Assembly: GCF_901827185.1 (NCBI RefSeq)
Contig: NZ_LR594671.1
Coordinates: 1,860,001-1,924,000, forward strand
DNA: 64,000 nt
DNA from: Variovorax sp. PBL-E5
GTDB lineage: Bacteria > Pseudomonadota > Gammaproteobacteria > Burkholderiales > Burkholderiaceae_C
Direction of reading: 5' to 3'
Shown here: positions 1 through 64,000 of the stretch, in pieces
Numbering within the stretch: position 1 is the first letter of the stretch
How the letters are laid out: every line of letters starts with the position of its first letter
Program-made: the position numbers and the translations under genes
The notes under the pieces: generated by a model
Seen by the model: only the letters and a program-made list of their open reading frames with translations
What the model was told of the DNA's origin: nothing
Database searches by the model: none

Positions 1-2
1 AG

Positions 3-635
3 GACTTCACGGCGGTGGCGCCGGTGGCCTCCATTCCCTTCGTGCTGGTGGCGAATCCCTCGCTGGCCGCGAACAGCATCGCCGACGTGATCGCGATGGC
101 CAAGGCCAAGCCCGGTGAACTCGGCTATGCCTCCGCCGGGCCCGGTACGTCGAACCATCTGGCCGGCGAGCTGCTGGCCTCCGCTGCGCAAATCCAGCTG
201 CTTCATGTGCCGTACAAGGGCAGCGCACCTGCGCTCAACGACGTGCTCGCGGGGCAGGTGCCGCTGATGTTCGATCTGCAGGCGACGGCGGGCCCTTTCG
301 TTCGCGCCGGCAAGCTCAAGGCGCTGGCCGTGACCGGCAAGACACGCAGCTCGGCCATGCCGAACGTGCCGACCGCGATCGAGAGCGGCTTGCCCGGCTA
401 CGAGGTCACGGCCTGGTTCGGCGTGTTCGCGCCGGCCGGCCTGCCGACCGCGATCCGCGACCGGCTCAACGCCGACATCACCGCCGTCATCAAGACGCCC
501 GACATGCAAAAGCGCCTGCACGACCTCGGTGCCGAACCCGACTACGGCAGCGCCGAGGCCTTCGCCGACTTCGGCCGCAGCGAGGTCGTCAAATGGGCGG
601 GCGTCATCAAGAAGGCCGGGCTTGCGCAGCCCTGA
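3..635 (+). CDS. Bug-family tripartite tricarboxylate transporter substrate-binding protein, 5' truncated
   Basis: Periplasmic solute-binding protein of the TctC/Bug family, which captures small carboxylates for a TctAB-type permease. The window starts inside the gene, so the signal peptide and the first binding lobe are missing; the frame is open from base 3. The visible C-terminal two thirds carry the family signatures: the GELGYASAGPGTSNHLAGE stretch, HVPYKGSAPALNDVLAGQV, LKALAVTGKTR, and an ending in which the last helix carries the AEPDYGSAEAFADF motif. It stops 19 bases before the hydrolase start, so the two are probably co-transcribed. No TctA/TctB partner lies next to it here, as is common for the many orphan Bug proteins of Comamonadaceae. 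The substrate cannot be told. Confidence 0.93.
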   Translation, partial: DFTAVAPVASIPFVLVANPSLAANSIADVIAMAKAKPGELGYASAGPGTSNHLAGELLASAAQIQLLHVPYKGSAPALNDVLAGQVPLMFDLQATAGPFVRAGKLKALAVTGKTRSSAMPNVPTAIESGLPGYEVTAWFGVFAPAGLPTAIRDRLNADITAVIKTPDMQKRLHDLGAEPDYGSAEAFADFGRSEVVKWAGVIKKAGLAQP

Positions 636-654
636 GCGCGTGTCGTCCCCGTCC

Positions 655-1554
655 ATGGTCGAAGGCCCGCAGGCGCTGCGTGCGCTGATGGCCGAGATCG
701 GCCCGCGCTGGGCGCTCGACCTGCGCGGCAACAGCCAGCGTGTGAAGGACGCCTATGCGCCGCTGCTCGCCAGCGCGCCGAAGGCGGGCATCGCGGTCGC
801 GCGCGATCTGGCCTACGGCACGCATGCGCGGCAGGTGATGGACATCTTCACGCCGGCCGATGCGGCGCGGGCGCCGGTGGTGGTGTTCGTCCATGGCGGT
901 GCCTTCGTGCGAGGCGACAAGCGCGCGAGCGACGAGATCTACGACAACGTCCTCTACTGGTTCGCACGCCAGGGCTGCGTCGGCGTCAACCTCGAATACC
1001 GGCTCGCGCCGGAGGCGGCGTACCCCGACGGCACGCGCGACGTGGCGCAGGCGATGGCCTGGCTGAAGATGCATGTGGCGCAGCACGGCGGCGATCCGGC
1101 GCGCATGCTGCTGGTGGGCCATTCGGCCGGCGGCACGCATGTGGCGAGCTACGCCTTCGCGCCGATGTGGGCGGAGGGCTGCCATGCGCAGGCGGTCGTG
1201 CTGGTGTCGGCGCGCCTGCGGGCCGACCAGTTGCCCGGGAACCCGAATGCGGCCGGTGTCAAAGCCTACTTCGGCGACGACGCGTCGCTCTACGAGCAGC
1301 GCTCGCCGGTGAGCTTCGCAGCCCACGGCACGCTGCCGGCCCTGATCGTGACGGCGGAGTTCGAGAATCCGCTGCTCGACGTCTACGGGCTCGAATTCGC
1401 GCACCGGATGGCGGCGGCGCGCGGGCATGCGCCGCGCTACCTGCAGATGAAGGGCCATAACCACATGTCGATCGTGGCCCATTTCAATGGCGGCGAAGAG
1501 ACGCTGGGCCGGGAAATCATGGACTTCTTCTCGGCGCTTGCGCCAGCCGGCTGA
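655..1554 (+). CDS. alpha/beta hydrolase (esterase/kynurenine-formamidase-like)
   Basis: A 299-residue alpha/beta hydrolase fold enzyme. It shows the HGGAF oxyanion motif after the first strands, the nucleophile elbow GHSAGG, and a C-terminal GHNHMS that should supply the catalytic His. This is the pattern of the BD-FAE/kynurenine formamidase and carboxylesterase group. I chose the ATG at 655 (MVEGPQ); an in-frame GTG at 640 would add five residues, and the longer open frame reaching back to 529 overlaps the preceding Bug gene and is not credible. It probably shares a transcript with the upstream transporter gene, so it may act on the imported compound (inference). The precise substrate is not decidable. 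Confidence 0.88.
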
Positions 1555-1576
1555 GGAGGATACTTGCGGCACATTG

Positions 1577-1604
1577 CTTGAATTCCCTGCGGCCAGCCCG
1601 ACAT
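1577..1604 (+). promoter_or_regulatory. candidate sigma-32 (heat-shock) promoter of clpB
   Basis: CTTGAA at 1577-1582 and CCCGACAT at 1597-1604 are separated by 14 bases and lie 22 bases before the clpB ATG. This fits the RpoH consensus (CTTGAAA, 13-17 bases, CCCCATNT) with few mismatches, and clpB is a classic RpoH target. Inferred from sequence only. Confidence 0.55.
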
Positions 1605-1625
1605 GCCGGGATATCGGAGTCATTC

Positions 1626-4247
<2,622 letters not shown>

Positions 4248-4253
4248 AGTCGG

Positions 4254-4586
4254 ATGATGATGAACTTTCTTTTTCGCCTGGTTCTCTTCGTCGCCGGCCT
4301 GCTGTTCGCGGCCAGCCTCGCCGTCGCGGTGCTGCTGCTGGCGGCGGTCTGGGGCTTGCGCTACGGCTGGGCACGCCTCACGGGGCAGCCGATCAGGCCC
4401 TGGGTGATGCGCTTCAATCCGCGCGGCGGTTTCGACCGCTTTCGCGCGGCCGGCCGCCCGGCCGAGCCCACGGCCGCCGATGTCGCGAGCGCCCGCGCGC
4501 GCGGGCAGGCCACGCGCAGTCCGGTGAGCCTGGGCGATCCGGGCCGCGTGACCGACGTGCAGGCCAAGCCGGCGCGCGGCGAATAG
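4254..4586 (+). CDS. small single-pass inner-membrane protein, function unknown
   Basis: A 110-residue protein beginning with three methionines (start at 4254; 4257 or 4260 are equally possible). Residues about 5-33 form one long hydrophobic segment (FRLVLFVAGLLFAASLAVAV and onward), followed by a basic cytoplasmic-type tail that is rich in Arg, Ala and Pro and looks disordered. No enzyme motif is visible. It sits 6 bases after clpB and 12 before arfB on the same strand, so it is likely part of a clpB-x-arfB transcript linked to proteostasis (inference). I do not recognise a named family. Confidence 0.75.
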   Translation: MMMNFLFRLVLFVAGLLFAASLAVAVLLLAAVWGLRYGWARLTGQPIRPWVMRFNPRGGFDRFRAAGRPAEPTAADVASARARGQATRSPVSLGDPGRVTDVQAKPARGE

Positions 4587-4598
4587 CGCGCCGCGTTC

Positions 4599-5006
4599 AT
4601 GCTGCGGCCGCCCGTCGTCGTCGAGCCTTCGGAGATCGAGTTCAGCGCGATCCGCGCGCAGGGCGCGGGCGGACAGAACGTCAACAAGGTCTCGAGCGCG
4701 GTGCACCTGCGCTACGACATCCCGGCCAGCTCGCTGCCCGACGATGTCAAGGAGCGTCTGCTCGCACTGCGCGACAGCCGCATCACGCAGGAGGGCGTGC
4801 TGGTGCTGAAGGCGCAAAGCCATCGCAGCCAGGACATGAATCGTGCCGATGCGCTGGCGCGTTTGCAGGCGCTGGTCGACAGCGTTGCGACGCCGCCGCG
4901 CGTGCGCCGCGCGACGCGTCCGACCTATGGCGCCAAACTGCGCCGCCTCGAAGGCAAGAGCCAGCGCGCGGAGATCAAGAACCTGCGCGGGCCGATCAAG
5001 GACTGA
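4599..5006 (+). CDS. arfB: ribosome rescue factor ArfB (YaeJ), peptidyl-tRNA hydrolase
   Basis: A 135-residue class-I release-factor-like protein that enters stalled ribosomes lacking a stop codon and hydrolyses the peptidyl-tRNA. The catalytic GGQ is at residues 24-26 in the context RAQGAGGQNVNK. The C-terminal tail after about residue 100 is strongly basic (RRATRPTYGAKLRRLEGKS...), as needed to sit in the empty mRNA channel. Length matches the family (about 140) and excludes full RF1/RF2. The last 11 bases overlap the end of the convergent metallophosphoesterase gene. Confidence 0.95.
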   Translation: MLRPPVVVEPSEIEFSAIRAQGAGGQNVNKVSSAVHLRYDIPASSLPDDVKERLLALRDSRITQEGVLVLKAQSHRSQDMNRADALARLQALVDSVATPPRVRRATRPTYGAKLRRLEGKSQRAEIKNLRGPIKD

Positions 5007-5781
5007 GGCCCGATGCGGCGCCGATCTCGACCGTCAGCAGCGGATCGAACAGCGGGTTCTCGTTGACCTCGTCGCGCAGGTAGCCGCGCGGATTGCACAG
5101 CACGCGCGTGCCGTCCACGCGGTAGTCGAAGCTGTCGTGCGTGTGGCCGTGGATCCAGAGATCGACGCGATCGCGACCCATCGAGGCCCTCAGGTCCGAC
5201 ACGAAGGAGGCATTGATGGGCGAACCCTCGAAACGCGGATGGATGCTGCCCGGGGCCGGCGCGTGATGGGTGATGACGACGGTCGGTCCGGCGTGCGGCT
5301 CGGCCAGACGTGCGTTCAACCAGGTGGCATGGCGCGCGAAGAGGGCCGCTGAATCCGCGGGCGTGAACAGCGCCGGCGACGCATCGTGCAGGCGGATGCG
5401 GCTGAAGTCGTACGTCAACCGCGCCGCCTGTTCCATCGCCGCCACGCGCTCGCTGCCGGTGCCGAGCAGGTTGAAGTCGGTCCACAGCGTCGTGCCCAGG
5501 AAGCGCACGCCGTCGATCACGATCGACTCATCGTCGAGCACCTGGATGCCCGTGCCGGCGCTCAGCGCCTTGAGCTCGCGCAGGGTGCCGTCCACGCTGC
5601 CGCCGTAGAACTCGTGGTTGCCGGCGACGTAGAGCACCGGCCGGTCGAAGCCGCGCGCCCAGGCCATCGCTTGCGCCGGGCGCGCGATATCGCCGGCGAG
5701 GATCACGAGATCCGCATCGGTCTTCGGATGCGGCAGGCCGCCGCGGCTCAGGTGCAGGTCCGAGAGGATGTTGAGTTTCAT
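4996..5781 (-). CDS. calcineurin-like metallophosphoesterase
   Basis: A 261-residue metallophosphoesterase with the full set of metal-binding motifs in order: SDLHL near the N-terminus, LAGDIA, AGNHEFY, and the C-terminal THHAP and HGHTH. The two-metal site suggests a phosphomono- or phosphodiesterase; the ending CNPRGY is typical of a widespread cytoplasmic subgroup of unknown substrate. The start ATG (5779-5781) overlaps the stop of the upstream sulP-type gene by four bases (ATGA), so translation is probably coupled. A much longer open frame in this register runs to 7497 but is only the shadow of the transporter. Confidence 0.93.
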   Translation of the reverse strand: MKLNILSDLHLSRGGLPHPKTDADLVILAGDIARPAQAMAWARGFDRPVLYVAGNHEFYGGSVDGTLRELKALSAGTGIQVLDDESIVIDGVRFLGTTLWTDFNLLGTGSERVAAMEQAARLTYDFSRIRLHDASPALFTPADSAALFARHATWLNARLAEPHAGPTVVITHHAPAPGSIHPRFEGSPINASFVSDLRASMGRDRVDLWIHGHTHDSFDYRVDGTRVLCNPRGYLRDEVNENPLFDPLLTVEIGAASGLSP

Positions 5782-7454
5782 GCTGCGTCGAAGCCTCCGG
5801 TCAGCGCCGCCAGCGCATCGCCGTCGGTGCGGTAGATGAACAGCATCGGCCCGGCGGTCAGCAGGCCGGCGCGTTCCAGCACCTGCTGCGCCGGCAGCTT
5901 GAGGCCGCTCAGGTGCAGCCGCACGCCATGCGATTCGACCAGCCGCCGGATCGAGCCGAACACCTCGGCGCCGGTCACGTCGATGCGGTTGATCGGCTGC
6001 GCGAACAGGCAGAGGTCGGTGAGATCGGGCCGCTCGGCGAGAACCACCGTGATTGCGCGCTCCAGCGTGCTCGCGGTCGCGAAGTCGAGCTCGGCATCCA
6101 TCCGCAGCGCATGCAGCCGCGGCGCCAGCGGCGGCAGCTGCCAGACCTGGCGGTCGCGCAGGCTGCCGTCCGGATGCAGGCCGACTTCGATGATGCGCGG
6201 ATGCAGGTGCCGGTACATGTAGTGCGCGAGGCTCATCAGGAGACCGGCGAGCACGCCCCAGTAGATCGAGGGTGAGGTCGCGATGGTGAGAACGAAGGTC
6301 ACGAACGCGACCGCCGCCTCCACGCGCGAGATGCGCCAGAGCGAGACGAACTGACCCGGCCGCACCAGGCCCAGCATCGCGATCACCACGATCGCGGCCA
6401 GCACCGCCTGCGGCACGTGGTAGAGCAGCGGCATCGCCCACAGCAGCGCCGCGCCGATCAGCAGCACGCAGCCCACGGTGGCCCAGCCGGTCTGCGCGCC
6501 CGCATAGAGGTTGATGGCCGAGCGCGAGAACGACGAGCTGGTGGGGAAGGCACCCGAGAGGCCGGATGCGATCTTCGACAGCCCCTGGCCGATCAGGTCC
6601 TGGTTCTCGTTCCATAGCTTGCCGGCGCGCGCGTTGTCGACCTTGGCGCTCGATGCGGTCTCGAGAAAGCTCACCAGCGTCACCATCAGAGCCGGCAGCA
6701 TCAGCGCGCCGAAGGTGTCGATCGGCAGCAGGCCGGGCCAGTAGAACGAAGGCAATCCCGAAGGCAGCGTGCCGACCACGGCGCCGCCGTTCAACGCGTA
6801 GTCGATGGCGGCGCTGATGGCCGCGCACGCGCCCACCACCACCATGGCCGCCGGAAAGCGCGACCAGTGCCGCTTGGCGATCCAGAGCGCGGCCAGGCTG
6901 CCGAGGCCGAAGGCGATCGCGAGGAAGTCCGGCGCTGCGCCATGCAGCAGCTGACCGAACGAGCGCCCGGTGAAGCCGAACAGCGCCGGCAGCTGCGACA
7001 GCACGATCAGCACCGAGGCTGCCTGCGTGAAGCCCATCAGCACCGGCGAGTTGACCAGCCGCAGCACCCAGCCGAAACCGCCGAGGCCGAGCACCAGCTG
7101 AATGGCGCCCGCCATCAGCGCCAGCCATACGGCCAGCATCACCCATTCGGCGCTGCCCGGAATGGCCAGGGGGCCGAGCGAGGCCGAGACCAGCAGGCTC
7201 GACAGCGCGGTCGGGCCGACCGACAGCCGCGTCGAGGCGCTGAACAGCGCGCCGATCAGCGCCGGCAGCAGCGAGGCATAGATGCCGGTGACCAATGGCA
7301 TGCCGGCCAGCGCCGCATAGGCCACGCCTTGCGGAATGACCATCAGCGCCACGGTGATGCCGGCCATCGCCTCGCCGGCGAGCAGCGCACGGTCGGGACG
7401 GGGCCAGCCGAGGAAGGGAAGCCAGCGCACGAGCTGGTCGCGATTCAGGGCCAT
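5778..7454 (-). CDS. SulP-family anion transporter with C-terminal STAS domain
   Basis: A 558-residue inner-membrane secondary transporter of the SLC26/SulP family, which carries sulfate, bicarbonate or dicarboxylates. About the first 400 residues form the hydrophobic core, with the signature stretch MVIPQGVAYAALAGMP near residue 40 and LPALIGALFSAST following. The C-terminal STAS domain (about 430-550) includes the strands and helix around DLCLFAQPINRIDVTGAEVF. Length is typical. It is the first gene of a two-gene unit with the overlapping phosphoesterase. Without the residues that separate sulfate from bicarbonate carriers the substrate stays open. Confidence 0.93.
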   Translation of the reverse strand: MALNRDQLVRWLPFLGWPRPDRALLAGEAMAGITVALMVIPQGVAYAALAGMPLVTGIYASLLPALIGALFSASTRLSVGPTALSSLLVSASLGPLAIPGSAEWVMLAVWLALMAGAIQLVLGLGGFGWVLRLVNSPVLMGFTQAASVLIVLSQLPALFGFTGRSFGQLLHGAAPDFLAIAFGLGSLAALWIAKRHWSRFPAAMVVVGACAAISAAIDYALNGGAVVGTLPSGLPSFYWPGLLPIDTFGALMLPALMVTLVSFLETASSAKVDNARAGKLWNENQDLIGQGLSKIASGLSGAFPTSSSFSRSAINLYAGAQTGWATVGCVLLIGAALLWAMPLLYHVPQAVLAAIVVIAMLGLVRPGQFVSLWRISRVEAAVAFVTFVLTIATSPSIYWGVLAGLLMSLAHYMYRHLHPRIIEVGLHPDGSLRDRQVWQLPPLAPRLHALRMDAELDFATASTLERAITVVLAERPDLTDLCLFAQPINRIDVTGAEVFGSIRRLVESHGVRLHLSGLKLPAQQVLERAGLLTAGPMLFIYRTDGDALAALTGGFDAA

Positions 7455-7544
7455 GCCTGCCGCGCGCGGAATGATTCGGAATGCACCCGCCGATCATACG
7501 AAAGCGCTGGGCCCGCCCGTGCGCGTTAGACGTTAGATTGCGCC

Positions 7545-8939
7545 ATGGCCGATCTGCAATCCCTTTTCGATGTCCAGCACCGCGCGAGCCGCGATGCCGA
7601 GACGCCCGTCGCGCTGCGCCGCGATCGCGTGCTGCGCGTGCAGCGCCTGCTCGAAGCGCACGGCGCGGCGCTGGCCGCGGCGGTGCAGGCCGATTTCGGC
7701 GTGCGCTCCGCCGCGCTGACCGAGGTCGCCGACCTGTTCGTGCTGCGCAATCTGCTGCGTCATCAGCTGCGCCATCTCGCGCGCTGGAGCCGGCCGGTGC
7801 GGGTGCGCACGCCGATCTACCTGCGGCCGGCGCGCGGATGGGTGCAGCGCCAGCCGCTCGGCGTGGTCGGCGTCATCTCGCCCTGGAACTATCCGCTGCA
7901 GCTGTCGCTGGGCCCCGCGGCCACCGCGCTGGCGGCCGGCAACCGCGTGATGCTCAAGCCGAGCGAACTCACGCCGCGCACCTCGGCGCTGCTCGCCGAG
8001 CAGGTCGCGAAAGCCTTCGCGGCGGACGAGCTCACGGTGGTGCAGGGCGATGCGGACGTGGCCGCGCGGTTCTCGGCCTTGCCCTTCGACCATCTGTTCT
8101 TCACCGGCTCGACGGCCGTCGGGCGCAAGGTCGCGCAGGCGGCCGCGGCCCGGCTCACGCCGACCACGCTGGAACTCGGCGGCAAGTCGCCGTGCATCGT
8201 CGATGCCTCAGCCGATCTCGACGAGGCCGTGCTGCGCATCGCGCACGGCAAGCTGCTCAACGCCGGGCAGACCTGCATCGCGCCCGACTACGTGCTGTTG
8301 CCGCGCGGCCGCGAGGACGACTTCGCCGCGGCCTGGCGGCGTGCGGTGGCGCGACTGTTCCCGCGCATCGAGGGCAATCCGGACTACGCGTCCATCCTCG
8401 GCGCGCAACACCTCGCGCGCCTGCATGCGCTGCTGCGCGAGGCGCGCGAGCAGGGCGCGCGCATCGAGCAGATCGAGAGCGATGCAGCGGCAGCGTCGCG
8501 CCAGATGGCGCCCGCACTCGTGTTCGGCGCACAGGCCGGTCTGCGCCTGCTGGACGAGGAAATCTTCGGCCCGATCCTCCCCGTGCTGCCCTGCGACGAC
8601 AGCGACGAGGCGATCCGCCACATCAACGCGAGGCCGCGCCCGCTTGCGCTCTACTGGTTCGGCCGCGACACCGCCGCGCGCGACCGCGTGCTCGCGCGCA
8701 CCGTGAGCGGCGCCGTCACGGTCAACGACACGCTGATGCACATCGCGCACGACGGCCTGCCCTTCGGCGGTGTGGGCGAGAGCGGCTGGGGTGCGTACCA
8801 CGGCGAGACCGGCTTCCTGCGCTTCACGCATCAGAAGGCCGTGCTGGCGCAGCGGCGCTGGGCCACCGGCTCGCTGTTCTATCCGCCCTATGGCGCGAAA
8901 CTGCAGCGCGTGCTCGGGCTGCTGCGCCGCTTCGGTTGA
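7545..8939 (+). CDS. aldehyde dehydrogenase, coniferyl-aldehyde-dehydrogenase type
   Basis: A 464-residue NAD(P)-dependent aldehyde dehydrogenase. The fold landmarks are visible: VISPWNYPLQLSLGPAATAL (cofactor/oxyanion Asn), FFTGSTAVGRKV, the general-base Glu at 210 in LELGGKSP, the catalytic Cys at 244 in NAGQTCIAPDY, and EEIFGPILPV near 345. The short length, the NAGQTCIAPDYVL signature and the C-terminal hydrophobic end point to the coniferyl aldehyde/fatty aldehyde dehydrogenase branch rather than betaine aldehyde types. It stands alone, divergent from sulP and convergent with the AraC gene. A role in lignin-derived aldehyde or membrane-lipid aldehyde oxidation is inferred. Confidence 0.93.
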   Translation: MADLQSLFDVQHRASRDAETPVALRRDRVLRVQRLLEAHGAALAAAVQADFGVRSAALTEVADLFVLRNLLRHQLRHLARWSRPVRVRTPIYLRPARGWVQRQPLGVVGVISPWNYPLQLSLGPAATALAAGNRVMLKPSELTPRTSALLAEQVAKAFAADELTVVQGDADVAARFSALPFDHLFFTGSTAVGRKVAQAAAARLTPTTLELGGKSPCIVDASADLDEAVLRIAHGKLLNAGQTCIAPDYVLLPRGREDDFAAAWRRAVARLFPRIEGNPDYASILGAQHLARLHALLREAREQGARIEQIESDAAAASRQMAPALVFGAQAGLRLLDEEIFGPILPVLPCDDSDEAIRHINARPRPLALYWFGRDTAARDRVLARTVSGAVTVNDTLMHIAHDGLPFGGVGESGWGAYHGETGFLRFTHQKAVLAQRRWATGSLFYPPYGAKLQRVLGLLRRFG

Positions 8940-8952
8940 GCAGGCAGGCGCG

Positions 8953-9831
8953 CTATGCGCGCTTCTTGTGCTGGAACGCGGTCGGCGATTGCCCGGTCGC
9001 CGCCTTGAACATCGCGCAGAAGGCGCTGTCCGTCGCATAGCCGCTGGCGGCGGCCACGCGGCTCACCGCCATGCCGCGCGCGAGCAGCGGCAGCGCATGC
9101 GCCAACACGGCCTGCTGGCGCCACTGCTGCCAGCTCATGCCGAGCTGGTCGCGGAACAGGCGCGCCACGGTGCGCTCGCTGGCGCCGATGGTTCTGGCGC
9201 GCTCGGCCAGCGTCGCGCGGTCGGCCGGATTGCGCAGCAGCGCCTCGCACAGCTGGCGCAGCCGCTTGTCGGCCGGCAGCGGCACGTCGATGCGGATCTG
9301 CGTCGCGCGCTCGAGCTCGTCGATCAGGAGCGGCGCGATCCAGCGCTCGCGCTGCGCCGCATGCGGATCGGCCGGCGGCAGGCCGTCCGGCGTGGTGTCG
9401 AGCGCGAGCATCAGCGCACGCAGCAGCGGGCTGATCTCGAGCACCTCGCACTTCTCCCACGCCGGGCCGAGCCAGCTGTGCAGGTACACGGTGCGCAGCT
9501 CGGCATCCTCGATCAGCGAGATGCTGTGCGGCACGTCGGCCGGCACCCAGAGTGCGCGCGAGGGCGGCACGATGTAGCTGCCGTCGCGCGTGCTCAGGCG
9601 GATCACGCCGCGCGTCGAGAAGGTCAGCTGCGGCCAGGGATGCGTGTGCAGCTCGACCAGCGTGTCGGCCTGGAGCAGATGCTCCTTGGCGCGCAGCGGG
9701 CGCATCGCATCGGGTGCGTAGAGGTGCGGCGTGAGCGGCCCGACGCTTTGCGTGGGCGCGGCCGGTGCGCGTGCGTTGCGCCGGGCAGGCCGATCGACGG
9801 GTGCCGACGGTGTCAGGACGGTGGGCGGCAT
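8953..9831 (-). CDS. AraC-family transcriptional regulator with cupin sensor domain
   Basis: A 292-residue regulator. Residues about 60-150 form a cupin-type effector domain (ELHTHPWPQLTFSTRGVI, VPADVPHSI), and the C-terminal 100 residues are a two-helix-turn-helix AraC DNA-binding domain (LARGMAVSRVAAASGYATDSAFCAMFKAATGQSPTAFQ, the last part being the conserved second motif). It is transcribed divergently from the MFS exporter gene with 89 bases between the starts, and probably controls it and itself. Effector unknown. Confidence 0.93.
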   Translation of the reverse strand: MPPTVLTPSAPVDRPARRNARAPAAPTQSVGPLTPHLYAPDAMRPLRAKEHLLQADTLVELHTHPWPQLTFSTRGVIRLSTRDGSYIVPPSRALWVPADVPHSISLIEDAELRTVYLHSWLGPAWEKCEVLEISPLLRALMLALDTTPDGLPPADPHAAQRERWIAPLLIDELERATQIRIDVPLPADKRLRQLCEALLRNPADRATLAERARTIGASERTVARLFRDQLGMSWQQWRQQAVLAHALPLLARGMAVSRVAAASGYATDSAFCAMFKAATGQSPTAFQHKKRA

Positions 9832-9837
9832 GATTGC

Positions 9838-9850
9838 GACAAATATTGTC
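9838..9850. promoter_or_regulatory. near-palindrome in the araC-MFS divergent promoter
   Basis: GACAAATATTGTC has 5-bp inverted arms (GACAA/TTGTC) and lies seven bases beyond the AraC start codon, in the only gap shared by the divergent genes. It is a candidate operator; nothing else supports it. Confidence 0.3.
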
Positions 9851-9920
9851 TCTCTATCGCCATTCTGCCGCGTCGTGCCGCCCTAGCATCGGGGCTCGCC
9901 CTTCTTTCTTGTAGCAATTC

Positions 9921-11162
9921 ATGTCTTCTTCCAACGCGGCCGCGGCCGTCCCCACCTTGCGCGCCGACGTCAAGCTGATCGGCCTCGTCGGTCTGGCGCA
10001 TGCCATCAGCCATTTCAGCCAGTTGATCCTGCCGCCGCTCTTCCCGTGGCTGAAGAATGCCTTCGACGTGAGCTACACCGAGCTCGGCGCGGTGCTCACC
10101 GTGTTCTTCGTCGTCTCATGCATGGTGCAGGCGGCCTCGGGCTTCATCGTCGACAAGCTGGGACCGCGGCCGGTGCTGTTCGTGGGGCTGGGCCTGCTCG
10201 GCGTGGCGGCCTTCGGCTATGCGATGGCGCAGAGCTACTGGATGCTGCTCGCGTGCGCTGTGGTCGCGGGCGTGGGCAACGGGGTCTTCCATCCGGTCGA
10301 CTACACACTGTTCAACCGCAAGGTGGCGCCGACGCGGCTGGGGCATGCCTACAGCGTGCACGGCATCACCGGCAGCCTCGGCTGGGCGCTGGCGCCGGCC
10401 TTCGTGGTGCCGCTCGCGATGGCCTTCTCGTGGCGCGTGGCGCTGGCCTCGGCGGGTGCGCTCGCGGTGACCGTGCTGCTCGTGCTGTGGTTCAACCGCG
10501 GTGCGTTGTCGCTCGACGTGAAGGCGGTGCACAAGGCGACCGGATCGGACATGGCCGCCGGCGGCGAATTCGCCTTCCTGAAGATTCCCGCGGTCTGGAT
10601 GTGTTTCGGCTTTTTCTTCTTCTATGCGATGGCGCTGAGCGTGGTGCAGACCTTCGCGCCGACCGCGGCCGGCCATCTGCATGCGGTGCCGCTGACGCTG
10701 GTCGCTGTGTGCCTCACGATCTACATGGTGGCGAGCGCGGCGGGCATGGTGGTGGGCGGTTTTCTGGCGGCCGATTCCTCGCATTGCGAACGCATCGTGG
10801 GGATTGGCTTCGGCCTGGCGGCGATCGTGGCCCTGGTGCTTGCGATGGGCGATTTCGCGCCCGTGCTGGTGCCGGTGATGTTCGGCGCGATGGGCTTCGC
10901 CACCGGCATCGCGGGACCGTCGCGCGATCTGTTGGTCAAGCGCTCGACGCCGGCCAACGCGACCGGCCGGGTCTATGGCGTGGTCTATGCCGGGCTCGAC
11001 ATCGGGCAGGCCTTCGCGCCGCTGATCTTCGGCCGCCTGATGGACCATGGCCAGGACATGGGCGTGATCATCGGCCTGGCCGTGGTGCAGGGCGTGCTGA
11101 TCGTCAGTGCATTCAATGTGCGGCGGGTGCGGCGCGAGGCGCTGCTGCCTGCCTCGGTCTGA
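9921..11162 (+). CDS. MFS transporter (fosmidomycin-resistance-like drug exporter)
   Basis: A 413-residue major facilitator with 12 predicted membrane segments. The beginning GLAHAISHFSQLILPPLFPWL and the segment between helices 2 and 3 (GFIVDKLGPRPVLF, the MFS motif A region) recall the Fsr subfamily; the second half repeats the pattern with GPSRDLLVKRSTPANATGRVYG. These are proton-driven exporters, mostly of drugs or small metabolites. Its divergent AraC partner suggests inducible efflux. Substrate unknown. Confidence 0.9.
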   Translation: MSSSNAAAAVPTLRADVKLIGLVGLAHAISHFSQLILPPLFPWLKNAFDVSYTELGAVLTVFFVVSCMVQAASGFIVDKLGPRPVLFVGLGLLGVAAFGYAMAQSYWMLLACAVVAGVGNGVFHPVDYTLFNRKVAPTRLGHAYSVHGITGSLGWALAPAFVVPLAMAFSWRVALASAGALAVTVLLVLWFNRGALSLDVKAVHKATGSDMAAGGEFAFLKIPAVWMCFGFFFFYAMALSVVQTFAPTAAGHLHAVPLTLVAVCLTIYMVASAAGMVVGGFLAADSSHCERIVGIGFGLAAIVALVLAMGDFAPVLVPVMFGAMGFATGIAGPSRDLLVKRSTPANATGRVYGVVYAGLDIGQAFAPLIFGRLMDHGQDMGVIIGLAVVQGVLIVSAFNVRRVRREALLPASV

Positions 11163-11182
11163 GGCTCGCACGGGCGCGTCGA

Positions 11183-11905
11183 TCAGATCCGCGGCTGGCT
11201 CACGCGTTTCGCCAGCGCCTCGGCGCTTTCCTTGCGTTCGCTGTAGCGATCGACCAGGTAGGGCGCCGCATCGCGCGTGAGCAGCGTGAACTTGATCAGC
11301 TCCTCCATCACGTCGACCACGCGGTCGTAGTAGGCCGAGGGTCGCATGCGGCCGGCCTCGTCGAACTCGAGGAAGGCCTTGGCCACGGAGGATTGATTCG
11401 GGATCGTGAGCATGCGCATCCAGCGGCCCAGCACGCGCATCTGGTTCACCGCGTTGAAGGACTGCGAGCCGCCGCTGACCTGCATCACCGCCAGTGTCTT
11501 GCCCTGCGTGGGCCGCACGGCGCCCAGCGAGAGAGGGATCCAGTCGATCTGAGCCTTGAGGATGCCGGTCATGGCGCCGTGCCGCTCGGGCGAGGTCCAC
11601 ACCATGCCTTCGGCCCAGGCCGCGAGTTCGCGCAAGGCCTGCACCTTGGGATGGGTGTCGGGCGCATCGTCGGGCAGGGGAAGGCCGTGCGGATCGAAGA
11701 TGCGGACCTCGGCACCCATCGTGCGCAGGAGGCGCCCGGCCTCGAAGCTGAGCAGGCGGCTGAACGAACGCTCGCGCAGCGAGCCATAGAGCATCAGGAT
11801 GCGCGGCGCATGCGAAGCGCGCGCCGCGGGCCACAGCCGCCCGGCGTCGGGTGCGTTGAACACTGCCGCGTCGAGCGCAGGCAGGGTCGTCGGTTCATCC
11901 CACAC
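11183..11905 (-). CDS. arsH: ArsH, NADPH-dependent FMN reductase / organoarsenical oxidase
   Basis: A 240-residue flavodoxin-fold protein. It contains the ArsH hallmarks: [22 protein letters not shown] (FMN phosphate-binding loop GSLRxxS), [32 protein letters not shown], and [16 protein letters not shown]. ArsH oxidises trivalent methylated or aromatic arsenicals to less toxic pentavalent forms using NADPH and FMN. It is the last gene of the arsR-aqpS-arsC-arsH operon, and its first 11 bases overlap arsC. The length equals the family norm. Confidence 0.95.
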
Positions 11906-12320
11906 GGCGGCCGTGCTCGTCGATCACGCGTTCGCCGTCTTCCTTCGTGAAGCTGCCTTGCTGCGGGGACGGCAGGATCTCGAGCACCCGTTCCGACGGC
12001 CGGCACAGGCGCGTGCCGAGCGGCGTGACGACGATGGGCCGGTTCATCAGGATCGGATGCGCGACCATGAAGTCGAGCAGTTGCTCGTCGCTCCATTTCG
12101 GATCGCCCAGGCCGAGTTCCTCGTAGGGGGTCCCCTTCTGCCGCAGCAGGTCGCGCACCGTGATGCCCATCGCGGCGACGAGCGCGCGCAGCCGGTCCTT
12201 GGCCGGCGGCGTCTTCAGGTACTCGACGATCTCGGGCTCGGCGCCGCTGTTGCGAATCAGGGCCAGCGTGTTGCGCGAGGTGCCGCAGGCCGGGTTGTGG
12301 AAGATGGTGATGTCAGTCAT
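11895..12320 (-). CDS. arsC: glutaredoxin-dependent arsenate reductase ArsC
   Basis: A 141-residue enzyme that reduces arsenate to arsenite in the cytoplasm with glutathione and glutaredoxin. Catalytic Cys12 sits in [12 protein letters not shown]; the anion-holding arginines are recognisable in [21 protein letters not shown] took [10 protein letters not shown] as the start (ATG at 12318-12320); the in-frame extension to 12392 overlaps aqpS and lacks family support. The gene overlaps the end of aqpS by 8 bases and the start of arsH by 11, indicating one translationally coupled operon. Confidence 0.96.
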
Positions 12321-13014
12321 GGGACGAAGCGTTCGTTGGACAAGAAGGCGCCCGCTCCATCCATGCGAAGAGGGCGAAGGCCAGCGCCGCACCGGCCAGC
12401 TGGCTCAGGATGAAGCCCGGCGCATCGGTCGGCCGGATGCCGGCGAAGGTGTTGGTGAGCGAGCGCGCCAGCGTGACGGCCGGGTTGGCGAACGAGGTGG
12501 ATGCGGTGAACCAGTAGGCCCCCGCGATATAGCTGCCGACCGCCGCCGGTACGGCGTCGGGCCGATGCTTCGCCACGTTGAGGATCACGGTCAACAGACC
12601 GAAGGATGCGACGACCTCGCTCCACCACTGGTGCGGCCCGCTTCGCACATGTGCGGAGGCTGCGAGCCAGGGCAGGTCGAACATGGCATGGGCCGCCAGC
12701 ACGCCGGCCACGGCGCCCGCGAGCTGCGCCAGCAGGTAGAGCATGGCCTTGCGGCCGGTGCAGCGGCGCAGCGCCACCTCCGCGAGCGTGACCAGTGGAT
12801 TGAAGTGCGCGCCCGACACCGCCATGAAACTCGCGATCAGCGCCACCAGCACCGCGCCGGTCGCGATCGCATTGGCCAGCAGCGCGATCGCCACGTTGCC
12901 GCCCGAGAGGCGCTCGCCCATGATGCCGGAGCCCACCACGGCGGCAAGCAGCAGCGCCGTGCCGATGAACTCGGCCGCGACGGCACGCTGCAGCGTCATG
13001 CGGTCTTGCTGCAT
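12313..13014 (-). CDS. aqpS: aquaglyceroporin AqpS, arsenite channel
   Basis: A 233-residue MIP-family channel with six membrane segments and two pore half-helices. The second NPA box is canonical (FANPAVTLARS), while the first reads NPL (AHFNPLVTLAEV). Placement directly after arsR and before arsC-arsH is the arrangement described in Sinorhizobium meliloti, where AqpS lets arsenite made by ArsC leave the cell down its gradient, replacing an ArsB or Acr3 pump. No such pump gene is seen here. The start overlaps the arsR end by 19 bases. Confidence 0.92.
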   Translation of the reverse strand: MQQDRMTLQRAVAAEFIGTALLLAAVVGSGIMGERLSGGNVAIALLANAIATGAVLVALIASFMAVSGAHFNPLVTLAEVALRRCTGRKAMLYLLAQLAGAVAGVLAAHAMFDLPWLAASAHVRSGPHQWWSEVVASFGLLTVILNVAKHRPDAVPAAVGSYIAGAYWFTASTSFANPAVTLARSLTNTFAGIRPTDAPGFILSQLAGAALAFALFAWMERAPSCPTNASSHD

Positions 13015-13325
13015 GACATGCCGGTATCGACGGAACAGTCCTGGCCCTGGCAGCAGTTCTCCGTCAGGTAGGCCAGCAATGCGTTCATGGTCGAGAAGCT
13101 GGCCGAATAGATGATGCGGCGGCCGTCGGGACGCTGCACCAGCAAGCCGGAATGGGTCAGGTCCTTGAGATGGAACGAGAGCGCGGACGGCGCGATGTCC
13201 AGCATCTCGGCCAGCGTGCCGGCGGGCAAGCCGTCGGGCCCGATCGACACCAGCAGCCGGAACACGGCAAGGCGGGATTCGTTGGCGATCGCGCCCAGGG
13301 CGCGGACGGCTTGTGCTGCTTCCAT
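12996..13325 (-). CDS. arsR: ArsR-type arsenite-responsive repressor
   Basis: A 109-residue winged-helix repressor of the SmtB/ArsR family. The recognition helix region is LAEMLDIAPSALSFHLKDLTHSGL, followed by the beta-wing RPDGRRIIYSAS. It lacks a CxCxxC motif in the helix; instead cysteines cluster at the C-terminus (ENCCQGQDCS...GMSC), a plausible arsenite site as in the alternative ArsR designs. I chose the ATG at 13323-13325; a TTG one codon upstream also reads in frame. A large palindrome lies just upstream. First gene of the ars operon. Confidence 0.93.
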   Translation of the reverse strand: MEAAQAVRALGAIANESRLAVFRLLVSIGPDGLPAGTLAEMLDIAPSALSFHLKDLTHSGLLVQRPDGRRIIYSASFSTMNALLAYLTENCCQGQDCSVDTGMSCSKTA

Positions 13326-13329
13326 CAAT

Positions 13330-13351
13330 TCATTATTTCATGAAATGATGA
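13330..13351. promoter_or_regulatory. ArsR operator palindrome
   Basis: The core ATTTCATGAAAT at 13335-13346 is a perfect 12-bp palindrome, and it extends to a 22-bp near-perfect one (TCAT-T-ATTTCATGAAAT-G-ATGA, one mismatched pair). It lies five bases from the arsR start codon, the position where a repressor would block transcription. AT-rich against a GC-rich background. Confidence 0.75.
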
Positions 13352-13360
13352 AATGTCCAT

Positions 13361-13402
13361 GACGAAGGCATCGGCCGGCGCGTCCCGGCCGATGCCTTCG
13401 TC
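13361..13402 (-). terminator. 18-bp perfect hairpin at the end of ribH
   Basis: Arms at 13361-13378 and 13385-13402 are exact reverse complements around a 6-base loop, and the hairpin covers the last two bases of the ribH stop codon. It has no T-tract, so it is not a classic intrinsic terminator; a barrier to readthrough from ribH into the ars operon or an mRNA 3' stabiliser is the likely role (inference). Confidence 0.5.
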
Positions 13403-13916
13403 AGGCCGCGGCGAGCAACGCGTCGACGCGGCGCAGCCCTTCGATGGTCTTCATGCAGGCCTCGGCCGCCTCGACGCCCTTGACGGCGAAGTGGCGGTGG
13501 AAGTACTTGCGATGCTCGACATGCTCGTGGAAATGGTGCGGCGTGAGCACGGCCGAGAGGATCGGCACATTGGTCTCGAGCTGCACCGCCATCAGCGAAT
13601 TCACCACCGCGCTGGCGACGAATTCGTGGCGGTAGATGCCGCCGTCGACCACCAGCGCGCAGCCGACGATGGCGGCATAGCGGCCCGAGGTGGCGAGGCG
13701 CTTGGCATGCAGCGGGATCTCGAAGGCGCCGGGCACGTCGAACACGTCGATGGTGTCGAGCGGCACGCCCTGGCGCTTCATTTCGGCGAGGAAGGCGTCG
13801 CGCGCCTGGTGCACGATGTCCGCATGCCATTGGGCCTGGACGAAGGCGATGCGATGGCCGCGCGGTGCATCGGACGCGGTGACGGCGGAGAGGGGAAGGT
13901 CGTTGATCTGACTCAT
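13401..13916 (-). CDS. ribH: 6,7-dimethyl-8-ribityllumazine synthase (RibH2-like)
   Basis: A 171-residue enzyme of the penultimate step of riboflavin synthesis, joining the pyrimidinedione intermediate with dihydroxybutanone phosphate. The active-site pieces are visible: VQAQWHADIV (Trp replacing the usual Phe), VPGAFEIPLHAKRLA, CALVVDGGIYRHEFVA, and the C-terminal LTPHHFHEH with the catalytic His. The Trp, the GGIYRHEFV loop and the length match the second, decameric RibH2 type known from Brucella and rhizobia. It is a single-gene unit behind an FMN riboswitch. Confidence 0.93.
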   Translation of the reverse strand: MSQINDLPLSAVTASDAPRGHRIAFVQAQWHADIVHQARDAFLAEMKRQGVPLDTIDVFDVPGAFEIPLHAKRLATSGRYAAIVGCALVVDGGIYRHEFVASAVVNSLMAVQLETNVPILSAVLTPHHFHEHVEHRKYFHRHFAVKGVEAAEACMKTIEGLRRVDALLAAA

Positions 13917-14006
13917 GGTTGGCCTTTGCAGAGGTTGCCTGAATCAGGGCGCACGAACCCGGCGCCGGCCACGCGCGCGAACGCGCCTGCCGGCAACGGG
14001 GCCGCG

Positions 14007-14156
14007 CTCTCTTTCATCCGGACTGTGACCGTCGGCCCCGGGATCTCACCAGGTCTGCTGACCCTGCGGTCCATGACGGGCCGCAGGCGCTCGCGGGCTC
14101 GTGCGAACGTGTCGCCATCACCGCCGGTGGGGAATTTCGCCCCGCCCTGAGAACGC
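14007..14156 (-). ncRNA. FMN riboswitch (RFN element)
   Basis: On the minus strand the transcript begins with TTCTCAGGGCGGGGCGAAA at 14155-14137, then TTCCCCACCGGCGGTGATGG, and ends with GGCCGACGGTCACAGTCCGG followed by ATGAAAGAGAG near 14010. These are the strictly conserved blocks of the RFN aptamer. It lies 90 bases ahead of ribH. Bound FMN should switch off the gene; no poly-T terminator is visible between aptamer and start codon, so control is probably at the ribosome-binding site (inference). Confidence 0.95.
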
Positions 14157-14256
14157 TTGCTCCGGCCGAAGCCGGAACGCCGCGATTCTAGACAGGGCTG
14201 CGCGTGCCCGCTGTCACGCAGGAGCGAAAACCCTGGGGCGCGCCGGGGTGACCTGT

Positions 14257-15348
14257 TCAGCGGCCGGCGAGGAAATGCGTCATGCGCTGCAGCTCGTCGT
14301 CGAGCGCCGCGCGAAATGCGGCGCCCGCCGGCTTTCGCGCGGCATAGCCGAAGTCCGCCTGCAAGGATCCCTCGCGCACCGAGAGGTTGCCCCAGCCGAT
14401 CACGCGGTCGTGCTGCAGCAGGGGCAGGGCGTAGTAGCCGAACTGCCGTTTCGGCGCCGGCGTGTAGGCCTCGAACTTGTAGGTCCAGCCCCAGAGCAGC
14501 GCGAAGCGGCGCCGGTCCCACACCACGGGGTCGAAGGGCGCGAGCAGGCGCACCGCGTCGTCGGGTACATGGCGCCGCGAGGCCGGGTTCTCGTCGGCGG
14601 GCCAGTACCAGAGGGTGCCGTCGGTGCGGCAACTGGCGAGTTGGTCGCGCGCGAGCCGCAGCGCCGCCTGCGTCTGCACCGACAGATGCGGCGCGCCGTA
14701 GCCCAGCAGGCGCACGAGATAGGTCAGGCTCGCGGCCGGCAGCGGCGCGTACTTGCGCACCACCAGGTCGATCAGCGCGGCGGCGCGTTGCGCGCATGCG
14801 GCGGGGCTGTCGTCGGCGGGCCGATGCGTCACTGCTTCATAGATCCGCGTGCCGCCGTCGCGCCGTTTCACGCGCAGCAGGCCGCGGTAGTGCATATCGT
14901 CGAGCAGGCGCGTGGTCGCGTTGCTCGACCCGCCCCAGGCGTTCGCCACGCGCCCGTGGGCGAAATGCTGCTCGACCTCGCGCGGATGCACCGGCCCTCG
15001 GGCGCGAACGAAGTCGAGCAGCTCGGCAGCGCGGCGCCGCGTCTGCGCGTCCCACGCGCGCGCGGCCTCGCGCGGATGCATCAGGGCCAGGTGTTCACGC
15101 GGCAGGAAGCCGTAGTTGACGAGGCAGTCTTCCTCGACCGCGAGCCGGGTGTAGCGGCTTTCGAGATCGCCGGCGCGGTAGTCCTCGACGCGGTGGCGCA
15201 GCGTCAGGTCCTGCGCGCGCGCGGGGGCGCGGATCGGGTCGGCCTGCACGAAGCCGAGTTGCCGGATCGCGCGCCCCAGCGTGGTCGGCTTGAAGAGCGT
15301 GCGCGCCACCGCGTAGCGGCGCAGGTCGTCGAGGGTCGGTTCAGCCAT
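14257..15348 (-). CDS. YcaQ-family winged-helix DNA glycosylase (HTH_42)
   Basis: A 363-residue protein of the AlkZ/YcaQ superfamily, DNA glycosylases that unhook interstrand crosslinks or remove bulky alkylated bases. It opens with LDDLRRYAVARTLF and has the catalytic-type QxD motif in LGFVQADPIRAPARAQDL near residue 35, then tandem winged-helix repeats and the conserved LLAPFDPVVWDRRRFALLWGW and GYYALPLL blocks. Length fits. It lies alone between the FMN riboswitch and the catabolic operon. The assignment of catalytic residues is by family analogy. Confidence 0.88.
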   Translation of the reverse strand: MAEPTLDDLRRYAVARTLFKPTTLGRAIRQLGFVQADPIRAPARAQDLTLRHRVEDYRAGDLESRYTRLAVEEDCLVNYGFLPREHLALMHPREAARAWDAQTRRRAAELLDFVRARGPVHPREVEQHFAHGRVANAWGGSSNATTRLLDDMHYRGLLRVKRRDGGTRIYEAVTHRPADDSPAACAQRAAALIDLVVRKYAPLPAASLTYLVRLLGYGAPHLSVQTQAALRLARDQLASCRTDGTLWYWPADENPASRRHVPDDAVRLLAPFDPVVWDRRRFALLWGWTYKFEAYTPAPKRQFGYYALPLLQHDRVIGWGNLSVREGSLQADFGYAARKPAGAAFRAALDDELQRMTHFLAGR

Positions 15349-15394
15349 GCGCGAATTGCAGCACAGCCGGCCGCGATGCGCCGGCGCGGCCCGT

Positions 15395-16273
15395 TCAGAC
15401 CGCGCTGGAATGGCGCTCGATGCAGGTGTCTAGAACTTCTTCGCCCGAGCGCTGCCACCAGTCCAGCGCCGAAAAGATCTCGACCTCGCTGAAGCCCGCG
15501 AAACCCGCGGCTTCGACCCAGCCGCGGATCTTCTTCAGCTCGACCACGCCATCGCCCATCATCCCGCGGTCGGACAGCAGGTCGCGCGTGGGCGTGAGCC
15601 AGTCGCAGACGTGGTAGGCCAAGAGGCGCTCTTTGCCGGCGCGTGCAATCTGCTGCTGCAGCTTCGGATCCCACCACACGTGGTAGATATCGACAGCGAC
15701 GCCCAGCATGCCACTGCGCGATGCATCGAGCTCATCGCAGAGATCGAGCGCATGTTCGAGCGTGTTGACGCAGGCGCGGTCCGCGGCCTGCATCGGATGC
15801 AACGGCTCGATCGCGAGCGGCATGCCGACCTCGCGCGCGTAGTCGAGCGAAGCCGCGATGCCGTCGCGCACCTCGCTGCGTGCGCGGCCGATGTCCTTGT
15901 AGAGCACCTTGCCGTCGAGTGCGCCGGGCAGTGCGCCGACCACCAGCACGACGCACGGTGCACCGAGGGTCTTGGCCTCGTCGATGGCGCGGCGGTTGTC
16001 GTCGAGCGCGGCCTTCAGGCCCGCGGCGTCGGGCGCCGGATAGAAGCCGCCGCGGCAGTAGCCGGACAGGCCGATGCCATGGGCGCGCAATTGCTTCGCG
16101 ATGCGATCCAGGCCGACCGCGGCGACCTGGTCGCGCCACGGGCTGATGGCGCGGATGCCGCGCGCGGCGCACTGGTCGATGATGCGGTCGAGCGGCACTT
16201 CGGCGCCGCGCTGCTTGCGCACCGTGGCGGTGTTGATCGAAAGCCAGTCGTGGTCGGCGGAGAAGTCGCGCAT
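15395..16273 (-). CDS. sugar phosphate isomerase/epimerase family (xylose-isomerase-like TIM barrel)
   Basis: A 292-residue TIM-barrel protein of the AP-endonuclease-2/xylose-isomerase-like superfamily. Metal-ligand positions are visible in AIEPLHP (Glu), GVAVDIYHVWWDP (Asp, His) and FSEVEIFSALDWW (Glu). Such proteins isomerise or epimerise sugars, keto-acids or inosose. It is the last gene of the long minus-strand operon, 4 bases after the dehydrogenase stop. A second family member (22749-23579) is only distantly similar, so the two likely do different steps. Confidence 0.88.
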   Translation of the reverse strand: MRDFSADHDWLSINTATVRKQRGAEVPLDRIIDQCAARGIRAISPWRDQVAAVGLDRIAKQLRAHGIGLSGYCRGGFYPAPDAAGLKAALDDNRRAIDEAKTLGAPCVVLVVGALPGALDGKVLYKDIGRARSEVRDGIAASLDYAREVGMPLAIEPLHPMQAADRACVNTLEHALDLCDELDASRSGMLGVAVDIYHVWWDPKLQQQIARAGKERLLAYHVCDWLTPTRDLLSDRGMMGDGVVELKKIRGWVEAAGFAGFSEVEIFSALDWWQRSGEEVLDTCIERHSSAV

Positions 16274-16277
16274 GTCT

Positions 16278-17198
16278 TCAGTCTTCGTTCGGTGGGGGCG
16301 GGGAGGGCGGCAGGGTTTCGCGCCGCAGCTGCCGCAGGATGGCCGCGTTGTCGAGATCGCCGTCGCCTGCCGCGATCGCGGCGCGCATCAGCGCGGCATG
16401 GGTTTCGGAGAGCGGCAGCCGCTGGCCGGCGCCGCGCGCGCCGTCGAGCATCAGGTCGACATCCTTCAGGTGCTGGCGGATGCGCGACTGCGGCGCGAAG
16501 TCGCCCTCGACCATCATGCGGCCCTTGGTCTCGGCGGCCACCGAATGCGCGGGTGTCGCCAGCACCAGCGACAGGAAGGTTGTCGGTGCGATGCCCAGCG
16601 TCTCGGCGAAGACCATGCCTTCGGCCAGCGCGGCACGGTTGAGCCCGAGCACGAGGTTGGTTGCGAGCTTGGCCCTGGCGCCCATGCCCGGTCCGCCGAC
16701 ATGGATGCGACGGCTCGACAGCGCATCGAGCACTGTCCTGCAGCGCGCGATCGCATCGTCGGCGCCGCCGAGCAGCACGGTCGCCTCGCCGGCCGCGATC
16801 TGCTGGCTCGAACCGGACAGCGGCGCCTCGACGAAGGCCACGCCGCGCGCCGCCAGCCGTGCGGCCAGTGCTTCGAGCAACGATGGCGTGCCGGTCGAGC
16901 AGTCGATGAGCGTGCGCACATCGCCGCGCGACAGAAGGCCGTCCGGCCCTTCGACCACTTCGATCACATCGCGTGTTTCGAACACGGCCAGGACGACCGT
17001 GCCGGCCGCCGCACCGACTTCGGCGATCGACGCGGCGACGCCGCCACCGGCGTCTGCGAAAGATGCGCGCGCTTCCTCGCGCACATCGAAGCCCAGGGTG
17101 CGGAACCCGGCCGCTTCGAGCCGCCGCGCAATGGCGTTGCCGACCAGGCCGAGACCGGCGATGCCGATCGGCGCGTCGTGTCGTGAACCGGATGCCAT
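16278..17198 (-). CDS. NAD(P)-dependent oxidoreductase, 3-hydroxyisobutyrate dehydrogenase family
   Basis: A 306-residue beta-hydroxyacid dehydrogenase. The Rossmann fingerprint GIAGLGLVGNAIARRLEAAG starts at about residue 12. The substrate loop is FVEAPLSGSSQQIAAGEATVLLGG, and the catalytic Lys is probably in GARAKLATNLVLGLNRAALAEG. It would oxidise a beta-hydroxy acid such as a tartronate, hydroxyisobutyrate or aldonate derivative. Start: ATG at 17196-17198, placed 5 bases after the SDR stop; the frame is open further upstream but only as a shadow of the SDR gene. Confidence 0.9.
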   Translation of the reverse strand: MASGSRHDAPIGIAGLGLVGNAIARRLEAAGFRTLGFDVREEARASFADAGGGVAASIAEVGAAAGTVVLAVFETRDVIEVVEGPDGLLSRGDVRTLIDCSTGTPSLLEALAARLAARGVAFVEAPLSGSSQQIAAGEATVLLGGADDAIARCRTVLDALSSRRIHVGGPGMGARAKLATNLVLGLNRAALAEGMVFAETLGIAPTTFLSLVLATPAHSVAAETKGRMMVEGDFAPQSRIRQHLKDVDLMLDGARGAGQRLPLSETHAALMRAAIAAGDGDLDNAAILRQLRRETLPPSPPPPNED

Positions 17199-17203
17199 GG
17201 CCG

Positions 17204-17911
17204 TCAGCGCGGCAGCGAGGCGCCGCCGCAGATCCGGATGTCCTGCCCCGTGATCGCCGCCGCCGCCGGCGACAGCAGGTAGCCGACCAGCGACGCCACT
17301 TCGCGCGGCTCGATCAGGCGGCCGATCGGCGGCAGCACCGGCGAGGCGGCCGCGCGCGAAGGGTCGCCGAGCATCGGTGTCGCGGTGGCCGCGGGCGAGA
17401 CCACGTTGACCGTGACCCCCGACGCGACCACCTCCGCAGCCCAGCTGCGCGCGAAGGCGATCAGCGCGGCCTTGCTGGCCGCGTACTGGCTGCGTCCGGG
17501 CGAGCCGACGGCGACGCGGCTGCCGAGCAGCACGACGCGTCCGTGGCCGGCCGCGACCATCGCGGGCACCACGCGGTTCGCGAGCCGCGATGCGGCGTCG
17601 ACATGCAATTGCCACATGCGCTGGCCGTCCTCGGCGCGCAGTGCGCCGAGCGGCGCAACCCGCAGCACGCCCGCCGCATGCACCAGCGCCTGCACCGGGC
17701 CGAGCGCCGAGGTCGCTGCATCGATCGCCGCGCCGTCGCTCAGGTCGACCTGCACCGGACTGAAAGACGGGTGGTCGAGCGTCGCTGTGGCGATGTCGAA
17801 GCCCGTGACTTCCCAGCCGTCGTCGAGCAGCTGCAGCGCGATGGCCAGGCCGATGCCGGAGCTGGTGCCCGTCACCAGCGCGCGGCGTTCATTCGAGGCG
17901 GATGTGGCCAT
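17204..17911 (-). CDS. short-chain dehydrogenase/reductase
   Basis: A 235-residue classical SDR. The cofactor motif TGTSSGIG is at residues 15-22, HAAG in place of NNAG near 80, the catalytic Ser in VVLLGSRVAVGSPGRSQYAASKAAL with YxxxK, and the C-terminal GQDIRICGG typical of FabG-like enzymes. It would interconvert a hydroxyl and a keto group. Its first 23 bases overlap the end of the upstream Bug gene, showing tight operon coupling. Confidence 0.92.
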   Translation of the reverse strand: MATSASNERRALVTGTSSGIGLAIALQLLDDGWEVTGFDIATATLDHPSFSPVQVDLSDGAAIDAATSALGPVQALVHAAGVLRVAPLGALRAEDGQRMWQLHVDAASRLANRVVPAMVAAGHGRVVLLGSRVAVGSPGRSQYAASKAALIAFARSWAAEVVASGVTVNVVSPAATATPMLGDPSRAAASPVLPPIGRLIEPREVASLVGYLLSPAAAAITGQDIRICGGASLPR

Positions 17912-18848
17912 CGGTAACGATCTTCTGCGAGCGGGCCATGTCCTCGCGCTGGAACTTCGCGAAGTCCTCGGCGCTGCCCGGTGTCAGCAGCAGGCCTTGC
18001 TGCGCGAGCTTGTCCTTCATGTCGGTCGCGAGCGCCTTGTTGACCTCGGCATTGAGCGACGTCGTCACCGCAGCCGGCAGTTTGGCCGGACCCCAGAGCC
18101 CGTACCAGCTGTAGAACTCGTAGCCCGGCACGGTCTCGGCCACCGTCGGCACGTCGGGCAGGTTCGGCGCGCGCGTCTTCGAGGTCACGGCGATCACGCG
18201 CAGCAGGCCGCTCTTGTGATATTCCAGCGAGCCGAGGATCGGGTCGATGAAGCCGTCGATCTGGCCGCCGATCAGGTCCTGGAAGGCGGGCGCCGTGCCC
18301 TTGTAGGGAACGATCAGGTAGTCGAGTCCGCCGGCACGCTTGAGCAGCTCGGTCGACAGGTGGCCGGCCGAGCCGATCGACCCGACCGCGAAGGTCATCT
18401 TGCCGGGGTGCGCCTTGGCATAGCCCATCATCGACTTGACGTCGGTGATCGGCAGGTTCTTGTTGATCGCCACCGCGAGCGGCGCCTTGGCCACCAGCGC
18501 GATCGGCTCGAAGTTCTTCACCACGTCGTAGGGCACCGACTTCATCGTCATCGGCGCCGAGGTGAAGGTCGATGCATTGAACAGCAGCGTGTAGCCGTCG
18601 GGTGTGGCGCGCGCCACCAGCTCGGCGCCGATGGTGCCGTTGCCGCCCGGCCGGTTCTCGACGATGAAGGTCTGGCCCATCTGCTCGCCGAGCTTCTGCG
18701 CCAGCATGCGTCCGACCGTGTCGAGCGTGCCGCCGGGAGGGAAGGGAATGATGACCCGCACCGTGTGCGTCGGATAGCTCTGCGCGCCGGCCGCAAAGGC
18801 GATCATCCCCAGGCTCGTCATCAGCAGTCGTCTGAAAAGGTGTTTCAT
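17889..18848 (-). CDS. Bug-family tricarboxylate transporter substrate-binding protein (second in operon)
   Basis: A 319-residue periplasmic binding protein. The N-terminus MKHLFRRLLMTSLGMIAFAA with a cut after AGAQS is a Sec signal peptide. Family landmarks are VRVIIPFPPGGTLDTVGRML, NRPGGNGTIGAELVARA, YVPYKG-like IVPYKGTAPAFQDLIGGQ and VIAVTSKTRAP. It lies in the same operon as a complete TctCBA set, so the cluster has two binding proteins for one visible permease; each may feed a different ligand. Confidence 0.94.
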   Translation of the reverse strand: MKHLFRRLLMTSLGMIAFAAGAQSYPTHTVRVIIPFPPGGTLDTVGRMLAQKLGEQMGQTFIVENRPGGNGTIGAELVARATPDGYTLLFNASTFTSAPMTMKSVPYDVVKNFEPIALVAKAPLAVAINKNLPITDVKSMMGYAKAHPGKMTFAVGSIGSAGHLSTELLKRAGGLDYLIVPYKGTAPAFQDLIGGQIDGFIDPILGSLEYHKSGLLRVIAVTSKTRAPNLPDVPTVAETVPGYEFYSWYGLWGPAKLPAAVTTSLNAEVNKALATDMKDKLAQQGLLLTPGSAEDFAKFQREDMARSQKIVTDGHIRLE

Positions 18849-18894
18849 CGTCGATGTCCTCGAAGGGGTGGTGGGGCGAATGGATGTCAGGCGC

Positions 18895-20079
18895 TCATTC
18901 GACGCCGTGCAATGCCAGCAGCGTCTTCATGCGGCGCACGGCGAGCTCGGGCTGCTCCAGCAGATGGGCCGCATCGGCCAGCCGGAACAGCTCGGCGAAG
19001 TGCGCCAGCGAGCGCGTGCTCTGCTGGCCGCCGACCATCGTGAAGTGCTTCTGGTGGCCGTTGAGCCAGGCCATGAAGACCACGCCGGTCTTGTAGAAGC
19101 GCGTCGGCGCCGCGAAGATGTGGCGCGACAGCGGCACCGTCGGCCCGAGGATCGCGTGGAACTTCTCCACATGGCCCTGCGCGAGAGCGCCGAGGGCCGC
19201 GCTCGCGGCCGGCGCGATGGCATCGAAAATGCCGAGCAGCGCATCGCTCTGGCCGTGCATGGGTTCGCTGCCGTGGCCGTCGCCCGCGATCAGCTCGGCA
19301 TAGTTGAAGTCGTCGCCGGTGTACATGCGAACGCCCCGGGGCAGGCGGCGGCGCATCGCGATCTCCTTGTCCTTGTCGAGCAGCGAGATCTTGATGCCGT
19401 CGACCTTGTCCGGATGCGCGGCGATGATGCCGAGCGCGGTGTCCATCGCGCGGTCGATGTCGGCCGTGCCCCAGTAGCCGGCGAGCGCCGGATCGAACAT
19501 GTCGCCCAGCCAGTGCAGCACCACCGGCTGCTTCGCCTGGCGCAGGATGCGGTCGTACACGCGCTCGTAGTCGGCCGGGCTCTTCGCGACGCGGGCCAGC
19601 GCGCGGCTCGCCATCACGATCAGCGTGCCGCCGAGCGATTCGATCGCGGCCATCTGCTCCTCGTAGCCGCGGATCACGTCGTCGACGCTCTTCACCGCGT
19701 CGATGTCGAGATGGTCGGTGCCGCAGCCGGAGGCGACGCGCGCGCCCGGCACGTCCTTCGCGGCGTCGAGCGAGCGGCGGATCAGTTCGAGCGAGGTCGG
19801 CCAATCGAGGCCCATGCCGCGCTGCGCGGTGTCCATCGCCTCGGCGACGCCGAGGCCGAGCGACCACAGGTGGCGGCGGTAGGCGATGGTGGCGTCCCAG
19901 TCGACCGCGCATTGCAGCCACGGATCGATGGCCGCCAGCGGATCGGCCACGACGTGCGCGGCCGAGTAGGCGATGCGGTTGAAGGCGACGCCCGCGGCGG
20001 GCTTGACCGGCGCCGTGCCGCGCAGCGTGTACGGGGCGAGCGCGCCGCCCGCGGTCGGGAGCGTGAGTGCGATGGCCAT
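18895..20079 (-). CDS. DUF993 / dihydrodipicolinate-synthase-like aldolase family protein
   Basis: A 394-residue protein of the DUF993 group, annotated elsewhere as 'dihydrodipicolinate synthase family'. The N-terminal half is a TIM-barrel-like region containing IVMASRALARVAKSPADYERVYDRIL, VLHWLGDMFDPALAGYWG and DKVDGIKISLLDKDKE, where the Lys in GIKIS is the expected Schiff-base lysine of class-I aldolases. The substrate has not been established for this family to my knowledge. Its position between a Gfo/Idh/MocA oxidoreductase and a Bug gene suggests carbon-carbon cleavage late in the pathway (inference). Confidence 0.82.
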   Translation of the reverse strand: MAIALTLPTAGGALAPYTLRGTAPVKPAAGVAFNRIAYSAAHVVADPLAAIDPWLQCAVDWDATIAYRRHLWSLGLGVAEAMDTAQRGMGLDWPTSLELIRRSLDAAKDVPGARVASGCGTDHLDIDAVKSVDDVIRGYEEQMAAIESLGGTLIVMASRALARVAKSPADYERVYDRILRQAKQPVVLHWLGDMFDPALAGYWGTADIDRAMDTALGIIAAHPDKVDGIKISLLDKDKEIAMRRRLPRGVRMYTGDDFNYAELIAGDGHGSEPMHGQSDALLGIFDAIAPAASAALGALAQGHVEKFHAILGPTVPLSRHIFAAPTRFYKTGVVFMAWLNGHQKHFTMVGGQQSTRSLAHFAELFRLADAAHLLEQPELAVRRMKTLLALHGVE

Positions 20080-20089
20080 CGGCAGGTCC

Positions 20090-21253
20090 TCAGATCTTCA
20101 GCGCCGGCACGTCGACCCAGCGGCGCTCCTTCCAGCTTTCCAGCGCGGCCTCGACCAGCTGCACGCCCTTGGCGCCTTCGGGCAGCGTCCACCTGTAAGG
20201 CGCGTTCTCGACCACGTGGCGGATGAAGGCCTCCCACTGGATCTTGAAGCCGTTGTCGTAGACCTGCGAATCCGGAATCTCCTGCCACTGGTCGAAGAAG
20301 TTCATGGTCTGCTTCTCGTCCGGGTTCCACACCGGGCGCGGCGTCGCCACGCGCGACTGGGCGCGGCAGGACGACAGGCCGGCGACGGCGGATCCATCGG
20401 TGCCGTCCACATGGAAGGTCACGAGGTCGTCGCGGCGCACGCGCGTGACCCAGCTCATGTTGACCTGCGCGACCACCGGCTCGCCGTTGTGGCCCTTGAG
20501 CTGACAGGTCGCGTAGGCGGCGTCGTCGGCGGTGGCTTCGTAGGGCTTGCCGTCCTCGTCCCAACGCTTCGGAATGTGCGTGGTGCCGAGGCACGAGACC
20601 GATTGCACTTCGCCGAACAGGTTGTCCAGCACGTAGCGCCAGTGGCACATCATGTCGAGGATCATGCCGCCGCCGTCTTCCTTGCGGTAGTTCCACGAGG
20701 GCCGCTGGATCGGCTGCAGGTCGCCTTCGAAGACCCAGTAGCCGAACTCGATGCGCACCGACAGCATGCGGCCGAAGAAGCCGGCGCGGCGCAGCATGTC
20801 GAGCTTGCGCAGGCCGGGCAGGAAGAGCTTGTCCTGCACCGCGCCGTGCTTGAGGCCGGAGCCTTCGGCCAGGCGCGCGATCTCGACGGCTTCGTTGAGG
20901 TTGGTCGCGATCGGCTTCTCGCAGTAGATGTGCTTGCCGGCGCGGATCGCCTTGGCCAGCAGGGTCGGGCGCATCTGCGTGGTGCCGGCGTCGAAGAAGA
21001 TCGTGTCGTCCTTGTTCGCGAGCGCCTTGTCCACGTCGGTGCCCCAGCGCTGGATGCCGTGGGCCTTGGCCAGCGCCTCGATCTTGTCGGCATTGCGGCC
21101 GATCAGGATCGGGTCGGGCATGACCTTGTCGCCGCTCGAAAGGGTGACGCCGCCCTGCGCGCGGATCGCGACGATGGAGCGGATCAGATGCTGGTTCATG
21201 CCCATGCGTCCGGTGACGCCGTGCATGATGATCCCGAGTCGTTGGGTGGCCAT
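20090..21253 (-). CDS. Gfo/Idh/MocA-family NAD(P)-dependent oxidoreductase
   Basis: A 387-residue sugar dehydrogenase-like protein. N-terminal Rossmann part begins RLGIIMHGVTGRMGMNQHL; the conserved EKPIATN motif (HIYCEKPIA) holds the active-site Lys. The C-terminal alpha/beta domain includes GGGMILDMMCHWRYVLDNLFG with the usual His. It would oxidise or reduce a cyclic polyol or sugar, often giving a keto-sugar. Start at ATG 21251-21253, followed upstream by a gap of 35 bases to the enolase-superfamily stop. Confidence 0.9.
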   Translation of the reverse strand: MATQRLGIIMHGVTGRMGMNQHLIRSIVAIRAQGGVTLSSGDKVMPDPILIGRNADKIEALAKAHGIQRWGTDVDKALANKDDTIFFDAGTTQMRPTLLAKAIRAGKHIYCEKPIATNLNEAVEIARLAEGSGLKHGAVQDKLFLPGLRKLDMLRRAGFFGRMLSVRIEFGYWVFEGDLQPIQRPSWNYRKEDGGGMILDMMCHWRYVLDNLFGEVQSVSCLGTTHIPKRWDEDGKPYEATADDAAYATCQLKGHNGEPVVAQVNMSWVTRVRRDDLVTFHVDGTDGSAVAGLSSCRAQSRVATPRPVWNPDEKQTMNFFDQWQEIPDSQVYDNGFKIQWEAFIRHVVENAPYRWTLPEGAKGVQLVEAALESWKERRWVDVPALKI

Positions 21254-21288
21254 GGTGTTTCTCTTTCGTGAGGGTGGGGCGCGCGCGA

Positions 21289-22719
21289 TCAGGCGCTGCG
21301 CAGGGGTTGAAGGGTGGTCCAGTCGGGATGGGCGCGGGCAGCGAAGCCGGGCGCGTCGAGCGAGGAGAGGTCGATGCGCCCGCGGTCGACGCGCAGCCGC
21401 ACGTTGTCGCCCGCGGCTTCGTAGAGGCCCGGCTGGGCCTGCAGGAAAGCTTGGCGTTCGGCCGCGCCCGCACCCTGGCCGGCGAAGCCGTCGACGTAGT
21501 GATGGCCGTTGCGCTCGACATGGCCGAGGCCGATCAGGTTGACCAGCGCGAGGTCCTGCTGCACCGCCAGGCCGGCTTGCGTGGTCAGGTCCTCGGCCGA
21601 CATGAAGTAGGGCGCACCCCGGCCTTCGGCCTCGGCACGCAGGTTGAGCTGACGGCAGCGCGCGGCATTGAGCAGCGAGCGATAGATGCCCTTGCAGTCC
21701 TTGCTCGAGACGCCGGTGTAGCCGCAGGCGATGGCCTGCGTGAAGGCGTCGAGCGTGCTGTCGGATTCGTCGATCAGCACCGGCCGCATCGCGGCCAGCG
21801 CGCGCACGTCGCTCTGCAGCGCGGTCGCGCGCGGCAGCGGCTGTTCGATGTAGAGCGTGGCGGCGGCCAGGCGCTGCAGCGCCGGCGTGGCCTGCACGCG
21901 TTTCCAGAATTGCGCGGCGCTCTCGGCGTCCTTGAACTGCTCGTTGCCGTCCAGCGTGACCACGCAGTCGGGCACGCGCGCGAGCACGCCGGCGATGCGC
22001 GTGAGGCGCTCGATGTCCGTCTCGGCGTCGCCGCAGACCTTGAGCTTGAAATGGCGGCAGCCGGTGGCGACGACGACTTCTTCCAGCGTCTCGGGCAGGC
22101 CATCGGCGATGTGCGCCTTGAGATCGGCGGCGGTGATCGCATCGACCAGGCCGACCGTGTGGCGCAGTGCGATGTCGCGCGAGGGCCTGAGCGTGCCGAG
22201 GAAGGCATCGAGGTCGAAGCCGGCCAGGTCGGGCGCGAGGCGCGTATCGATGCCTGGCAGGTTGGCCTGGACGGCCGCATAGAAGGATTGCCCGAGCGCG
22301 CGGCACAGTGCGTCGAGCAACGCGCGGTCGATCAGCGCCGGGCCGAAGCAGGCGACGAGCGGGTTGAGCTGCCGCGCGGCGCCGGCTTCGATCTGGGATG
22401 GGTAGTGCGCCGCGAAATGGCCGAACGCGCTGCGCGCCTCGGGCTCGGCGAGATAGGCGTCGCGTGCCAATGCGAGCGAATCGCGCAGCTGGTCGAAGTT
22501 GTCCTCGTTGCTGAGTGCGAGGTTCTTGTCGAACCATTTCGGCGCCAGCAGCTCGGCCGCGGCGCCTTCGGCCTCACGGCCGTCCTCGGTGCGGATGCGC
22601 ACGCGAACGAAGGCCTGCGGGCAGGCGGTCAGCGTGACCACGCCGAAGCGGAAGGGCAGGCGCAGCACCACGCCGCGCTCGCAGAGCTGGATGTCGAGGA
22701 TGCGGAACGGCACGGACAT
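21289..22719 (-). CDS. enolase-superfamily (mandelate racemase-like) protein
   Basis: A 476-residue enolase-fold protein, longer than the usual 370-400. The capping domain opens with VPFRILDIQLCERGVVLRLP. In the barrel the second-strand base motif is CRHFKLKVCG (KxK, general base), metal ligands appear in VVTLDGNEQF and IEQPLPR, then VLIDESDSTLD, and SSKDCKGIYRSLLN holds a further Lys. Members abstract a proton next to a carboxylate and often dehydrate sugar acids, matching a carboxylate transporter in the same operon. The extra length and the reactions are unresolved. Confidence 0.85.
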   Translation of the reverse strand: MSVPFRILDIQLCERGVVLRLPFRFGVVTLTACPQAFVRVRIRTEDGREAEGAAAELLAPKWFDKNLALSNEDNFDQLRDSLALARDAYLAEPEARSAFGHFAAHYPSQIEAGAARQLNPLVACFGPALIDRALLDALCRALGQSFYAAVQANLPGIDTRLAPDLAGFDLDAFLGTLRPSRDIALRHTVGLVDAITAADLKAHIADGLPETLEEVVVATGCRHFKLKVCGDAETDIERLTRIAGVLARVPDCVVTLDGNEQFKDAESAAQFWKRVQATPALQRLAAATLYIEQPLPRATALQSDVRALAAMRPVLIDESDSTLDAFTQAIACGYTGVSSKDCKGIYRSLLNAARCRQLNLRAEAEGRGAPYFMSAEDLTTQAGLAVQQDLALVNLIGLGHVERNGHHYVDGFAGQGAGAAERQAFLQAQPGLYEAAGDNVRLRVDRGRIDLSSLDAPGFAARAHPDWTTLQPLRSA

Positions 22720-22748
22720 GGAATCGGTCTCGGAGAAAGGCGAAGGAT

Positions 22749-23579
22749 TCAGGCGAGCGCTTCGCGCAGGCCCCGCAGGTAGCCGGCCGCGAAGGCCGCC
22801 GCGCCCGGGCCGTCGGGCACGTAGTCGAAGGGCTCGACGGCGATCGTGCCGGCATAGCCGTGGCGCTTCAACGCGGCGAGGATCGGCGCGAAGGCCATCT
22901 CGCCCTGGCCGGGTCCGCGCCGGTTCGGGTCGTTGACCTGCACGTGGCCGATCAAGCCGGTCGGCAACCAGCGGTCGATCAGCGCCGGCACCGGCTCGCT
23001 TTCACCGAAGCCCGCGGCGCTGCAATCGATCATCGTGCGCAGGTGCGGGTTGTCGATGGCACGCACGACTTCGGCCGCCTCGGCGACGGTGTTGAGGATC
23101 TGCGTCTCGCGCGAGGAGAGCGGCTCGATGCAATAGACCACGCCATGCGACGCGGCCGTCTTCGCGACATGCGCCAGCGCGTCCTGCAGGCGCGCCAGCG
23201 CGACGGCATGCGTCTCGCCGTCGGCGATCCGGCGCTGCCCGGGCGAGCCGTGCACGAGCACCGCGCCGCCGAGTCCGGCGCACAGGCCGGTCAGGCGGTC
23301 CATCACCTGCAAGGTGCGCGCACGCAGCGCGGCATCGGGATCGGTGAGCGACAGGCCGGCAGGCTTCACCAGCAGCCAGTGCAGCCCGGTCACGACCAGG
23401 CCGAAGGACTCGACCACGCCGCGGATGCGCGCCGCCTCGGCTGCGGAGATCATGTCGGGCGTGTCGCCGAGCGTGAAGGGCGCGATCTCCAAACCGTCGT
23501 AGCCGAGGCCGGCCGCATACTCGCACTGCTTTTCCAGCGGCATGCCGGCCAGCACTTCGTTGCACAGGCTGATCTTCAT
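22749..23579 (-). CDS. sugar phosphate isomerase/epimerase family protein
   Basis: A 276-residue xylose-isomerase-like TIM barrel. It opens with MKISLCNEVLAGMPLEKQCE and YDGLEIAPF; metal-binding residues are in VYCIEPLSSRETQ (Glu), MIDCSAAG (Asp), LIGHVQVNDPNRRGPGQGE (His, Asp region) and TIAVEPFDY (Glu). These proteins shift a carbonyl along a sugar or epimerise a keto-sugar. The start codon overlaps the tctA stop by 4 bases. Some annotation pipelines would call it a hydroxypyruvate isomerase-like or TIM-barrel protein. Confidence 0.9.
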   Translation of the reverse strand: MKISLCNEVLAGMPLEKQCEYAAGLGYDGLEIAPFTLGDTPDMISAAEAARIRGVVESFGLVVTGLHWLLVKPAGLSLTDPDAALRARTLQVMDRLTGLCAGLGGAVLVHGSPGQRRIADGETHAVALARLQDALAHVAKTAASHGVVYCIEPLSSRETQILNTVAEAAEVVRAIDNPHLRTMIDCSAAGFGESEPVPALIDRWLPTGLIGHVQVNDPNRRGPGQGEMAFAPILAALKRHGYAGTIAVEPFDYVPDGPGAAAFAAGYLRGLREALA

Positions 23580-25126
23580 GGCGCGATGTCCCGGCTGCGC
23601 GAAGGCAGCAGCGACTTGATGCCGCGGCCGGCGGCCCCGGTGATGCCTTGCACCAGCGCCTTGAACGGCGGGATGTACAGCAGGATGGTGAAGATGGTGA
23701 CGGTGGCGAAGCCGATGCAGATCGGCCGCGTGAAGAAGGGCGCCAGGCTGCCGTCGGACAGCACGAGGCCGCGGCGCAGGCTCTTGTCGAGCAGCGGACC
23801 CAGTACCAGCCCCAGCACGAAGGGCGCCATCTGGTAGCCGCGGCGGCGCAGGAAGAAGGCGCCGATGCCGATCGCGATCATGCAGTAGATGTCGAACAGG
23901 CGCGAGGCGCTGGCGAAGGCGCCGACGGTGCACAGCAGGAAGATGATCGGCATCAGCACGGTGCGCTTGATGCGCAGCACCAGCAGCAGCGGCTTCACGA
24001 GGAACAGGCCGAAGATCAGGATGCTGATCGACGCCAGCGAGGTCATGGCGACCACGTCGTAGACGAACTGCGGATGCGAGATCATCATCATCGGCCCGGG
24101 CTGCACGCCGTGGATGATCATCGCGGCCATCAGCACGGCCGATGGTGCCGAACCCGGAATGCCGAGCGCGAGGCACGGGATGATGTGGCCGGGGATGGAG
24201 GACATGTCGCCGGTCTCGGCCGCCATCAGGCCGTCGATCGAGCCCTTGCCGAACAACTCCTTCTCGCGCGTGGTCGCCTTGGCGGCGGCATACGACATCC
24301 AGGCGCCTGCGTCCTCGCCGACGCCCGGCATCAGCCCGGTGAGCACGCCGATCACGCCCGAGCGCAGCACCGTGCGCCAGTACTGCGCCACCTCGCGAAA
24401 GCGTGGCAGCACCGAGTCGCGCAACTCGACCAGCTTCTTTTCCGCGGGATCGGCGAGCGTGGTCAGCACCTCGGCGAAACCGAAGGCACCGACCAGTGCG
24501 GGGATCAGCGAGATGCCGCCCGAGAGCTCGCCCCAGCCGAAGGTGAAGCGGTCGTAGGCGTAGAGGCCTTCCTGCCCGATCTGCGCCACGAACAGCCCGA
24601 GCGCGCCCATCAGCCAGCCCTTGAGCGGATCGTCGCCGACGATGCTGCCCGACATCGCGACGCCGAAGAGCGCGAGCCAGAAGAATTCGAAGGCGCCGAA
24701 GGACAGCGCCACCTCGGCCAGCATCGGTGTGAACGCGGCCAGGCACAGCACGCCGAACAGCGTGCCCATGAAGGCGCCCGAGGTCGCGATGCCGATCGCG
24801 CGCCCGGCCTCGCCGCGCTGCGCCAGCGCATAGCCGTCCGCGCACGAGGCCGCGTTGGCGGCGGTGCCCGGGATGTTCAGCAGGATCGCGGTGCGCGAGC
24901 CGCCGTACAGCGTGCCGACGTAGGAGCAGATCAGGATCAGGATCGCGTCGTTGGTCGGCAGCTTGATGGTGAGCGTGGTCAGCAGCGCGATGCACAGCGT
25001 GGCCGAGAGGCCGGGCATGCAGCCGACCATGATCCCGATCAGCGCGCCCCCGAGGCCGTACGTGATCGAGGTGATATTGAGAAAGCCCAGGTAGGCTTGG
25101 CCGAAGAGCTCGAGGCCTTGGAACAT
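23576..25126 (-). CDS. tctA: tripartite tricarboxylate transporter permease, large subunit (TctA)
   Basis: A 516-residue inner-membrane protein with about 12 membrane helices. The family signatures are GCMPGLSATLCIALL near the N-terminus (glycine-rich loop GxxPGxxxT), LLNIPGTAANAASCADGYALAQ, and in the second half GVLTGLMPGVGEDAGAWMSYA followed by LALGIPGSAPSAVLMAAMIIHG, the repeated TctA motif. It is the sodium- or proton-coupled channel for carboxylates delivered by the Bug protein. It lies 16 bases after tctB. Confidence 0.95.
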   Translation of the reverse strand: MFQGLELFGQAYLGFLNITSITYGLGGALIGIMVGCMPGLSATLCIALLTTLTIKLPTNDAILILICSYVGTLYGGSRTAILLNIPGTAANAASCADGYALAQRGEAGRAIGIATSGAFMGTLFGVLCLAAFTPMLAEVALSFGAFEFFWLALFGVAMSGSIVGDDPLKGWLMGALGLFVAQIGQEGLYAYDRFTFGWGELSGGISLIPALVGAFGFAEVLTTLADPAEKKLVELRDSVLPRFREVAQYWRTVLRSGVIGVLTGLMPGVGEDAGAWMSYAAAKATTREKELFGKGSIDGLMAAETGDMSSIPGHIIPCLALGIPGSAPSAVLMAAMIIHGVQPGPMMMISHPQFVYDVVAMTSLASISILIFGLFLVKPLLLVLRIKRTVLMPIIFLLCTVGAFASASRLFDIYCMIAIGIGAFFLRRRGYQMAPFVLGLVLGPLLDKSLRRGLVLSDGSLAPFFTRPICIGFATVTIFTILLYIPPFKALVQGITGAAGRGIKSLLPSRSRDIAP

Positions 25127-25142
25127 GGCGATCTCCGCGCGC

Positions 25143-25700
25143 TCAGGGCAGGTGGACCAGGAACAGCTCCTGGAACACCAGCGTAATCATGAGGCCGGCG
25201 CCCAGGCCGATCGCCAGGGCCTTCGCCACGGTGCGCAGCGTCAGTCCCTGGCCGGCGGCCTTGCGCTGCGAATGCTGCAGGCTGAGGATCGCGACCGTGA
25301 CGAAGATCCAGGCCGCGGCCCAGAACGGCAGCCCGTGGCCGACCAGCCCGATGCCGAAGACCAGGCACAGCGCGAGCACCAGCAGCACGCGCTTCTTCTC
25401 GGCGACACTGGCCCGCACCATCACCTGCTCGGGGTGCGCCACGCGACGGCGCCAGCTGCGCAGCGCCAGCAGGAAGCCCAGCAGGATCGTCACGATGCCG
25501 AGCAGGCCGGGCAGCAGGCCGGGGATGGTGTACGGATTGATGTCCTGCTTTTCCAACCGGTCCATGCGCAACGATGCGATCAGCACGGCGATGCCGAACA
25601 CCATCCACGCGAAGGCGGCGATCAGGTCCGAGCCCGGACTGACATGGCTTTCGCCGTGCGCGGGTGCGGGGGTTTCGGGCGGGGCGGCGGGAGGTGTCAT
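25143..25700 (-). CDS. tctB: tripartite tricarboxylate transporter small permease subunit (TctB)
   Basis: A 185-residue inner-membrane protein with four hydrophobic segments: AAFAWMVFGIAVLIASLRM, YTIPGLLPGLLGIVTILLGF, VLLVLALCLVFGIGLVGHG and IGLGAGLMITLVFQELFLV. The FxxxLxxxLP ending (LFLVHLP) is typical of TctB. I started at the ATG at 25698-25700 (MTPPAAPP); a longer frame to 25784 has no recognisable sequence. It pairs with TctA immediately downstream. Confidence 0.9.
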   Translation of the reverse strand: MTPPAAPPETPAPAHGESHVSPGSDLIAAFAWMVFGIAVLIASLRMDRLEKQDINPYTIPGLLPGLLGIVTILLGFLLALRSWRRRVAHPEQVMVRASVAEKKRVLLVLALCLVFGIGLVGHGLPFWAAAWIFVTVAILSLQHSQRKAAGQGLTLRTVAKALAIGLGAGLMITLVFQELFLVHLP

Positions 25701-25802
25701 GGATGCAGGCGGAAGGCGAATCGATCGAAGCGGGGACGAACGCCAATGCTGCCGATGGACAGGCGCATGTCCGTCGGCAGCCATCGGCGATGCAGGGGCC
25801 GG

Positions 25803-26822
25803 TCAGGGCTTGGGGATACCGACCGTATCGGGCGAGACCTTGGCCTTGCCGGCATCGAACAGCATCCAGGCATTGGCCTGCACCGCGGGCATCACCGCCT
25901 TCTGTGCGGCATCACCGGAGAGCGGCAGGAACAGGGCGCCGCGGCTGCTGGCGTACTTCTTCAGCGCTTCGCTCTTGGGGATGTTCTCGTCCCAGATCTT
26001 CTGCACGGTCTTCACGACCTCGTCGGGCACGCCCTTCGGAATGAAGATGCCGAAATAGTTGGCCGGCGCAGTGAAGCCCGGCAGACTTTGCGAGAGCGGC
26101 GGAATCACGCCATAGCCCTCGAGATCGAGCGGCTTGTCGCTGACGGTGGCCAGGGGGCGCAGCCGCTTGCCGCGGATCATGTCGGCCTGCTCGACGGCCA
26201 GCTGCGTCGTGACTTCGGCCTCGCCGGAGACCGTGGCGACCACGGCCGGATTGCCGCCGTCGTACGGGATCTCGCGGTACTTGACGCCGGTGGCCTTCGA
26301 GATCAGGTCCATCGCGTTGTGGCCGGCCGAGGTCACGCCAGCGGTCGCGACGGGGATCTTGCCGGGTTGCGCCTTCATGGCATCGATCAGGTCCTTGGCC
26401 GTCTTGTACGGCGTCGACGGGTTGACGCCGATCACCTGGATGTTGGCGACCGTGAGGAAGAGGTTCCAGTCGCTCATGCGGGTCTTGAGCGAGCCGAGCG
26501 TTTCGTACGCACCGAGATCCTGTGCCGCGCCGGCGGTCCAGGTGTAGCCGTCCTTGGCCGCATCGAGCGCGCTCTTGGTGCCGATGGCGCCCGAAGCACC
26601 GGGCTGATTGATGATGACGACGGTCTGGCCGAGCGCCTTCTCGATTTCCGCGGCCGTGACGCGCGTCACCTGGTCGGTCGATCCGCCCGCGGCCCACGGC
26701 ACGATCAGGTTGATCGGCCGCGTTGGCTTCCATTGCGCCATGGCGCCGGTCGCGGCGGCGGAAAGCAGGGCCACGACGAAGGCGCGGCGAGCCAGTCTTT
26801 GAACGGGATGCAGATGCGTCAC
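25803..26822 (-). CDS. tctC: tripartite tricarboxylate transporter substrate-binding protein (TctC), operon-leading
   Basis: A 339-residue periplasmic protein that starts with GTG (26820-26822) behind a GGAG ribosome site. The signal peptide covers about 30 residues (LARRAFVVALLSAAATGAMA, cut before QWKPT). Bug landmarks: RPINLIVPWAAGGSTDQVTR, NQPGASGAIGTKSALDA, IPYDGGNPAVVATVSGE and FGIFIPKGVPDEVV. It heads the operon that continues with tctB and tctA. The pocket-lining acidic-carboxylate residues cannot be assigned, so the ligand is open. Confidence 0.94.
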   Translation of the reverse strand: MTHLHPVQRLARRAFVVALLSAAATGAMAQWKPTRPINLIVPWAAGGSTDQVTRVTAAEIEKALGQTVVIINQPGASGAIGTKSALDAAKDGYTWTAGAAQDLGAYETLGSLKTRMSDWNLFLTVANIQVIGVNPSTPYKTAKDLIDAMKAQPGKIPVATAGVTSAGHNAMDLISKATGVKYREIPYDGGNPAVVATVSGEAEVTTQLAVEQADMIRGKRLRPLATVSDKPLDLEGYGVIPPLSQSLPGFTAPANYFGIFIPKGVPDEVVKTVQKIWDENIPKSEALKKYASSRGALFLPLSGDAAQKAVMPAVQANAWMLFDAGKAKVSPDTVGIPKP

Positions 26823-26841
26823 GGGATCTCCAGTTGTTTTT

Positions 26842-26861
26842 AATTCACCAGTGAGTGAATT
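26842..26861. promoter_or_regulatory. TetR operator upstream of the catabolic operon
   Basis: AATTCACCAGTGAGTGAATT is a palindrome with exact 7-bp arms (AATTCAC/GTGAATT) around 6 bases, placed 20 bases upstream of the tctC GTG and downstream of tetR. A near-copy lies upstream of tetR (27551-27569, 15 of 19 positions identical), which strongly suggests the same regulator binds both. Confidence 0.75.
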
Positions 26862-26900
26862 CTAGAAATCGTGCCAGGGAGCGTCAACGCGCGCCGGACA

Positions 26901-27542
26901 TCAGTCCCTCAGGACATACCCTAGGATCACATCGCACATGTGCGAGAGGCGTTCGCTGTGTGCCTTGCGCGTCATCAGGTCGCGCCCGAAGATCGCCGAC
27001 AGCGTGTGGTTGTTGGAGAGGTAGAAGTAGGCGAGTCCGGCGATCGAGATGTAGAGCTGGACCGGGTCGATGCCGCCGCGGATGACGCCCTGCTTGCGCC
27101 CGCGTTCGAGGATGTCGCCGAGCGTCTGGATCAGCGGCGAGTTCATCTCGCGCACTCGCTTCGATTTGGAAAGATGGCGCGCCTGGTGCAGGTTGGCGCT
27201 GTTGAGCAGGGTGATGAACTCGGGGTGTTCGAGGTAGTAGTTCCAGGTGAACTCGGTCAGCCGGCGCAGGGCTTCAGCGGGCGGCAGGTCGAGCAGGTGC
27301 AAGGCTTGCTCGGCATCGCGGATGTCGGCATAGACGCTCTCGAGCACGGCGAGGAAGAGGTCGTCCTTGCTGCCGAAGTAGTAGTAGATCAGGCGCTTGT
27401 TGAGCCCCGCGCGCTCGGCGATGCGGTCGACGCGCGCGCCTGCGAGGCCGTGCTGCGCAAACTCGTCGCGGGCGGCGATCAGGATGCCGAACTGCGAGCG
27501 ATCGGCGTCCCGCTGGCGCGGTTCGAGGGTCGTGGGCTTCAT
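26901..27542 (-). CDS. TetR-family transcriptional regulator of the catabolic operon
   Basis: A 213-residue repressor. The N-terminal helix-turn-helix reads ILIAARDEFAQHGLAGARVDRIAERAGLNKRLIYYYFGSKDDLF, a textbook TetR/AcrR domain. The C-terminal part is helical with the TetR_C pattern found in RutR-like regulators (TEFTWNYYLEHPEFITLLNS). It lies between two copies of a shared palindromic site, so it probably represses the tctC operon, itself and the divergent ThDP enzyme gene. The ligand is likely a pathway intermediate. Confidence 0.93.
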   Translation of the reverse strand: MKPTTLEPRQRDADRSQFGILIAARDEFAQHGLAGARVDRIAERAGLNKRLIYYYFGSKDDLFLAVLESVYADIRDAEQALHLLDLPPAEALRRLTEFTWNYYLEHPEFITLLNSANLHQARHLSKSKRVREMNSPLIQTLGDILERGRKQGVIRGGIDPVQLYISIAGLAYFYLSNNHTLSAIFGRDLMTRKAHSERLSHMCDVILGYVLRD

Positions 27543-27550
27543 GCCGCAGT

Positions 27551-27569
27551 TTTAACTGATTGGTGAATT
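27551..27569. promoter_or_regulatory. second TetR operator, between tetR and the ThDP-enzyme gene
   Basis: On the minus strand AATTCACCAATCAGTTAAA, matching the first 19 bases of the 26842-26861 operator at 15 positions. It lies 9 bases ahead of the tetR start and 64 ahead of the divergent gene's ATG, so it could serve autoregulation and co-regulation. Confidence 0.65.
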
Positions 27570-27632
27570 GATGGCATGCGATCTTTCCCTGAGATACCCG
27601 GGGCGGCCGGCGCGGTGCGGATAATCGGGCGC

Positions 27633-29354
27633 ATGGAATATCCAACAGCAGGACACCTGATTGTCCGTTGCCTCATCGAGCAGGGCGTCGAGACCGTGTT
27701 CGGCGTGCCCGGCGAAAGCTATCTGGCGGTGCTCGACGGCTTTCACGCGCATCGCGACCGCATCCGCTTCGTCGTCAACCGGCAGGAGGGCGGCGCCGCC
27801 TTCATGGCCGAGGCGCACGGCAAGCTCACCGGCCGGCCCGGCGTCTGCTTCGTGACGCGCGGGCCCGGGGCCACCAATGCGTCGATCGGCGTGCACAACG
27901 CGTTCCAGGATTCGACGCCGATGGTGCTGTTCGTGGGCGACGTCGGCAGCGACTTCCGCGATCGCGAGGCCTTTCAGGAGGTCGACTACGGCAGCTTCTT
28001 CGGTCCGAGCACCAAGGGCTTCGCCAAGCGTGTCGAACGCATCGACGATGCCGATCGCATTCCCGAGTACGTCGCACGCGCCTTTGCGACGGCAATGAAC
28101 GGACGGCCCGGTCCCGTCGTGCTGGTGTTGCCGGAAGACATGCTGCGCACGACCACCGCAGCGCAGCCGCTCGGCCGCGTGGAGGCGGTCGAGCCATGGA
28201 GCGATCCGGGTGCCCTGCGCAGCCTGCGCGAGCTGTTGTTGAAATCGCAGCGGCCGCTGGTGATCGCCGGTGGCGGCGGCTGGACGCCGCAGGCGGCGCA
28301 GGCCTTGCAGCGCTTCGCGGAGAACTGGAAATTGCCGGTGGCGAATGCGTTCCGCTTCCAGGACACCTTCGACAACCACCATCCGCTCTATGCCGGCGAT
28401 GTCGGCATCGCGATCAATCCGAAGCTCGCGGAGCGCGTGAGGCAGAGCGATCTGATCCTCGCCATCGGCCCGCGCCTGGGTGAGATGACCACCGGCGGCT
28501 ACACCCTGCTCGAAGCGCCCAAGGCGAAGCAGACGCTGGTGCACATCCATGCGAGTGCCGAGGAGCTCAACCGGGTCTACCAGGCCGATCTCGCGATCAA
28601 TGCCGGCATGAGCGCGGCGGCGCGCAGCCTCGAGGTGCTGAGCGCGCCGACGGAGCTGCCCTGGGAGGCGTGGACCGCCGCGGCGAACGCGGACTACCTC
28701 GCCAACCTCGAGCCGCAGGCGCTCGCGGGCCTGCCCGCCGAATCGCCGCGCGGCGCGGTCGACATGGTGGCGGTGGTCGCGCTGCTGCAGAAGCACTTGC
28801 CGGCGGATGCGGCCATCACCAACGGCGCAGGCAACTTCGCGAGCTGGGTGCACCGGTATTTCCGCTACCACGGCCTCGCGAAAGGCCACAAGACGCAACT
28901 CGCGCCGACCAGCGGTGCGATGGGCTACGGCGTGCCTGCGGGCATCGCAGCCAGCCTCACGACGGGGCGCGTCGCCTTTACCATCGCGGGCGATGGCGAT
29001 TTCCTGATGAACGGACAGGAGCTCGCCACCGCGTCGCAGCATGGCGGCAAAAGCATCATCGTGCTGCTCAACAACGGCATGTTCGGCACGATCCGCATGC
29101 ACCAGGAGCGCGAGTACCCGACGAACGTGAGCGGCACGGCGCTGCGCAATCCGGACTTCTGCCTGCTGGCCCGCGCCTACGGCTATGCGGCGGAGCGCGT
29201 GACCGAGACCTCGCAGTTCGAGGCTGCGCTGCTGCGCGCGCTGGCGGCCGATACGGGCACGCTGATCGAGATTCCGCTGGACCCCGAGGTGATCACCACG
29301 CGCGGCACGCTGACGTCGATCACGAAGGCCGCGCAGGTGCGTTCGGCGGATTGA
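27633..29354 (+). CDS. thiamine-diphosphate-dependent enzyme, acetolactate-synthase-like
   Basis: A 573-residue ThDP enzyme. The N-terminal Pyr domain has the activating Glu in VNRQEGGAAFMAEAHGK near residue 50. A central Rossmann-like domain includes PLVIAGGGGWTPQAAQALQ, and the C-terminal PP domain holds the cofactor/metal motif GDGDFLMNGQELATAS...NN. It resembles the catalytic subunit of acetolactate synthase but has no regulatory subunit gene nearby, so a decarboxylase or carboligase role in catabolism is as likely. Start MEYPTAGHL at 27633; the upstream in-frame ATG (27576) lies next to the operator. It is divergent from tetR and probably co-regulated with the operon. Confidence 0.88.
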   Translation: MEYPTAGHLIVRCLIEQGVETVFGVPGESYLAVLDGFHAHRDRIRFVVNRQEGGAAFMAEAHGKLTGRPGVCFVTRGPGATNASIGVHNAFQDSTPMVLFVGDVGSDFRDREAFQEVDYGSFFGPSTKGFAKRVERIDDADRIPEYVARAFATAMNGRPGPVVLVLPEDMLRTTTAAQPLGRVEAVEPWSDPGALRSLRELLLKSQRPLVIAGGGGWTPQAAQALQRFAENWKLPVANAFRFQDTFDNHHPLYAGDVGIAINPKLAERVRQSDLILAIGPRLGEMTTGGYTLLEAPKAKQTLVHIHASAEELNRVYQADLAINAGMSAAARSLEVLSAPTELPWEAWTAAANADYLANLEPQALAGLPAESPRGAVDMVAVVALLQKHLPADAAITNGAGNFASWVHRYFRYHGLAKGHKTQLAPTSGAMGYGVPAGIAASLTTGRVAFTIAGDGDFLMNGQELATASQHGGKSIIVLLNNGMFGTIRMHQEREYPTNVSGTALRNPDFCLLARAYGYAAERVTETSQFEAALLRALAADTGTLIEIPLDPEVITTRGTLTSITKAAQVRSAD

Positions 29355-29358
29355 GGGC

Positions 29359-29388
29359 AAAAAAAAAGCCGGCGGGGTGCCGGCTTTT
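29359..29388 (-). terminator. bidirectional intrinsic terminator between two convergent genes
   Basis: GCCGGC (29368-29373) and GCCGGC (29379-29384) form a 6-bp hairpin with loop GGGGT. It is flanked by nine A on the left and four T on the right. Read on the minus strand the hairpin is followed by nine T, a strong terminator for the SWIB gene; read on the plus strand it can end the ThDP-enzyme transcript. Confidence 0.85.
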
Positions 29389-29418
29389 CGAGTCGAGCGC
29401 GCGGGGCGCTCGAAGGGC

Positions 29419-29838
29419 TTACTTGACGTGCTTGCCGATCAGTGAGGCCAGTTCGAACATCGACACTTGCGGCTTGCCGAAGATTTCCTTCAGCTTGGCA
29501 TCGGCGTTGATGTTGCGCTTGTTGGCCTTGTCCTGAAGGTTGTTCTTCTTGATGTAGTCCCACAGTTTGCTCACGACGGCGGTGCGCGGCAGAGGGGTCG
29601 AACCGACCACGGCAGCCAGTGCGGGGCTGGGGGTCAGCGCCTTCATGAACGCAGCGTTGGGGGTGCGCTTCTTGGCGGGAGCCTTCTTTGCAGCAGCCTT
29701 CTTGGCCGGCGCAGCCTTCTTGGCGGGGGCCGCCTTCTTTGCAGGAGCCGCCTTCTTTGCCGGTGCCGCAGCCTTCTTGGCCGGAGCGGCCTTCTTTGCG
29801 GGAGCTTTCTTGGCCGGAGCCTTCTTTGCAGTTGCCAT
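29419..29838 (-). CDS. histone-H1-like lysine/alanine tail fused to a SWIB/MDM2 domain
   Basis: A 139-residue nucleoid-type protein. Residues about 3-58 are tandem repeats of the PAKKAA/AAPAKKA type, like eukaryotic H1 tails and bacterial Hc/AlgP proteins, and should bind DNA or RNA by charge. Residues about 60-139 form a SWIB domain (LAAVVGSTPLPRTAVVSKLWDYIKKNNLQD, then KRNINADAKLKEIFGKPQVSMFEL). The start MATAKKAP (29836-29838) was chosen because the upstream in-frame extension is poorly conserved in style. It ends just before a strong terminator, so it is a single-gene unit. The role in chromosome structure is inferred. Confidence 0.9.
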   Translation of the reverse strand: MATAKKAPAKKAPAKKAAPAKKAAAPAKKAAPAKKAAPAKKAAPAKKAAAKKAPAKKRTPNAAFMKALTPSPALAAVVGSTPLPRTAVVSKLWDYIKKNNLQDKANKRNINADAKLKEIFGKPQVSMFELASLIGKHVK

Positions 29839-30020
29839 GGTTGATTTCCTTTTTTGGTTGGACACTTCACCAATGAAAAGCGGTGTCTCCACTGGCATTG
29901 CGGATGCTAAAGGAGAAAAAACGCGTTTCCAAGGGAAAAAGAGATTTTTTCATTGGGAGCTGTTGTTTTTTCAGAGGGGAGAAAGCGCCGATTTCCCTCG
30001 AAGCGATGAGCCTCGGTGCT

Positions 30021-30947
30021 TCAGCGGCGGCGCGCGGGCCAGGTCGCGAGCACCACACCGAGCAGTGCGAACGCAAAAGCGAGCAGCTGTGGCGTGGACA
30101 GGCGCTCGCCGAGAACGAGCACGCCGACGAGCGCAGCGCTGACCGGCAGCATCACGGTGAACACGCCCGCCTGCGATGCGGGCACGCCTTTAAGGCCCGT
30201 CATCCAGAGCCATACGGTCCAGATGCTGGCCGCCAGCGCATAGGCGACCAGCAGGCCCCACATGCCGAAGGACACAGCGCCAAAATCGAAGTGCAGTGCG
30301 AACCAGACGCCCAGCGGCGTCGAGAGCACGAAGCCCCACAGGTTGATCAGCGCGGAGATCCGCTTGGGCCCGAGCCGGCCGGTGAGCGACTTGCCGATCA
30401 CCGCGTAGGCCGCCTCGCACAGCACGGCGAAGAAGACGAGCAGATCGCCCAGCCATGGCATCGATGCGGAAGCCGCAGCCTGCGGGTTCACCGACGCGCG
30501 CGCGGGTGCGAGCGCGAGCAGGCCGATCCCGAACGCGGCGCATGCGATCGCGAGGCCGATGCGCAGCGTGATGCGCTCGCGCAGGAAGAGCCAGCTGCCG
30601 AGCGCGACGACCGCCGGGATCGAGGCCATGATCACGCCGGCGGACACGGCACTGGTCATGCTCACGCCGAACAGCATGCAGATCGAGAACAGGAAGTTGC
30701 CGAGAAACGATTCGAGAAACACCAGGCCGCGCGTGCGCGTCGTCATCGGCGCTTCGTCCGCGGGGCGGCGCAGCCAGTGCGGCATGGCCGCGGCCGCGAT
30801 GCCAAAGCGCAGCCAGGCGAGCAGCAGCACCGGAAACGCCACGACGAGCGGCTTGGACAGCGCGACATAGCTGCCGACCAGCGACATGCTCAGCGCAAGG
30901 CAACCGTATGCGGCGAGTCGGCGCGGTGGGGGGAGGGCGGGGTTCAA
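30021..30947 (-). CDS. DMT-superfamily (EamA) transporter
   Basis: A 308-residue inner-membrane exporter with two EamA repeats and about ten membrane helices, e.g. LAAYGCLALSMSLVGSYVAL, TSAVSAGVIMASIPAVVALG, and the second repeat around AGVFTVMLPVSAALVGVLVLGE, where the P-VS-A-GxxxLGE pattern is the EamA signature. Exported substrates are usually amino acids or metabolites. The indicated start is a TTG; no ATG precedes the first helix, so the true start is uncertain by a few codons. Confidence 0.88.
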   Translation of the reverse strand: MNPALPPPRRLAAYGCLALSMSLVGSYVALSKPLVVAFPVLLLAWLRFGIAAAAMPHWLRRPADEAPMTTRTRGLVFLESFLGNFLFSICMLFGVSMTSAVSAGVIMASIPAVVALGSWLFLRERITLRIGLAIACAAFGIGLLALAPARASVNPQAAASASMPWLGDLLVFFAVLCEAAYAVIGKSLTGRLGPKRISALINLWGFVLSTPLGVWFALHFDFGAVSFGMWGLLVAYALAASIWTVWLWMTGLKGVPASQAGVFTVMLPVSAALVGVLVLGERLSTPQLLAFAFALLGVVLATWPARRR

Positions 30948-31333
30948 CAGACTGCGGCGTTGCGAAGATTATTCATTCGATGATGCCCCATCCCGCCGGA
31001 CGGATCCGACGCGTGGGCTGCCAGGCATCTTGCGCGGAAGTGACCGCAACGACATCCCGCGCGACTGGCCCGCAACGCTCAACGCGGAGTGATCGCCATC
31101 CAGTTTCATGACCGAAGAATTGATTTCGCATCGCGGCATGGGGCTGTGCTGCGTTGCAATATTTTTTCTCAATATAAGAAAGTTTATTTCACATAGAGGG
31201 AAATTGATCGCAAGCCATTGATTTTTCTATCAAAAAAATATGTCTTCTATAAGACATAAGAGTCGACGACTCCGCTTAGAGTTAGGCCCATGGACGCAGC
31301 CGCGCCCCCTCTCAATCAACCCTTGGAGTGACC
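30948..31333 (+). promoter_or_regulatory. AT-rich intergenic control region upstream of aceA
   Basis: No gene is seen in these 386 bases. The half nearest aceA is unusually AT-rich for this genome. It holds a 20-bp inverted repeat at 31239-31258 (TATGTCTT, 4-base spacer, AAGACATA) and a smaller hairpin TTGAT-TTTTCT-ATCAA at 31217-31232. The palindrome lies 75 bases before the aceA start, suited to regulator control of the glyoxylate shunt; the regulator is unknown. Confidence 0.5.
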
Positions 31334-32653
31334 ATGCCTCAAACCATCACAGAACAACTGAGCCGCGAACAGCAGATCGCAGCCCTCGAGAAGGAATGGG
31401 CGACCAACCCCCGCTGGAAGGGCATCAAGCGCGGCTACAGCGCTGCCGATGTGGTGCGTTTGCGCGGCTCGTTCCCGATCGAGCACACGCTGGCGCGCCG
31501 CGGTGCCGAGAAGCTCTGGGACCTCGTGAACACCGAACCGTACGTCAACTGTCTGGGTGCGCTCACCGGTGGGCAGGCGATGCAGCAGGTGAAGGCCGGC
31601 GTGAAGGCGATCTACCTGTCGGGCTGGCAGGTGGCCGCCGACAACAACAGCTACGCCGCGATGTACCCCGACCAATCGCTTTATCCAGTGGACTCCGTGC
31701 CGACCGTGGTCGAACGCATCAACAACACCTTCCGCCGCGCCGACGAAATCCAGTGGTCCAAGGGAACGAACCCGGGCGACAAGGGCTATGTCGACTACTT
31801 TGCGCCCATCGTGGCCGATGCCGAAGCCGGCTTCGGCGGCGTGCTGAACGGTTTCGAACTGATGAAGGCGATGATCAAGGCGGGCGCCGGCGGCGTCCAT
31901 TTCGAAGATCAGCTCGCATCGGTCAAGAAGTGCGGCCACATGGGTGGCAAGGTGCTGGTCCCGACGACCGAAGCCGTGCAAAAGCTGATCGCGGCGCGCA
32001 TGGCCGCCGACGTCTGCGGTACGCCGACGCTCGTCATCGCGCGCACGGATGCGGAAGCCGCCGACCTGCTGACCAGCGACTACGACGCCAACGACAAGCC
32101 CTTCCTGACCGGCGAGCGCACGGCCGAAGGCTTCTACAAGACGAAGAAGGGCATTGATCAGGCCATCAGCCGCGCGATCGCCTATGCGCACTATGCCGAT
32201 CTCGTGTGGTGCGAAACGGGTACGCCCGACCTGGAATTCGCGCGCAAGTTCGCCGAGGCCGTGCACAAGGTGCATCCCGGCAAGATGCTGGCATACAACT
32301 GCTCGCCTTCGTTCAACTGGAAGAAGAACCTCGATGACGCGACCATCGCCAAGTTCCAGAAGGAACTCGGCGCGATGGGCTACAAGTACCAGTTCATCAC
32401 GCTGGCCGGCATCCATTCGATGTGGTTCAACATGTTCGATCTGGCGCAGGACTATGTGAAGCGCGGCATGTCGGCGTATGTCGAGAAGGTGCAGGAGCCC
32501 GAGTTCGCGGCGCGGGATCGCGGCTACACCTTCGTGTCGCATCAGCAGGAAGTGGGTACCGGGTACTTCGACGAGGTCACCACCGTGATCCAGGGCGGCA
32601 AGTCGAGTGTGACCGCGCTGACGGGCTCGACCGAAGAAGAGCAGTTCCACTGA
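31334..32653 (+). CDS. aceA: isocitrate lyase
   Basis: A 439-residue cytoplasmic enzyme that splits isocitrate into succinate and glyoxylate, the first step of the glyoxylate shunt used for growth on acetate and fatty acids. The active-site loop KKCGHMGGK is present with the catalytic Cys at 200; other conserved blocks are [20 protein letters not shown]-like [22 protein letters not shown] and [13 protein letters not shown] at 31334 has GGAG five bases upstream; a GTG two codons earlier is also in frame. A terminator follows directly, so it is monocistronic; no malate synthase gene is adjacent. Confidence 0.98.
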
Positions 32654-32674
32654 TTCCTGCCAACCGATGAGTCG

Positions 32675-32705
32675 ATCCCCGCGTGAGCGATCCGCGGGGA
32701 TTTTT
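32675..32705 (+). terminator. intrinsic terminator of aceA
   Basis: ATCCCCGCG (32675-32683) pairs with CGCGGGGAT (32693-32701) around a 9-base loop and is followed by a run of T. It begins 22 bases after the aceA stop. Confidence 0.88.
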
Positions 32706-32750
32706 CACGATCGGACACAGGGCTTCGAGTCAATGGCCGGTGACTGAAGG

Positions 32751-33176
32751 ATGCGCGCGTCGACGCCGCGACACTCACCCGCAGTGAACGCTCGCCATTC
32801 ATTCATCAAATTTCTGATCGTCGGAAGTCTCGCGACCGCGATCCACTATTCCGTCTTCTACGGTCTCTACCGGATCGCAGGCCTTCCGGCTGTGCCGTCG
32901 ACCTCGGCCGGTTTCGCGGCCAGCGCCGTCTTCAACTTCGCGGCGAACTACCGCTTTACCTTTCGCAGTCGCGCGCGATGGGACATGGCGGCTCTGCGCT
33001 ACGTGCTGATCGCAGGAATCGGCCTCCTGATCAACGCACTGATTTTTTCAGCTCTGCACGAATGGGGCGGCCTGGGCTCCTCGTATTCGCAGCTTTTGGC
33101 GACCGGAGTCGTCCTGGTCTGGAACTACCTGGGCGGCAAATACTTCATCTTCAGGTACAAGGAATTGAAGGCTTAA
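32751..33176 (+). CDS. GtrA-family membrane protein
   Basis: A 141-residue protein with four membrane helices: FIKFLIVGSLATAIHYSVFYGLY, STSAGFAASAVFNFAANYRFTF, LRYVLIAGIGLLINALIFSAL and SQLLATGVVLVWNYLGGKYFIF. The first (FxxVG) and last (NYLxxKYFxF) are GtrA/DPMS_TM signatures. GtrA proteins help move polyprenyl-phosphate-linked sugars across the inner membrane or anchor sugar-transfer complexes. The GTG at 32784 is an alternative start. It opens a three-gene cluster with HAD-UbiA and a large membrane protein. Confidence 0.9.
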   Translation: MRASTPRHSPAVNARHSFIKFLIVGSLATAIHYSVFYGLYRIAGLPAVPSTSAGFAASAVFNFAANYRFTFRSRARWDMAALRYVLIAGIGLLINALIFSALHEWGGLGSSYSQLLATGVVLVWNYLGGKYFIFRYKELKA

Positions 33177-33261
33177 CCATTAATTTGTGACAGTTGGTTT
33201 CAGTCCGCCTTGACTTCTCGCCAAGCTGGTGGAATGTCTCCACGCGATTGGAGTTGAATCC

Positions 33262-34707
33262 ATGGACCTCTCCTGCATTCCCCCGATGGTGACTGCGCCG
33301 CCGCTCTATGTCGACCTCGACGGAACGCTCATCGCCAGCGATCTGTTGATCGAGTCGGCGCTGGTTCTGGTGAAGCAGCGTCCGCTCGCTATCTTCGATC
33401 TGCTAGGCTGGATCCTGCAGGGCAAAGCGACCTTGAAGACCCGGATCGCGCAGGAGGTCGAACTCGATGTCGCGCACCTTCCCTACGATCACGAGGTCCT
33501 GGCATTGATTGCCAGGGCCCGATCCGAAGGGCGAAAGGTGGTCCTGGCCACGGCCAGTCACCGGAAGTACGCCGACGCGGTGGCGGCGCACCTTCGCGTT
33601 TTCGACGCGGTGCTGGCGACCGATTCCCAGAGGAATCGCTCTGGGCTCGCCAAACTGGAAGCGATCCAGGCTGACGCAGACGGACCGTTCTGCTACGCCG
33701 GAAATTCTGCCGCCGACCTCCCGATCTGGCAGGCGGCGGAAAGTGCGATCGTTGTGACGGCGAGCCCCGCGCTCGTGCGTCGAGCCGCAGCGCGCGCCAG
33801 GGTCGACGCGGTGGTTCGCCCGGCGGGTATGGGCATCGCTGCCGTGCTGCGCGCGATGCGGCTTCATCAGTGGGTCAAGAATCTTCTGGTGTTCATGCCG
33901 GCGGTGCCTTTGGCCGCGCAGCTGGGATGGCCGGCCGTCTGGACGTTGTTGTTGGCCTTCTTCTGCTTCGGCCTCTGTGCTTCCAGCGTGTACCTCCTGA
34001 ACGACCTGCTGGACATCGACGCGGACCGACAACATCCCACCAAGTCACGCAGGCCGATTCCTTCCGGCGCCATGCCGCTCGCATGGGCCGTGATGTTGAC
34101 CCCGATCCTGCTGCTCGCGGCCTTCGGTCTCGCCGCGTGGCGCCTGCCGTGGCTCTTTGCGGTCGTGTTGGTTTTTTACTGGGCGCTCACCATGGCCTAT
34201 TCGGTGCGCCTCAAACGGATCACCGTGGTGGACGTGTTGCTGCTGGCAGGCCTCTACACCATGCGCATTCTTGCGGGTGCTGCGGTGATCGGGGTCATCC
34301 CGTCGTTCTGGATTCTGGCGTTCTCGATGTTCCTGTTCTTCAGCCTCGCCTCGGCCAAGCGCTACATCGAGTTGGCGGACGCCCAGCGGCGCCAGAAGAT
34401 GTCGATGGCAGGGCGGGGCTACAACGTCGCCGATATCCCTGTCGTGTTGACACAGGGGATCGCCGCGGGGCAGATTGCCGTCATGGTGTTCGCCCTCTAC
34501 ATCCAGGATCCCGTGGCGACGCAGCACTTTCGCATGCCTTACTTCCTTTGGGGCGTGGCGCCCCTGCTGCTCTACTGGATCTCGCGCCTCTGGATGAAGG
34601 CACTGCGGGCGAAGGTGCATGACGATCCCCTGGTCTTCGCCGTCAAGGATCGCCAGAGCCAGGTCATCGGAACCGTGTGCGCGGGACTGATCTGGGGGGC
34701 TTTGTGA
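33262..34707 (+). CDS. HAD phosphatase-UbiA prenyltransferase fusion (DPPR-synthase-like)
   Basis: A 481-residue two-domain protein. Residues about 15-190 form a HAD hydrolase domain (YVDLDGTLIASDLL with DxDGT, ATASHRKYADA, GNSAADLPIW). The rest is a UbiA-type integral membrane prenyltransferase with the first Asp-rich motif NDLLDIDADRQHP and about eight helices. UbiA-HAD fusions next to GtrA genes make 5-phosphoribosyl-polyprenyl-phosphate in pathways such as mycobacterial arabinan synthesis; that reaction is inferred here. The ATG at 33262 has GGAG 8 bases upstream. The stop overlaps the next gene (GTGA). Confidence 0.9.
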   Translation: MDLSCIPPMVTAPPLYVDLDGTLIASDLLIESALVLVKQRPLAIFDLLGWILQGKATLKTRIAQEVELDVAHLPYDHEVLALIARARSEGRKVVLATASHRKYADAVAAHLRVFDAVLATDSQRNRSGLAKLEAIQADADGPFCYAGNSAADLPIWQAAESAIVVTASPALVRRAAARARVDAVVRPAGMGIAAVLRAMRLHQWVKNLLVFMPAVPLAAQLGWPAVWTLLLAFFCFGLCASSVYLLNDLLDIDADRQHPTKSRRPIPSGAMPLAWAVMLTPILLLAAFGLAAWRLPWLFAVVLVFYWALTMAYSVRLKRITVVDVLLLAGLYTMRILAGAAVIGVIPSFWILAFSMFLFFSLASAKRYIELADAQRRQKMSMAGRGYNVADIPVVLTQGIAAGQIAVMVFALYIQDPVATQHFRMPYFLWGVAPLLLYWISRLWMKALRAKVHDDPLVFAVKDRQSQVIGTVCAGLIWGAL

Positions 34708-36575
34708 GCGCGTCGCGCGATGCCGCGGAGATGGCGGGCCCTGTCGCAGGATCGACGATGAATGCGCGCTGGAAGGCGTTCCTGCCACTGCTCTCATGTC
34801 TGCCGCTCGCGTTGATCTCGATGAGCGTCACCGGATTCCAGTTCGGCGTCAACAACAACATTTTTCATATCCCCTACGTCCTCGATCTCGCCAGCTCTCC
34901 GGAATTTGCGGGCGATGCCTTTTCGCAGTCGCTCGGCAAGTTCACTTCTGCGCTCTGGCCATTGGTGCGCCTGATTGCGAACGAATCGAACGTTCGCGAC
35001 GTGTTCCTCGTGCTGGCGTCGATCAGCAGGCTCCTGGCGCTGGTTGCAGTCCTGTATCTGGTCAGGCTCAACGGCGTCAAGTCGATCGGTGCCCAGATCG
35101 CATGCCTGAGCGTGGTCGCGGTGACCCCGCTGATGACAGGCTATTCGCCCATCGGGTCGGACGGCCTGTTCCTGCCGTACTTCACTCACAGCGAGGTGAC
35201 GTGGCCGGCGGTTTTCATGTCGCTCGCCCTGATGCAGCGGAGTCGGATCGCCGCGGCGGCGAGTTTCACCGGCATTGCCTTTGCGCTCAACGCATTCGTC
35301 GGCATATGGATGGTGTTCGTGAACATCGCGTCCCGGATCTTCGATACCCGCCGCTTGCCGCGCGCCGGCGAGATCCTGAAATACGGCGCGGTGGTCGGGT
35401 TGATCGCGTTGCCCGTCCTCGTCTGGATTTCATTTGCCGTGCTGGGGGCGAAGCCGGGCGCGCCTTTCAGCTACATCGAGTACGTTCGGGAGTTCTATCC
35501 CAACCACTTTCTGATCGAGGCGGCAAGCAAGGATCGCTCGGCCGCGTTGATGGTGATGTTCGTGTGCGGGCTGATCGGCGCGCTCCATACGGCCAATCCG
35601 CGGTATTGGGTGGGCGTGCAGTTGTCGGTTCTGGCGCTACTGGTCGTCGGGTCCTTCTTGCCCTACCTGATCAACAGGCGCTTCATCTTCAACCTTCATC
35701 TCTTGCGAGCGGACGGTCTGGAGCAGGCGGTGAGCATCCTCCTCTGCGCGATGGCCGCCGTCAAACTCTGGGTCGGCGGCACATCGGCGCGCCAACGCTG
35801 GATGGGCGTCATCGTGCTGGTGGGCCTGCTGAGCTGGCCCAAATCGCTTGCCGGCTTGATGTTGCCAGTGACCGCTTTGGCATTGCTTGCCGGCTTGTCT
35901 GATCAGGCGGATGCCATACCCGTCCGTGCCGCAGGCCAGTGGATCCGGCGTCATGAAACGGCGCTGGCGTGGCTGGCGACTGCGGGGTTCGGAGGCCTGT
36001 TTCTGTTCGAAGCCGTCAAGCTTGGCGCCGGAGCAGGCCTTGCGGCGCGGCTTGCTTTCGTCGCCGTGGCGCTTTATCTGATTTGGCGACCGACGTTCGT
36101 CGCTTCCTGGACGCCTGTGAAAGCGACGACGACCTGCACCGTGGCGGCACTCCTGGTTTCGGGTTTGGCGATTCAGCAGCGCATGACCAACGACCCGGGT
36201 CCGTCGGCATCGTCACAGGATTGGGACGACCTGGTTGCATGGGTACGCGCCAGCGATATTCACGGTGTCTTTCTCGTGCCGCTGGACGGGTCCGACAATT
36301 TTCAGCTGCGGGCGCGCCGTCCCGTGTGGGTTGGCGCGGTGCAAGGTGCCGCGGTGATGTGGGAGCCTTCGTTCTACGCGCAATGGTCGCCGCGTTTCAA
36401 TGACCTGCTTCCGTTGAAGACTGCGCGAGAGTTCATCGCCTATGCGAGCGCGCACCAGATCCGCCATGTGGTGATCGATACCCAGACCGGCGACTGTGCG
36501 GCGCCGGCCGAACTCGTCAAGCGAACCGGGCGCTATGCGCTGTGCCGTGTCGGCAACGCGGCCGGAGCGATGTGA
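34704..36575 (+). CDS. large polytopic membrane protein, probable GT-C-type glycosyltransferase
   Basis: A 623-residue protein with about 11-13 hydrophobic segments followed by a soluble C-terminal domain of about 120 residues (ASSQDWDDLVAWVRASDIHGVFLVPLDGSD...). This layout is that of GT-C lipid-linked sugar transferases. I do not recognise the exact family and see no certain catalytic DxD/ExD motif in the first loop, though FHIPYVLDLASSPEFAGDAF is acidic. The start is taken as GTG at 34704, which overlaps the HAD-UbiA stop by four bases; an ATG at 34731 is possible. It probably transfers the sugar made by the upstream pair. Confidence 0.75.
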   Translation: MSASRDAAEMAGPVAGSTMNARWKAFLPLLSCLPLALISMSVTGFQFGVNNNIFHIPYVLDLASSPEFAGDAFSQSLGKFTSALWPLVRLIANESNVRDVFLVLASISRLLALVAVLYLVRLNGVKSIGAQIACLSVVAVTPLMTGYSPIGSDGLFLPYFTHSEVTWPAVFMSLALMQRSRIAAAASFTGIAFALNAFVGIWMVFVNIASRIFDTRRLPRAGEILKYGAVVGLIALPVLVWISFAVLGAKPGAPFSYIEYVREFYPNHFLIEAASKDRSAALMVMFVCGLIGALHTANPRYWVGVQLSVLALLVVGSFLPYLINRRFIFNLHLLRADGLEQAVSILLCAMAAVKLWVGGTSARQRWMGVIVLVGLLSWPKSLAGLMLPVTALALLAGLSDQADAIPVRAAGQWIRRHETALAWLATAGFGGLFLFEAVKLGAGAGLAARLAFVAVALYLIWRPTFVASWTPVKATTTCTVAALLVSGLAIQQRMTNDPGPSASSQDWDDLVAWVRASDIHGVFLVPLDGSDNFQLRARRPVWVGAVQGAAVMWEPSFYAQWSPRFNDLLPLKTAREFIAYASAHQIRHVVIDTQTGDCAAPAELVKRTGRYALCRVGNAAGAM

Positions 36576-36660
36576 AAGAGGGTCGCCTCCACACGCCGAA
36601 ATCCGCCGCGGATAGAATGACGGACTTCGTCCGAACAAGAGCGAGAAAGGCATCTTGGTT

Positions 36661-36723
36661 ATGACACCGCGAACTACGCCGCAAGCATTCAGCGGTCTTT
36701 TCCCTGAAGGAAAAGGCCGGTAG
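36661..36723 (+). CDS. candidate thrS leader peptide (attenuator)
   Basis: A 20-residue ORF, MTPRTTPQAFSGLFPEGKGR, with AAAGG ending 10 bases before its ATG. Threonine occupies codons 2, 5 and 6, using ACA, ACT and ACG; ACA and ACT are rare choices in a GC-rich genome. It ends 40 bases before a perfect terminator that precedes thrS. The arrangement matches leader peptides of ribosome-mediated attenuators, which stall at codons of the amino acid being sensed. Codon content and position are seen directly; the role is inferred. Confidence 0.6.
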   Translation: MTPRTTPQAFSGLFPEGKGR

Positions 36724-36790
36724 GCCGCGCATGCTGGAAGCATCCAGCACCTGAACCATAGCCAAGCGCGGTCGCAGACCGCGCTTTTTT
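36723..36790 (+). terminator. thrS attenuator: terminator with competing antiterminator
   Basis: The terminator is AAGCGCGGTC (36764-36773), loop GCA, GACCGCGCTT (36777-36786), then more T. Its 5' arm can instead pair with GGCCGCGC at 36723-36730 (eight pairs, one G-U), which starts on the leader's stop codon. A ribosome that reaches the stop would cover this strand and let the terminator form; one stalled at the early Thr codons would leave it free. A further 10-bp hairpin lies inside the leader ORF at 36694-36718. Confidence 0.7.
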
Positions 36791-36812
36791 GTTTTCTCGC
36801 CGAGGTTTTTTC

Positions 36813-38720
36813 ATGATCCAGATCACGCTCCCCGACAACTCGCGACGCGAGTTTCCCGGCCCGGTTTCGGTGGCCGACGTTGCCAAGGCCATCGGCCCCG
36901 GCCTTGCAAAGATGACCGTTGCCGGCAAGGTCGACGGCCGACTGGTCGATGCGAGCGACCTGATCGATCACGACGCGAAGCTGCAGATCATCACGCCGAA
37001 GGACGAGGAAGGCCTGGAGATCATTCGCCACTCGACGGCGCATCTGGTCGGGCATGCGGTGAAGCAGCTCTATCCGACGGCCAAGATGGTCATCGGCCCG
37101 GTGATCGACGAAGGCTTCTACTACGACATCTCGTACGAGCGCCCCTTCACGCCCGAGGACATGGCGGCGATCGAGGCGCGCATGCGCGAGCTGATCGCGC
37201 AGGACTATGACGTGGTCAAGAAGGTGATGCCGCGCGACGAAGTCATCAGCGTGTTCAAGTCGCGCGGCGAAGACTACAAGCTGCGGCTCGTGGAGGACAT
37301 GCCCGACGAGAAGGCCATGGGCTTGTACTACCATCAGGAATACGTCGACATGTGCCGCGGCCCGCACGTGCCGAACACGCGTTTCCTCAAGGTGTTCAAG
37401 CTCATGAAACTCGCCGGTGCGTACTGGCGCGGCGATGCCAAGAACGAGCAACTGCAGCGCATCTACGGGACGGCCTGGGCGGACAAGAAGCAGCTCGACG
37501 ACTACATCCGTCGCATCGAGGAAGCCGAGAAGCGCGACCATCGCCGGCTCGGCAAGGAACTCGACCTGTTCCACATCGACGAGGCGGCACCCGGCGTGGT
37601 GTTCTGGCATCCGAAAGGCTGGGCGATGTGGCAGCAGGTCGAGCAGCACATGCGCAAGGTCTATCGCGACACGGGCTACGACGAAGTCAAGGGTCCGCAG
37701 ATTCTCGACAAGAGCCTCTGGGAAAAGACGGGCCACTGGCAGAACTACCGCGAGAACATGTTCGTCACCGAATCGGAGAAGCGCGAATATGCGCTGAAGC
37801 CGATGAACTGCCCTGGGCACGTGCTGATCTTCAAGTCGGACCTGCGCAGCTACCGCGATCTGCCCATCCGATACGGCGAGTTCGGCCAGTGCCATCGCAA
37901 CGAACCGAGCGGCGCGCTGCACGGCATCATGCGCGTGCGCGGATTCACGCAGGATGACGGGCACATCTTCTGCACCGAAGACCACATCCTCGAGGAGTGC
38001 GTCGCCTACACGGCGCAACTGCAGAAGGTCTATGCCGATTTCGGCTTCACGGACATCCTGTACAAGGTCGCGACGCGGCCGGACAATCGCGTCGGCTCGG
38101 ACGCGCTCTGGGACAAGGCCGAATACGCCGTGATGGAGGCCTTGCGCCGCTCCGGCGTCGACTTCGTGGTCTCGCCGGGCGAAGGCGCCTTCTACGGGCC
38201 GAAGATCGAATACACGCTCAAGGACGCGATCGGCCGCCAATGGCAGTGCGGCACGATGCAGGTCGACTTCAACACGGCCGAGCGCCTGGGAGGCGAGTAC
38301 GTCACCGAGACGAGCGGCCGCGCGTATCCGGTCATGCTCCATCGCGCGATCGTCGGCAGCCTCGAGCGCTTCATCGGGATGCTGATCGAACATCACGCGG
38401 GCGCGATGCCCGCCTGGCTCGCGCCGGCGCATGTCGCGGTGCTCAATATCAGCGAAGGCCAGGCCGACTACGCCAGGCAAGTTGCGAAAACGCTGCAAAA
38501 TCAAGGGCTTAGGGTTCAGGTCGACCTGCACAACGAAAAGATTACGTATAAAATACGGAAGCATTCGTTGCAGAAGCTTCCGTATATCCTCGTCGTGGGC
38601 GACAAGGAGAAGGAAGCAGGTGCCGTCGCAGTGCGCGCCCGGGGTAACCAAGACCTCGGTGCAATGTCCCTTGAGTCGTTCACGCAGCGTCTCGTCCAGG
38701 ATATTGCCGAGAAGCGTTGA
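36813..38720 (+). CDS. thrS: threonyl-tRNA synthetase
   Basis: A 635-residue class-II aminoacyl-tRNA synthetase. It has an N-terminal TGS domain (residues 1-60), the editing domain (about 65-225, [16 protein letters not shown] with the HxxxH metal-type motif), the catalytic core with the zinc Cys at 333 in [10 protein letters not shown], motif 2 [19 protein letters not shown], motif 3 near [12 protein letters not shown], and a C-terminal anticodon-binding domain ([11 protein letters not shown]...). The start [10 protein letters not shown] is 23 bases after the attenuator terminator. It heads the operon with infC, rpmI, rplT, pheS, pheT and ihfA. Confidence 0.98.
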
Positions 38721-38792
38721 TTTGTCCTTGAAACAGCCTCATATGTTTCCTTGCCAAACATGCCGCTTGCCCGCGAGGACTGCCCGGTGTTC

Positions 38793-38809
38793 GCTACAGT
38801 TTTTGTAGC
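38793..38809 (+). promoter_or_regulatory. small hairpin in the infC leader
   Basis: GCTACA and TGTAGC form a 6-bp stem around GTTTT, ending 9 bases before the AAGGA ribosome site of infC. It may shape access to the infC start or be a weak terminator; only the pairing is seen. Confidence 0.3.
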
Positions 38810-38831
38810 AATTTGTTGAAGGACCCTGACC

Positions 38832-39434
38832 ATCGCTACTGCATTTCGCGACCGCCGCCACCGCGAGGAACGCCAACACCGCCTGAACCGGGAAATCATG
38901 GCCCCGGAAGTCCGCCTGATCGGGCCCGAAAACGAGCCGTTAGGTGTCGTGAGTCTTGCGGAGGCATTGCGCCTCGCCGGTGAGCAAGACGTGGATCTGG
39001 TGGAAGTTGTCGCGGCGGCCAATCCGCCCGTCTGCCGCCTGATCGAGTACGGCAAGTTCAAGTACCACGAGCAGAAGAAGGCGGCCGAGGCGAAGTCCAA
39101 GCAGAAGGTCATCGAAGTCAAGGAAATCAAGTTCCGCCCCGGCACCGACGATGGTGACTACAACATCAAGATGCGCAATATCCGGCGTTTTCTTGAAGAG
39201 GGCGACAAATGCAAGATCACGCTGCGCTTTCGCGGCCGCGAGATCACGCACCAGGAACTCGGTCTGGCGCTGTTGCAGCGCATTCGCGACGAACTCGGCG
39301 ACCTGATCGTGGTCGAGCAGTTCCCGAAGCTGGAAGGTCGGCAGATGATCATGATGATCGCGCCAGGCCGCAAGAAGACAGGCGCGGCTGCGAAGCCGGC
39401 GACGGAGCAGACGCCCGCACCTGCTGCGGCGTAA
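38832..39434 (+). CDS. infC: translation initiation factor IF-3, probable ATC start
   Basis: A 200-residue factor that keeps 30S subunits free and rejects wrong start codons and initiator mismatches. N-domain ([20 protein letters not shown], then [19 protein letters not shown]), linker [21 protein letters not shown] and C-domain [21 protein letters not shown] all match. No ATG or GTG precedes the conserved N-terminus; the frame gives ATC-GCT-ACT-GCA-TTT-CGC at 38832 with AAGGA 8 bases upstream. A start at ATG 38898 would delete 22 conserved residues. ATT/ATC starts on infC are known and allow IF-3 to repress its own translation. Confidence 0.92.
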
Positions 39435-39583
39435 GAGGCGAGTGAGAAGAAGTATTTGAAGGGATTTCGCGCCTGCCCGCATCTTCGGGTGCAGGCATGC
39501 GCGGGATGAAGAAGTGTCTCGGGGCCAACAAGCCCGCGGATCATCCGCGGCGCCTCACGAGCACAAATTAAAGGAGCATTCAC
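39435..39583 (+). promoter_or_regulatory. possible L20-responsive leader of rpmI-rplT
   Basis: This 149-base gap inside an operon folds readily: GCCTGC and GCAGGC flank a hairpin near 39470-39495, and GAGGCG at 39436-39441 can pair over a long range with CGCCTC near 39551. Ribosomal protein L20 represses rpmI-rplT through structured leaders in several bacteria. No specific L20 operator consensus could be checked. Confidence 0.35.
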
Positions 39584-39787
39584 ATGCCCAAAATGAAGAC
39601 CAAGAGCAGCGCGAAAAAGCGTTTCCGCGTTCGTCCAGGTGGCACCGTCAAGCGCGGTCAAGCCTTCAAGCGTCACATCCTGACCAAGAAGACCACCAAG
39701 AACAAGCGTCACCTGCGTGGTGCAACGGCCGTGCATGAAACCAACATGGTTTCGATGGCCGCCATGTTGCCCGGCAGCGGCATCTAA
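39584..39787 (+). CDS. rpmI: 50S ribosomal protein L35
   Basis: A 67-residue basic ribosomal protein beginning [20 protein letters not shown], the L35 signature, with [18 protein letters not shown] and a C-terminal [10 protein letters not shown]. Preceded by AAAGGAG. It lies 23 bases before rplT and is translated with it. Confidence 0.98.
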
Positions 39788-39810
39788 CCCGACGAACAAG
39801 GAGTACACAC

Positions 39811-40170
39811 ATGCCTCGCGTCAAACGTGGTGTAACGGCTCGCGCCCGCCACAAGAAGGTTCTCGCACTCGCCAAGGGTTTCCGCGGCCGCCGCGGCAAT
39901 GTCTTCCGCATCGCCAAGCAGGCGGTGATGAAGGCCGGCCAATACGCGTACCGTGACCGCCGCACCAAGAAGCGCGTGTTCCGCCAGCTGTGGATCGCGC
40001 GTATCAATGCCGCCTCCCGTGAACTGGGCCTGACCTACAGCCAGTTCGCCAACGGCATCCGCAAGGCCGGTATCGAGATCGACCGCAAGGTTCTCGCCGA
40101 TATCGCGGTGCACGACAAGGCCGCCTTTGCCGGCATCGTGGAGCAGGTCAAGGCCAAGCTGGCTGCTTGA
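39811..40170 (+). CDS. rplT: 50S ribosomal protein L20
   Basis: A 119-residue 23S-rRNA-binding protein essential for early 50S assembly. The start [18 protein letters not shown], the basic helix [29 protein letters not shown] and [20 protein letters not shown] are diagnostic. Preceded by AAGGAG. A terminator-like hairpin follows before pheS. Confidence 0.99.
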
Positions 40171-40222
40171 TTCCGCACAGCAGGTCGTCGTCCTCGCGGA
40201 TCGCGGCCTGCGCCCACGGCAC

Positions 40223-40257
40223 AAGGGCTGGCGCTTGAAAGAGCTCCAGCCCTTTTT
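40223..40257 (+). terminator. terminator-like hairpin between rplT and pheS
   Basis: AAGGGCTGG (40223-40231) pairs with CCAGCCCTT (40246-40254); inside, GCTT-GAAA-GAGC adds four more pairs capped by a GNRA-type tetraloop, and TTT follows. It lies within the operon, 46 bases before pheS, so it is probably a partial terminator or attenuator. I found no Phe-rich leader ORF before it. Confidence 0.65.
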
Positions 40258-40302
40258 CATCGCGGCATCGGCCCGTTTTCTTTCACCTCGAAGATTTTTT
40301 CC

Positions 40303-41379
40303 ATGAACGAGCTGGACTCCCTGGTCGACACCGCACGTGCCGCTTTCGCCGCGGCGCCGGCGCCGGCCGAACTCGAAAATGCCAAGGCGCAGTTTCTCGG
40401 CAAGGCCGGTCGCATCACCGAGTTGATGAAAGGCATGGCCGCGCTGAGCGTCGACAAGAAGAAGTCGCGCGGTGCCGCGATCAACGTGGCCAAGCAAGCC
40501 ATCGAGGCCGCGCTCGCCGAGCGCCGCCAGCAGCTCGCCGACGAGGAACTCGCCGCGCAGCTGCGCGCCGAAGCGCTCGACGTCACATTGCCCGGCCGCC
40601 AGCGCGCTCATGGCGGATTGCATCCGGTGAGTCGCACGATGGAGCGCATCGAAGCGATCTTCTCGAGCATGGGCTTCGACGTCGCCGATGGTCCCGAGAT
40701 CGAAAGCGACTGGCACAGTTTCACCTCGCTCAACAACCCGCCGAACCATCCTGCGCGATCGATGCAGGACACCTTCTACGTCGACATCAACGGCGAGGAC
40801 GGCGTGCCGTACAACCTGCGCCCGCACACCAGCCCGATGCAGGTGCGCTACGCCCACCAGCACATCAAGAAATACGCGGCGCAGTTCGAAGCCGCGGCCG
40901 CCGACACGACCGGCACGGTCAAGGCGCCTGAAATCCGCGTGATCGCGCCGGGCCGCACCTACCGGGTCGACAGCGACGCCACCCATTCACCGATGTTCCA
41001 CCAGTGCGAAGGCCTGTGGCTCGGCGAGAACGTGAGCTTCAAGGACCTCAAGGTCGTCTTCACGGATTTCTGCCGCACCTTCTTCGAGAGCGACGATCTG
41101 GTGCTGCGCTTCCGCCCGAGCTTCTTCCCCTTCACCGAGCCGAGCGCCGAGATCGACATCCAGTTCCAGAGCGGACCGCTGGCCCATCGCTGGCTCGAAG
41201 TCGCAGGTTCGGGGCAGGTGCACCCGAACGTGGTGCGCAACATGGGCCTGGATCCCGAGCGCTACATCGGCTTTGCCTTCGGCATGGGCCCCGACCGGCT
41301 CACGATGCTGCGCTACGGCGTGAACGACCTGCGCCTCTTCTTCGATGGCGACCTGCGCTTCCTGAGCCAGTTCCAGTAA
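40303..41379 (+). CDS. pheS: phenylalanyl-tRNA synthetase alpha subunit
   Basis: A 358-residue catalytic subunit of the alpha2-beta2 class-II enzyme. An N-terminal coiled-coil of about 90 residues binds tRNA; the catalytic core holds motif 1 ([19 protein letters not shown]), motif 2 around [26 protein letters not shown], and motif 3 [22 protein letters not shown]. Residues for Phe binding lie in [16 protein letters not shown]. It is followed after 21 bases by pheT. Confidence 0.99.
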
Positions 41380-41400
41380 ACAGAGAGCGAGAACGACGAG

Positions 41401-43839
41401 ATGCAATTCCCCGAGTCCTGGTTGCGCGAGTTCTGCAACCCGCCGCTCAGCAGTGCCGAACTGGCCGAGACGCTCACCATGGGCGGCCTCGAGGTCGAGG
41501 AGCGCCGGCCGGCGGCGCCGCCTTTCACGCAGGTCGTGGTCGGCGAGATCAAGGAAGCCGTCCAGCATCCCAACGCCGATCGGCTGCGTGTGTGCCAGGT
41601 CGATGCAGGGCAGGGCGCCTTGCTGAACATCGTGTGCGGCGCGCCCAACGCGCGCGCCGGCATCAAGGTGCCGGTGGCACTGGTCGGCGCCGAGCTGCCG
41701 CCGGGCGACGACGGCAAGCCTTTCATGATCCGGCTCGGCAAGCTGCGCGGCGTCGAAAGCCAGGGCATGCTGTGCTCGGCGCGCGAACTCAAGCTCAGCG
41801 AAGACCACGGCGGTCTGCTTGAGATGTCGATCGATGCGCCCATCGGCGCCAGCGTGCGCGAGGTGCTGAAGCTCGACGACGCTTTGCTCACGCTCAAGCT
41901 CACGCCCAATCTCGCGCATGGCCTGAGCGTCTACGGCATCGCACGCGAGCTCGCCGCATTGACGGGCGCGCCGCTCCAGATGCCGGCCATTGCGCCGGTC
42001 GCGCCCACGCTGGACGACCGCTTGCCGGTCAAGGTCGATGCGCCCGAGCTGTGCGGCCGCTTTTCCGGACGCATCGTCCGCGGCGTCGACACCCAGGCCG
42101 CCACGCCGGCCTGGATGGTCGAGCGCCTCGCGCGCTGCGGCCAGCGCAGCGTCACGGCGCTGGTCGACATCTCGAACTACGTGATGTTCGAGTACGGCCA
42201 GCCGACGCACATCTTCGACCTCGACAAGATCCACGGCGGCCTCACGGTGCGCTGGGGCAAGGCCGGCGAGCAGCTCAAGCTGCTCAATGGCAACATCGTC
42301 ACGGTCGACCCCCAGGTCGGCGTGATTGCCGACGAGCGCGAAGTCGAATCGCTGGCCGGCATCATGGGCGGCGACGCCACGGCGGTGTCCGACGACACCC
42401 GCAACATCTATGTCGAAGCAGCGTTCTGGTGGCCCGAGGCCATCCAGGGACGCTCGCGCCGTTTCAATTTCTCGACCGATGCGGGACACCGCTTCGAGCG
42501 CGGCGTCGATCCGAGCCGCACCGTGGCGATCATCGAGCGCATCACGCAGCTGATCGTCGAGATCTGCGGCGGCAAGTCGGGTCCGGTCGACGACCAGATC
42601 CTGCGCTTGCCCGAATCGAAGCCCGTCACGCTGCGCGTCGCGCGCGCCGCGCGCGTGATCGGCATGCCGCTCGACCAGGCCCGATGCAGCGCCGCGCTGC
42701 GCCGTCTCGGCCTGCCCGTCGAAGAGGGCGATGGCACGCTGATCGTGACGCCGGCGCCCCATCGCTTCGACCTGCGGATCGAAGAAGACCTGATCGAAGA
42801 GGTGGCCCGCCTCATCGGCTACAACAATCTGCCGACCACGCCGCCGCTGGCACCCATCACCGCGCGCGTGCGCCCGGAGGCCGAGCGCAGCCGCTTCGCC
42901 GTGAGCCGCCGCGTCGCCGCACTCGGCTATCAGGAGACGATCAACTTCAGCTTCGTCGAAGCGCACTGGGAGCACGATCTCGCCGGCAATGCCGATCCGA
43001 TCAAGTTGCTGAATCCGATCGCCAGCCAGATGAGCGTGATGCGCTCGTCGCTGATCGGCTCGCTGCTGCAGGTGCTCAAGTTCAACCTGGACCGCAAGGC
43101 GCCGCGCGTGCGCGTGTTCGAGGTGGGCCGCGTGTTCCTGCGCGACGATGCGGTTGCCACGACCGACAGTACCGTCAAGGGCATCCATCAGCCGATGCGC
43201 ATCGCCGGGTTGGCCTGGGGCGGCGCCGAAGACGCGCGTTGGGAGGGCAAGGCGCGGCGCGCCGACTTCTTCGACGTCAAGGGCGATGTCGAGGCGCTGC
43301 TCGCGCCGCTCGTTGCGCGCTTTGAGCCGACCGAACATCCTGCACTGCACCCGGGCCGCGCTGCGCGCGTGCTGCTCGAGGGCCGTGCGATCGGCGTGGT
43401 GGGCGAACTCCATCCGCGCTGGCGCCAGAAATGGGATCTTGCGCAAGCGCCCATCCTGTTCGAGCTCGAACTCGATGCCGTGATGGCCCGGCCGGTGCCG
43501 ATGGCTCAGCCGGTGCCCAAACATCAGGCCGTCGACCGCGACATCGCCGTCGTCGTCGCGGAGGCGATCACGCACGACACGCTCCTCGGCGCCATCCGCG
43601 CTGCGTCGGATGCCAGCCTGTTGCGCGAGGTCGCATTGTTCGACATCTATCGGCCGCCAGCAGGACGCGACGGCACTGCCACCGGCCCGGGCAACCTGGC
43701 GCAGGGCGAAAAGAGCATGGCCGTGCGCCTCAGTTTCAACAGCGACACCGCAACGCTCACCGACGAGCAGGTCGAGGCGGCCGTGCGCACGATCGTCGAT
43801 CAACTCGCTGCCCGGCTCGGTGCGCGACTGAGGGTATGA
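41401..43839 (+). CDS. pheT: phenylalanyl-tRNA synthetase beta subunit
   Basis: An 812-residue subunit. In order: the N-terminal tRNA-binding EMAP-like fold (QVVVGEIKEAVQHPNADRLRVCQVD), the B3/B4 editing domain (SVTALVDISNYVMFEYGQPTHIFDLDKI), the B5 DNA-binding-like domain, the catalytic-like core, and the C-terminal anticodon-binding FDX-ACB domain (VPKHQAVDRDIAVVVAEAI). Length is normal. The stop overlaps the ihfA start codon (ATGA). Confidence 0.99.
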   Translation: MQFPESWLREFCNPPLSSAELAETLTMGGLEVEERRPAAPPFTQVVVGEIKEAVQHPNADRLRVCQVDAGQGALLNIVCGAPNARAGIKVPVALVGAELPPGDDGKPFMIRLGKLRGVESQGMLCSARELKLSEDHGGLLEMSIDAPIGASVREVLKLDDALLTLKLTPNLAHGLSVYGIARELAALTGAPLQMPAIAPVAPTLDDRLPVKVDAPELCGRFSGRIVRGVDTQAATPAWMVERLARCGQRSVTALVDISNYVMFEYGQPTHIFDLDKIHGGLTVRWGKAGEQLKLLNGNIVTVDPQVGVIADEREVESLAGIMGGDATAVSDDTRNIYVEAAFWWPEAIQGRSRRFNFSTDAGHRFERGVDPSRTVAIIERITQLIVEICGGKSGPVDDQILRLPESKPVTLRVARAARVIGMPLDQARCSAALRRLGLPVEEGDGTLIVTPAPHRFDLRIEEDLIEEVARLIGYNNLPTTPPLAPITARVRPEAERSRFAVSRRVAALGYQETINFSFVEAHWEHDLAGNADPIKLLNPIASQMSVMRSSLIGSLLQVLKFNLDRKAPRVRVFEVGRVFLRDDAVATTDSTVKGIHQPMRIAGLAWGGAEDARWEGKARRADFFDVKGDVEALLAPLVARFEPTEHPALHPGRAARVLLEGRAIGVVGELHPRWRQKWDLAQAPILFELELDAVMARPVPMAQPVPKHQAVDRDIAVVVAEAITHDTLLGAIRAASDASLLREVALFDIYRPPAGRDGTATGPGNLAQGEKSMAVRLSFNSDTATLTDEQVEAAVRTIVDQLAARLGARLRV

Positions 43840-44207
43840 ACGTCATGGAATTCACGCTCGAAGCCCTCGAAACACCGGCGCTCACCAAGGCGCATCTCGC
43901 CGATCTGCTGTTCGAGCAGATCGGGCTGAACAAGCGCGAGTCCAAGGACATGGTCGAGGCCTTCTTCGACCTGGTCGCCAACAGCCTGATCGAAGGCACC
44001 GACGTCAAGATCTCCGGCTTCGGCAATTTCCAGATCCGCGTGAAAGCGCCGCGCCCCGGCCGCAACCCGCGCACGGGCGAGGCGATTCCGATCGGCGAGC
44101 GCCGCGTCGCGACCTTTCATGCCAGTGCCAAATTGAAGGAGCAGATTCACGGCAGCATCGGCGATGAAGCACCTCGAGAGGTCGAATGGAGCCTCGGCGC
44201 CGAATAA
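43836..44207 (+). CDS. ihfA: integration host factor alpha subunit
   Basis: A 123-residue DNA-bending nucleoid protein that works as a heterodimer with IhfB. It has ALTKAHLADLLFEQIGLNKRESKDMVEAFFDL, GTDVKISGFGNFQIRVKAPRPGRNPRTGE with the intercalating Pro in the RPGRNPRTG arm, and VATFHASAKLK. It exceeds the E. coli length (99) by a C-terminal tail of about 18 residues. The chosen ATG overlaps the pheT stop; ATG 43845 is also possible. IHF is needed by many tyrosine-recombinase elements, such as the island 0.6 kb downstream. Confidence 0.97.
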   Translation: MNVMEFTLEALETPALTKAHLADLLFEQIGLNKRESKDMVEAFFDLVANSLIEGTDVKISGFGNFQIRVKAPRPGRNPRTGEAIPIGERRVATFHASAKLKEQIHGSIGDEAPREVEWSLGAE

Positions 44208-44271
44208 GTGCTTGGTGCTGCGCGCGGACGTGGGGTAACCTCGAAGATTCGCTCGCACTGCCCTGATTTCA

Positions 44272-44724
44272 ATGGAGAAAACGCTCCCGCCCATTCCCGT
44301 CAAACGCTACTTCACGATCGGTGAAGTGGGCGAGTTGTGCGGGGTCAAGCCGCACGTGCTGCGCTACTGGGAACAAGAGTTCACGCAGCTGCGACCCATG
44401 AAGCGGCGCGGCAACCGCCGCTACTACCAGCACCACGAGGTGCTCATGATTCGGCGCATCCGCGATCTGCTCTACGACCAGGGCTTCACCATCAGCGGCG
44501 CACGCAACAAGCTGCAGGAACTGGTGCAGGCCGAACGCGACCGGCGCAAGGCCGGCGAGGTGCCGCTCGAAGGCATGGAAGCGGTCGAGATCGACCGGGA
44601 AGAATTCGATGCCGCGGTCCAGGACGCCTCCCAGGCGGAAAGCCGCACGGTCGATCTTTCTCAACTGCTCCATCTCCGGCGCGAGCTCAAGGAAATTCGG
44701 GCGCTGCTCACCGCGGGGCACTGA
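44272..44724 (+). CDS. MerR-family transcriptional regulator
   Basis: A 150-residue regulator with the MerR winged helix-turn-helix at residues about 12-80 (YFTIGEVGELCGVKPHVLRYWEQEF, then RRGNRRYYQHHEVLMIRRIRDLLYDQGF) and a predicted dimerisation helix. The C-terminal half has no metal-binding cysteines. Its place behind ihfA is conserved in many proteobacteria; its target is unknown to me. It ends 26 bases before the tRNA-Pro gene. Confidence 0.93.
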   Translation: MEKTLPPIPVKRYFTIGEVGELCGVKPHVLRYWEQEFTQLRPMKRRGNRRYYQHHEVLMIRRIRDLLYDQGFTISGARNKLQELVQAERDRRKAGEVPLEGMEAVEIDREEFDAAVQDASQAESRTVDLSQLLHLRRELKEIRALLTAGH

Positions 44725-44735
44725 AAGCACGCGGC

Positions 44736-44741
44736 TATAAT
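44736..44741 (+). promoter_or_regulatory. -10 box of the tRNA-Pro promoter
   Basis: A perfect TATAAT ends 9 bases before the tRNA 5' end, the right place for a stable-RNA promoter. The matching -35 region (around 44713) lies in the merR end and is weak. Confidence 0.6.
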
Positions 44742-44750
44742 CGAACGCTT

Positions 44751-44827
44751 CGGTGTGTGGCGCAGCCTGGTAGCGCACTTGCATGGGGTGCAAGGGGTCG
44801 AAGGTTCGAATCCTTTCACACCGACCA
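44751..44827 (+). tRNA. tRNA-Pro(GGG)
   Basis: A 77-base cloverleaf. Acceptor arms are CGGTGTG (44751-44757) and CACACCG (44817-44823); the anticodon stem CTTGC/GCAAG encloses loop ATGGGGT with anticodon GGG (reads CCC). The T-arm contains GGTTCGAATCC, and A73 plus CCA are encoded (44824-44827). Its 3' end is the attachment site of the island that follows. Confidence 0.97.
44814..44827 (+). repeat. left attachment site (attL) in the tRNA-Pro 3' end
   Basis: TTTCACACCGACCA, the last 14 bases of the tRNA, recurs at 55530-55543 as TTTCACACCGCCCA (13 of 14 identical). It marks the left limit of the integrated element. Confidence 0.8.
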
Positions 44828-44838
44828 CAAGACAAATC

Positions 44839-44873
44839 AAAGGCCGCTAGGAACATACACCTAGCGGCCTTTT
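44839..44873 (+). terminator. strong intrinsic terminator after tRNA-Pro
   Basis: AAAGGCCGCTAGG (44839-44851) and CCTAGCGGCCTTT (44860-44872) are exact complements around an 8-base loop, ending in TTTT. It lies to the right of attL, so it comes with the island and replaces whatever terminator the tRNA had before integration. Confidence 0.9.
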
Positions 44874-44940
44874 CATCGGTAAATCAGTGACTTAGCGGGC
44901 AAGGACGTACAGGGCGCTACATTGACTGCCAGCCCAAAGC

Positions 44941-45057
44941 GGGGGTACAAATGGGGGTGCAGGGCGGTGTTTCAGGGGTATTTGGGGGGCGTGTACCCCC
45001 TTTCCCCAGCGAAAACACCCGCCGGTTGCACCCCCACCTTGTCGGAGTCGTACCCCC
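44941..45057. repeat. left cluster of GGGGGTACA-type arm sites
   Basis: Direct copies at 44941-44949 (GGGGGTACA) and 44953-44961 (GGGGGTGCA), and inverted copies at 44992-45000 (TGTACCCCC), 45027-45035 (TGCACCCCC) and 45050-45057 (GTACCCCC), ending at the integrase ATG. A partial GGGGTA is at 44975. These are likely arm-type binding sites for the integrase or excisionase, and may also let the integrase repress its own gene. Confidence 0.65.
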
Positions 45058-46299
45058 ATGCTGACTGATGCCCAATGCAGGAACGCCACATGCCCACCAG
45101 ACCGGCGGCAGGCGCGCTTCAGTGATGCCGGCGGCCTGTATTTGCAGGTCAGCCCAGCAGGTTCGCGGCGCTGGTTTTGGAAGTACCGGTTAGCCGGCGT
45201 CGAAAAGCAACTGGCTCTTGGCGGTTACCCGGACGTGAGCCTGACGGCAGCCCGCAAGGCTCGCGATGCCGCAAAGCTGGAAAAAGCCGGCGGCCGCGAT
45301 CCCGTGCAAGCCCGCAAGGTGGCCAAGCTCAAAGCTACGGCGGTGGAGTCGGATACGTTCAAGGCGACGGCGTTGGAATGGTTCGGCAAGCATGAATCAC
45401 GGTGGAGCACGCACTACGCCATTCGTGAGAAACGCAACCTCGAAAAAGACCTGTTTCCGCACTTCGCTGATCGACGCGTCGGTGAGATTGAACCCATAGA
45501 GTTGTTGGCCGCGCTGCGCCGGGTAGAGGAACGCGGCGCACTCGACGTGGCGCACCGTGTGCTGATTACGGCCCGTGCTGTCTGGCGCTATGCCGTGGCC
45601 ACGGCGCGGGCACCGCGCGACATTACCGGCGACCTCAAAGGCGCACTGACGCCGCACAAGAAACGGCACTTCGCAGCCATTACCGACCCGGTGAAGCTGG
45701 GCGAGTTGGTACGCGTGATCCGAGGCTATCAAGGCGGCGCCATCGTTCGGGCAGCGCTGCAACTGGCACCGATGCTGTTTCAGCGGCCCAACGAGCTTCG
45801 CGGCGCGGCATGGGCAGAGATTGACCTCGACGCAGCGCTGTGGACGGTGCCAGCGGCACGCATGAAGCGGCGCAAGGACGGCAAGGAAAACGGCGATCCG
45901 CATTTGGTGCCACTGCCCCGGCAGGCATTGGAGATTCTGCGCAAGCTGCATCCGATCACCGGGCACGGCGCGATGGTGTTCCCCGGTGAACGTAGCCACG
46001 AGCGGCCTATCAGCGACAACACCCTGCGGGCTGCGTTGCTGACATTGGGTTATGGCCCCACGGTGCAGACCGTTCATGGATTCCGCGCCACGGCGCGCAC
46101 CATGCTGGCCGAAGTGCTGGACGTTGAGCCGCTTGTGATCGAGGCGCAACTAGCGCACGCCGTCAAAGATGCGAATGGGCGGGCCTACAACCGCACGAAG
46201 TACGCCAAGCACCGCGCCGAGATGATGCAGAAGTGGGCGGACTATCTGGATAAATTGGCTACCGGCGCAGACGTGATCCCGATCAACCGGGCAGCGTGA
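45058..46299 (+). CDS. P4-type tyrosine integrase
   Basis: A 413-residue site-specific recombinase that inserts and excises the island at tRNA-Pro. The N-terminal DUF4102-type arm-binding domain (LTDAQCRNATCPPDRRQARFSDAGGLYLQV...GSRRWFWKYRL) is that of P4-like integrases. The catalytic set is present: Arg243 in FQRPNELRGAAW, His340 and Arg343 in VHGFRATARTM, and Tyr377 in GRAYNRTKY. The domain is complete, so the enzyme should be active. The ATG follows directly on an arm-site repeat; its stop overlaps a possible GTG of the next gene. Confidence 0.96.
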   Translation: MLTDAQCRNATCPPDRRQARFSDAGGLYLQVSPAGSRRWFWKYRLAGVEKQLALGGYPDVSLTAARKARDAAKLEKAGGRDPVQARKVAKLKATAVESDTFKATALEWFGKHESRWSTHYAIREKRNLEKDLFPHFADRRVGEIEPIELLAALRRVEERGALDVAHRVLITARAVWRYAVATARAPRDITGDLKGALTPHKKRHFAAITDPVKLGELVRVIRGYQGGAIVRAALQLAPMLFQRPNELRGAAWAEIDLDAALWTVPAARMKRRKDGKENGDPHLVPLPRQALEILRKLHPITGHGAMVFPGERSHERPISDNTLRAALLTLGYGPTVQTVHGFRATARTMLAEVLDVEPLVIEAQLAHAVKDANGRAYNRTKYAKHRAEMMQKWADYLDKLATGADVIPINRAA

Positions 46300-46301
46300 C
46301 G

Positions 46302-46640
46302 ATGAGCCCCAAAGCGGATGAATTGCACTGGTATGTCCGCTACCCTCTTGGCATCGCCTTGATCGCTTTCGGCATCTACATCGGCAATCAACCGAGATAT
46401 TCGGGATGGCTCGTCGCTGCCATCGCGATTGCTGGGGTCCTCATGATGTACGAGGCGTTGCTACTCATGATTTTCGCCGCCGTCTGTTTCTATTTCTTTC
46501 GAGCCTTGTCGGCGGTTCCTTCACCTTGGGCACGCTCTTCTGGCTTTGGCTCATATTCCACAAGGACAAGGACTAGTGGAACAAGCGAACGACGCCGCGT
46601 CTTCAGGGCGTCGGATTGCCGGGTGCGATCCGAAATCTGA
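46302..46640 (+). CDS. small membrane protein, possibly frameshifted
   Basis: The open frame gives a protein of 112 residues with membrane segments YPLGIALIAFGIYIG and YSGWLVAAIAIAGVLMMYEALLLMIFAAVCFYFF. After about residue 66 it turns into Ser/Arg-rich sequence with no protein-like pattern. The -1 frame from about 46496 continues naturally as SLVGGSFTLGTLFWLWLIFH and stops at 46574-46576. A one-base change near the TTTCTTT at 46492-46498 may thus have broken the gene, or programmed slippage joins the frames. Function unknown; it lies directly behind the integrase. Confidence 0.5.
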   Translation: MSPKADELHWYVRYPLGIALIAFGIYIGNQPRYSGWLVAAIAIAGVLMMYEALLLMIFAAVCFYFFRALSAVPSPWARSSGFGSYSTRTRTSGTSERRRVFRASDCRVRSEI

Positions 46641-46697
46641 GGGCGGCAATCAAATGGCTGCAAGTCTCCAGAGAGGCGCCAGGAACGTGTTTGCAAC

Positions 46698-47207
46698 ATG
46701 AACGATGAGCTACCGACCGGCGCCGAGTTTGAGGCGATGACAATTGCCCGGGCTCGCGAGGGGGATGCTGCTGCTGGCAAAGCGGCGCTACAGATCTGCG
46801 TCGCCGGCCTCTACGCCAATCACCTGTCCGAGCCGATGCGCTTCTACCTGGCTCAATGCTTGATCGACGTTGCGGACGACATGAAAGCCGATCGGGCAAT
46901 GAACGTTGAGGTTGAGCGACACAGGGGGCGGCCGAAAGATCCATTTCCCGAATGGCAGGAACCGCTGGCCGCGTTCGGGGCTTTACTGAAGCAACGGGGA
47001 TACATCGAGGCGCGAATCGAGGAAGCAATGGACGCGGCGCGACAAGCTGCGACCGGAAAGGCTCTTGACCTCCGCGATGCGCGCCGCATTCGTGAAAAGT
47101 ACCAGCCAATGGACCAGCTTGACGAAGCACTGCTGATCCATCTTTGCGGTGATCAAGGCATACGGGGAGAAATTGCGCAATATCCCCCCGTTTCTCGGGA
47201 CGGCTAA
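46698..47207 (+). CDS. hypothetical island protein
   Basis: A 169-residue soluble, mostly helical protein (REGDAAAGKAALQICVAGLY, SEPMRFYLAQCLIDVADDM). It is weakly reminiscent of the helical accessory proteins found between integrase and replication genes of P4-like elements, but I do not recognise a family. No membrane segment or metal motif is seen. It lies 60 bases before the AlpA-like gene on the same strand. Confidence 0.6.
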   Translation: MNDELPTGAEFEAMTIARAREGDAAAGKAALQICVAGLYANHLSEPMRFYLAQCLIDVADDMKADRAMNVEVERHRGRPKDPFPEWQEPLAAFGALLKQRGYIEARIEEAMDAARQAATGKALDLRDARRIREKYQPMDQLDEALLIHLCGDQGIRGEIAQYPPVSRDG

Positions 47208-47267
47208 AGCGGTGCAATGCCGATCACTCCCTGCAACGTGCAGGCGAGAGATCAGGAGTAACACCCC

Positions 47268-47513
47268 ATGTCGATACTGAGAATGCCGGCCGTTAAGGCT
47301 GAAACTGGACACCGCAGCCACGCCAGCATCTACAACGCGATCCGCGCCGGGCTGTTCACGAAGCCCGTGCAAATTGGTGAGCGTTCGGTTGGCTGGCCTT
47401 CGCAAGAAGTGCAGGCTATCAACGCGGCACGCATTGCGGGCCAATCGGAGGCAGCGATTCGGGAGCTTGTGATTCGCTTGCATGCCAAGCGCTCAGAGCT
47501 GGCGACGGTTTGA
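47268..47513 (+). CDS. AlpA-like helix-turn-helix regulator/excisionase
   Basis: An 81-residue protein of the AlpA/phage-excisionase type. It opens MSILRMPAVKAETGHRSHASIYNAIRAGLFTKPVQIGERSVGWP, where the GHRSHASIYNAI helix-turn-helix and the wing ending in (S/A)VGWP are diagnostic. AlpA proteins activate the integrase or act as directionality factors. A clear AGGAG lies upstream. It begins the replication-type cluster of the island. Confidence 0.88.
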   Translation: MSILRMPAVKAETGHRSHASIYNAIRAGLFTKPVQIGERSVGWPSQEVQAINAARIAGQSEAAIRELVIRLHAKRSELATV

Positions 47514-47527
47514 GAGGGCTGTGCAAC

Positions 47528-47719
47528 ATGAACACGGCCGAAGATCAGCAGTTCGCCACGTTGGCGGCCCGGTCCGCGCTGGCCGGTCACAGCCTAGTTC
47601 GCAGCAACCCAGCGGACGGCGCAGCGGCCTACTCCGCTATGCACTGGGGCTTTCTCAAGATGTTGCCGACGCTCGACGCAGCGCATGCATTCTTGGTGCA
47701 GATCGGCGGTGCGCGATGA
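47528..47719 (+). CDS. small hypothetical island protein
   Basis: A 63-residue protein MNTAEDQQFATLAARSALAGH..., soluble and helical, without known motifs. Start at ATG 47528 (an upstream in-frame start at 47510 overlaps alpA). Its stop overlaps the next gene's start (ATGA at 47716-47719), a sign that it is translated and coupled to the Toprim gene. Confidence 0.6.
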   Translation: MNTAEDQQFATLAARSALAGHSLVRSNPADGAAAYSAMHWGFLKMLPTLDAAHAFLVQIGGAR

Positions 47720-48603
47720 ACGCAATCGATCAATTCCTCACCGCCATCGAGTCGGCCGGATTGACGCCACCAGCCACCATCAACGACGACGGCAAGCTGC
47801 ACCGCTTCAGTCCAACCGGCAAGCGTGGCGACGATGCCGGGTGGTATGTCCTGCACCTGGACGGCGTGCCGGCAGGTTCGTTCGGTGACTGGCGTTCTGG
47901 TGAGGCGCAGAACTGGTGCGCCAAGTCGGACAACGACATGAGCGAAGCCGAGCGGCAGGGCATGCGTGAGCGCGTCAAAGCCGCCCAGCGCATGCGCGAT
48001 GCTGAGACGACGCGCCGGCATGGCGAAGCCGCAGTCGCAGCGCTGGCCTTGTGGGATGCCGCAGCCCCGGCGGTGGCGCATCCGTACCTCATTGCCAAAG
48101 GCGTGAAGCCCCATGGCATTCGTGCGGACGGCCATCAACTGTTCGTGCCGATGCGCGATAGCGCCGGCAAGCTGCACAGCCTGCAAACGATTGCGCCGGA
48201 CGGCGGCAAGCGCTTTCTACCCGGCGGACGTGTGCGGGGCTGTTATTACGCCATCGGCAAGCCCAGCGGCCGGCTGATCGTGTGCGAGGGGTTCGCCACC
48301 GGCGCGACCCTTCACCAAGCAACCGGTGATGCGGTGGCCGTGGCATTCAACGCGGGCAACCTGCTGGCGGTGGCCGTGGCGCTGCATGCGAAGTACCCGT
48401 GTCTGAATATCGTTGTCGCGGCCGACGATGATTGGAAAACGCCCGGCAATCCGGGGCTGACCACAGCCAAGCAGGCCGCGCAGGCTGTGGGCGGCAAGGT
48501 CGCGGTGCCCGACTTCACCGACCTGCAGCGCGGTGACAAGGACACCGATTACAACGACCTGCAGCGGCTCGCCGGTGCGGTGCAGATCGGTGGTGAAGCA
48601 TGA
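47716..48603 (+). CDS. Toprim-domain primase-like protein
   Basis: A 295-residue protein. The N-terminal part carries a P4-primase-like fold with GAGSFGDWRSGEAQNW-type residues (VPAGSFGDWRSGE) and a helical linker. The C-terminal Toprim domain has the catalytic Glu191 in RLIVCEGFATGATLHQATG and the DDD triad at 237-239 in VVAADDDWKTPGNPG. Such proteins start element DNA replication together with the helicase partner encoded next. Stop overlaps the DUF3987 start (ATGA). Confidence 0.9.
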   Translation: MNAIDQFLTAIESAGLTPPATINDDGKLHRFSPTGKRGDDAGWYVLHLDGVPAGSFGDWRSGEAQNWCAKSDNDMSEAERQGMRERVKAAQRMRDAETTRRHGEAAVAALALWDAAAPAVAHPYLIAKGVKPHGIRADGHQLFVPMRDSAGKLHSLQTIAPDGGKRFLPGGRVRGCYYAIGKPSGRLIVCEGFATGATLHQATGDAVAVAFNAGNLLAVAVALHAKYPCLNIVVAADDDWKTPGNPGLTTAKQAAQAVGGKVAVPDFTDLQRGDKDTDYNDLQRLAGAVQIGGEA

Positions 48604-50135
48604 ACGCCGGCCTTGCCGCAGTCCGTGCCGGCATCGAGGCTGCCGAAGCCCCGGCGCTAGATTGGCCCGAGCTTCAGCCACTGATTGCCAAAATCGACGC
48701 GGAGCCATACCCCATCGAAGCGTTGCCTATGGCCGTCCGGTTGGCGGTGCAGGAAGTCGCCGGTTTCGTTAAAGCCCCGGTGCCGATGATCGCCGTGTCG
48801 GCGTTGGCTGCGTTGTCGTTGGCGATCCAAGCCCACCATGATGCAGAGCGTGCAGAAAGACTGTCCGGGCCGTGCTCGCTGTTCTTGCTGGCCATCGCCG
48901 ATTCTGGGGAGCGCAAATCGACCTGCGACGGCTTTTTTACCCGAAGCATTCGTGACTACGAAGCCGCGCAGCAAGAGGCTGCAAAACCCATCCTGACGGC
49001 CCACAAGTCGGATCACGAGATATGGGAATCACGGCGCGCCGGGGTGAAAGAAAAGATCAAGGCTCAGGCCAAGACCGGCAAGCCGAGCAACGGCGAAGAA
49101 CGTGAGCTGCGCGACCTCGACAAGTCGGAGCCGAAGCCGCCGCGCGTGCCCCGCCTGATCTACGGCGATGCTACGCCCGAAGCACTGACCTATGCCCTGG
49201 CCAAGCAATGGCCGTCCGGCGGTGTGGTCAGCAGCGAAGCCGGCAGCGTGTTCGGCAGTCACGGCATGGGCAAGGATTCAGTGATGCGCAATCTGGCGGC
49301 GCTGAATCAGTTGTGGGACGGTGCAGCGTTGCCAGTGGAGCGGCGCAGCTCCGAAAGTTTCACCGTGCGCGGTGCCCGCCTCACGATGGCGTTGCAGGTG
49401 CAGGAAGCCACCTTGCGGGCGTTTTTCGACAGCACCAAGGGGTTGGCACGCGGCACCGGCTTTCTGGCCCGCTTCCTCGTGGCATGGCCGGAATCGACGC
49501 AGGGCATGCGGCCTTTCACCGAAACCCCGGCGAACTGGCCAGCGTTGGCGACGTTCAACACGCGACTGACCACGATCCTGAATCGGGCCGTGCCCATTGA
49601 TGACGATGGTGCGCTCACGCCGGCCGCGCTGAAACTGGCGCCGGATGCAAAGGCGGCATGGGTGGGCTTCCACGATCAAATCGAGGCGATGCTTTCCACC
49701 GGCGGCGAACTGTTCGACGTGCGCGACGTGGCCAGCAAGATCGCGGACAACGCCGCGCGCCTTGCGGCGCTTTTCCATGTGTTTGAGGGCAGCATTGGGC
49801 CAATCGGCATCGACGCGATGGAGTCGGGGGCTTGCATCGCGGCGTGGCACCTGAACGAAGCGCGCCGGTTTTTGGGTGAGCTTGCGATGCCTATCGAGCT
49901 GGCCCATCCGCTGCGACTGGAGTCGTGGCTGTTGGATTTCTGCCGGCGCGAACGCACAGACAAAGTGCCGACGCGCGAAGTTCAGCGTTGCGGTCCGGGC
50001 GGACTGCGCGATAAGGCGGCATTCGCCGAATCGGTGAAAGAGTTGGAGGAACTGGGCCGGGCGCGCATGGTGCAGGACGGGCGCAAAAAGCTGGTGCAGG
50101 TGAACCCGGTATTGCTGGCGGAGGTGACGCCATGA
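48600..50135 (+). CDS. DUF3987 (YfjI-type) helicase-like replication protein
   Basis: A 511-residue protein of the DUF3987 family found in P4-like prophages and islands (e.g. YfjI of CP4-57). A P-loop-like motif DSGERKST is at residues 101-108, then PRLIYGDATPEALTYALAKQWPSG, SSEAGSVFGSHGM, and LARGTGFLARFLVAWPEST, which form the RecA/AAA-like core. The C-terminus looks like a winged-helix domain (SWLLDFCRRERTDKVPTREVQRCGP). It is translationally coupled to the Toprim gene before it, forming a minimal primase-helicase pair. Confidence 0.9.
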   Translation: MNAGLAAVRAGIEAAEAPALDWPELQPLIAKIDAEPYPIEALPMAVRLAVQEVAGFVKAPVPMIAVSALAALSLAIQAHHDAERAERLSGPCSLFLLAIADSGERKSTCDGFFTRSIRDYEAAQQEAAKPILTAHKSDHEIWESRRAGVKEKIKAQAKTGKPSNGEERELRDLDKSEPKPPRVPRLIYGDATPEALTYALAKQWPSGGVVSSEAGSVFGSHGMGKDSVMRNLAALNQLWDGAALPVERRSSESFTVRGARLTMALQVQEATLRAFFDSTKGLARGTGFLARFLVAWPESTQGMRPFTETPANWPALATFNTRLTTILNRAVPIDDDGALTPAALKLAPDAKAAWVGFHDQIEAMLSTGGELFDVRDVASKIADNAARLAALFHVFEGSIGPIGIDAMESGACIAAWHLNEARRFLGELAMPIELAHPLRLESWLLDFCRRERTDKVPTREVQRCGPGGLRDKAAFAESVKELEELGRARMVQDGRKKLVQVNPVLLAEVTP

Positions 50136-50602
50136 GCTTGGCCGACCTGATGCGCAAAGGCAGTTTGCGGATGTTTGCGACTGCGACACTTGCGACTGTT
50201 GCGACACATGAGGCAGCGAGCGGGGCAACTGTCGCAGAAGTCGCAACTGTCGCAGTCGCAAACTCTCCGGGCGCAAAAGTCGAAGACGATCCGACGGACC
50301 TCGATCGCTGGTGCTGGCCGCGGTCCGATGCGATGAACGGTGCGGAGATCGACCGCCTAGTGTCGCGCGTCGAGTTGTTCGTCGGGCGCGGTGTGACCTT
50401 GATCGACGCGACCGCGCTTGCCGATAGCTTGGTGAGACGGGACCGCGAAGGCGACGATCGCTGGGCATGCGTGGAATGTGCCAATCTGACCAATCGCCGC
50501 TGCGCGACTTGGCGGCGTGCCGGCACCGGCGGCCCGATTGTGCCGACCGATCTCGCGACTACCCTGCAGCGCTGCCAAGGTTTTGTTTTTGTCGATTGTT
50601 AA
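50132..50602 (+). CDS. hypothetical island protein with ATLATVAT repeats
   Basis: A 156-residue protein starting four bases inside the DUF3987 stop. After a short start (MSLADLMRKGSLRM) it has a repetitive stretch FATATLATVATHEAASGATV and AEVATVAVAN, encoded by a large DNA inverted repeat. The C-terminal part contains Cys pairs (WACVECANLTNRRCATWRRAG), which may hold a metal. Similar Cys-rich tails occur next to DUF3987 genes, but I cannot name a family. Confidence 0.65.
   Translation: MSLADLMRKGSLRMFATATLATVATHEAASGATVAEVATVAVANSPGAKVEDDPTDLDRWCWPRSDAMNGAEIDRLVSRVELFVGRGVTLIDATALADSLVRRDREGDDRWACVECANLTNRRCATWRRAGTGGPIVPTDLATTLQRCQGFVFVDC
50174..50262. repeat. 33-bp imperfect inverted repeat built of TGCGAC units
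   Basis: Arms 50174-50206 and 50230-50262 match at 30 of 33 positions around a 23-base spacer. Each arm is itself a run of TTGCGACTG-type units. The structure lies inside the coding region behind the primase-helicase pair, where P4-like elements may keep replication origins. Confidence 0.75.
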
Positions 50603-50619
50603 AGCAAGGAATTAGCAAG

Positions 50620-51039
50620 ATGACCACCAGCAAAAGGGTTGGGCGATGGAGACAGGGCGAGTCAGGCAATCCGGCAGGCCGTCGGCCGGGTACCGGCGAG
50701 GTTGCTGCACTGCGGGCTGCGATTTCGGAGCATGTGCCGGCGATCATCGAGAAGCTGGTCGAGCAGGCCAAGGCCGGCGACGTCGCGGCTTCGCGGCTCC
50801 TGTTAGAGCGCATCGTGCCGCCTCTTAAGGCCGCGGAACAGCCGACACCGATGCGCTTGCCCAATGGGCCTTTGGCGGATCAGGGGCGCGCTGTGCTCGC
50901 TGCTGCTGGTGCCGGAGAATTGGCGCCCGGACAGGCCGCGCAACTCTTGTCCGGATTGGGTGCATTGGCTAAGCTGATCGAAACCGACGAGCTAGCCGCT
51001 CGCATCGCAGCATTGGAGGCCAAGCATCTCAACACTTGA
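50620..51039 (+). CDS. DUF5681-like island protein
   Basis: A 139-residue protein. The N-terminal GRWRQGESGNPAGRRPGTGE matches the short GNPxGRP motif of DUF5681 proteins, often found near phage or island genes. The rest is helical (ALRAAISEHVPAIIEKLVEQAKAGDVAASRLLLERIVPPLK). Start at ATG 50620 preceded by AAGGA. The function is unknown; a small-terminase-like or DNA-binding role has been suggested for relatives. Confidence 0.75.
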   Translation: MTTSKRVGRWRQGESGNPAGRRPGTGEVAALRAAISEHVPAIIEKLVEQAKAGDVAASRLLLERIVPPLKAAEQPTPMRLPNGPLADQGRAVLAAAGAGELAPGQAAQLLSGLGALAKLIETDELAARIAALEAKHLNT

Positions 51040-51046
51040 AGCCCGC

Positions 51047-51229
51047 GTGACGACGCTTGAGGCCAAACGGGGCACCGACTTGTCCAGGCTCACCGACGCG
51101 CAATTGGCGAAGCGCCTTGCGACTGTTCAGGGCCAACTTATCGCGGCGGGGGTGCTGACGGGCAGTGAGAGCCTCGACGACGAACTTAAGAAGCTGCGCA
51201 AGGCGCTGGCGGCAGAAAGGAGTAGTTGA
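51047..51229 (+). CDS. small coiled-coil hypothetical protein
   Basis: A 60-residue protein with GTG start, mostly charged helix (LTDAQLAKRLATVQGQLIAAG...DELKKLRKALAAE). It lies 7 bases after the DUF5681-like gene and shares one base with the next start (TGATG). Likely a real but unknown small gene of the same transcript. Confidence 0.45.
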   Translation: MTTLEAKRGTDLSRLTDAQLAKRLATVQGQLIAAGVLTGSESLDDELKKLRKALAAERSS

Positions 51230-51411
51230 TGCAAGACCTTGGAAGGCGGGTCGCGGCCCTAGAGACCAAGACAGCTGCCGAAGGCAGTGGATCGTTGCGG
51301 GTCGTGTTCTTGCGAAGCGGAGAAGATCAAGAACAGGCGCTGGCCCGGGAGGGCAATGTCTCACGATGCCATCCGGTGATTTTTGTTGAGTTCGTATCAG
51401 TTCGGGACTGA
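51229..51411 (+). CDS. small hypothetical protein
   Basis: A 60-residue protein (MQDLGRRVAALETKTAAEG...) whose ATG overlaps the stop of the preceding gene by one base. A helical start is followed by a strand-like LRVVFLRSGED and a non-distinct tail. No family recognised; accepted because of the overlap and direction. Confidence 0.4.
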   Translation: MQDLGRRVAALETKTAAEGSGSLRVVFLRSGEDQEQALAREGNVSRCHPVIFVEFVSVRD

Positions 51412-51440
51412 ACTGCAGGTGATCCACAGCCATGTAGAAT

Positions 51441-51469
51441 TTGTGAATCCTGTCGCATGCAAAAATATA
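51441..51469 (+). promoter_or_regulatory. candidate promoter of the cargo gene
   Basis: TTGTGA at 51441-51446 and an AAATAT/AATATA region at 51463-51469, spaced 16-17 bases, lie in an AT-rich gap 35 bases before the TPR-glycosyltransferase gene. A separate promoter would let the cargo be expressed independently of the replication genes. Confidence 0.35.
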
Positions 51470-51503
51470 AGGTGACAGCGCGATGCGATTCTGAAGGCTT
51501 TCG

Positions 51504-54500
51504 ATGTTTATTAAAAAATTTATCGGTCGGTTGCGTCCTGAACCCCGGGGCATGCAGGAACAATGGGTGCAGGCCGACTTGGCCCTCGCAGAAGGCAACG
51601 CATCGGAAGCCGTCGCCATCTATCGCCGCTTGGCTAGCGTGACGCCGCGCAGTGCCTCCGACCACCTCTATGTGGCCCTATCCCAAGTGCGGGTGGATGA
51701 ACTGAAACAGGGGATGGAGATCCTGGAGGAAGGCCTCGGAAAGTTTCCAGAGGATCGGCTGCTGCTCGAGGCATATGTGCGCCTCTGTGCTGATATGCGG
51801 CAGATGGATCGCGCCGTTCTGTGGTTTTCCAGGAAAGCGGCGAACCGGACGGCAGCATGTGAATCACTCTTCGTCGAGTTCCCCGAACCGAATGTCCAGA
51901 TAAGCCTTGTCGAGTATTGTTTCGCTCATGGAATGGCCGAAACTGCTGACGCGAGGCTTGATTCCGTCCTAGACCATTGCCACGATACGACATCGGCGTG
52001 GCGGCTGGCTGACTTGCTGCTGCTGCATAAGCGCAGCGACCGGGCCAACAGCATCTATCAGCGGCTGACCGCCCGGCCACCCGAGAATGCACGGGCCCTT
52101 CTTCATTCTGCGCTCGCAGAGTACAGGCTGCAGCATCCCGTCCGGGCTGCTGAGGTGCTGGAACACGGGTTGGCTGACTATCCAGACGCCGCAGATCTTC
52201 GTGAGCACTTCGTGAGTATCTGCTCCGAACTGAGGCAGGTGGACCGCATCATCCGCGTGCTCCTGCCGGACCAAGGCAGCGAGGCGCAAGCGTTGGAACT
52301 GCTGCTTGATACTTATAAGGCTCCGCAGGTCCAGGTAAACCTCATTGGTTGCTGCCTGCGTGCTGGGCTGCCGGAACTGGCTGAACGAGGAATCCGTTCC
52401 GCGCTTCTAGACACGGACAACATCGAGCAGCTCTGGATCCTTTCCGACCTGCTGTTCAACCAAGGGCGCACCAAGGATACAGAAGGGATCTACAGGCAGT
52501 TGATCGCCAGGGCCCCGGACAGTGCTCAGAGTGCGTTGTATTCCGGCCTCGCCGCATACAGGATCAAGCAACCCAAGCAGGCCGCCGACTTGCTGGAGGC
52601 GGGGCTTCGAAAATTTCCGGATTCCGAGCAACTGCTCGAACATTTCACACGCATCTGCGTCGAGATCCATGCAGTGGATCGCGTCAGTCGTTTCGTGGCA
52701 CCGGCGGCGCGGAGCAAGTCGGAGGTCTGTGAGCTGTTGTTTGAGCAGTTCATCGACTCACCGACCTATATCAATCTCATCGAATACTGTGCCGAGCATG
52801 GTCTTGCGGAGCTTGCAGAAAGAAAGCTCGCACAAGTTCAGCAAACCTCGACAGATCCAGCTGCGCTCTGGGCAGCCGCCGACCTGCTCGCGAAAATGAG
52901 TCGCCGGAACGAGGCCGCCGACATCTACAAGCGGCTCTCGGCGCGCAGCTTGGAGAACGCCGAGGATTATTATTATTCATCCTTGGCATTGCTGAGGCTC
53001 GACAAAACGTCCGAGTGCGCCGACCTCCTCGAGCGGGGGCAGCAAAGGTATGCGGCAGATACCAATCTGTCGGCCCTCTACATGCAGGTATGCGCGAGCC
53101 GCGTGGAGTACGACCGCTATGTGAATTCGAACTTAGTGGCGGGAGTTGTGGCGACGCTTTCGATCGTCGACTTCTACGAGGAGTTCAGCAGGCGCGCTCC
53201 CGTCGAGTTTGTCCTCATCTGCACCGAACTCGAATCACGACTCGATGCGGCGGTCGTGGACACCCTGAAGAAGCGCTTCATCTCGTTTCTTCACGAGAAT
53301 CCGCAATCAACCGTCATGGCGCGTTCTCTCGTGTTCTTGTCCAGATATCTTGACCTGAGGCCGGAATTTACCGCCGGGATATTGAACGCGATCATCGAAT
53401 CTCATAGGGTCGACGGCGATGCGTTCAGGGCCGATGAGCGCTCGCTGAGAATCATGTATGACCTCTCTCCAGCCATGGTGCCCCGTCAGGCCCACGGGCA
53501 TGAGGAACGGTTGAGGCAATTCATTGCCGCAAGTAGGGCCCTGGCGGGAAGTCCGGTCGAACTGGTTGACCCACTCCTGGAAATGAGCGGCGGTTGGACG
53601 CCGTGGCAGTTGATTTTCTGCCAAGCCGAGCCGAAGTTTTATGGGGAGGCCATGGCTGCATTCGAAACGTTGGCCTTCAGGACCTGGCCAAGGCTGAACC
53701 ACGTTGCGCAGCATGTCGGCCGGAATTTGCTTCCTTCTGCAAAAGGCCTGAAGAAGATCCGAGTCGGTATCAATGTGCATGACTCCATGCCCATGATTTC
53801 GGGTTTGCTTCCGCGCCTGAATGCGGATCTCTTCGAAACAGTCTTCCTGCGCCCCGGCAAACAGGGCCAAACGCTGGCAGCTAAGAATTGGCTTGAGCGG
53901 GCGGGGAAGACGGTTGAGTTTTCCGATCTCGACACTTACGCCGCGATCCAAACGATTGAAGGCGAGGAACTCGACATCATCATCGCCGGGCCTTCCATGG
54001 GCGCGTCCTTTTACCCCATGATGGCGAAACTGGCGCCGCTGCACATGATCCTGCTGGAGCCGAACTGGACGGATGGCCTGACAAATTCCGACTACTACAT
54101 CTCATGGCGACGGGCGGAACCCGAAGATCCCGCAGCTTACTACAAGACCGCAGTCTCCTTGTTCGAGCATCCCCCCTATTGGATTGAAAGGCCGGACATG
54201 GACGACAAGGGCGGCATCAGCCCGGAAGCGCGCGCGGAGGTCAGAAAGCGTTTGCTTGACGCAAGCCCGGAGGTTCGCGTCTATCTGTGCGCAAATACGC
54301 CGCCTAAGATCCATCCGGAGATGGACGAACTATTTCTCAAAATACTGCAGCGTGACAAGGAGGCTATCCTGGTGCTTCTTCGCGGAGATTTTCCTCCCGC
54401 CAGGACGTTAAGAAGCCGCCTGCGTGAACGACTCGGCGTCTGCTATGACAGGGTTGTCTTCATGCCGACTCTGACGAAGAACGATGCCCATCTGCTCCTG

Positions 54501-54878
54501 CAATCCGTGGACTGTTGTCTTGATTCGTATCCGCTCTGCGGCATGTCCTCCAGTTTTGATGGTGCGATGCTCGGGGTTCCGCTCGTGACGCTCCCAGCCG
54601 ATATTCCCTTTAGCCGCTGGACGGCGGCGATCTATGAATACATCGGCGTATCTGGCCTCACGGCGAGGGACAAGCAAGACTACGTGGAATTGGCACTGAG
54701 GTTGGCGAGCGACGCAGCTTGGCGAAGCGAAAAAGCGGCGGAGCTGCGGCAAAAATCTGTTCGCTACGTGGAAAGCTTGGACAGCAGCAAGGAGTTTGAA
54801 AATTTTCTACTCGCCGCCTGGGACCGGAAGGTTAAGGGGCTACCCCCGACAAACTGGATCGAGGGCCAGTGGCACTGA
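51504..54878 (+). CDS. TPR-repeat protein fused to OGT/SPINDLY-like (GT41) glycosyltransferase, island cargo
   Basis: A 1124-residue protein. Residues about 15-600 are helical TPR/Sel1-like repeats (EGNASEAVAIYRRLASVTP, DRANSIYQRLTARPPENARA, RNEAADIYKRLSARSLENAE). Residues about 750-1110 align by eye with the catalytic part of O-GlcNAc transferase. KKIRVGINVHDSMPM begins the N-lobe. Then come PPKIHPEMDELFLKIL with Lys935 (nucleotide-sugar Lys of OGT), RVVFMPTLTKNDAHLLLQSVDCCLD, SSSFDGAMLGVPLVTLP with Asp1019, and SRWTAAIYEYIG. It would O-glycosylate proteins in the cytoplasm. The His-Pro of OGT's first loop is Met-Pro here. It is the only large cargo of the island; GAAGG precedes the ATG. Confidence 0.85.
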   Translation: MFIKKFIGRLRPEPRGMQEQWVQADLALAEGNASEAVAIYRRLASVTPRSASDHLYVALSQVRVDELKQGMEILEEGLGKFPEDRLLLEAYVRLCADMRQMDRAVLWFSRKAANRTAACESLFVEFPEPNVQISLVEYCFAHGMAETADARLDSVLDHCHDTTSAWRLADLLLLHKRSDRANSIYQRLTARPPENARALLHSALAEYRLQHPVRAAEVLEHGLADYPDAADLREHFVSICSELRQVDRIIRVLLPDQGSEAQALELLLDTYKAPQVQVNLIGCCLRAGLPELAERGIRSALLDTDNIEQLWILSDLLFNQGRTKDTEGIYRQLIARAPDSAQSALYSGLAAYRIKQPKQAADLLEAGLRKFPDSEQLLEHFTRICVEIHAVDRVSRFVAPAARSKSEVCELLFEQFIDSPTYINLIEYCAEHGLAELAERKLAQVQQTSTDPAALWAAADLLAKMSRRNEAADIYKRLSARSLENAEDYYYSSLALLRLDKTSECADLLERGQQRYAADTNLSALYMQVCASRVEYDRYVNSNLVAGVVATLSIVDFYEEFSRRAPVEFVLICTELESRLDAAVVDTLKKRFISFLHENPQSTVMARSLVFLSRYLDLRPEFTAGILNAIIESHRVDGDAFRADERSLRIMYDLSPAMVPRQAHGHEERLRQFIAASRALAGSPVELVDPLLEMSGGWTPWQLIFCQAEPKFYGEAMAAFETLAFRTWPRLNHVAQHVGRNLLPSAKGLKKIRVGINVHDSMPMISGLLPRLNADLFETVFLRPGKQGQTLAAKNWLERAGKTVEFSDLDTYAAIQTIEGEELDIIIAGPSMGASFYPMMAKLAPLHMILLEPNWTDGLTNSDYYISWRRAEPEDPAAYYKTAVSLFEHPPYWIERPDMDDKGGISPEARAEVRKRLLDASPEVRVYLCANTPPKIHPEMDELFLKILQRDKEAILVLLRGDFPPARTLRSRLRERLGVCYDRVVFMPTLTKNDAHLLLQSVDCCLDSYPLCGMSSSFDGAMLGVPLVTLPADIPFSRWTAAIYEYIGVSGLTARDKQDYVELALRLASDAAWRSEKAAELRQKSVRYVESLDSSKEFENFLLAAWDRKVKGLPPTNWIEGQWH

Positions 54879-55000
54879 GGGCTCCGGGTCGGTGCGTCGG
54901 GAACCGCAAACCCAGCGGTTGCATGGTAGGCATCTTGGCTCGAGGGGGCCTATCGGTGGGAGTTTGCCTTGCCAGCAGCCCCCATCGTGGGGCCTACGTG

Positions 55001-55300
55001 ATGAGCTATCCTGAGATTCGCCACGCAGCCGAGCAGCGGGGATGTATGCCCGAACGAATTTCTGCACGACTCCGACTGCTTGAGGCTTATCAAAGCCTGT
55101 TGGACCAAATTCCAGTAGTCGGTGATCCTGTGCTCGACGACTGGAAGTTTCGAAAGGCGGCCCAAATGCTGCGCCAAGTTTTAGATCGTCTCGAACTGGC
55201 CTACGGCGTGATGACGGCACAGCGTTTTTCCGAACGGAAAGCTTCCACGCGCTTGAAGAAAACAAGCAAGCTCTGCCGTAAGACAGAGCGCCGCGTGCGG
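55001..55300 (+). pseudogene. possible remnant ORF at the island's right end
   Basis: From ATG 55001 the frame reads MSYPEIRHAAEQRGCMPERI and then a plausible helical sequence (SARLRLLEAYQSLLDQIPVV, AAQMLRQVLDRLELAYGV) for roughly 75-100 residues. After that it degenerates and runs without a stop into the antisense strand of the antiporter gene. The given end is approximate. It may be a gene whose end was lost at the att junction, or chance. Confidence 0.25.
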
Positions 55301-55426
55301 TGGGTATACGCCACTTGTTTCTACACGTTTAGCGCGAGGCGATCGGATTTGTGCGCGCAACAGCGGCCAATTTTTTCGACCCCGTTCGAGCCGCAAAGCC
55401 GGCCCGTTTTGCGGCGCCCGCCATTA

Positions 55427-55467
55427 GGGGGTATCTGCGCTGTGACGGGGGTACAGAAGGGGGTACA
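55427..55467. repeat. right pair of GGGGGTACA arm sites
   Basis: GGGGGTACA at 55447-55455 and 55459-55467, 12 bases apart exactly as in the left pair (44941 and 44953), plus a partial GGGGGTA at 55427-55433. They lie 63 bases from the right att repeat and are the counterpart of the left arm sites. Confidence 0.7.
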
Positions 55468-55529
55468 AATCGTCGTTGGGAAGACCGAAAGCCAATACTG
55501 TTGCGGATCACGGACCTACTTTAGATCGG

Positions 55530-55543
55530 TTTCACACCGCCCA
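55530..55543 (+). repeat. right attachment site (attR)
   Basis: TTTCACACCGCCCA repeats the tRNA-Pro end with one change (discriminator A to C). It includes the stop codon of the antiporter gene (TGA on the minus strand, 55532-55534), so before integration the tRNA 3' end and the antiporter 3' end overlapped. Confidence 0.8.
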
Positions 55544-57070
55544 ATCGAGTTCCTGCACCAACACCCGGTAGGCGTCGTCGCCGATCACATCGTCGCGCCG
55601 AAGCTCGAACGCACGCTGCCGCGCCACCGCGATCGCGCGCCGCCTGAGCGGTCCGCCCGGCACTTCATCGACCGGCGCGTCCTGCGTCTGGCTGGTGTTC
55701 AGTTCGACCACCGCGCCGTATTCCTTGCGCAGCAATTTCGCGGACAGCGTGTCGTCGTCCTTGATCGCCTCCAGCAGCGCGTTGTAGGCGTGCGTGCGGC
55801 CGAGCCGGATCTCGCGGCCGACCGGATCGTCGTCGGTCAGCCCCATGGCCCTGATCAGCGGCGCCATCGTGAGGCCCTGCAGCACGAGCGTGCCGAGCAC
55901 CACCGCGAATGCGCACAGCAGGATCAGGTCGCGGTACGGAAACGGTGCGCCGCCGGGCAATGTCTCGGGGATGGCAAAGGCCGCGGCCAGCGTGACGATG
56001 CCGCGCATGCCCGCCCACGAGAGCACGATGCCACCGCCGACCGTCGGCCGCGGGCGCGCTGCATCGCCCGATGCGAGCGTCCGCCGGCGCTTCATGGCCT
56101 GGTACGTCATCACCCACGCGAAGCGGGCCAGGATCGTCACGCCCAGCACCACCGTGGCCGTGACGAGCGCATCGGCCTGCGCGCCGCTGGCCGCGAGCCG
56201 TGTCCAGATCGGCCGCAGCTGCATGCCGATCAGCACGAAGGCGAACGCATTCAGCACGAAGACCACCGCCTCCCACACCGCGAAGACCGGCACCCGCATG
56301 CGCGCGGGCATCTGCGGTCCGATGCCGCGCGCCACCGTCATCGCGTACGCGACCAGGGTCAGGATGCCGGACAGCCCGATGGCCTCCGCCGCGATCCAGA
56401 CGCCGAAGGTCAGCGCGAACTGCACGATCAGCGCGATCGGCACGTCGCGCAGCCCGGCCGTCAACGGCCGCAGGACGTAGGCACCGCCCACACCGGCCGC
56501 GAGGCTTCCGAAGACGGTCAGCAGGAACACCGGCGCGAAGCTGCCGAAGCCCAGATGCCCGCCCATCATCGCCATGATCGCGAGGCGATAGACGAGCAAG
56601 GCGCTGGCGTCGTTCAACAGGCTTTCGCCCTCGAGGATCTTCAGCAGCTTGTGCGGCAGCTTCACCTGGCGCATCACCGCCGTGGCGGCGGCCGCATCGG
56701 GCGGCGCGACGATGGCGCCGAGCGCGATCGCGACCGGCCAGGGCATCCCGGGCACGAGCCAGCGTGCCGTGAAGGCGACCGCCAGCACCGTCGTGCCGAC
56801 CGCTGCAATGACGAGCCCGGCCACCGGCCGCCAGTTCGCGCGCAGGTCGCGCAGCGAGGTGTCGTAGGCGGCATCGAGCAGCACCGGCGCGACGAAGAGC
56901 GTCAGCGCGAGCTGCGGGTCGAGTGTCCAGTTGGGGCTTGCGGGCACGAACGCGAGCAGCATGCCGCCCAGCGCAAGGAAGGTCGGGTAGGGCGCGCCGA
57001 CCCTGCGCGCGAGCGCGGCAAGCAGCGCTGCGCCGAGCAACAGCGCAATGATCCATTCGAAAGTGGCCAT
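55532..57070 (-). CDS. CPA1-family Na+/H+ antiporter
   Basis: A 512-residue inner-membrane cation/proton antiporter. About twelve membrane segments cover residues 1-420; conserved blocks are GAIVAPPDAAAATAVMRQVKLP (ion-binding Asp in the fifth to sixth helix region), LEGESLLNDASALLVYRLAI, and SWAGMRGIVTLAAAFAIPE. The soluble C-terminal tail of about 90 residues is typical of NhaP/YjcE types. Its last codons and stop lie within the island's attR, so the C-terminus is completed by recombination-site sequence. Confidence 0.93.
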   Translation of the reverse strand: MATFEWIIALLLGAALLAALARRVGAPYPTFLALGGMLLAFVPASPNWTLDPQLALTLFVAPVLLDAAYDTSLRDLRANWRPVAGLVIAAVGTTVLAVAFTARWLVPGMPWPVAIALGAIVAPPDAAAATAVMRQVKLPHKLLKILEGESLLNDASALLVYRLAIMAMMGGHLGFGSFAPVFLLTVFGSLAAGVGGAYVLRPLTAGLRDVPIALIVQFALTFGVWIAAEAIGLSGILTLVAYAMTVARGIGPQMPARMRVPVFAVWEAVVFVLNAFAFVLIGMQLRPIWTRLAASGAQADALVTATVVLGVTILARFAWVMTYQAMKRRRTLASGDAARPRPTVGGGIVLSWAGMRGIVTLAAAFAIPETLPGGAPFPYRDLILLCAFAVVLGTLVLQGLTMAPLIRAMGLTDDDPVGREIRLGRTHAYNALLEAIKDDDTLSAKLLRKEYGAVVELNTSQTQDAPVDEVPGGPLRRRAIAVARQRAFELRRDDVIGDDAYRVLVQELDWAV

Positions 57071-57195
57071 GGTCGGGTTGTCATTCTCGGGCCTCCCGGG
57101 CGCGAGTCATCTTTTCCGACTGCATCGCCACCGCAGCTTGTGGATGCGATGGCGTGCCAATCAGCGAGCGTGGCCGACTTCCTGCGCCGGCCTGC

Positions 57196-58702
<1,507 letters not shown>

Positions 58703-58727
58703 GACCGCAACTGTAGGCCTGTGACTC

Positions 58728-58787
58728 TCATTCGAATAGCGAGCAAAGCCTTGAAGGACTGGCAAGTTGCTGTTGATAATCGAATGA
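58728..58787. promoter_or_regulatory. inverted repeat in the cupin-LysR divergent promoter
   Basis: TCATTCGAATA (58728-58738) and TAATCGAATGA (58777-58787) are inverted copies at 10 of 11 positions with 38 bases between. LysR regulators bind paired sites in such gaps. The right copy lies 13 bases ahead of the LysR start. Confidence 0.5.
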
Positions 58788-58800
58788 CAAGGAGTCCGTC

Positions 58801-59808
58801 ATGCCGATCAACGAATTGCGCTCCATCGAGACCTTCGCGAAGGCCGCCGAGCTCGGCAGTCTGCGCCAGGCCGCTGCTGCCCAGGGCATGACCCCGCAGG
58901 CCGCGAGCCAGGCCCTGGCGCAGCTGGAGCGGCACCTGGGCGTGCGCCTGTTTCACCGCACGACGCGCAGCCTGTCGCTCACCGACGAGGGGCGGCAGTT
59001 TCTCGAGGCCGCGCAGCCGGCGCTGTTCGGATTGCAGCGCGCGCTGCACATGGCAAGGCAGGCCAAGGACAAGATCGCGGGGCCGCTGCGCATCGTCGGT
59101 CCGCGCTCGACCTTCGCACCCGTGCTGTGGCCCGTGCTCGACGAGTTCTGCCGCCTCTACCCGGAAGTGCAACCCGACGTGCAACTGGACGATCGCATCG
59201 GCAACTGGGTGGAAGACCGCGTCGACGTGGGCTTTCGCGTCGGGCCTTCGCCGGCGGAAGGCGTCATCGCACGCAAGCTGTTCCCGCTTCAACTCATCAT
59301 CTGCGCGGCGCCCGCGTACCTGATCCGCCATGGCGCGCCGGACAAGCTCGGCGCACTCGCCGCGCATCGCTGCAGCGCCTTTCGCCATCCGGGCACCGGC
59401 CGGGTTCTGCCCTGGTACGTCAAGGTCGAGGACAGCATGGTGGAGCACCCCGTGGTTCCCGCGCTGTGCGTCAACGATGAAGCGCTGGAGACCGAAGCCG
59501 TGCTGGCCGGGCACGTCCTCGGCCTCCTGACCGGCGTCACCGCCGCGCCGCACATTCGCGCGCAACGCCTGGTGCCGCTGCTGACCCGGCACGTGGCCGA
59601 CCACTCCAGCACCTTCGTCTATTACGGAAGCCGCACCGCCCAGCCCCGGCGCGTCAGGGCCTTCATCGACCTCGCGGTCAAGCGCCTGGTCGACAACCCG
59701 GCCTGCGTGTTGACGGCGAAAGAGCTGCAGGCGGCCGAAGCGAAGGGGCGCAAGGCCTACCCGCGCCAGTCGTCGCGCGCGGCATCGACAGCCTCGTCTC
59801 CGTCGTAG
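58801..59808 (+). CDS. LysR-family transcriptional regulator
   Basis: A 335-residue regulator. The N-terminal winged helix is IETFAKAAELGSLRQAAAAQGMTPQAASQALAQLERHLGVRLFHRTTRSLSLTDEG, a textbook LysR motif; the effector domain follows (GPLRIVGPRSTFAPVLWPVL). It is divergent from the cupin-aldo/keto reductase pair and likely controls it. The last 52 bases overlap the 3' end of the convergent DUF2889 gene, and the tail beyond about residue 315 is low in complexity. Confidence 0.93.
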   Translation: MPINELRSIETFAKAAELGSLRQAAAAQGMTPQAASQALAQLERHLGVRLFHRTTRSLSLTDEGRQFLEAAQPALFGLQRALHMARQAKDKIAGPLRIVGPRSTFAPVLWPVLDEFCRLYPEVQPDVQLDDRIGNWVEDRVDVGFRVGPSPAEGVIARKLFPLQLIICAAPAYLIRHGAPDKLGALAAHRCSAFRHPGTGRVLPWYVKVEDSMVEHPVVPALCVNDEALETEAVLAGHVLGLLTGVTAAPHIRAQRLVPLLTRHVADHSSTFVYYGSRTAQPRRVRAFIDLAVKRLVDNPACVLTAKELQAAEAKGRKAYPRQSSRAASTASSPS

Positions 59809-60341
59809 TACTGCGGCCATCGCCGGCGCACCACGTCGCGGTGACTCGCATAGGCATGGCAGCTGTCGATCTTGCGCGGTTTCCCGCTCGCGTCGACGGG
59901 TGTCGGCAGGGACTCCCGCACCTGCCACAAGGTCTGGAACGCGACCGTCGCGAGCGGGCCGAGCAACTCCGCAAGATGCGTGCATCCCTGGCGGCCGCCG
60001 AGCCGCTCGCGCACCGCGCCCGACCAGCCGGGACCGATGCGCAAGCCTCTCAGGGACTGCAGAACGCGGGTCGCTTCACCGCAGATTGCGAAGGGCGAAG
60101 CATCGATGCAGGCCTCGACCTCGATCAGATCGAGCCGGTCGTTGACCACCAGCCGGATCGACATGTCGTGGATCGGCTCGCCCGGCGCCACGTGGCGCAA
60201 GTCCCCGAGGGTCATCGCGCAGGACTTGGTGTCGACCATGCGGGCTTCGATGTCGTAGAGCCCGTCCAGCCGCGCGTAGCCCTGCAATTCGACGCGGCGC
60301 TGGTGCAATGCGTGGCGCGGTTCGGCCGCTGGCAAGGGCAT
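59757..60341 (-). CDS. DUF2889 family protein
   Basis: A 194-residue protein that matches the DUF2889 pattern: HQRRVELQGYARLDGLYDIEARMVDTKS near the start, then GEPIHDMSIRLVVNDRLDLIEVEA and CTHLAELLGPLATVAFQTLW. The biochemical role of this family is not known to me; it commonly lies near acyl-CoA or aromatic degradation genes, as here. Start at ATG 60339-60341; the longer frame to 60593 is antisense to the CoA-transferase gene. It ends inside the LysR gene's 3' end. Confidence 0.85.
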   Translation of the reverse strand: MPLPAAEPRHALHQRRVELQGYARLDGLYDIEARMVDTKSCAMTLGDLRHVAPGEPIHDMSIRLVVNDRLDLIEVEACIDASPFAICGEATRVLQSLRGLRIGPGWSGAVRERLGGRQGCTHLAELLGPLATVAFQTLWQVRESLPTPVDASGKPRKIDSCHAYASHRDVVRRRWPQYYDGDEAVDAARDDWRG

Positions 60342-60354
60342 GGCGGATGCGCGC

Positions 60355-61614
60355 TCAAGCGCGGCTTGTCGTCTCTGGGCGGACCGGGCCGATGGCGCCC
60401 GCTTCCTCGTACGCGGCCAGCTCCTCCTGCGAATGGCCGAGCCATGTGCCGAAGACTGCGCCGTTGCGCGCGCCCAGCGGCAGGCTCGGCTCGATCGGGC
60501 GGCGCACGGTGCCTTCGAAGACGAGGGGCGAGTGCGGCAGCACCACGCTGCCGAGCTCGGGGTGGTCGATCCATTGCAGGCTGCCGCGCGCATGCATGTT
60601 CGGGTCGTGCATCACTTCGGCGAGTTGCCGCACCGGCGCGCACGGGACCTTCGCGGCCAGCATGCGCTGGGCGACCTCGTTCCTGGCCAGCGAGCGGGTC
60701 CAGCCCTCGATCAGCGCATCGACCTCGGCGAAGTGCTCGACGCGCGAGGTGCGGGTCAGGAAGCGCGGATCGTCCTTGAGGTCGCCCCGGCCCATGACCT
60801 CGAGGATCGCGCGGAAGTGATGGTCGCCCGGCGCATTGAGCACCACATAGCCGTCGGTCGTCTCGTAGACGTTGTAGGGCGAGATGCCGAGCCCGCCATG
60901 CCGGTTGCCCGTGCGTGCCGGCGCCGCGTCGCCGCGCGCGTGCAGCATGCCCAGGTTGGACGCGAGGGATGCATAGGTCGCGTCCTGCATCGACACTTCG
61001 ACCACGCGGCCTCGGCCCGTGCGCTCGCGCTCGTAGAGCGCCGTCATGATCGCGCCGTACAGATGGATGCCGGCCATGAAGTCGCAGATGGCCGCGCCGG
61101 ACTTGACGGGCGGCTGGTCCGCAAAGCCGGTCGAATCGATGACGCCGCACATCGCCTGCATCACGAGGTCCATGGCCGGGTAGTCGCGGTAAGGGCCGGA
61201 CTTGCCGTAGCCCGAGCTCGAGCCGTAGACCAGCCGCGGGTTGATCTCGTGCAGTTGCGCGGCACCGACGCCCAGGCGGTCCATCACGCCGGGCGCGAAG
61301 TTCTCCACCAGCACGTCGGCCTTGGCGACCATCTCGCGCAGCAGTGCGCGGCCCTGTTCCGTCTTCAGGTTGAGCGTGACGGGCTGCTTGTTCGAGTTCA
61401 GCATCGCGAAGGGGAGGGCCGCGCCGCCCATGTCGCCGCGGCTGCGCAGGTGCTCGCCCTGGAAGGGTTCGACCTTGATGACCTCGGCCCCCGCCATCGC
61501 CATCAGGAAGGTGGCGTACGGTCCGTTGTAGACATGCGAGAGGTCGATGACGGTGAGGCCGGCGAGCGGGTAGTCGGTGCGGGCGTCGTTCGACGTGGAT
61601 TCAGGTGAGGGCAT
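60355..61614 (-). CDS. CaiB/BaiF-family CoA-transferase (class III)
   Basis: A 419-residue class-III CoA-transferase. The N-terminal LAGLTVIDLSHVYNGPYATFLMAMAGAEVIKVEPFQGEHLR is diagnostic; the catalytic Asp is expected in YPAMDLVMQAMCGV. Members move CoA between acids such as formate, succinate, itaconate or mesaconate derivatives. Start at MPSPESTS (61612-61614). It belongs to the acyl-CoA cluster with the CitE-like lyase and acyl-CoA dehydrogenase, 84 bases downstream of the lyase. Confidence 0.94.
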   Translation of the reverse strand: MPSPESTSNDARTDYPLAGLTVIDLSHVYNGPYATFLMAMAGAEVIKVEPFQGEHLRSRGDMGGAALPFAMLNSNKQPVTLNLKTEQGRALLREMVAKADVLVENFAPGVMDRLGVGAAQLHEINPRLVYGSSSGYGKSGPYRDYPAMDLVMQAMCGVIDSTGFADQPPVKSGAAICDFMAGIHLYGAIMTALYERERTGRGRVVEVSMQDATYASLASNLGMLHARGDAAPARTGNRHGGLGISPYNVYETTDGYVVLNAPGDHHFRAILEVMGRGDLKDDPRFLTRTSRVEHFAEVDALIEGWTRSLARNEVAQRMLAAKVPCAPVRQLAEVMHDPNMHARGSLQWIDHPELGSVVLPHSPLVFEGTVRRPIEPSLPLGARNGAVFGTWLGHSQEELAAYEEAGAIGPVRPETTSRA

Positions 61615-61698
61615 GGAGCCTCCGCGATTCGCCAGGGCTGGCAATGAATGAAGGAAGGATGGATCGAATGAAGGATGGACGGATGGCTTCTCGCGACG

Positions 61699-62574
61699 TC
61701 ATCCGCGCTGCACCGGCGCCCCGCGTGCCAGCACCCGCTGCGCGGCGCGATGGTGCGGGCGATCGAGCATCTTTCCCTCGACCGCGATCGCGCCGGCCGC
61801 AGGCGAGGCGTCGAATGCCGCGATCACGCGCTGCGCCCAGTGCACATCGGCACTCGACGGCGTGAAGGCTTCGTGGATGGGGCCGATCTGGTCCGGATGG
61901 ATCGCCACCTTGGCCGAGAAGCCATCGCGCGCCGCCTCGGCCGCTTCGGCCTTCAGGCCTTCGGGATCGCGGAAGTTCGTGTAGACGGCATCGATGGCCG
62001 GGACCTGCGCGGCCGTGGCGCCGAGCAAGGTCAGCGCGCGTGCGAGCTGATAGGGCGCGGTGTAGCGCCCATCGGGCCCGCGGTTCGCCAGGGCGCCGAT
62101 GTCGCTCGCCAGATCTTCGCCGCCCCAGAACATTCCGCTGAGTCGGGCGCCGGCCTCGCGTGCGTAGCTCTCCATGCCGAAAAGGCTGGCAGCGGTCTCG
62201 GTGACGATGGGCAGGAGGCGCAACGAGCCCGCGGCCACGTCGTACCGGGCTTCGAGCGCCGAGACCTGGGCGTCGAGCAGTGCGACGTCGCGGCCGCCCG
62301 TGCATTTGGGCAGCATGAGCCCGTAGGGACGCGCACGCACCACGGCCGCCAGATCGTCCGCGGTGAGGCCGGTCGTCAGCGCGTTGACGCGCACGAACAG
62401 AGGCAGGCGCTCGCGATGCGCGCTGACGAACTCGGCGCACATCTCGCGCGCCCGCGGCTTCTCGGCCTCGGGCACCGCATCCTCCAGGTCGATGATCAGC
62501 GCACCCGCGCCGGATTCGAGCCCCCTGGACAGCTTGCGCGCGTCATGCGCCGGCACGAAGAGCAGCGAGCGCAT
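61699..62574 (-). CDS. HpcH/HpaI-CitE-like CoA-ester lyase
   Basis: A 291-residue TIM-barrel enzyme of the citrate-lyase-beta group. Motifs: RSLLFVPAHDARKLSRGLESGAGALIIDLEDAV (the DLEDAV metal site), PLFVRVNALTT, GLMLPKCTGGRDV, LLPIVTETA and GMFWGGEDLASDIG with the second metal ligands, then AIDAVYTNFRDPEGL. It would split beta-hydroxyacyl-CoA (malyl- or citramalyl-CoA type). Start at ATG 62572-62574, two bases after the dehydrogenase stop, so translation is nearly coupled. Confidence 0.93.
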   Translation of the reverse strand: MRSLLFVPAHDARKLSRGLESGAGALIIDLEDAVPEAEKPRAREMCAEFVSAHRERLPLFVRVNALTTGLTADDLAAVVRARPYGLMLPKCTGGRDVALLDAQVSALEARYDVAAGSLRLLPIVTETAASLFGMESYAREAGARLSGMFWGGEDLASDIGALANRGPDGRYTAPYQLARALTLLGATAAQVPAIDAVYTNFRDPEGLKAEAAEAARDGFSAKVAIHPDQIGPIHEAFTPSSADVHWAQRVIAAFDASPAAGAIAVEGKMLDRPHHRAAQRVLARGAPVQRG

Positions 62575-62576
62575 GA

Positions 62577-63755
62577 TCAGAACGTGCCCATCGAGAGGAA
62601 GCCGTCCACGGGATCGAAGTCGGCCACCAGCTTCTTGCCGACCAGGTCCTTGAGCGCTTCGGTGGCGCCGCCGCCCAGCGTGCCGTAGCGCACGCCGCGG
62701 TAGATGCGCGAGATCGGATAGTCGTCGCAGAAGCCGTAGCCGCCGTGCACCTGCAGCGCTTCGGTCGCGACCCGGATCGCCATCTCGTTGACGAAGATCT
62801 TCGCGATCGCGGCGTCGTGCGGATCGGGAAAGGGGTTGGCCGTGAGGCATGCGCGGTACAGCAGGCTGCGGCCGGCCTCGATGTCGCGGTACATCTCGGC
62901 GAGCTTCCACTGGATGCCCTGGAACTCGGCGACGGCGTGACCGCGGATCGTGCGTTCGCGCACGTAGCCGATGGCTTCCTCGAAGGCCGCCTCGGCCAGG
63001 CCCAGCGAAACGCTCGGGTTCAGGCAGCGCTGCGTGTTGAAGGCCGACAGCAGCTTCTTGAATCCGCCTTCGCGCAGGACCACGTTCTCGACCGGCACCT
63101 CGCAGTTGTTGAACTGGATCTCCGCGAGGTACTCGCCGCCCATGGTGTGGTAGCGCGCCGTGACCTCGAAGCCGGGCGTGTTGCGGTTCACGAGCACGCA
63201 GCCGATGCCCTCGCGGCCGGGCGTGCCGTTGATGCGGGTGAAGACGACGAACCATTGCGCCTCGTTGGCGCGGCTGATCAGTGTCTTGACGCCGTTGACC
63301 ACGGCGCGGTCGCCCTTGATCACGGTGTTGGTCTTGTAGTTGGGCACGTCGGTGCCGGCATGCGGCTCCGTCATGCACACGGCCAAATGCGCTTCGCCCG
63401 AAACGACCTTGGGCAGGATGTCGCGCTTCATGCTCTCCGGCGCGTAGGTGCTGATGACGCGGACTTGCACGCCGACCATGCCCATGAGTGCCATGGCCGT
63501 GCAGTAGCAGTGCTTGGCGACTTCCTCCATGATCAGCGCGGTGTCGAACACCGGCAGGTTCGAGCCGCCGTACTCCTCGGGGATCGACATGCCCAGCACG
63601 CCGATCTTCGCCAGCGCGTTCAGGTTGTCCCAGGGATAGGTGCCGTCCAGGTATTTGATCGAGTTGCCGCGGAAGTCCTTGTCCTTGGCGAGGCTGCGGA
63701 CGGTGCCCACCAACGAACGTTGCTCTTCGGTGAGTAGAAGTCTCTGGTTGCTCAT
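62577..63755 (-). CDS. acyl-CoA dehydrogenase
   Basis: A 392-residue FAD enzyme that makes 2,3-enoyl-CoA. The fold is complete: VGTVRSLAKDKDFRGNSI at the start, AVCMTEPHAGTDVPNYKT (FAD/substrate loop), VFDTALIMEEVAKHC, and near the end TEALQVHGGYGFCDDYPISRIYRG with the FAD-adenine motif QVHGGYG. The catalytic base of this subfamily could not be placed with certainty. Start at MSNQRLLLTEEQ (63753-63755). Part of the same operon as the CoA-transferase and lyase. Confidence 0.95.
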   Translation of the reverse strand: MSNQRLLLTEEQRSLVGTVRSLAKDKDFRGNSIKYLDGTYPWDNLNALAKIGVLGMSIPEEYGGSNLPVFDTALIMEEVAKHCYCTAMALMGMVGVQVRVISTYAPESMKRDILPKVVSGEAHLAVCMTEPHAGTDVPNYKTNTVIKGDRAVVNGVKTLISRANEAQWFVVFTRINGTPGREGIGCVLVNRNTPGFEVTARYHTMGGEYLAEIQFNNCEVPVENVVLREGGFKKLLSAFNTQRCLNPSVSLGLAEAAFEEAIGYVRERTIRGHAVAEFQGIQWKLAEMYRDIEAGRSLLYRACLTANPFPDPHDAAIAKIFVNEMAIRVATEALQVHGGYGFCDDYPISRIYRGVRYGTLGGGATEALKDLVGKKLVADFDPVDGFLSMGTF

Positions 63756-63813
63756 GATGTGATTCCTTGTCGGGTCGGTGGATTGCAGGGTTCGGTGAAA
63801 GGCGCGCTGTGAC

Positions 63814-64000
63814 TCATGCCACGACGCCCGTGAAGCGCGGAGGCCGGCGCTCGGCGAAGGCGGCAAGGCCTTCGGCGTAGTCGGCCGACCCGAGGATGTC
63901 CGGCAGCGCCGCGCGCTCGAGCCGCAGCCCGTCGGCGAGCGGCAGCTCGATGCCCTGGTAGACGAGCTGCTTGAGCGCAGCGAGCGCGGGCGCCGAGCGG
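63814..64000 (-). CDS. enoyl-CoA hydratase/isomerase, partial
   Basis: The C-terminal end of a crotonase-family gene that continues past the window. The minus frame ends in FAERRPPRFTGVVA with stop TGA (63814-63816), the usual crotonase C-terminus, and the preceding sequence (LLKQLVYQGIELPLADGLRL, ERAALPDILGSADYAEG) fits. It is 58 bases upstream of the dehydrogenase start and is the first visible gene of the acyl-CoA operon. It would hydrate the enoyl-CoA formed by the dehydrogenase. Confidence 0.85.
   Translation of the reverse strand, partial: RSAPALAALKQLVYQGIELPLADGLRLERAALPDILGSADYAEGLAAFAERRPPRFTGVVA

Follow-up and report, generated by a model that had tools for sequence, protein, structure and literature searches.

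A Putative Threonine-Codon Attenuator in Front of thrS in Variovorax sp. PBL-E5 and Many of Its Relatives

Introduction

The leader-peptide attenuators of the trp, his, and thr operons of enterobacteria are composed of a short ORF that carries codons for the regulated amino acid, a stop codon placed by the antiterminator, and a terminator before the first gene. The control of thrS in E. coli is of another kind and is the textbook example of translational self-repression by a synthetase, in which the threonyl-tRNA synthetase (ThrRS) binds to its own mRNA. A leader-peptide attenuator that does act on a synthetase gene is E. coli pheM-pheST, which belongs to the same operon neighbourhood as the locus described here but has its leader before pheST, whereas the codons considered here are Thr codons before thrS. 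The part of PMC1262725 available to us names pheST a classical attenuator.

The closest described system is thrL-thrS of Streptomyces lividans TK24, in which a Thr-containing leader peptide (MKRVRPFLETTPGFVPAR) precedes thrS and is listed among attenuators in the accessible part of PMC8079986; according to the same part, thrL is translated leaderless and its termination is unclear. This kind of control is therefore already known, as far as that part of the source goes. The original prediction for our locus had held that no Thr attenuator was known on such an operon, a statement that has to be amended for the Thr leader before thrS in S. lividans and that stands, as far as the accessible part of PMC8079986 extends, for this operon arrangement and this order. 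Our literature search found no thrS leader-peptide attenuator for the order, although the study of Lopatovskaya (2010) on attenuation of synthetase operons could contain one.

We analyzed a 64-kb stretch of the genome of Variovorax sp. PBL-E5 (the window), in which a Thr-codon ORF lies in front of thrS. Like the trp, his, and thr attenuators, the window has an ORF with codons for one amino acid, a stop codon next to the antiterminator strand, and a terminator before thrS, but it differs from them in that a tRNA synthetase operon would be controlled, the 1:2 stem is weak or variable, and the ORF starts with a rare-codon block. With S. lividans thrL-thrS, as the accessible part of PMC8079986 presents it, it shares a threonine leader peptide 5′ of thrS; unlike that system, it belongs to another phylum, its start block is near-invariant and accompanied by a Shine-Dalgarno (SD)-like element, its terminator is clear, and its antiterminator covaries. 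As with the E. coli thrS operator, the charging system would control thrS, but whereas ThrRS blocks translation there, the evidence from the window points to ribosome stalling and transcription termination.

Results

The features of the leader in the window are collected in Table 1, and the coordinates originally given for the ORF, its stop codon, the terminator, and an alternative 8-bp pairing all hold on re-reading of the sequence. The ORF begins with the ATG at 36661, carries the Thr codons ACA (36664), ACT (36673), and ACG (36676) as codons 2, 5, and 6, and ends with the TAG at 36721-36723. The terminator stem (36764-36773 with 36777-36786) has 10 bp, a loop of 3, a T tail, and a computed energy of −16.6 kcal/mol. 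The alternative pairing, termed 2:3, joins GGCCGCGC at 36723-36730 to GCGCGGTC at 36766-36773 through 8 bp including one G-U. A sigma-70 scan returned no full promoter; among 62 relatives, 33 carried a listed −10-like hexamer 45-75 nt 5′ of their leader start, a count that has no chance control. The spacing between the SD-like element and the leader ATG is slightly variable among relatives, and complements resembling those of the long-range stem were seen by eye in L003, L004, L005, L009, L032, and L033. At 93% identity, thrS of Variovorax sp. KBW07 and thrS of V. paradoxus are the closest named relatives of the window thrS.

Table 1. Positions of the leader features and of thrS in the window
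Feature	Position	Strand	Basis
−10-like hexamer TAGAAT; inferred transcript start ~36625	36613..36618	+	Read from sequence
SD-like element GAGAAAGG of leader ORF	36643..36650	+	Per-position identity 0.72-0.98 in 64 block-bearing leaders
Near-invariant block GGTTATGACACCGCGAACT, start region and codons 1-5	36657..36675	+	Conservation across relatives
Leader peptide ORF MTPRTTPQAFSGLFPEGKGR and stop, 20 codons	36661..36723	+	Sequence, relatives' leaders, codon-frame counts
CGA ACT ACG, rare Arg codon, then presumed sensing Thr codons 5 and 6	36670..36678	+	Codon counts, relatives
Hairpin within leader ORF, 11 bp, loop CTGAA	36693..36719	+	RNA folds
Strand 2 (antiterminator strand), overlaps last base of stop codon	36723..36730	+	Pairing tests, covariation, fold
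Small 7-bp hairpin separating strands 2 and 3	36732..36749	+	Fold
Intrinsic terminator; strand 3 is its 5′ arm	36764..36790	+	Terminator scan, fold
Long-range stem 36654-36663/36757-36766, encloses untranslated leader	36654..36766	+	Fold
thrS, first downstream gene	36813..38720	+	Pfam tRNA-synt_2b, HGTP_anticodon, tRNA_SAD, TGS

Compared with dinucleotide shuffles, the fold of the leader (36625-36795) is better by 4.1 SD (z = −4.1). The region 36400-37000 contains one terminator-like hairpin against a mean of 0.7 in shuffles, so a lone hairpin of this type is weak evidence. The terminator finder was permissive: it was passed by all 95 leaders but also by 45-54 of 95 shuffles, and terminator-like hairpins were found in 60 of 78 regions that have no leader, close to the shuffled rate.

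The start of the leader is widespread in the family. With at most one mismatch to TTATGACACCGCGAACT (17 nt of the leader start), 301 of 397 family genomes and 104 of 126 genera had a match, and a DNA search with the whole leader matched 301 of 399 family genomes and 115 of 141 genera; these tallies count matches anywhere in a genome, and the position before thrS was seen in the fetched loci only. In a class-wide sample, five of 276 genomes matched TTATGACACCGCGAACT with at most one mismatch, three of them inside the family and two outside; the latter (L225 and L226) were rejected as thrS leaders, with no sign of one in the 240 nt read. Of 111 loci, 68 carried a leader that differs from 18 nt of the block by one mismatch at most, and a leader was present in 37 of 80 loci chosen by thrS similarity alone. 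Left out were L001 (the same place as L002), the duplicates L034 and L037, and L068, which lies too close to the contig start; L066, L078, and L086, which are without a canonical terminator, were left out of the pairing analysis.

Across 64 window-type leaders (30, counting the window, from genomes of the family and 34 from named records of unchecked GTDB family), positions −4 to +13 were 0.97-1.00 identical, a value that is partly circular since the set was chosen by at most two mismatches to 18 nt of the block. ATGACACCGCGAACT was exact in 56 of the 64 leaders, the set having been chosen for resemblance to the block. Beyond the start block, the leader ORF varies freely among relatives.

Among 66 distinct window-type leaders, 148 of 642 codons after the Arg-Thr pair were Thr in frame; the other two frames had 10 and 14 Thr among 576 codons each (24 of 1152 together), and base shuffles predict a Thr fraction of 0.073. 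When the first codon after the pair (codon 6, which is nearly fixed) was left out, 95 of 576 codons were still Thr. These codons lie mainly in the six positions after the pair and are rare later; for the counts, identical leader bodies were merged (95 to 92). In the 26 leaders of other families, Thr took 36 of 210 codons in frame and 9 and 3 of 184 in the other two frames. Among the matches listed, 31 rows had one mismatch. ACT was replaced by ACG in 20 of them and CGA by CGG in 8, changes that are silent when read in the leader frame; of the remaining three, one was ACA to GCA, one lay 5′ of the ATG, and one was a second site in its genome. Based on this codon pattern, the thrS leader ORF is predicted to be translated and to count threonine. 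A comparison of Thr codons across relatives had been proposed as a check, and it was favorable: in many relatives both the ORF and the early Thr codons persist, with the enrichment limited to the leader frame.

The start block is conserved at the nucleotide level, with CGA before the first key Thr codon. In 34 thrS genes of the same bacteria, ACA, CGA, and ACT make up only 0.028, 0.028, and 0.034 of their own codon families, and by this usage the run ACA CCG CGA ACT has a joint chance of 1.4e-5, so the conservation exceeds what the peptide alone would need. Such conservation is also what would be seen if the block were a site at which ThrRS binds the leader RNA, an autoregulation like that of E. 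coli thrS. However, the block lies ~150 nt from the thrS start in the window (131-197 nt 5′ of thrS in loci where thrS was annotated by similarity), the ~26 nt from the terminator stem to the thrS ATG leave little room for an operator of the E. coli type, which has anticodon-like arms close to the thrS ribosome-binding site on its 5′ side, and binding would not account for the Thr codons that lie past the block; we give this reading a very slight probability. The nucleotide-level conservation would likewise suit the seed of a trans-acting small RNA, if the terminated leader served mainly as one, and attenuator RNAs that act in trans are known, as in S. meliloti rnTrpL. Against this, a search of the window genome for 18 nt of the block, on both strands at 3 mismatches, gave only two more matches, and an RNA acting in trans would not by itself need Thr codons, which leaves it almost no probability. 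Additional copies of the block were looked for in 11 genomes and rejected: ten had one exact 18-nt copy and one (G061) had none.

It is possible, although we hold it doubtful, that the start block is itself a decoding element, in which the rare CGA, slow by inosine-A wobble, would occupy the P site as the first sensing ACU enters the A site. That Thr step would then limit the rate and make the switch respond with unusual sensitivity to the charging of Thr-tRNA, across many families of the order. The part of PMC4046918 available to us reports that translation of CGA is slow and that this codon relieves his-leader attenuation, which fits the hypothesis of a built-in pause before the sensing Thr codon.

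The pairing of strand 2 with the terminator arm was compared with two kinds of control. Against shuffled spacers, 2:3 was better in the window (p = 0.02) and reached p ≤ 0.05 in 28 of 68 leaders (mean z −1.55). When terminator arms were permuted among the 68 leaders, none of 5,000 permutations was as good as strand 2 with its own arm, and the nonredundant set (n = 43) gave p = 0.0008, p values that overstate independence because the leader sequences are related. The effect is small, with the own arm beating a swapped arm in a mean fraction of 0.56-0.60 of comparisons (0.60 for the window-type leaders). The covarying stems that had been suggested as a check are thus present for strand 2 and the terminator arm. 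The 1:2 protector stem gave p = 0.43 in the window, no improvement on chance, and p ≤ 0.05 in 10 of 68 leaders (mean z −0.86). In the window, strand 2 begins at the last base of the stop codon, whereas many shorter leaders have it farther from the stop.

Folds were then computed with a ribosome of assumed 13-nt footprint. Behind a ribosome at Thr5 or Thr6, the nascent window RNA folds into 2:3; with the ribosome at the stop codon, the terminator and the small hairpin are all that forms in the complete RNA. The full-length RNA at equilibrium favors the terminator even when the ribosome is stalled (−47.4 kcal/mol), so the attenuator model needs timing. Across the 68 leaders, the mean computed pairing of the nascent terminator arm was 0.49 without a ribosome, 0.73 with a stalled one, and 0.61 with one at the stop, versus 0.67 in the shuffled null; stalled exceeded stop in 55 of 68 leaders and by more than 0.3 in 8 of 68, a difference in the right direction but of small size.

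To follow the leader outside the family, 157 genomes had a thrS match, and 109 upstream regions (29 + 80 loci) were read, 105 of them from other families; 107 of the 109 run into the thrS start, L197 reaches it a few codons later, and L212 was not verified. A short ORF with CGAACT was found in 27 of the 105 regions and 16 of 46 families (shuffle mean 0.9), a choice that makes the CGA-ACT pair circular in that set. Without a codon anchor, a short ORF with at least three Thr codons was found in 27 of 105 regions versus 3-10 in shuffles, so that ~3-10 of these 27 are expected by chance, and in 17 of the 27, CGA immediately precedes the first Thr codon at or after codon 3. The 2:3 pairing in other families reached p ≤ 0.05 in 3 of 27 leaders (mean z −0.49), and the arm swap favored own pairs (n = 27, p = 0.011). 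A diverged leader-like ORF, MIARTFTVVKVRR, stands 5′ of thrS in L110 (Pandoraea), and another leader-like ORF, MTARTFTEVKARR, in L086 (a Burkholderiales MAG); the terminators of the two differ in sequence, and by eye the strand after the stop looks complementary to the arm.

By pattern match, a tRNA-Val (GAC)-like gene stands directly 5′ of thrS in 70 of the 105 regions, suggesting that thrS may be co-transcribed with tRNA-Val in much of the order. This raises the question of whether the hairpin is simply a terminator, possibly one taken over from a tRNA-Val unit upstream, with thrS expressed by partial readthrough and the ORF incidental. Terminator-like hairpins in 87 of the 105 regions, moderately above the 60-69 of shuffles, are in keeping with it, as are several relatives that by eye keep the hairpin without a leader (L065, L067, L077, L098, L103, and L111); of these, Limnohabitans L065, L067, and L098 have lost the leader but still show a promoter-like TAAAAT and the hairpin. 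A terminator kept with the ORF lost is the pattern originally named as speaking against attenuation. It does occur in some lineages, such as these Limnohabitans and a Polaromonas MAG (L077), whereas many relatives keep both. However, a plain terminator leaves the Thr codons in one frame, the synonymous variation of the block, and the 2:3 covariation unexplained, and we see only a small chance that it accounts for the locus. It may be the ancestral state, and the attenuator may have evolved 5′ of a pre-existing terminator, with later losses in some lineages. In L091, another Polaromonas MAG, the block is decayed, with ATA for the leader ATG, and the terminator is kept.

The genes 3′ of the leader are, by Pfam order, thrS, infC, rpmI, rplT, pheS, pheT, and a bacterial DNA-binding gene of the HU/IHF type. 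In the rplT-pheS gap (40223-40258), a 9-bp stem (AAGGGCTGG/CCAGCCCTT) that closes a 14-nt loop and precedes a T run was seen by eye; it is not listed by the hairpin scan, which was limited to loops of 3-8. This hairpin is a possible second terminator or attenuator before pheST and weakens the case for all seven genes obeying one switch. Of the proposal that seven translation genes are tied to Thr-tRNA, Pfam thus supports the gene set, whereas a single switch for all of them is weakened.

Discussion

The leader has the testable defining features of a trp/his-type attenuator, namely a Thr-rich ORF, a terminator, the 2:3 pairing, and the placement of the stop codon, with a weak signal for the 1:2 protector stem. 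The computation shows the ORF and the frame in which it codes, Thr codons early in it, the terminator, and the covarying 2:3 pairing in window-type leaders. Judged from sequence, the thrS leader very probably works as a ribosome-mediated transcription attenuator: it would sense charged Thr-tRNA and control thrS, possibly together with downstream genes. The original reading of a ribosome-mediated attenuator with a Thr-codon leader is supported by the conserved ORF, the frame-limited Thr codons, and the 2:3 covariation.

From this architecture we infer stalling, kinetic competition, and a response of the leader to threonine. When Thr-tRNA is plentiful, the ribosome would reach the stop codon at 36721 and cover strand 2, strand 3 would then pair with strand 4, and transcription would end at ~36790. 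When Thr-tRNA is short, the ribosome would stall at Thr codons 5-6 and leave strand 2 free to pair with strand 3, the terminator would be pre-empted, and thrS would be transcribed. A shortage of charged Thr-tRNA would probably lead to more ThrRS being made, in the window bacterium and in many relatives.

Apparent Thr-codon attenuation at thrS is thus present in most sampled genomes of a large family and in scattered members of the order, and one gene, thrS, would be served by different charging sensors in different lineages. An origin of the thrS attenuator in front of a tRNA-Val terminator is possible, and the conserved rare codon offers a directly testable role in setting the sensitivity of an attenuator.

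Two described classes of leader were considered and rejected. The Rfam scan of the window at gathering score matched only FMN and tRNA models, which rejects a T-box riboswitch, and the lack of any Rfam leader family at that score rejects a ribosomal-protein leader (L20 and the like). A permissive Rfam scan of 36500-36850 gave ncS025, Methylosinus-1, and suhB, all far below gathering scores.

Elsewhere in the window, an FMN riboswitch (Rfam RF00050, 105 bits) lies at 14002-14158 on the minus strand. A tRNA-Pro (GGG) gene at 44751-44827 is followed by a phage-type integrase ORF at 45058-46299, an arrangement that suggests an element inserted at the tRNA (44751-46299).
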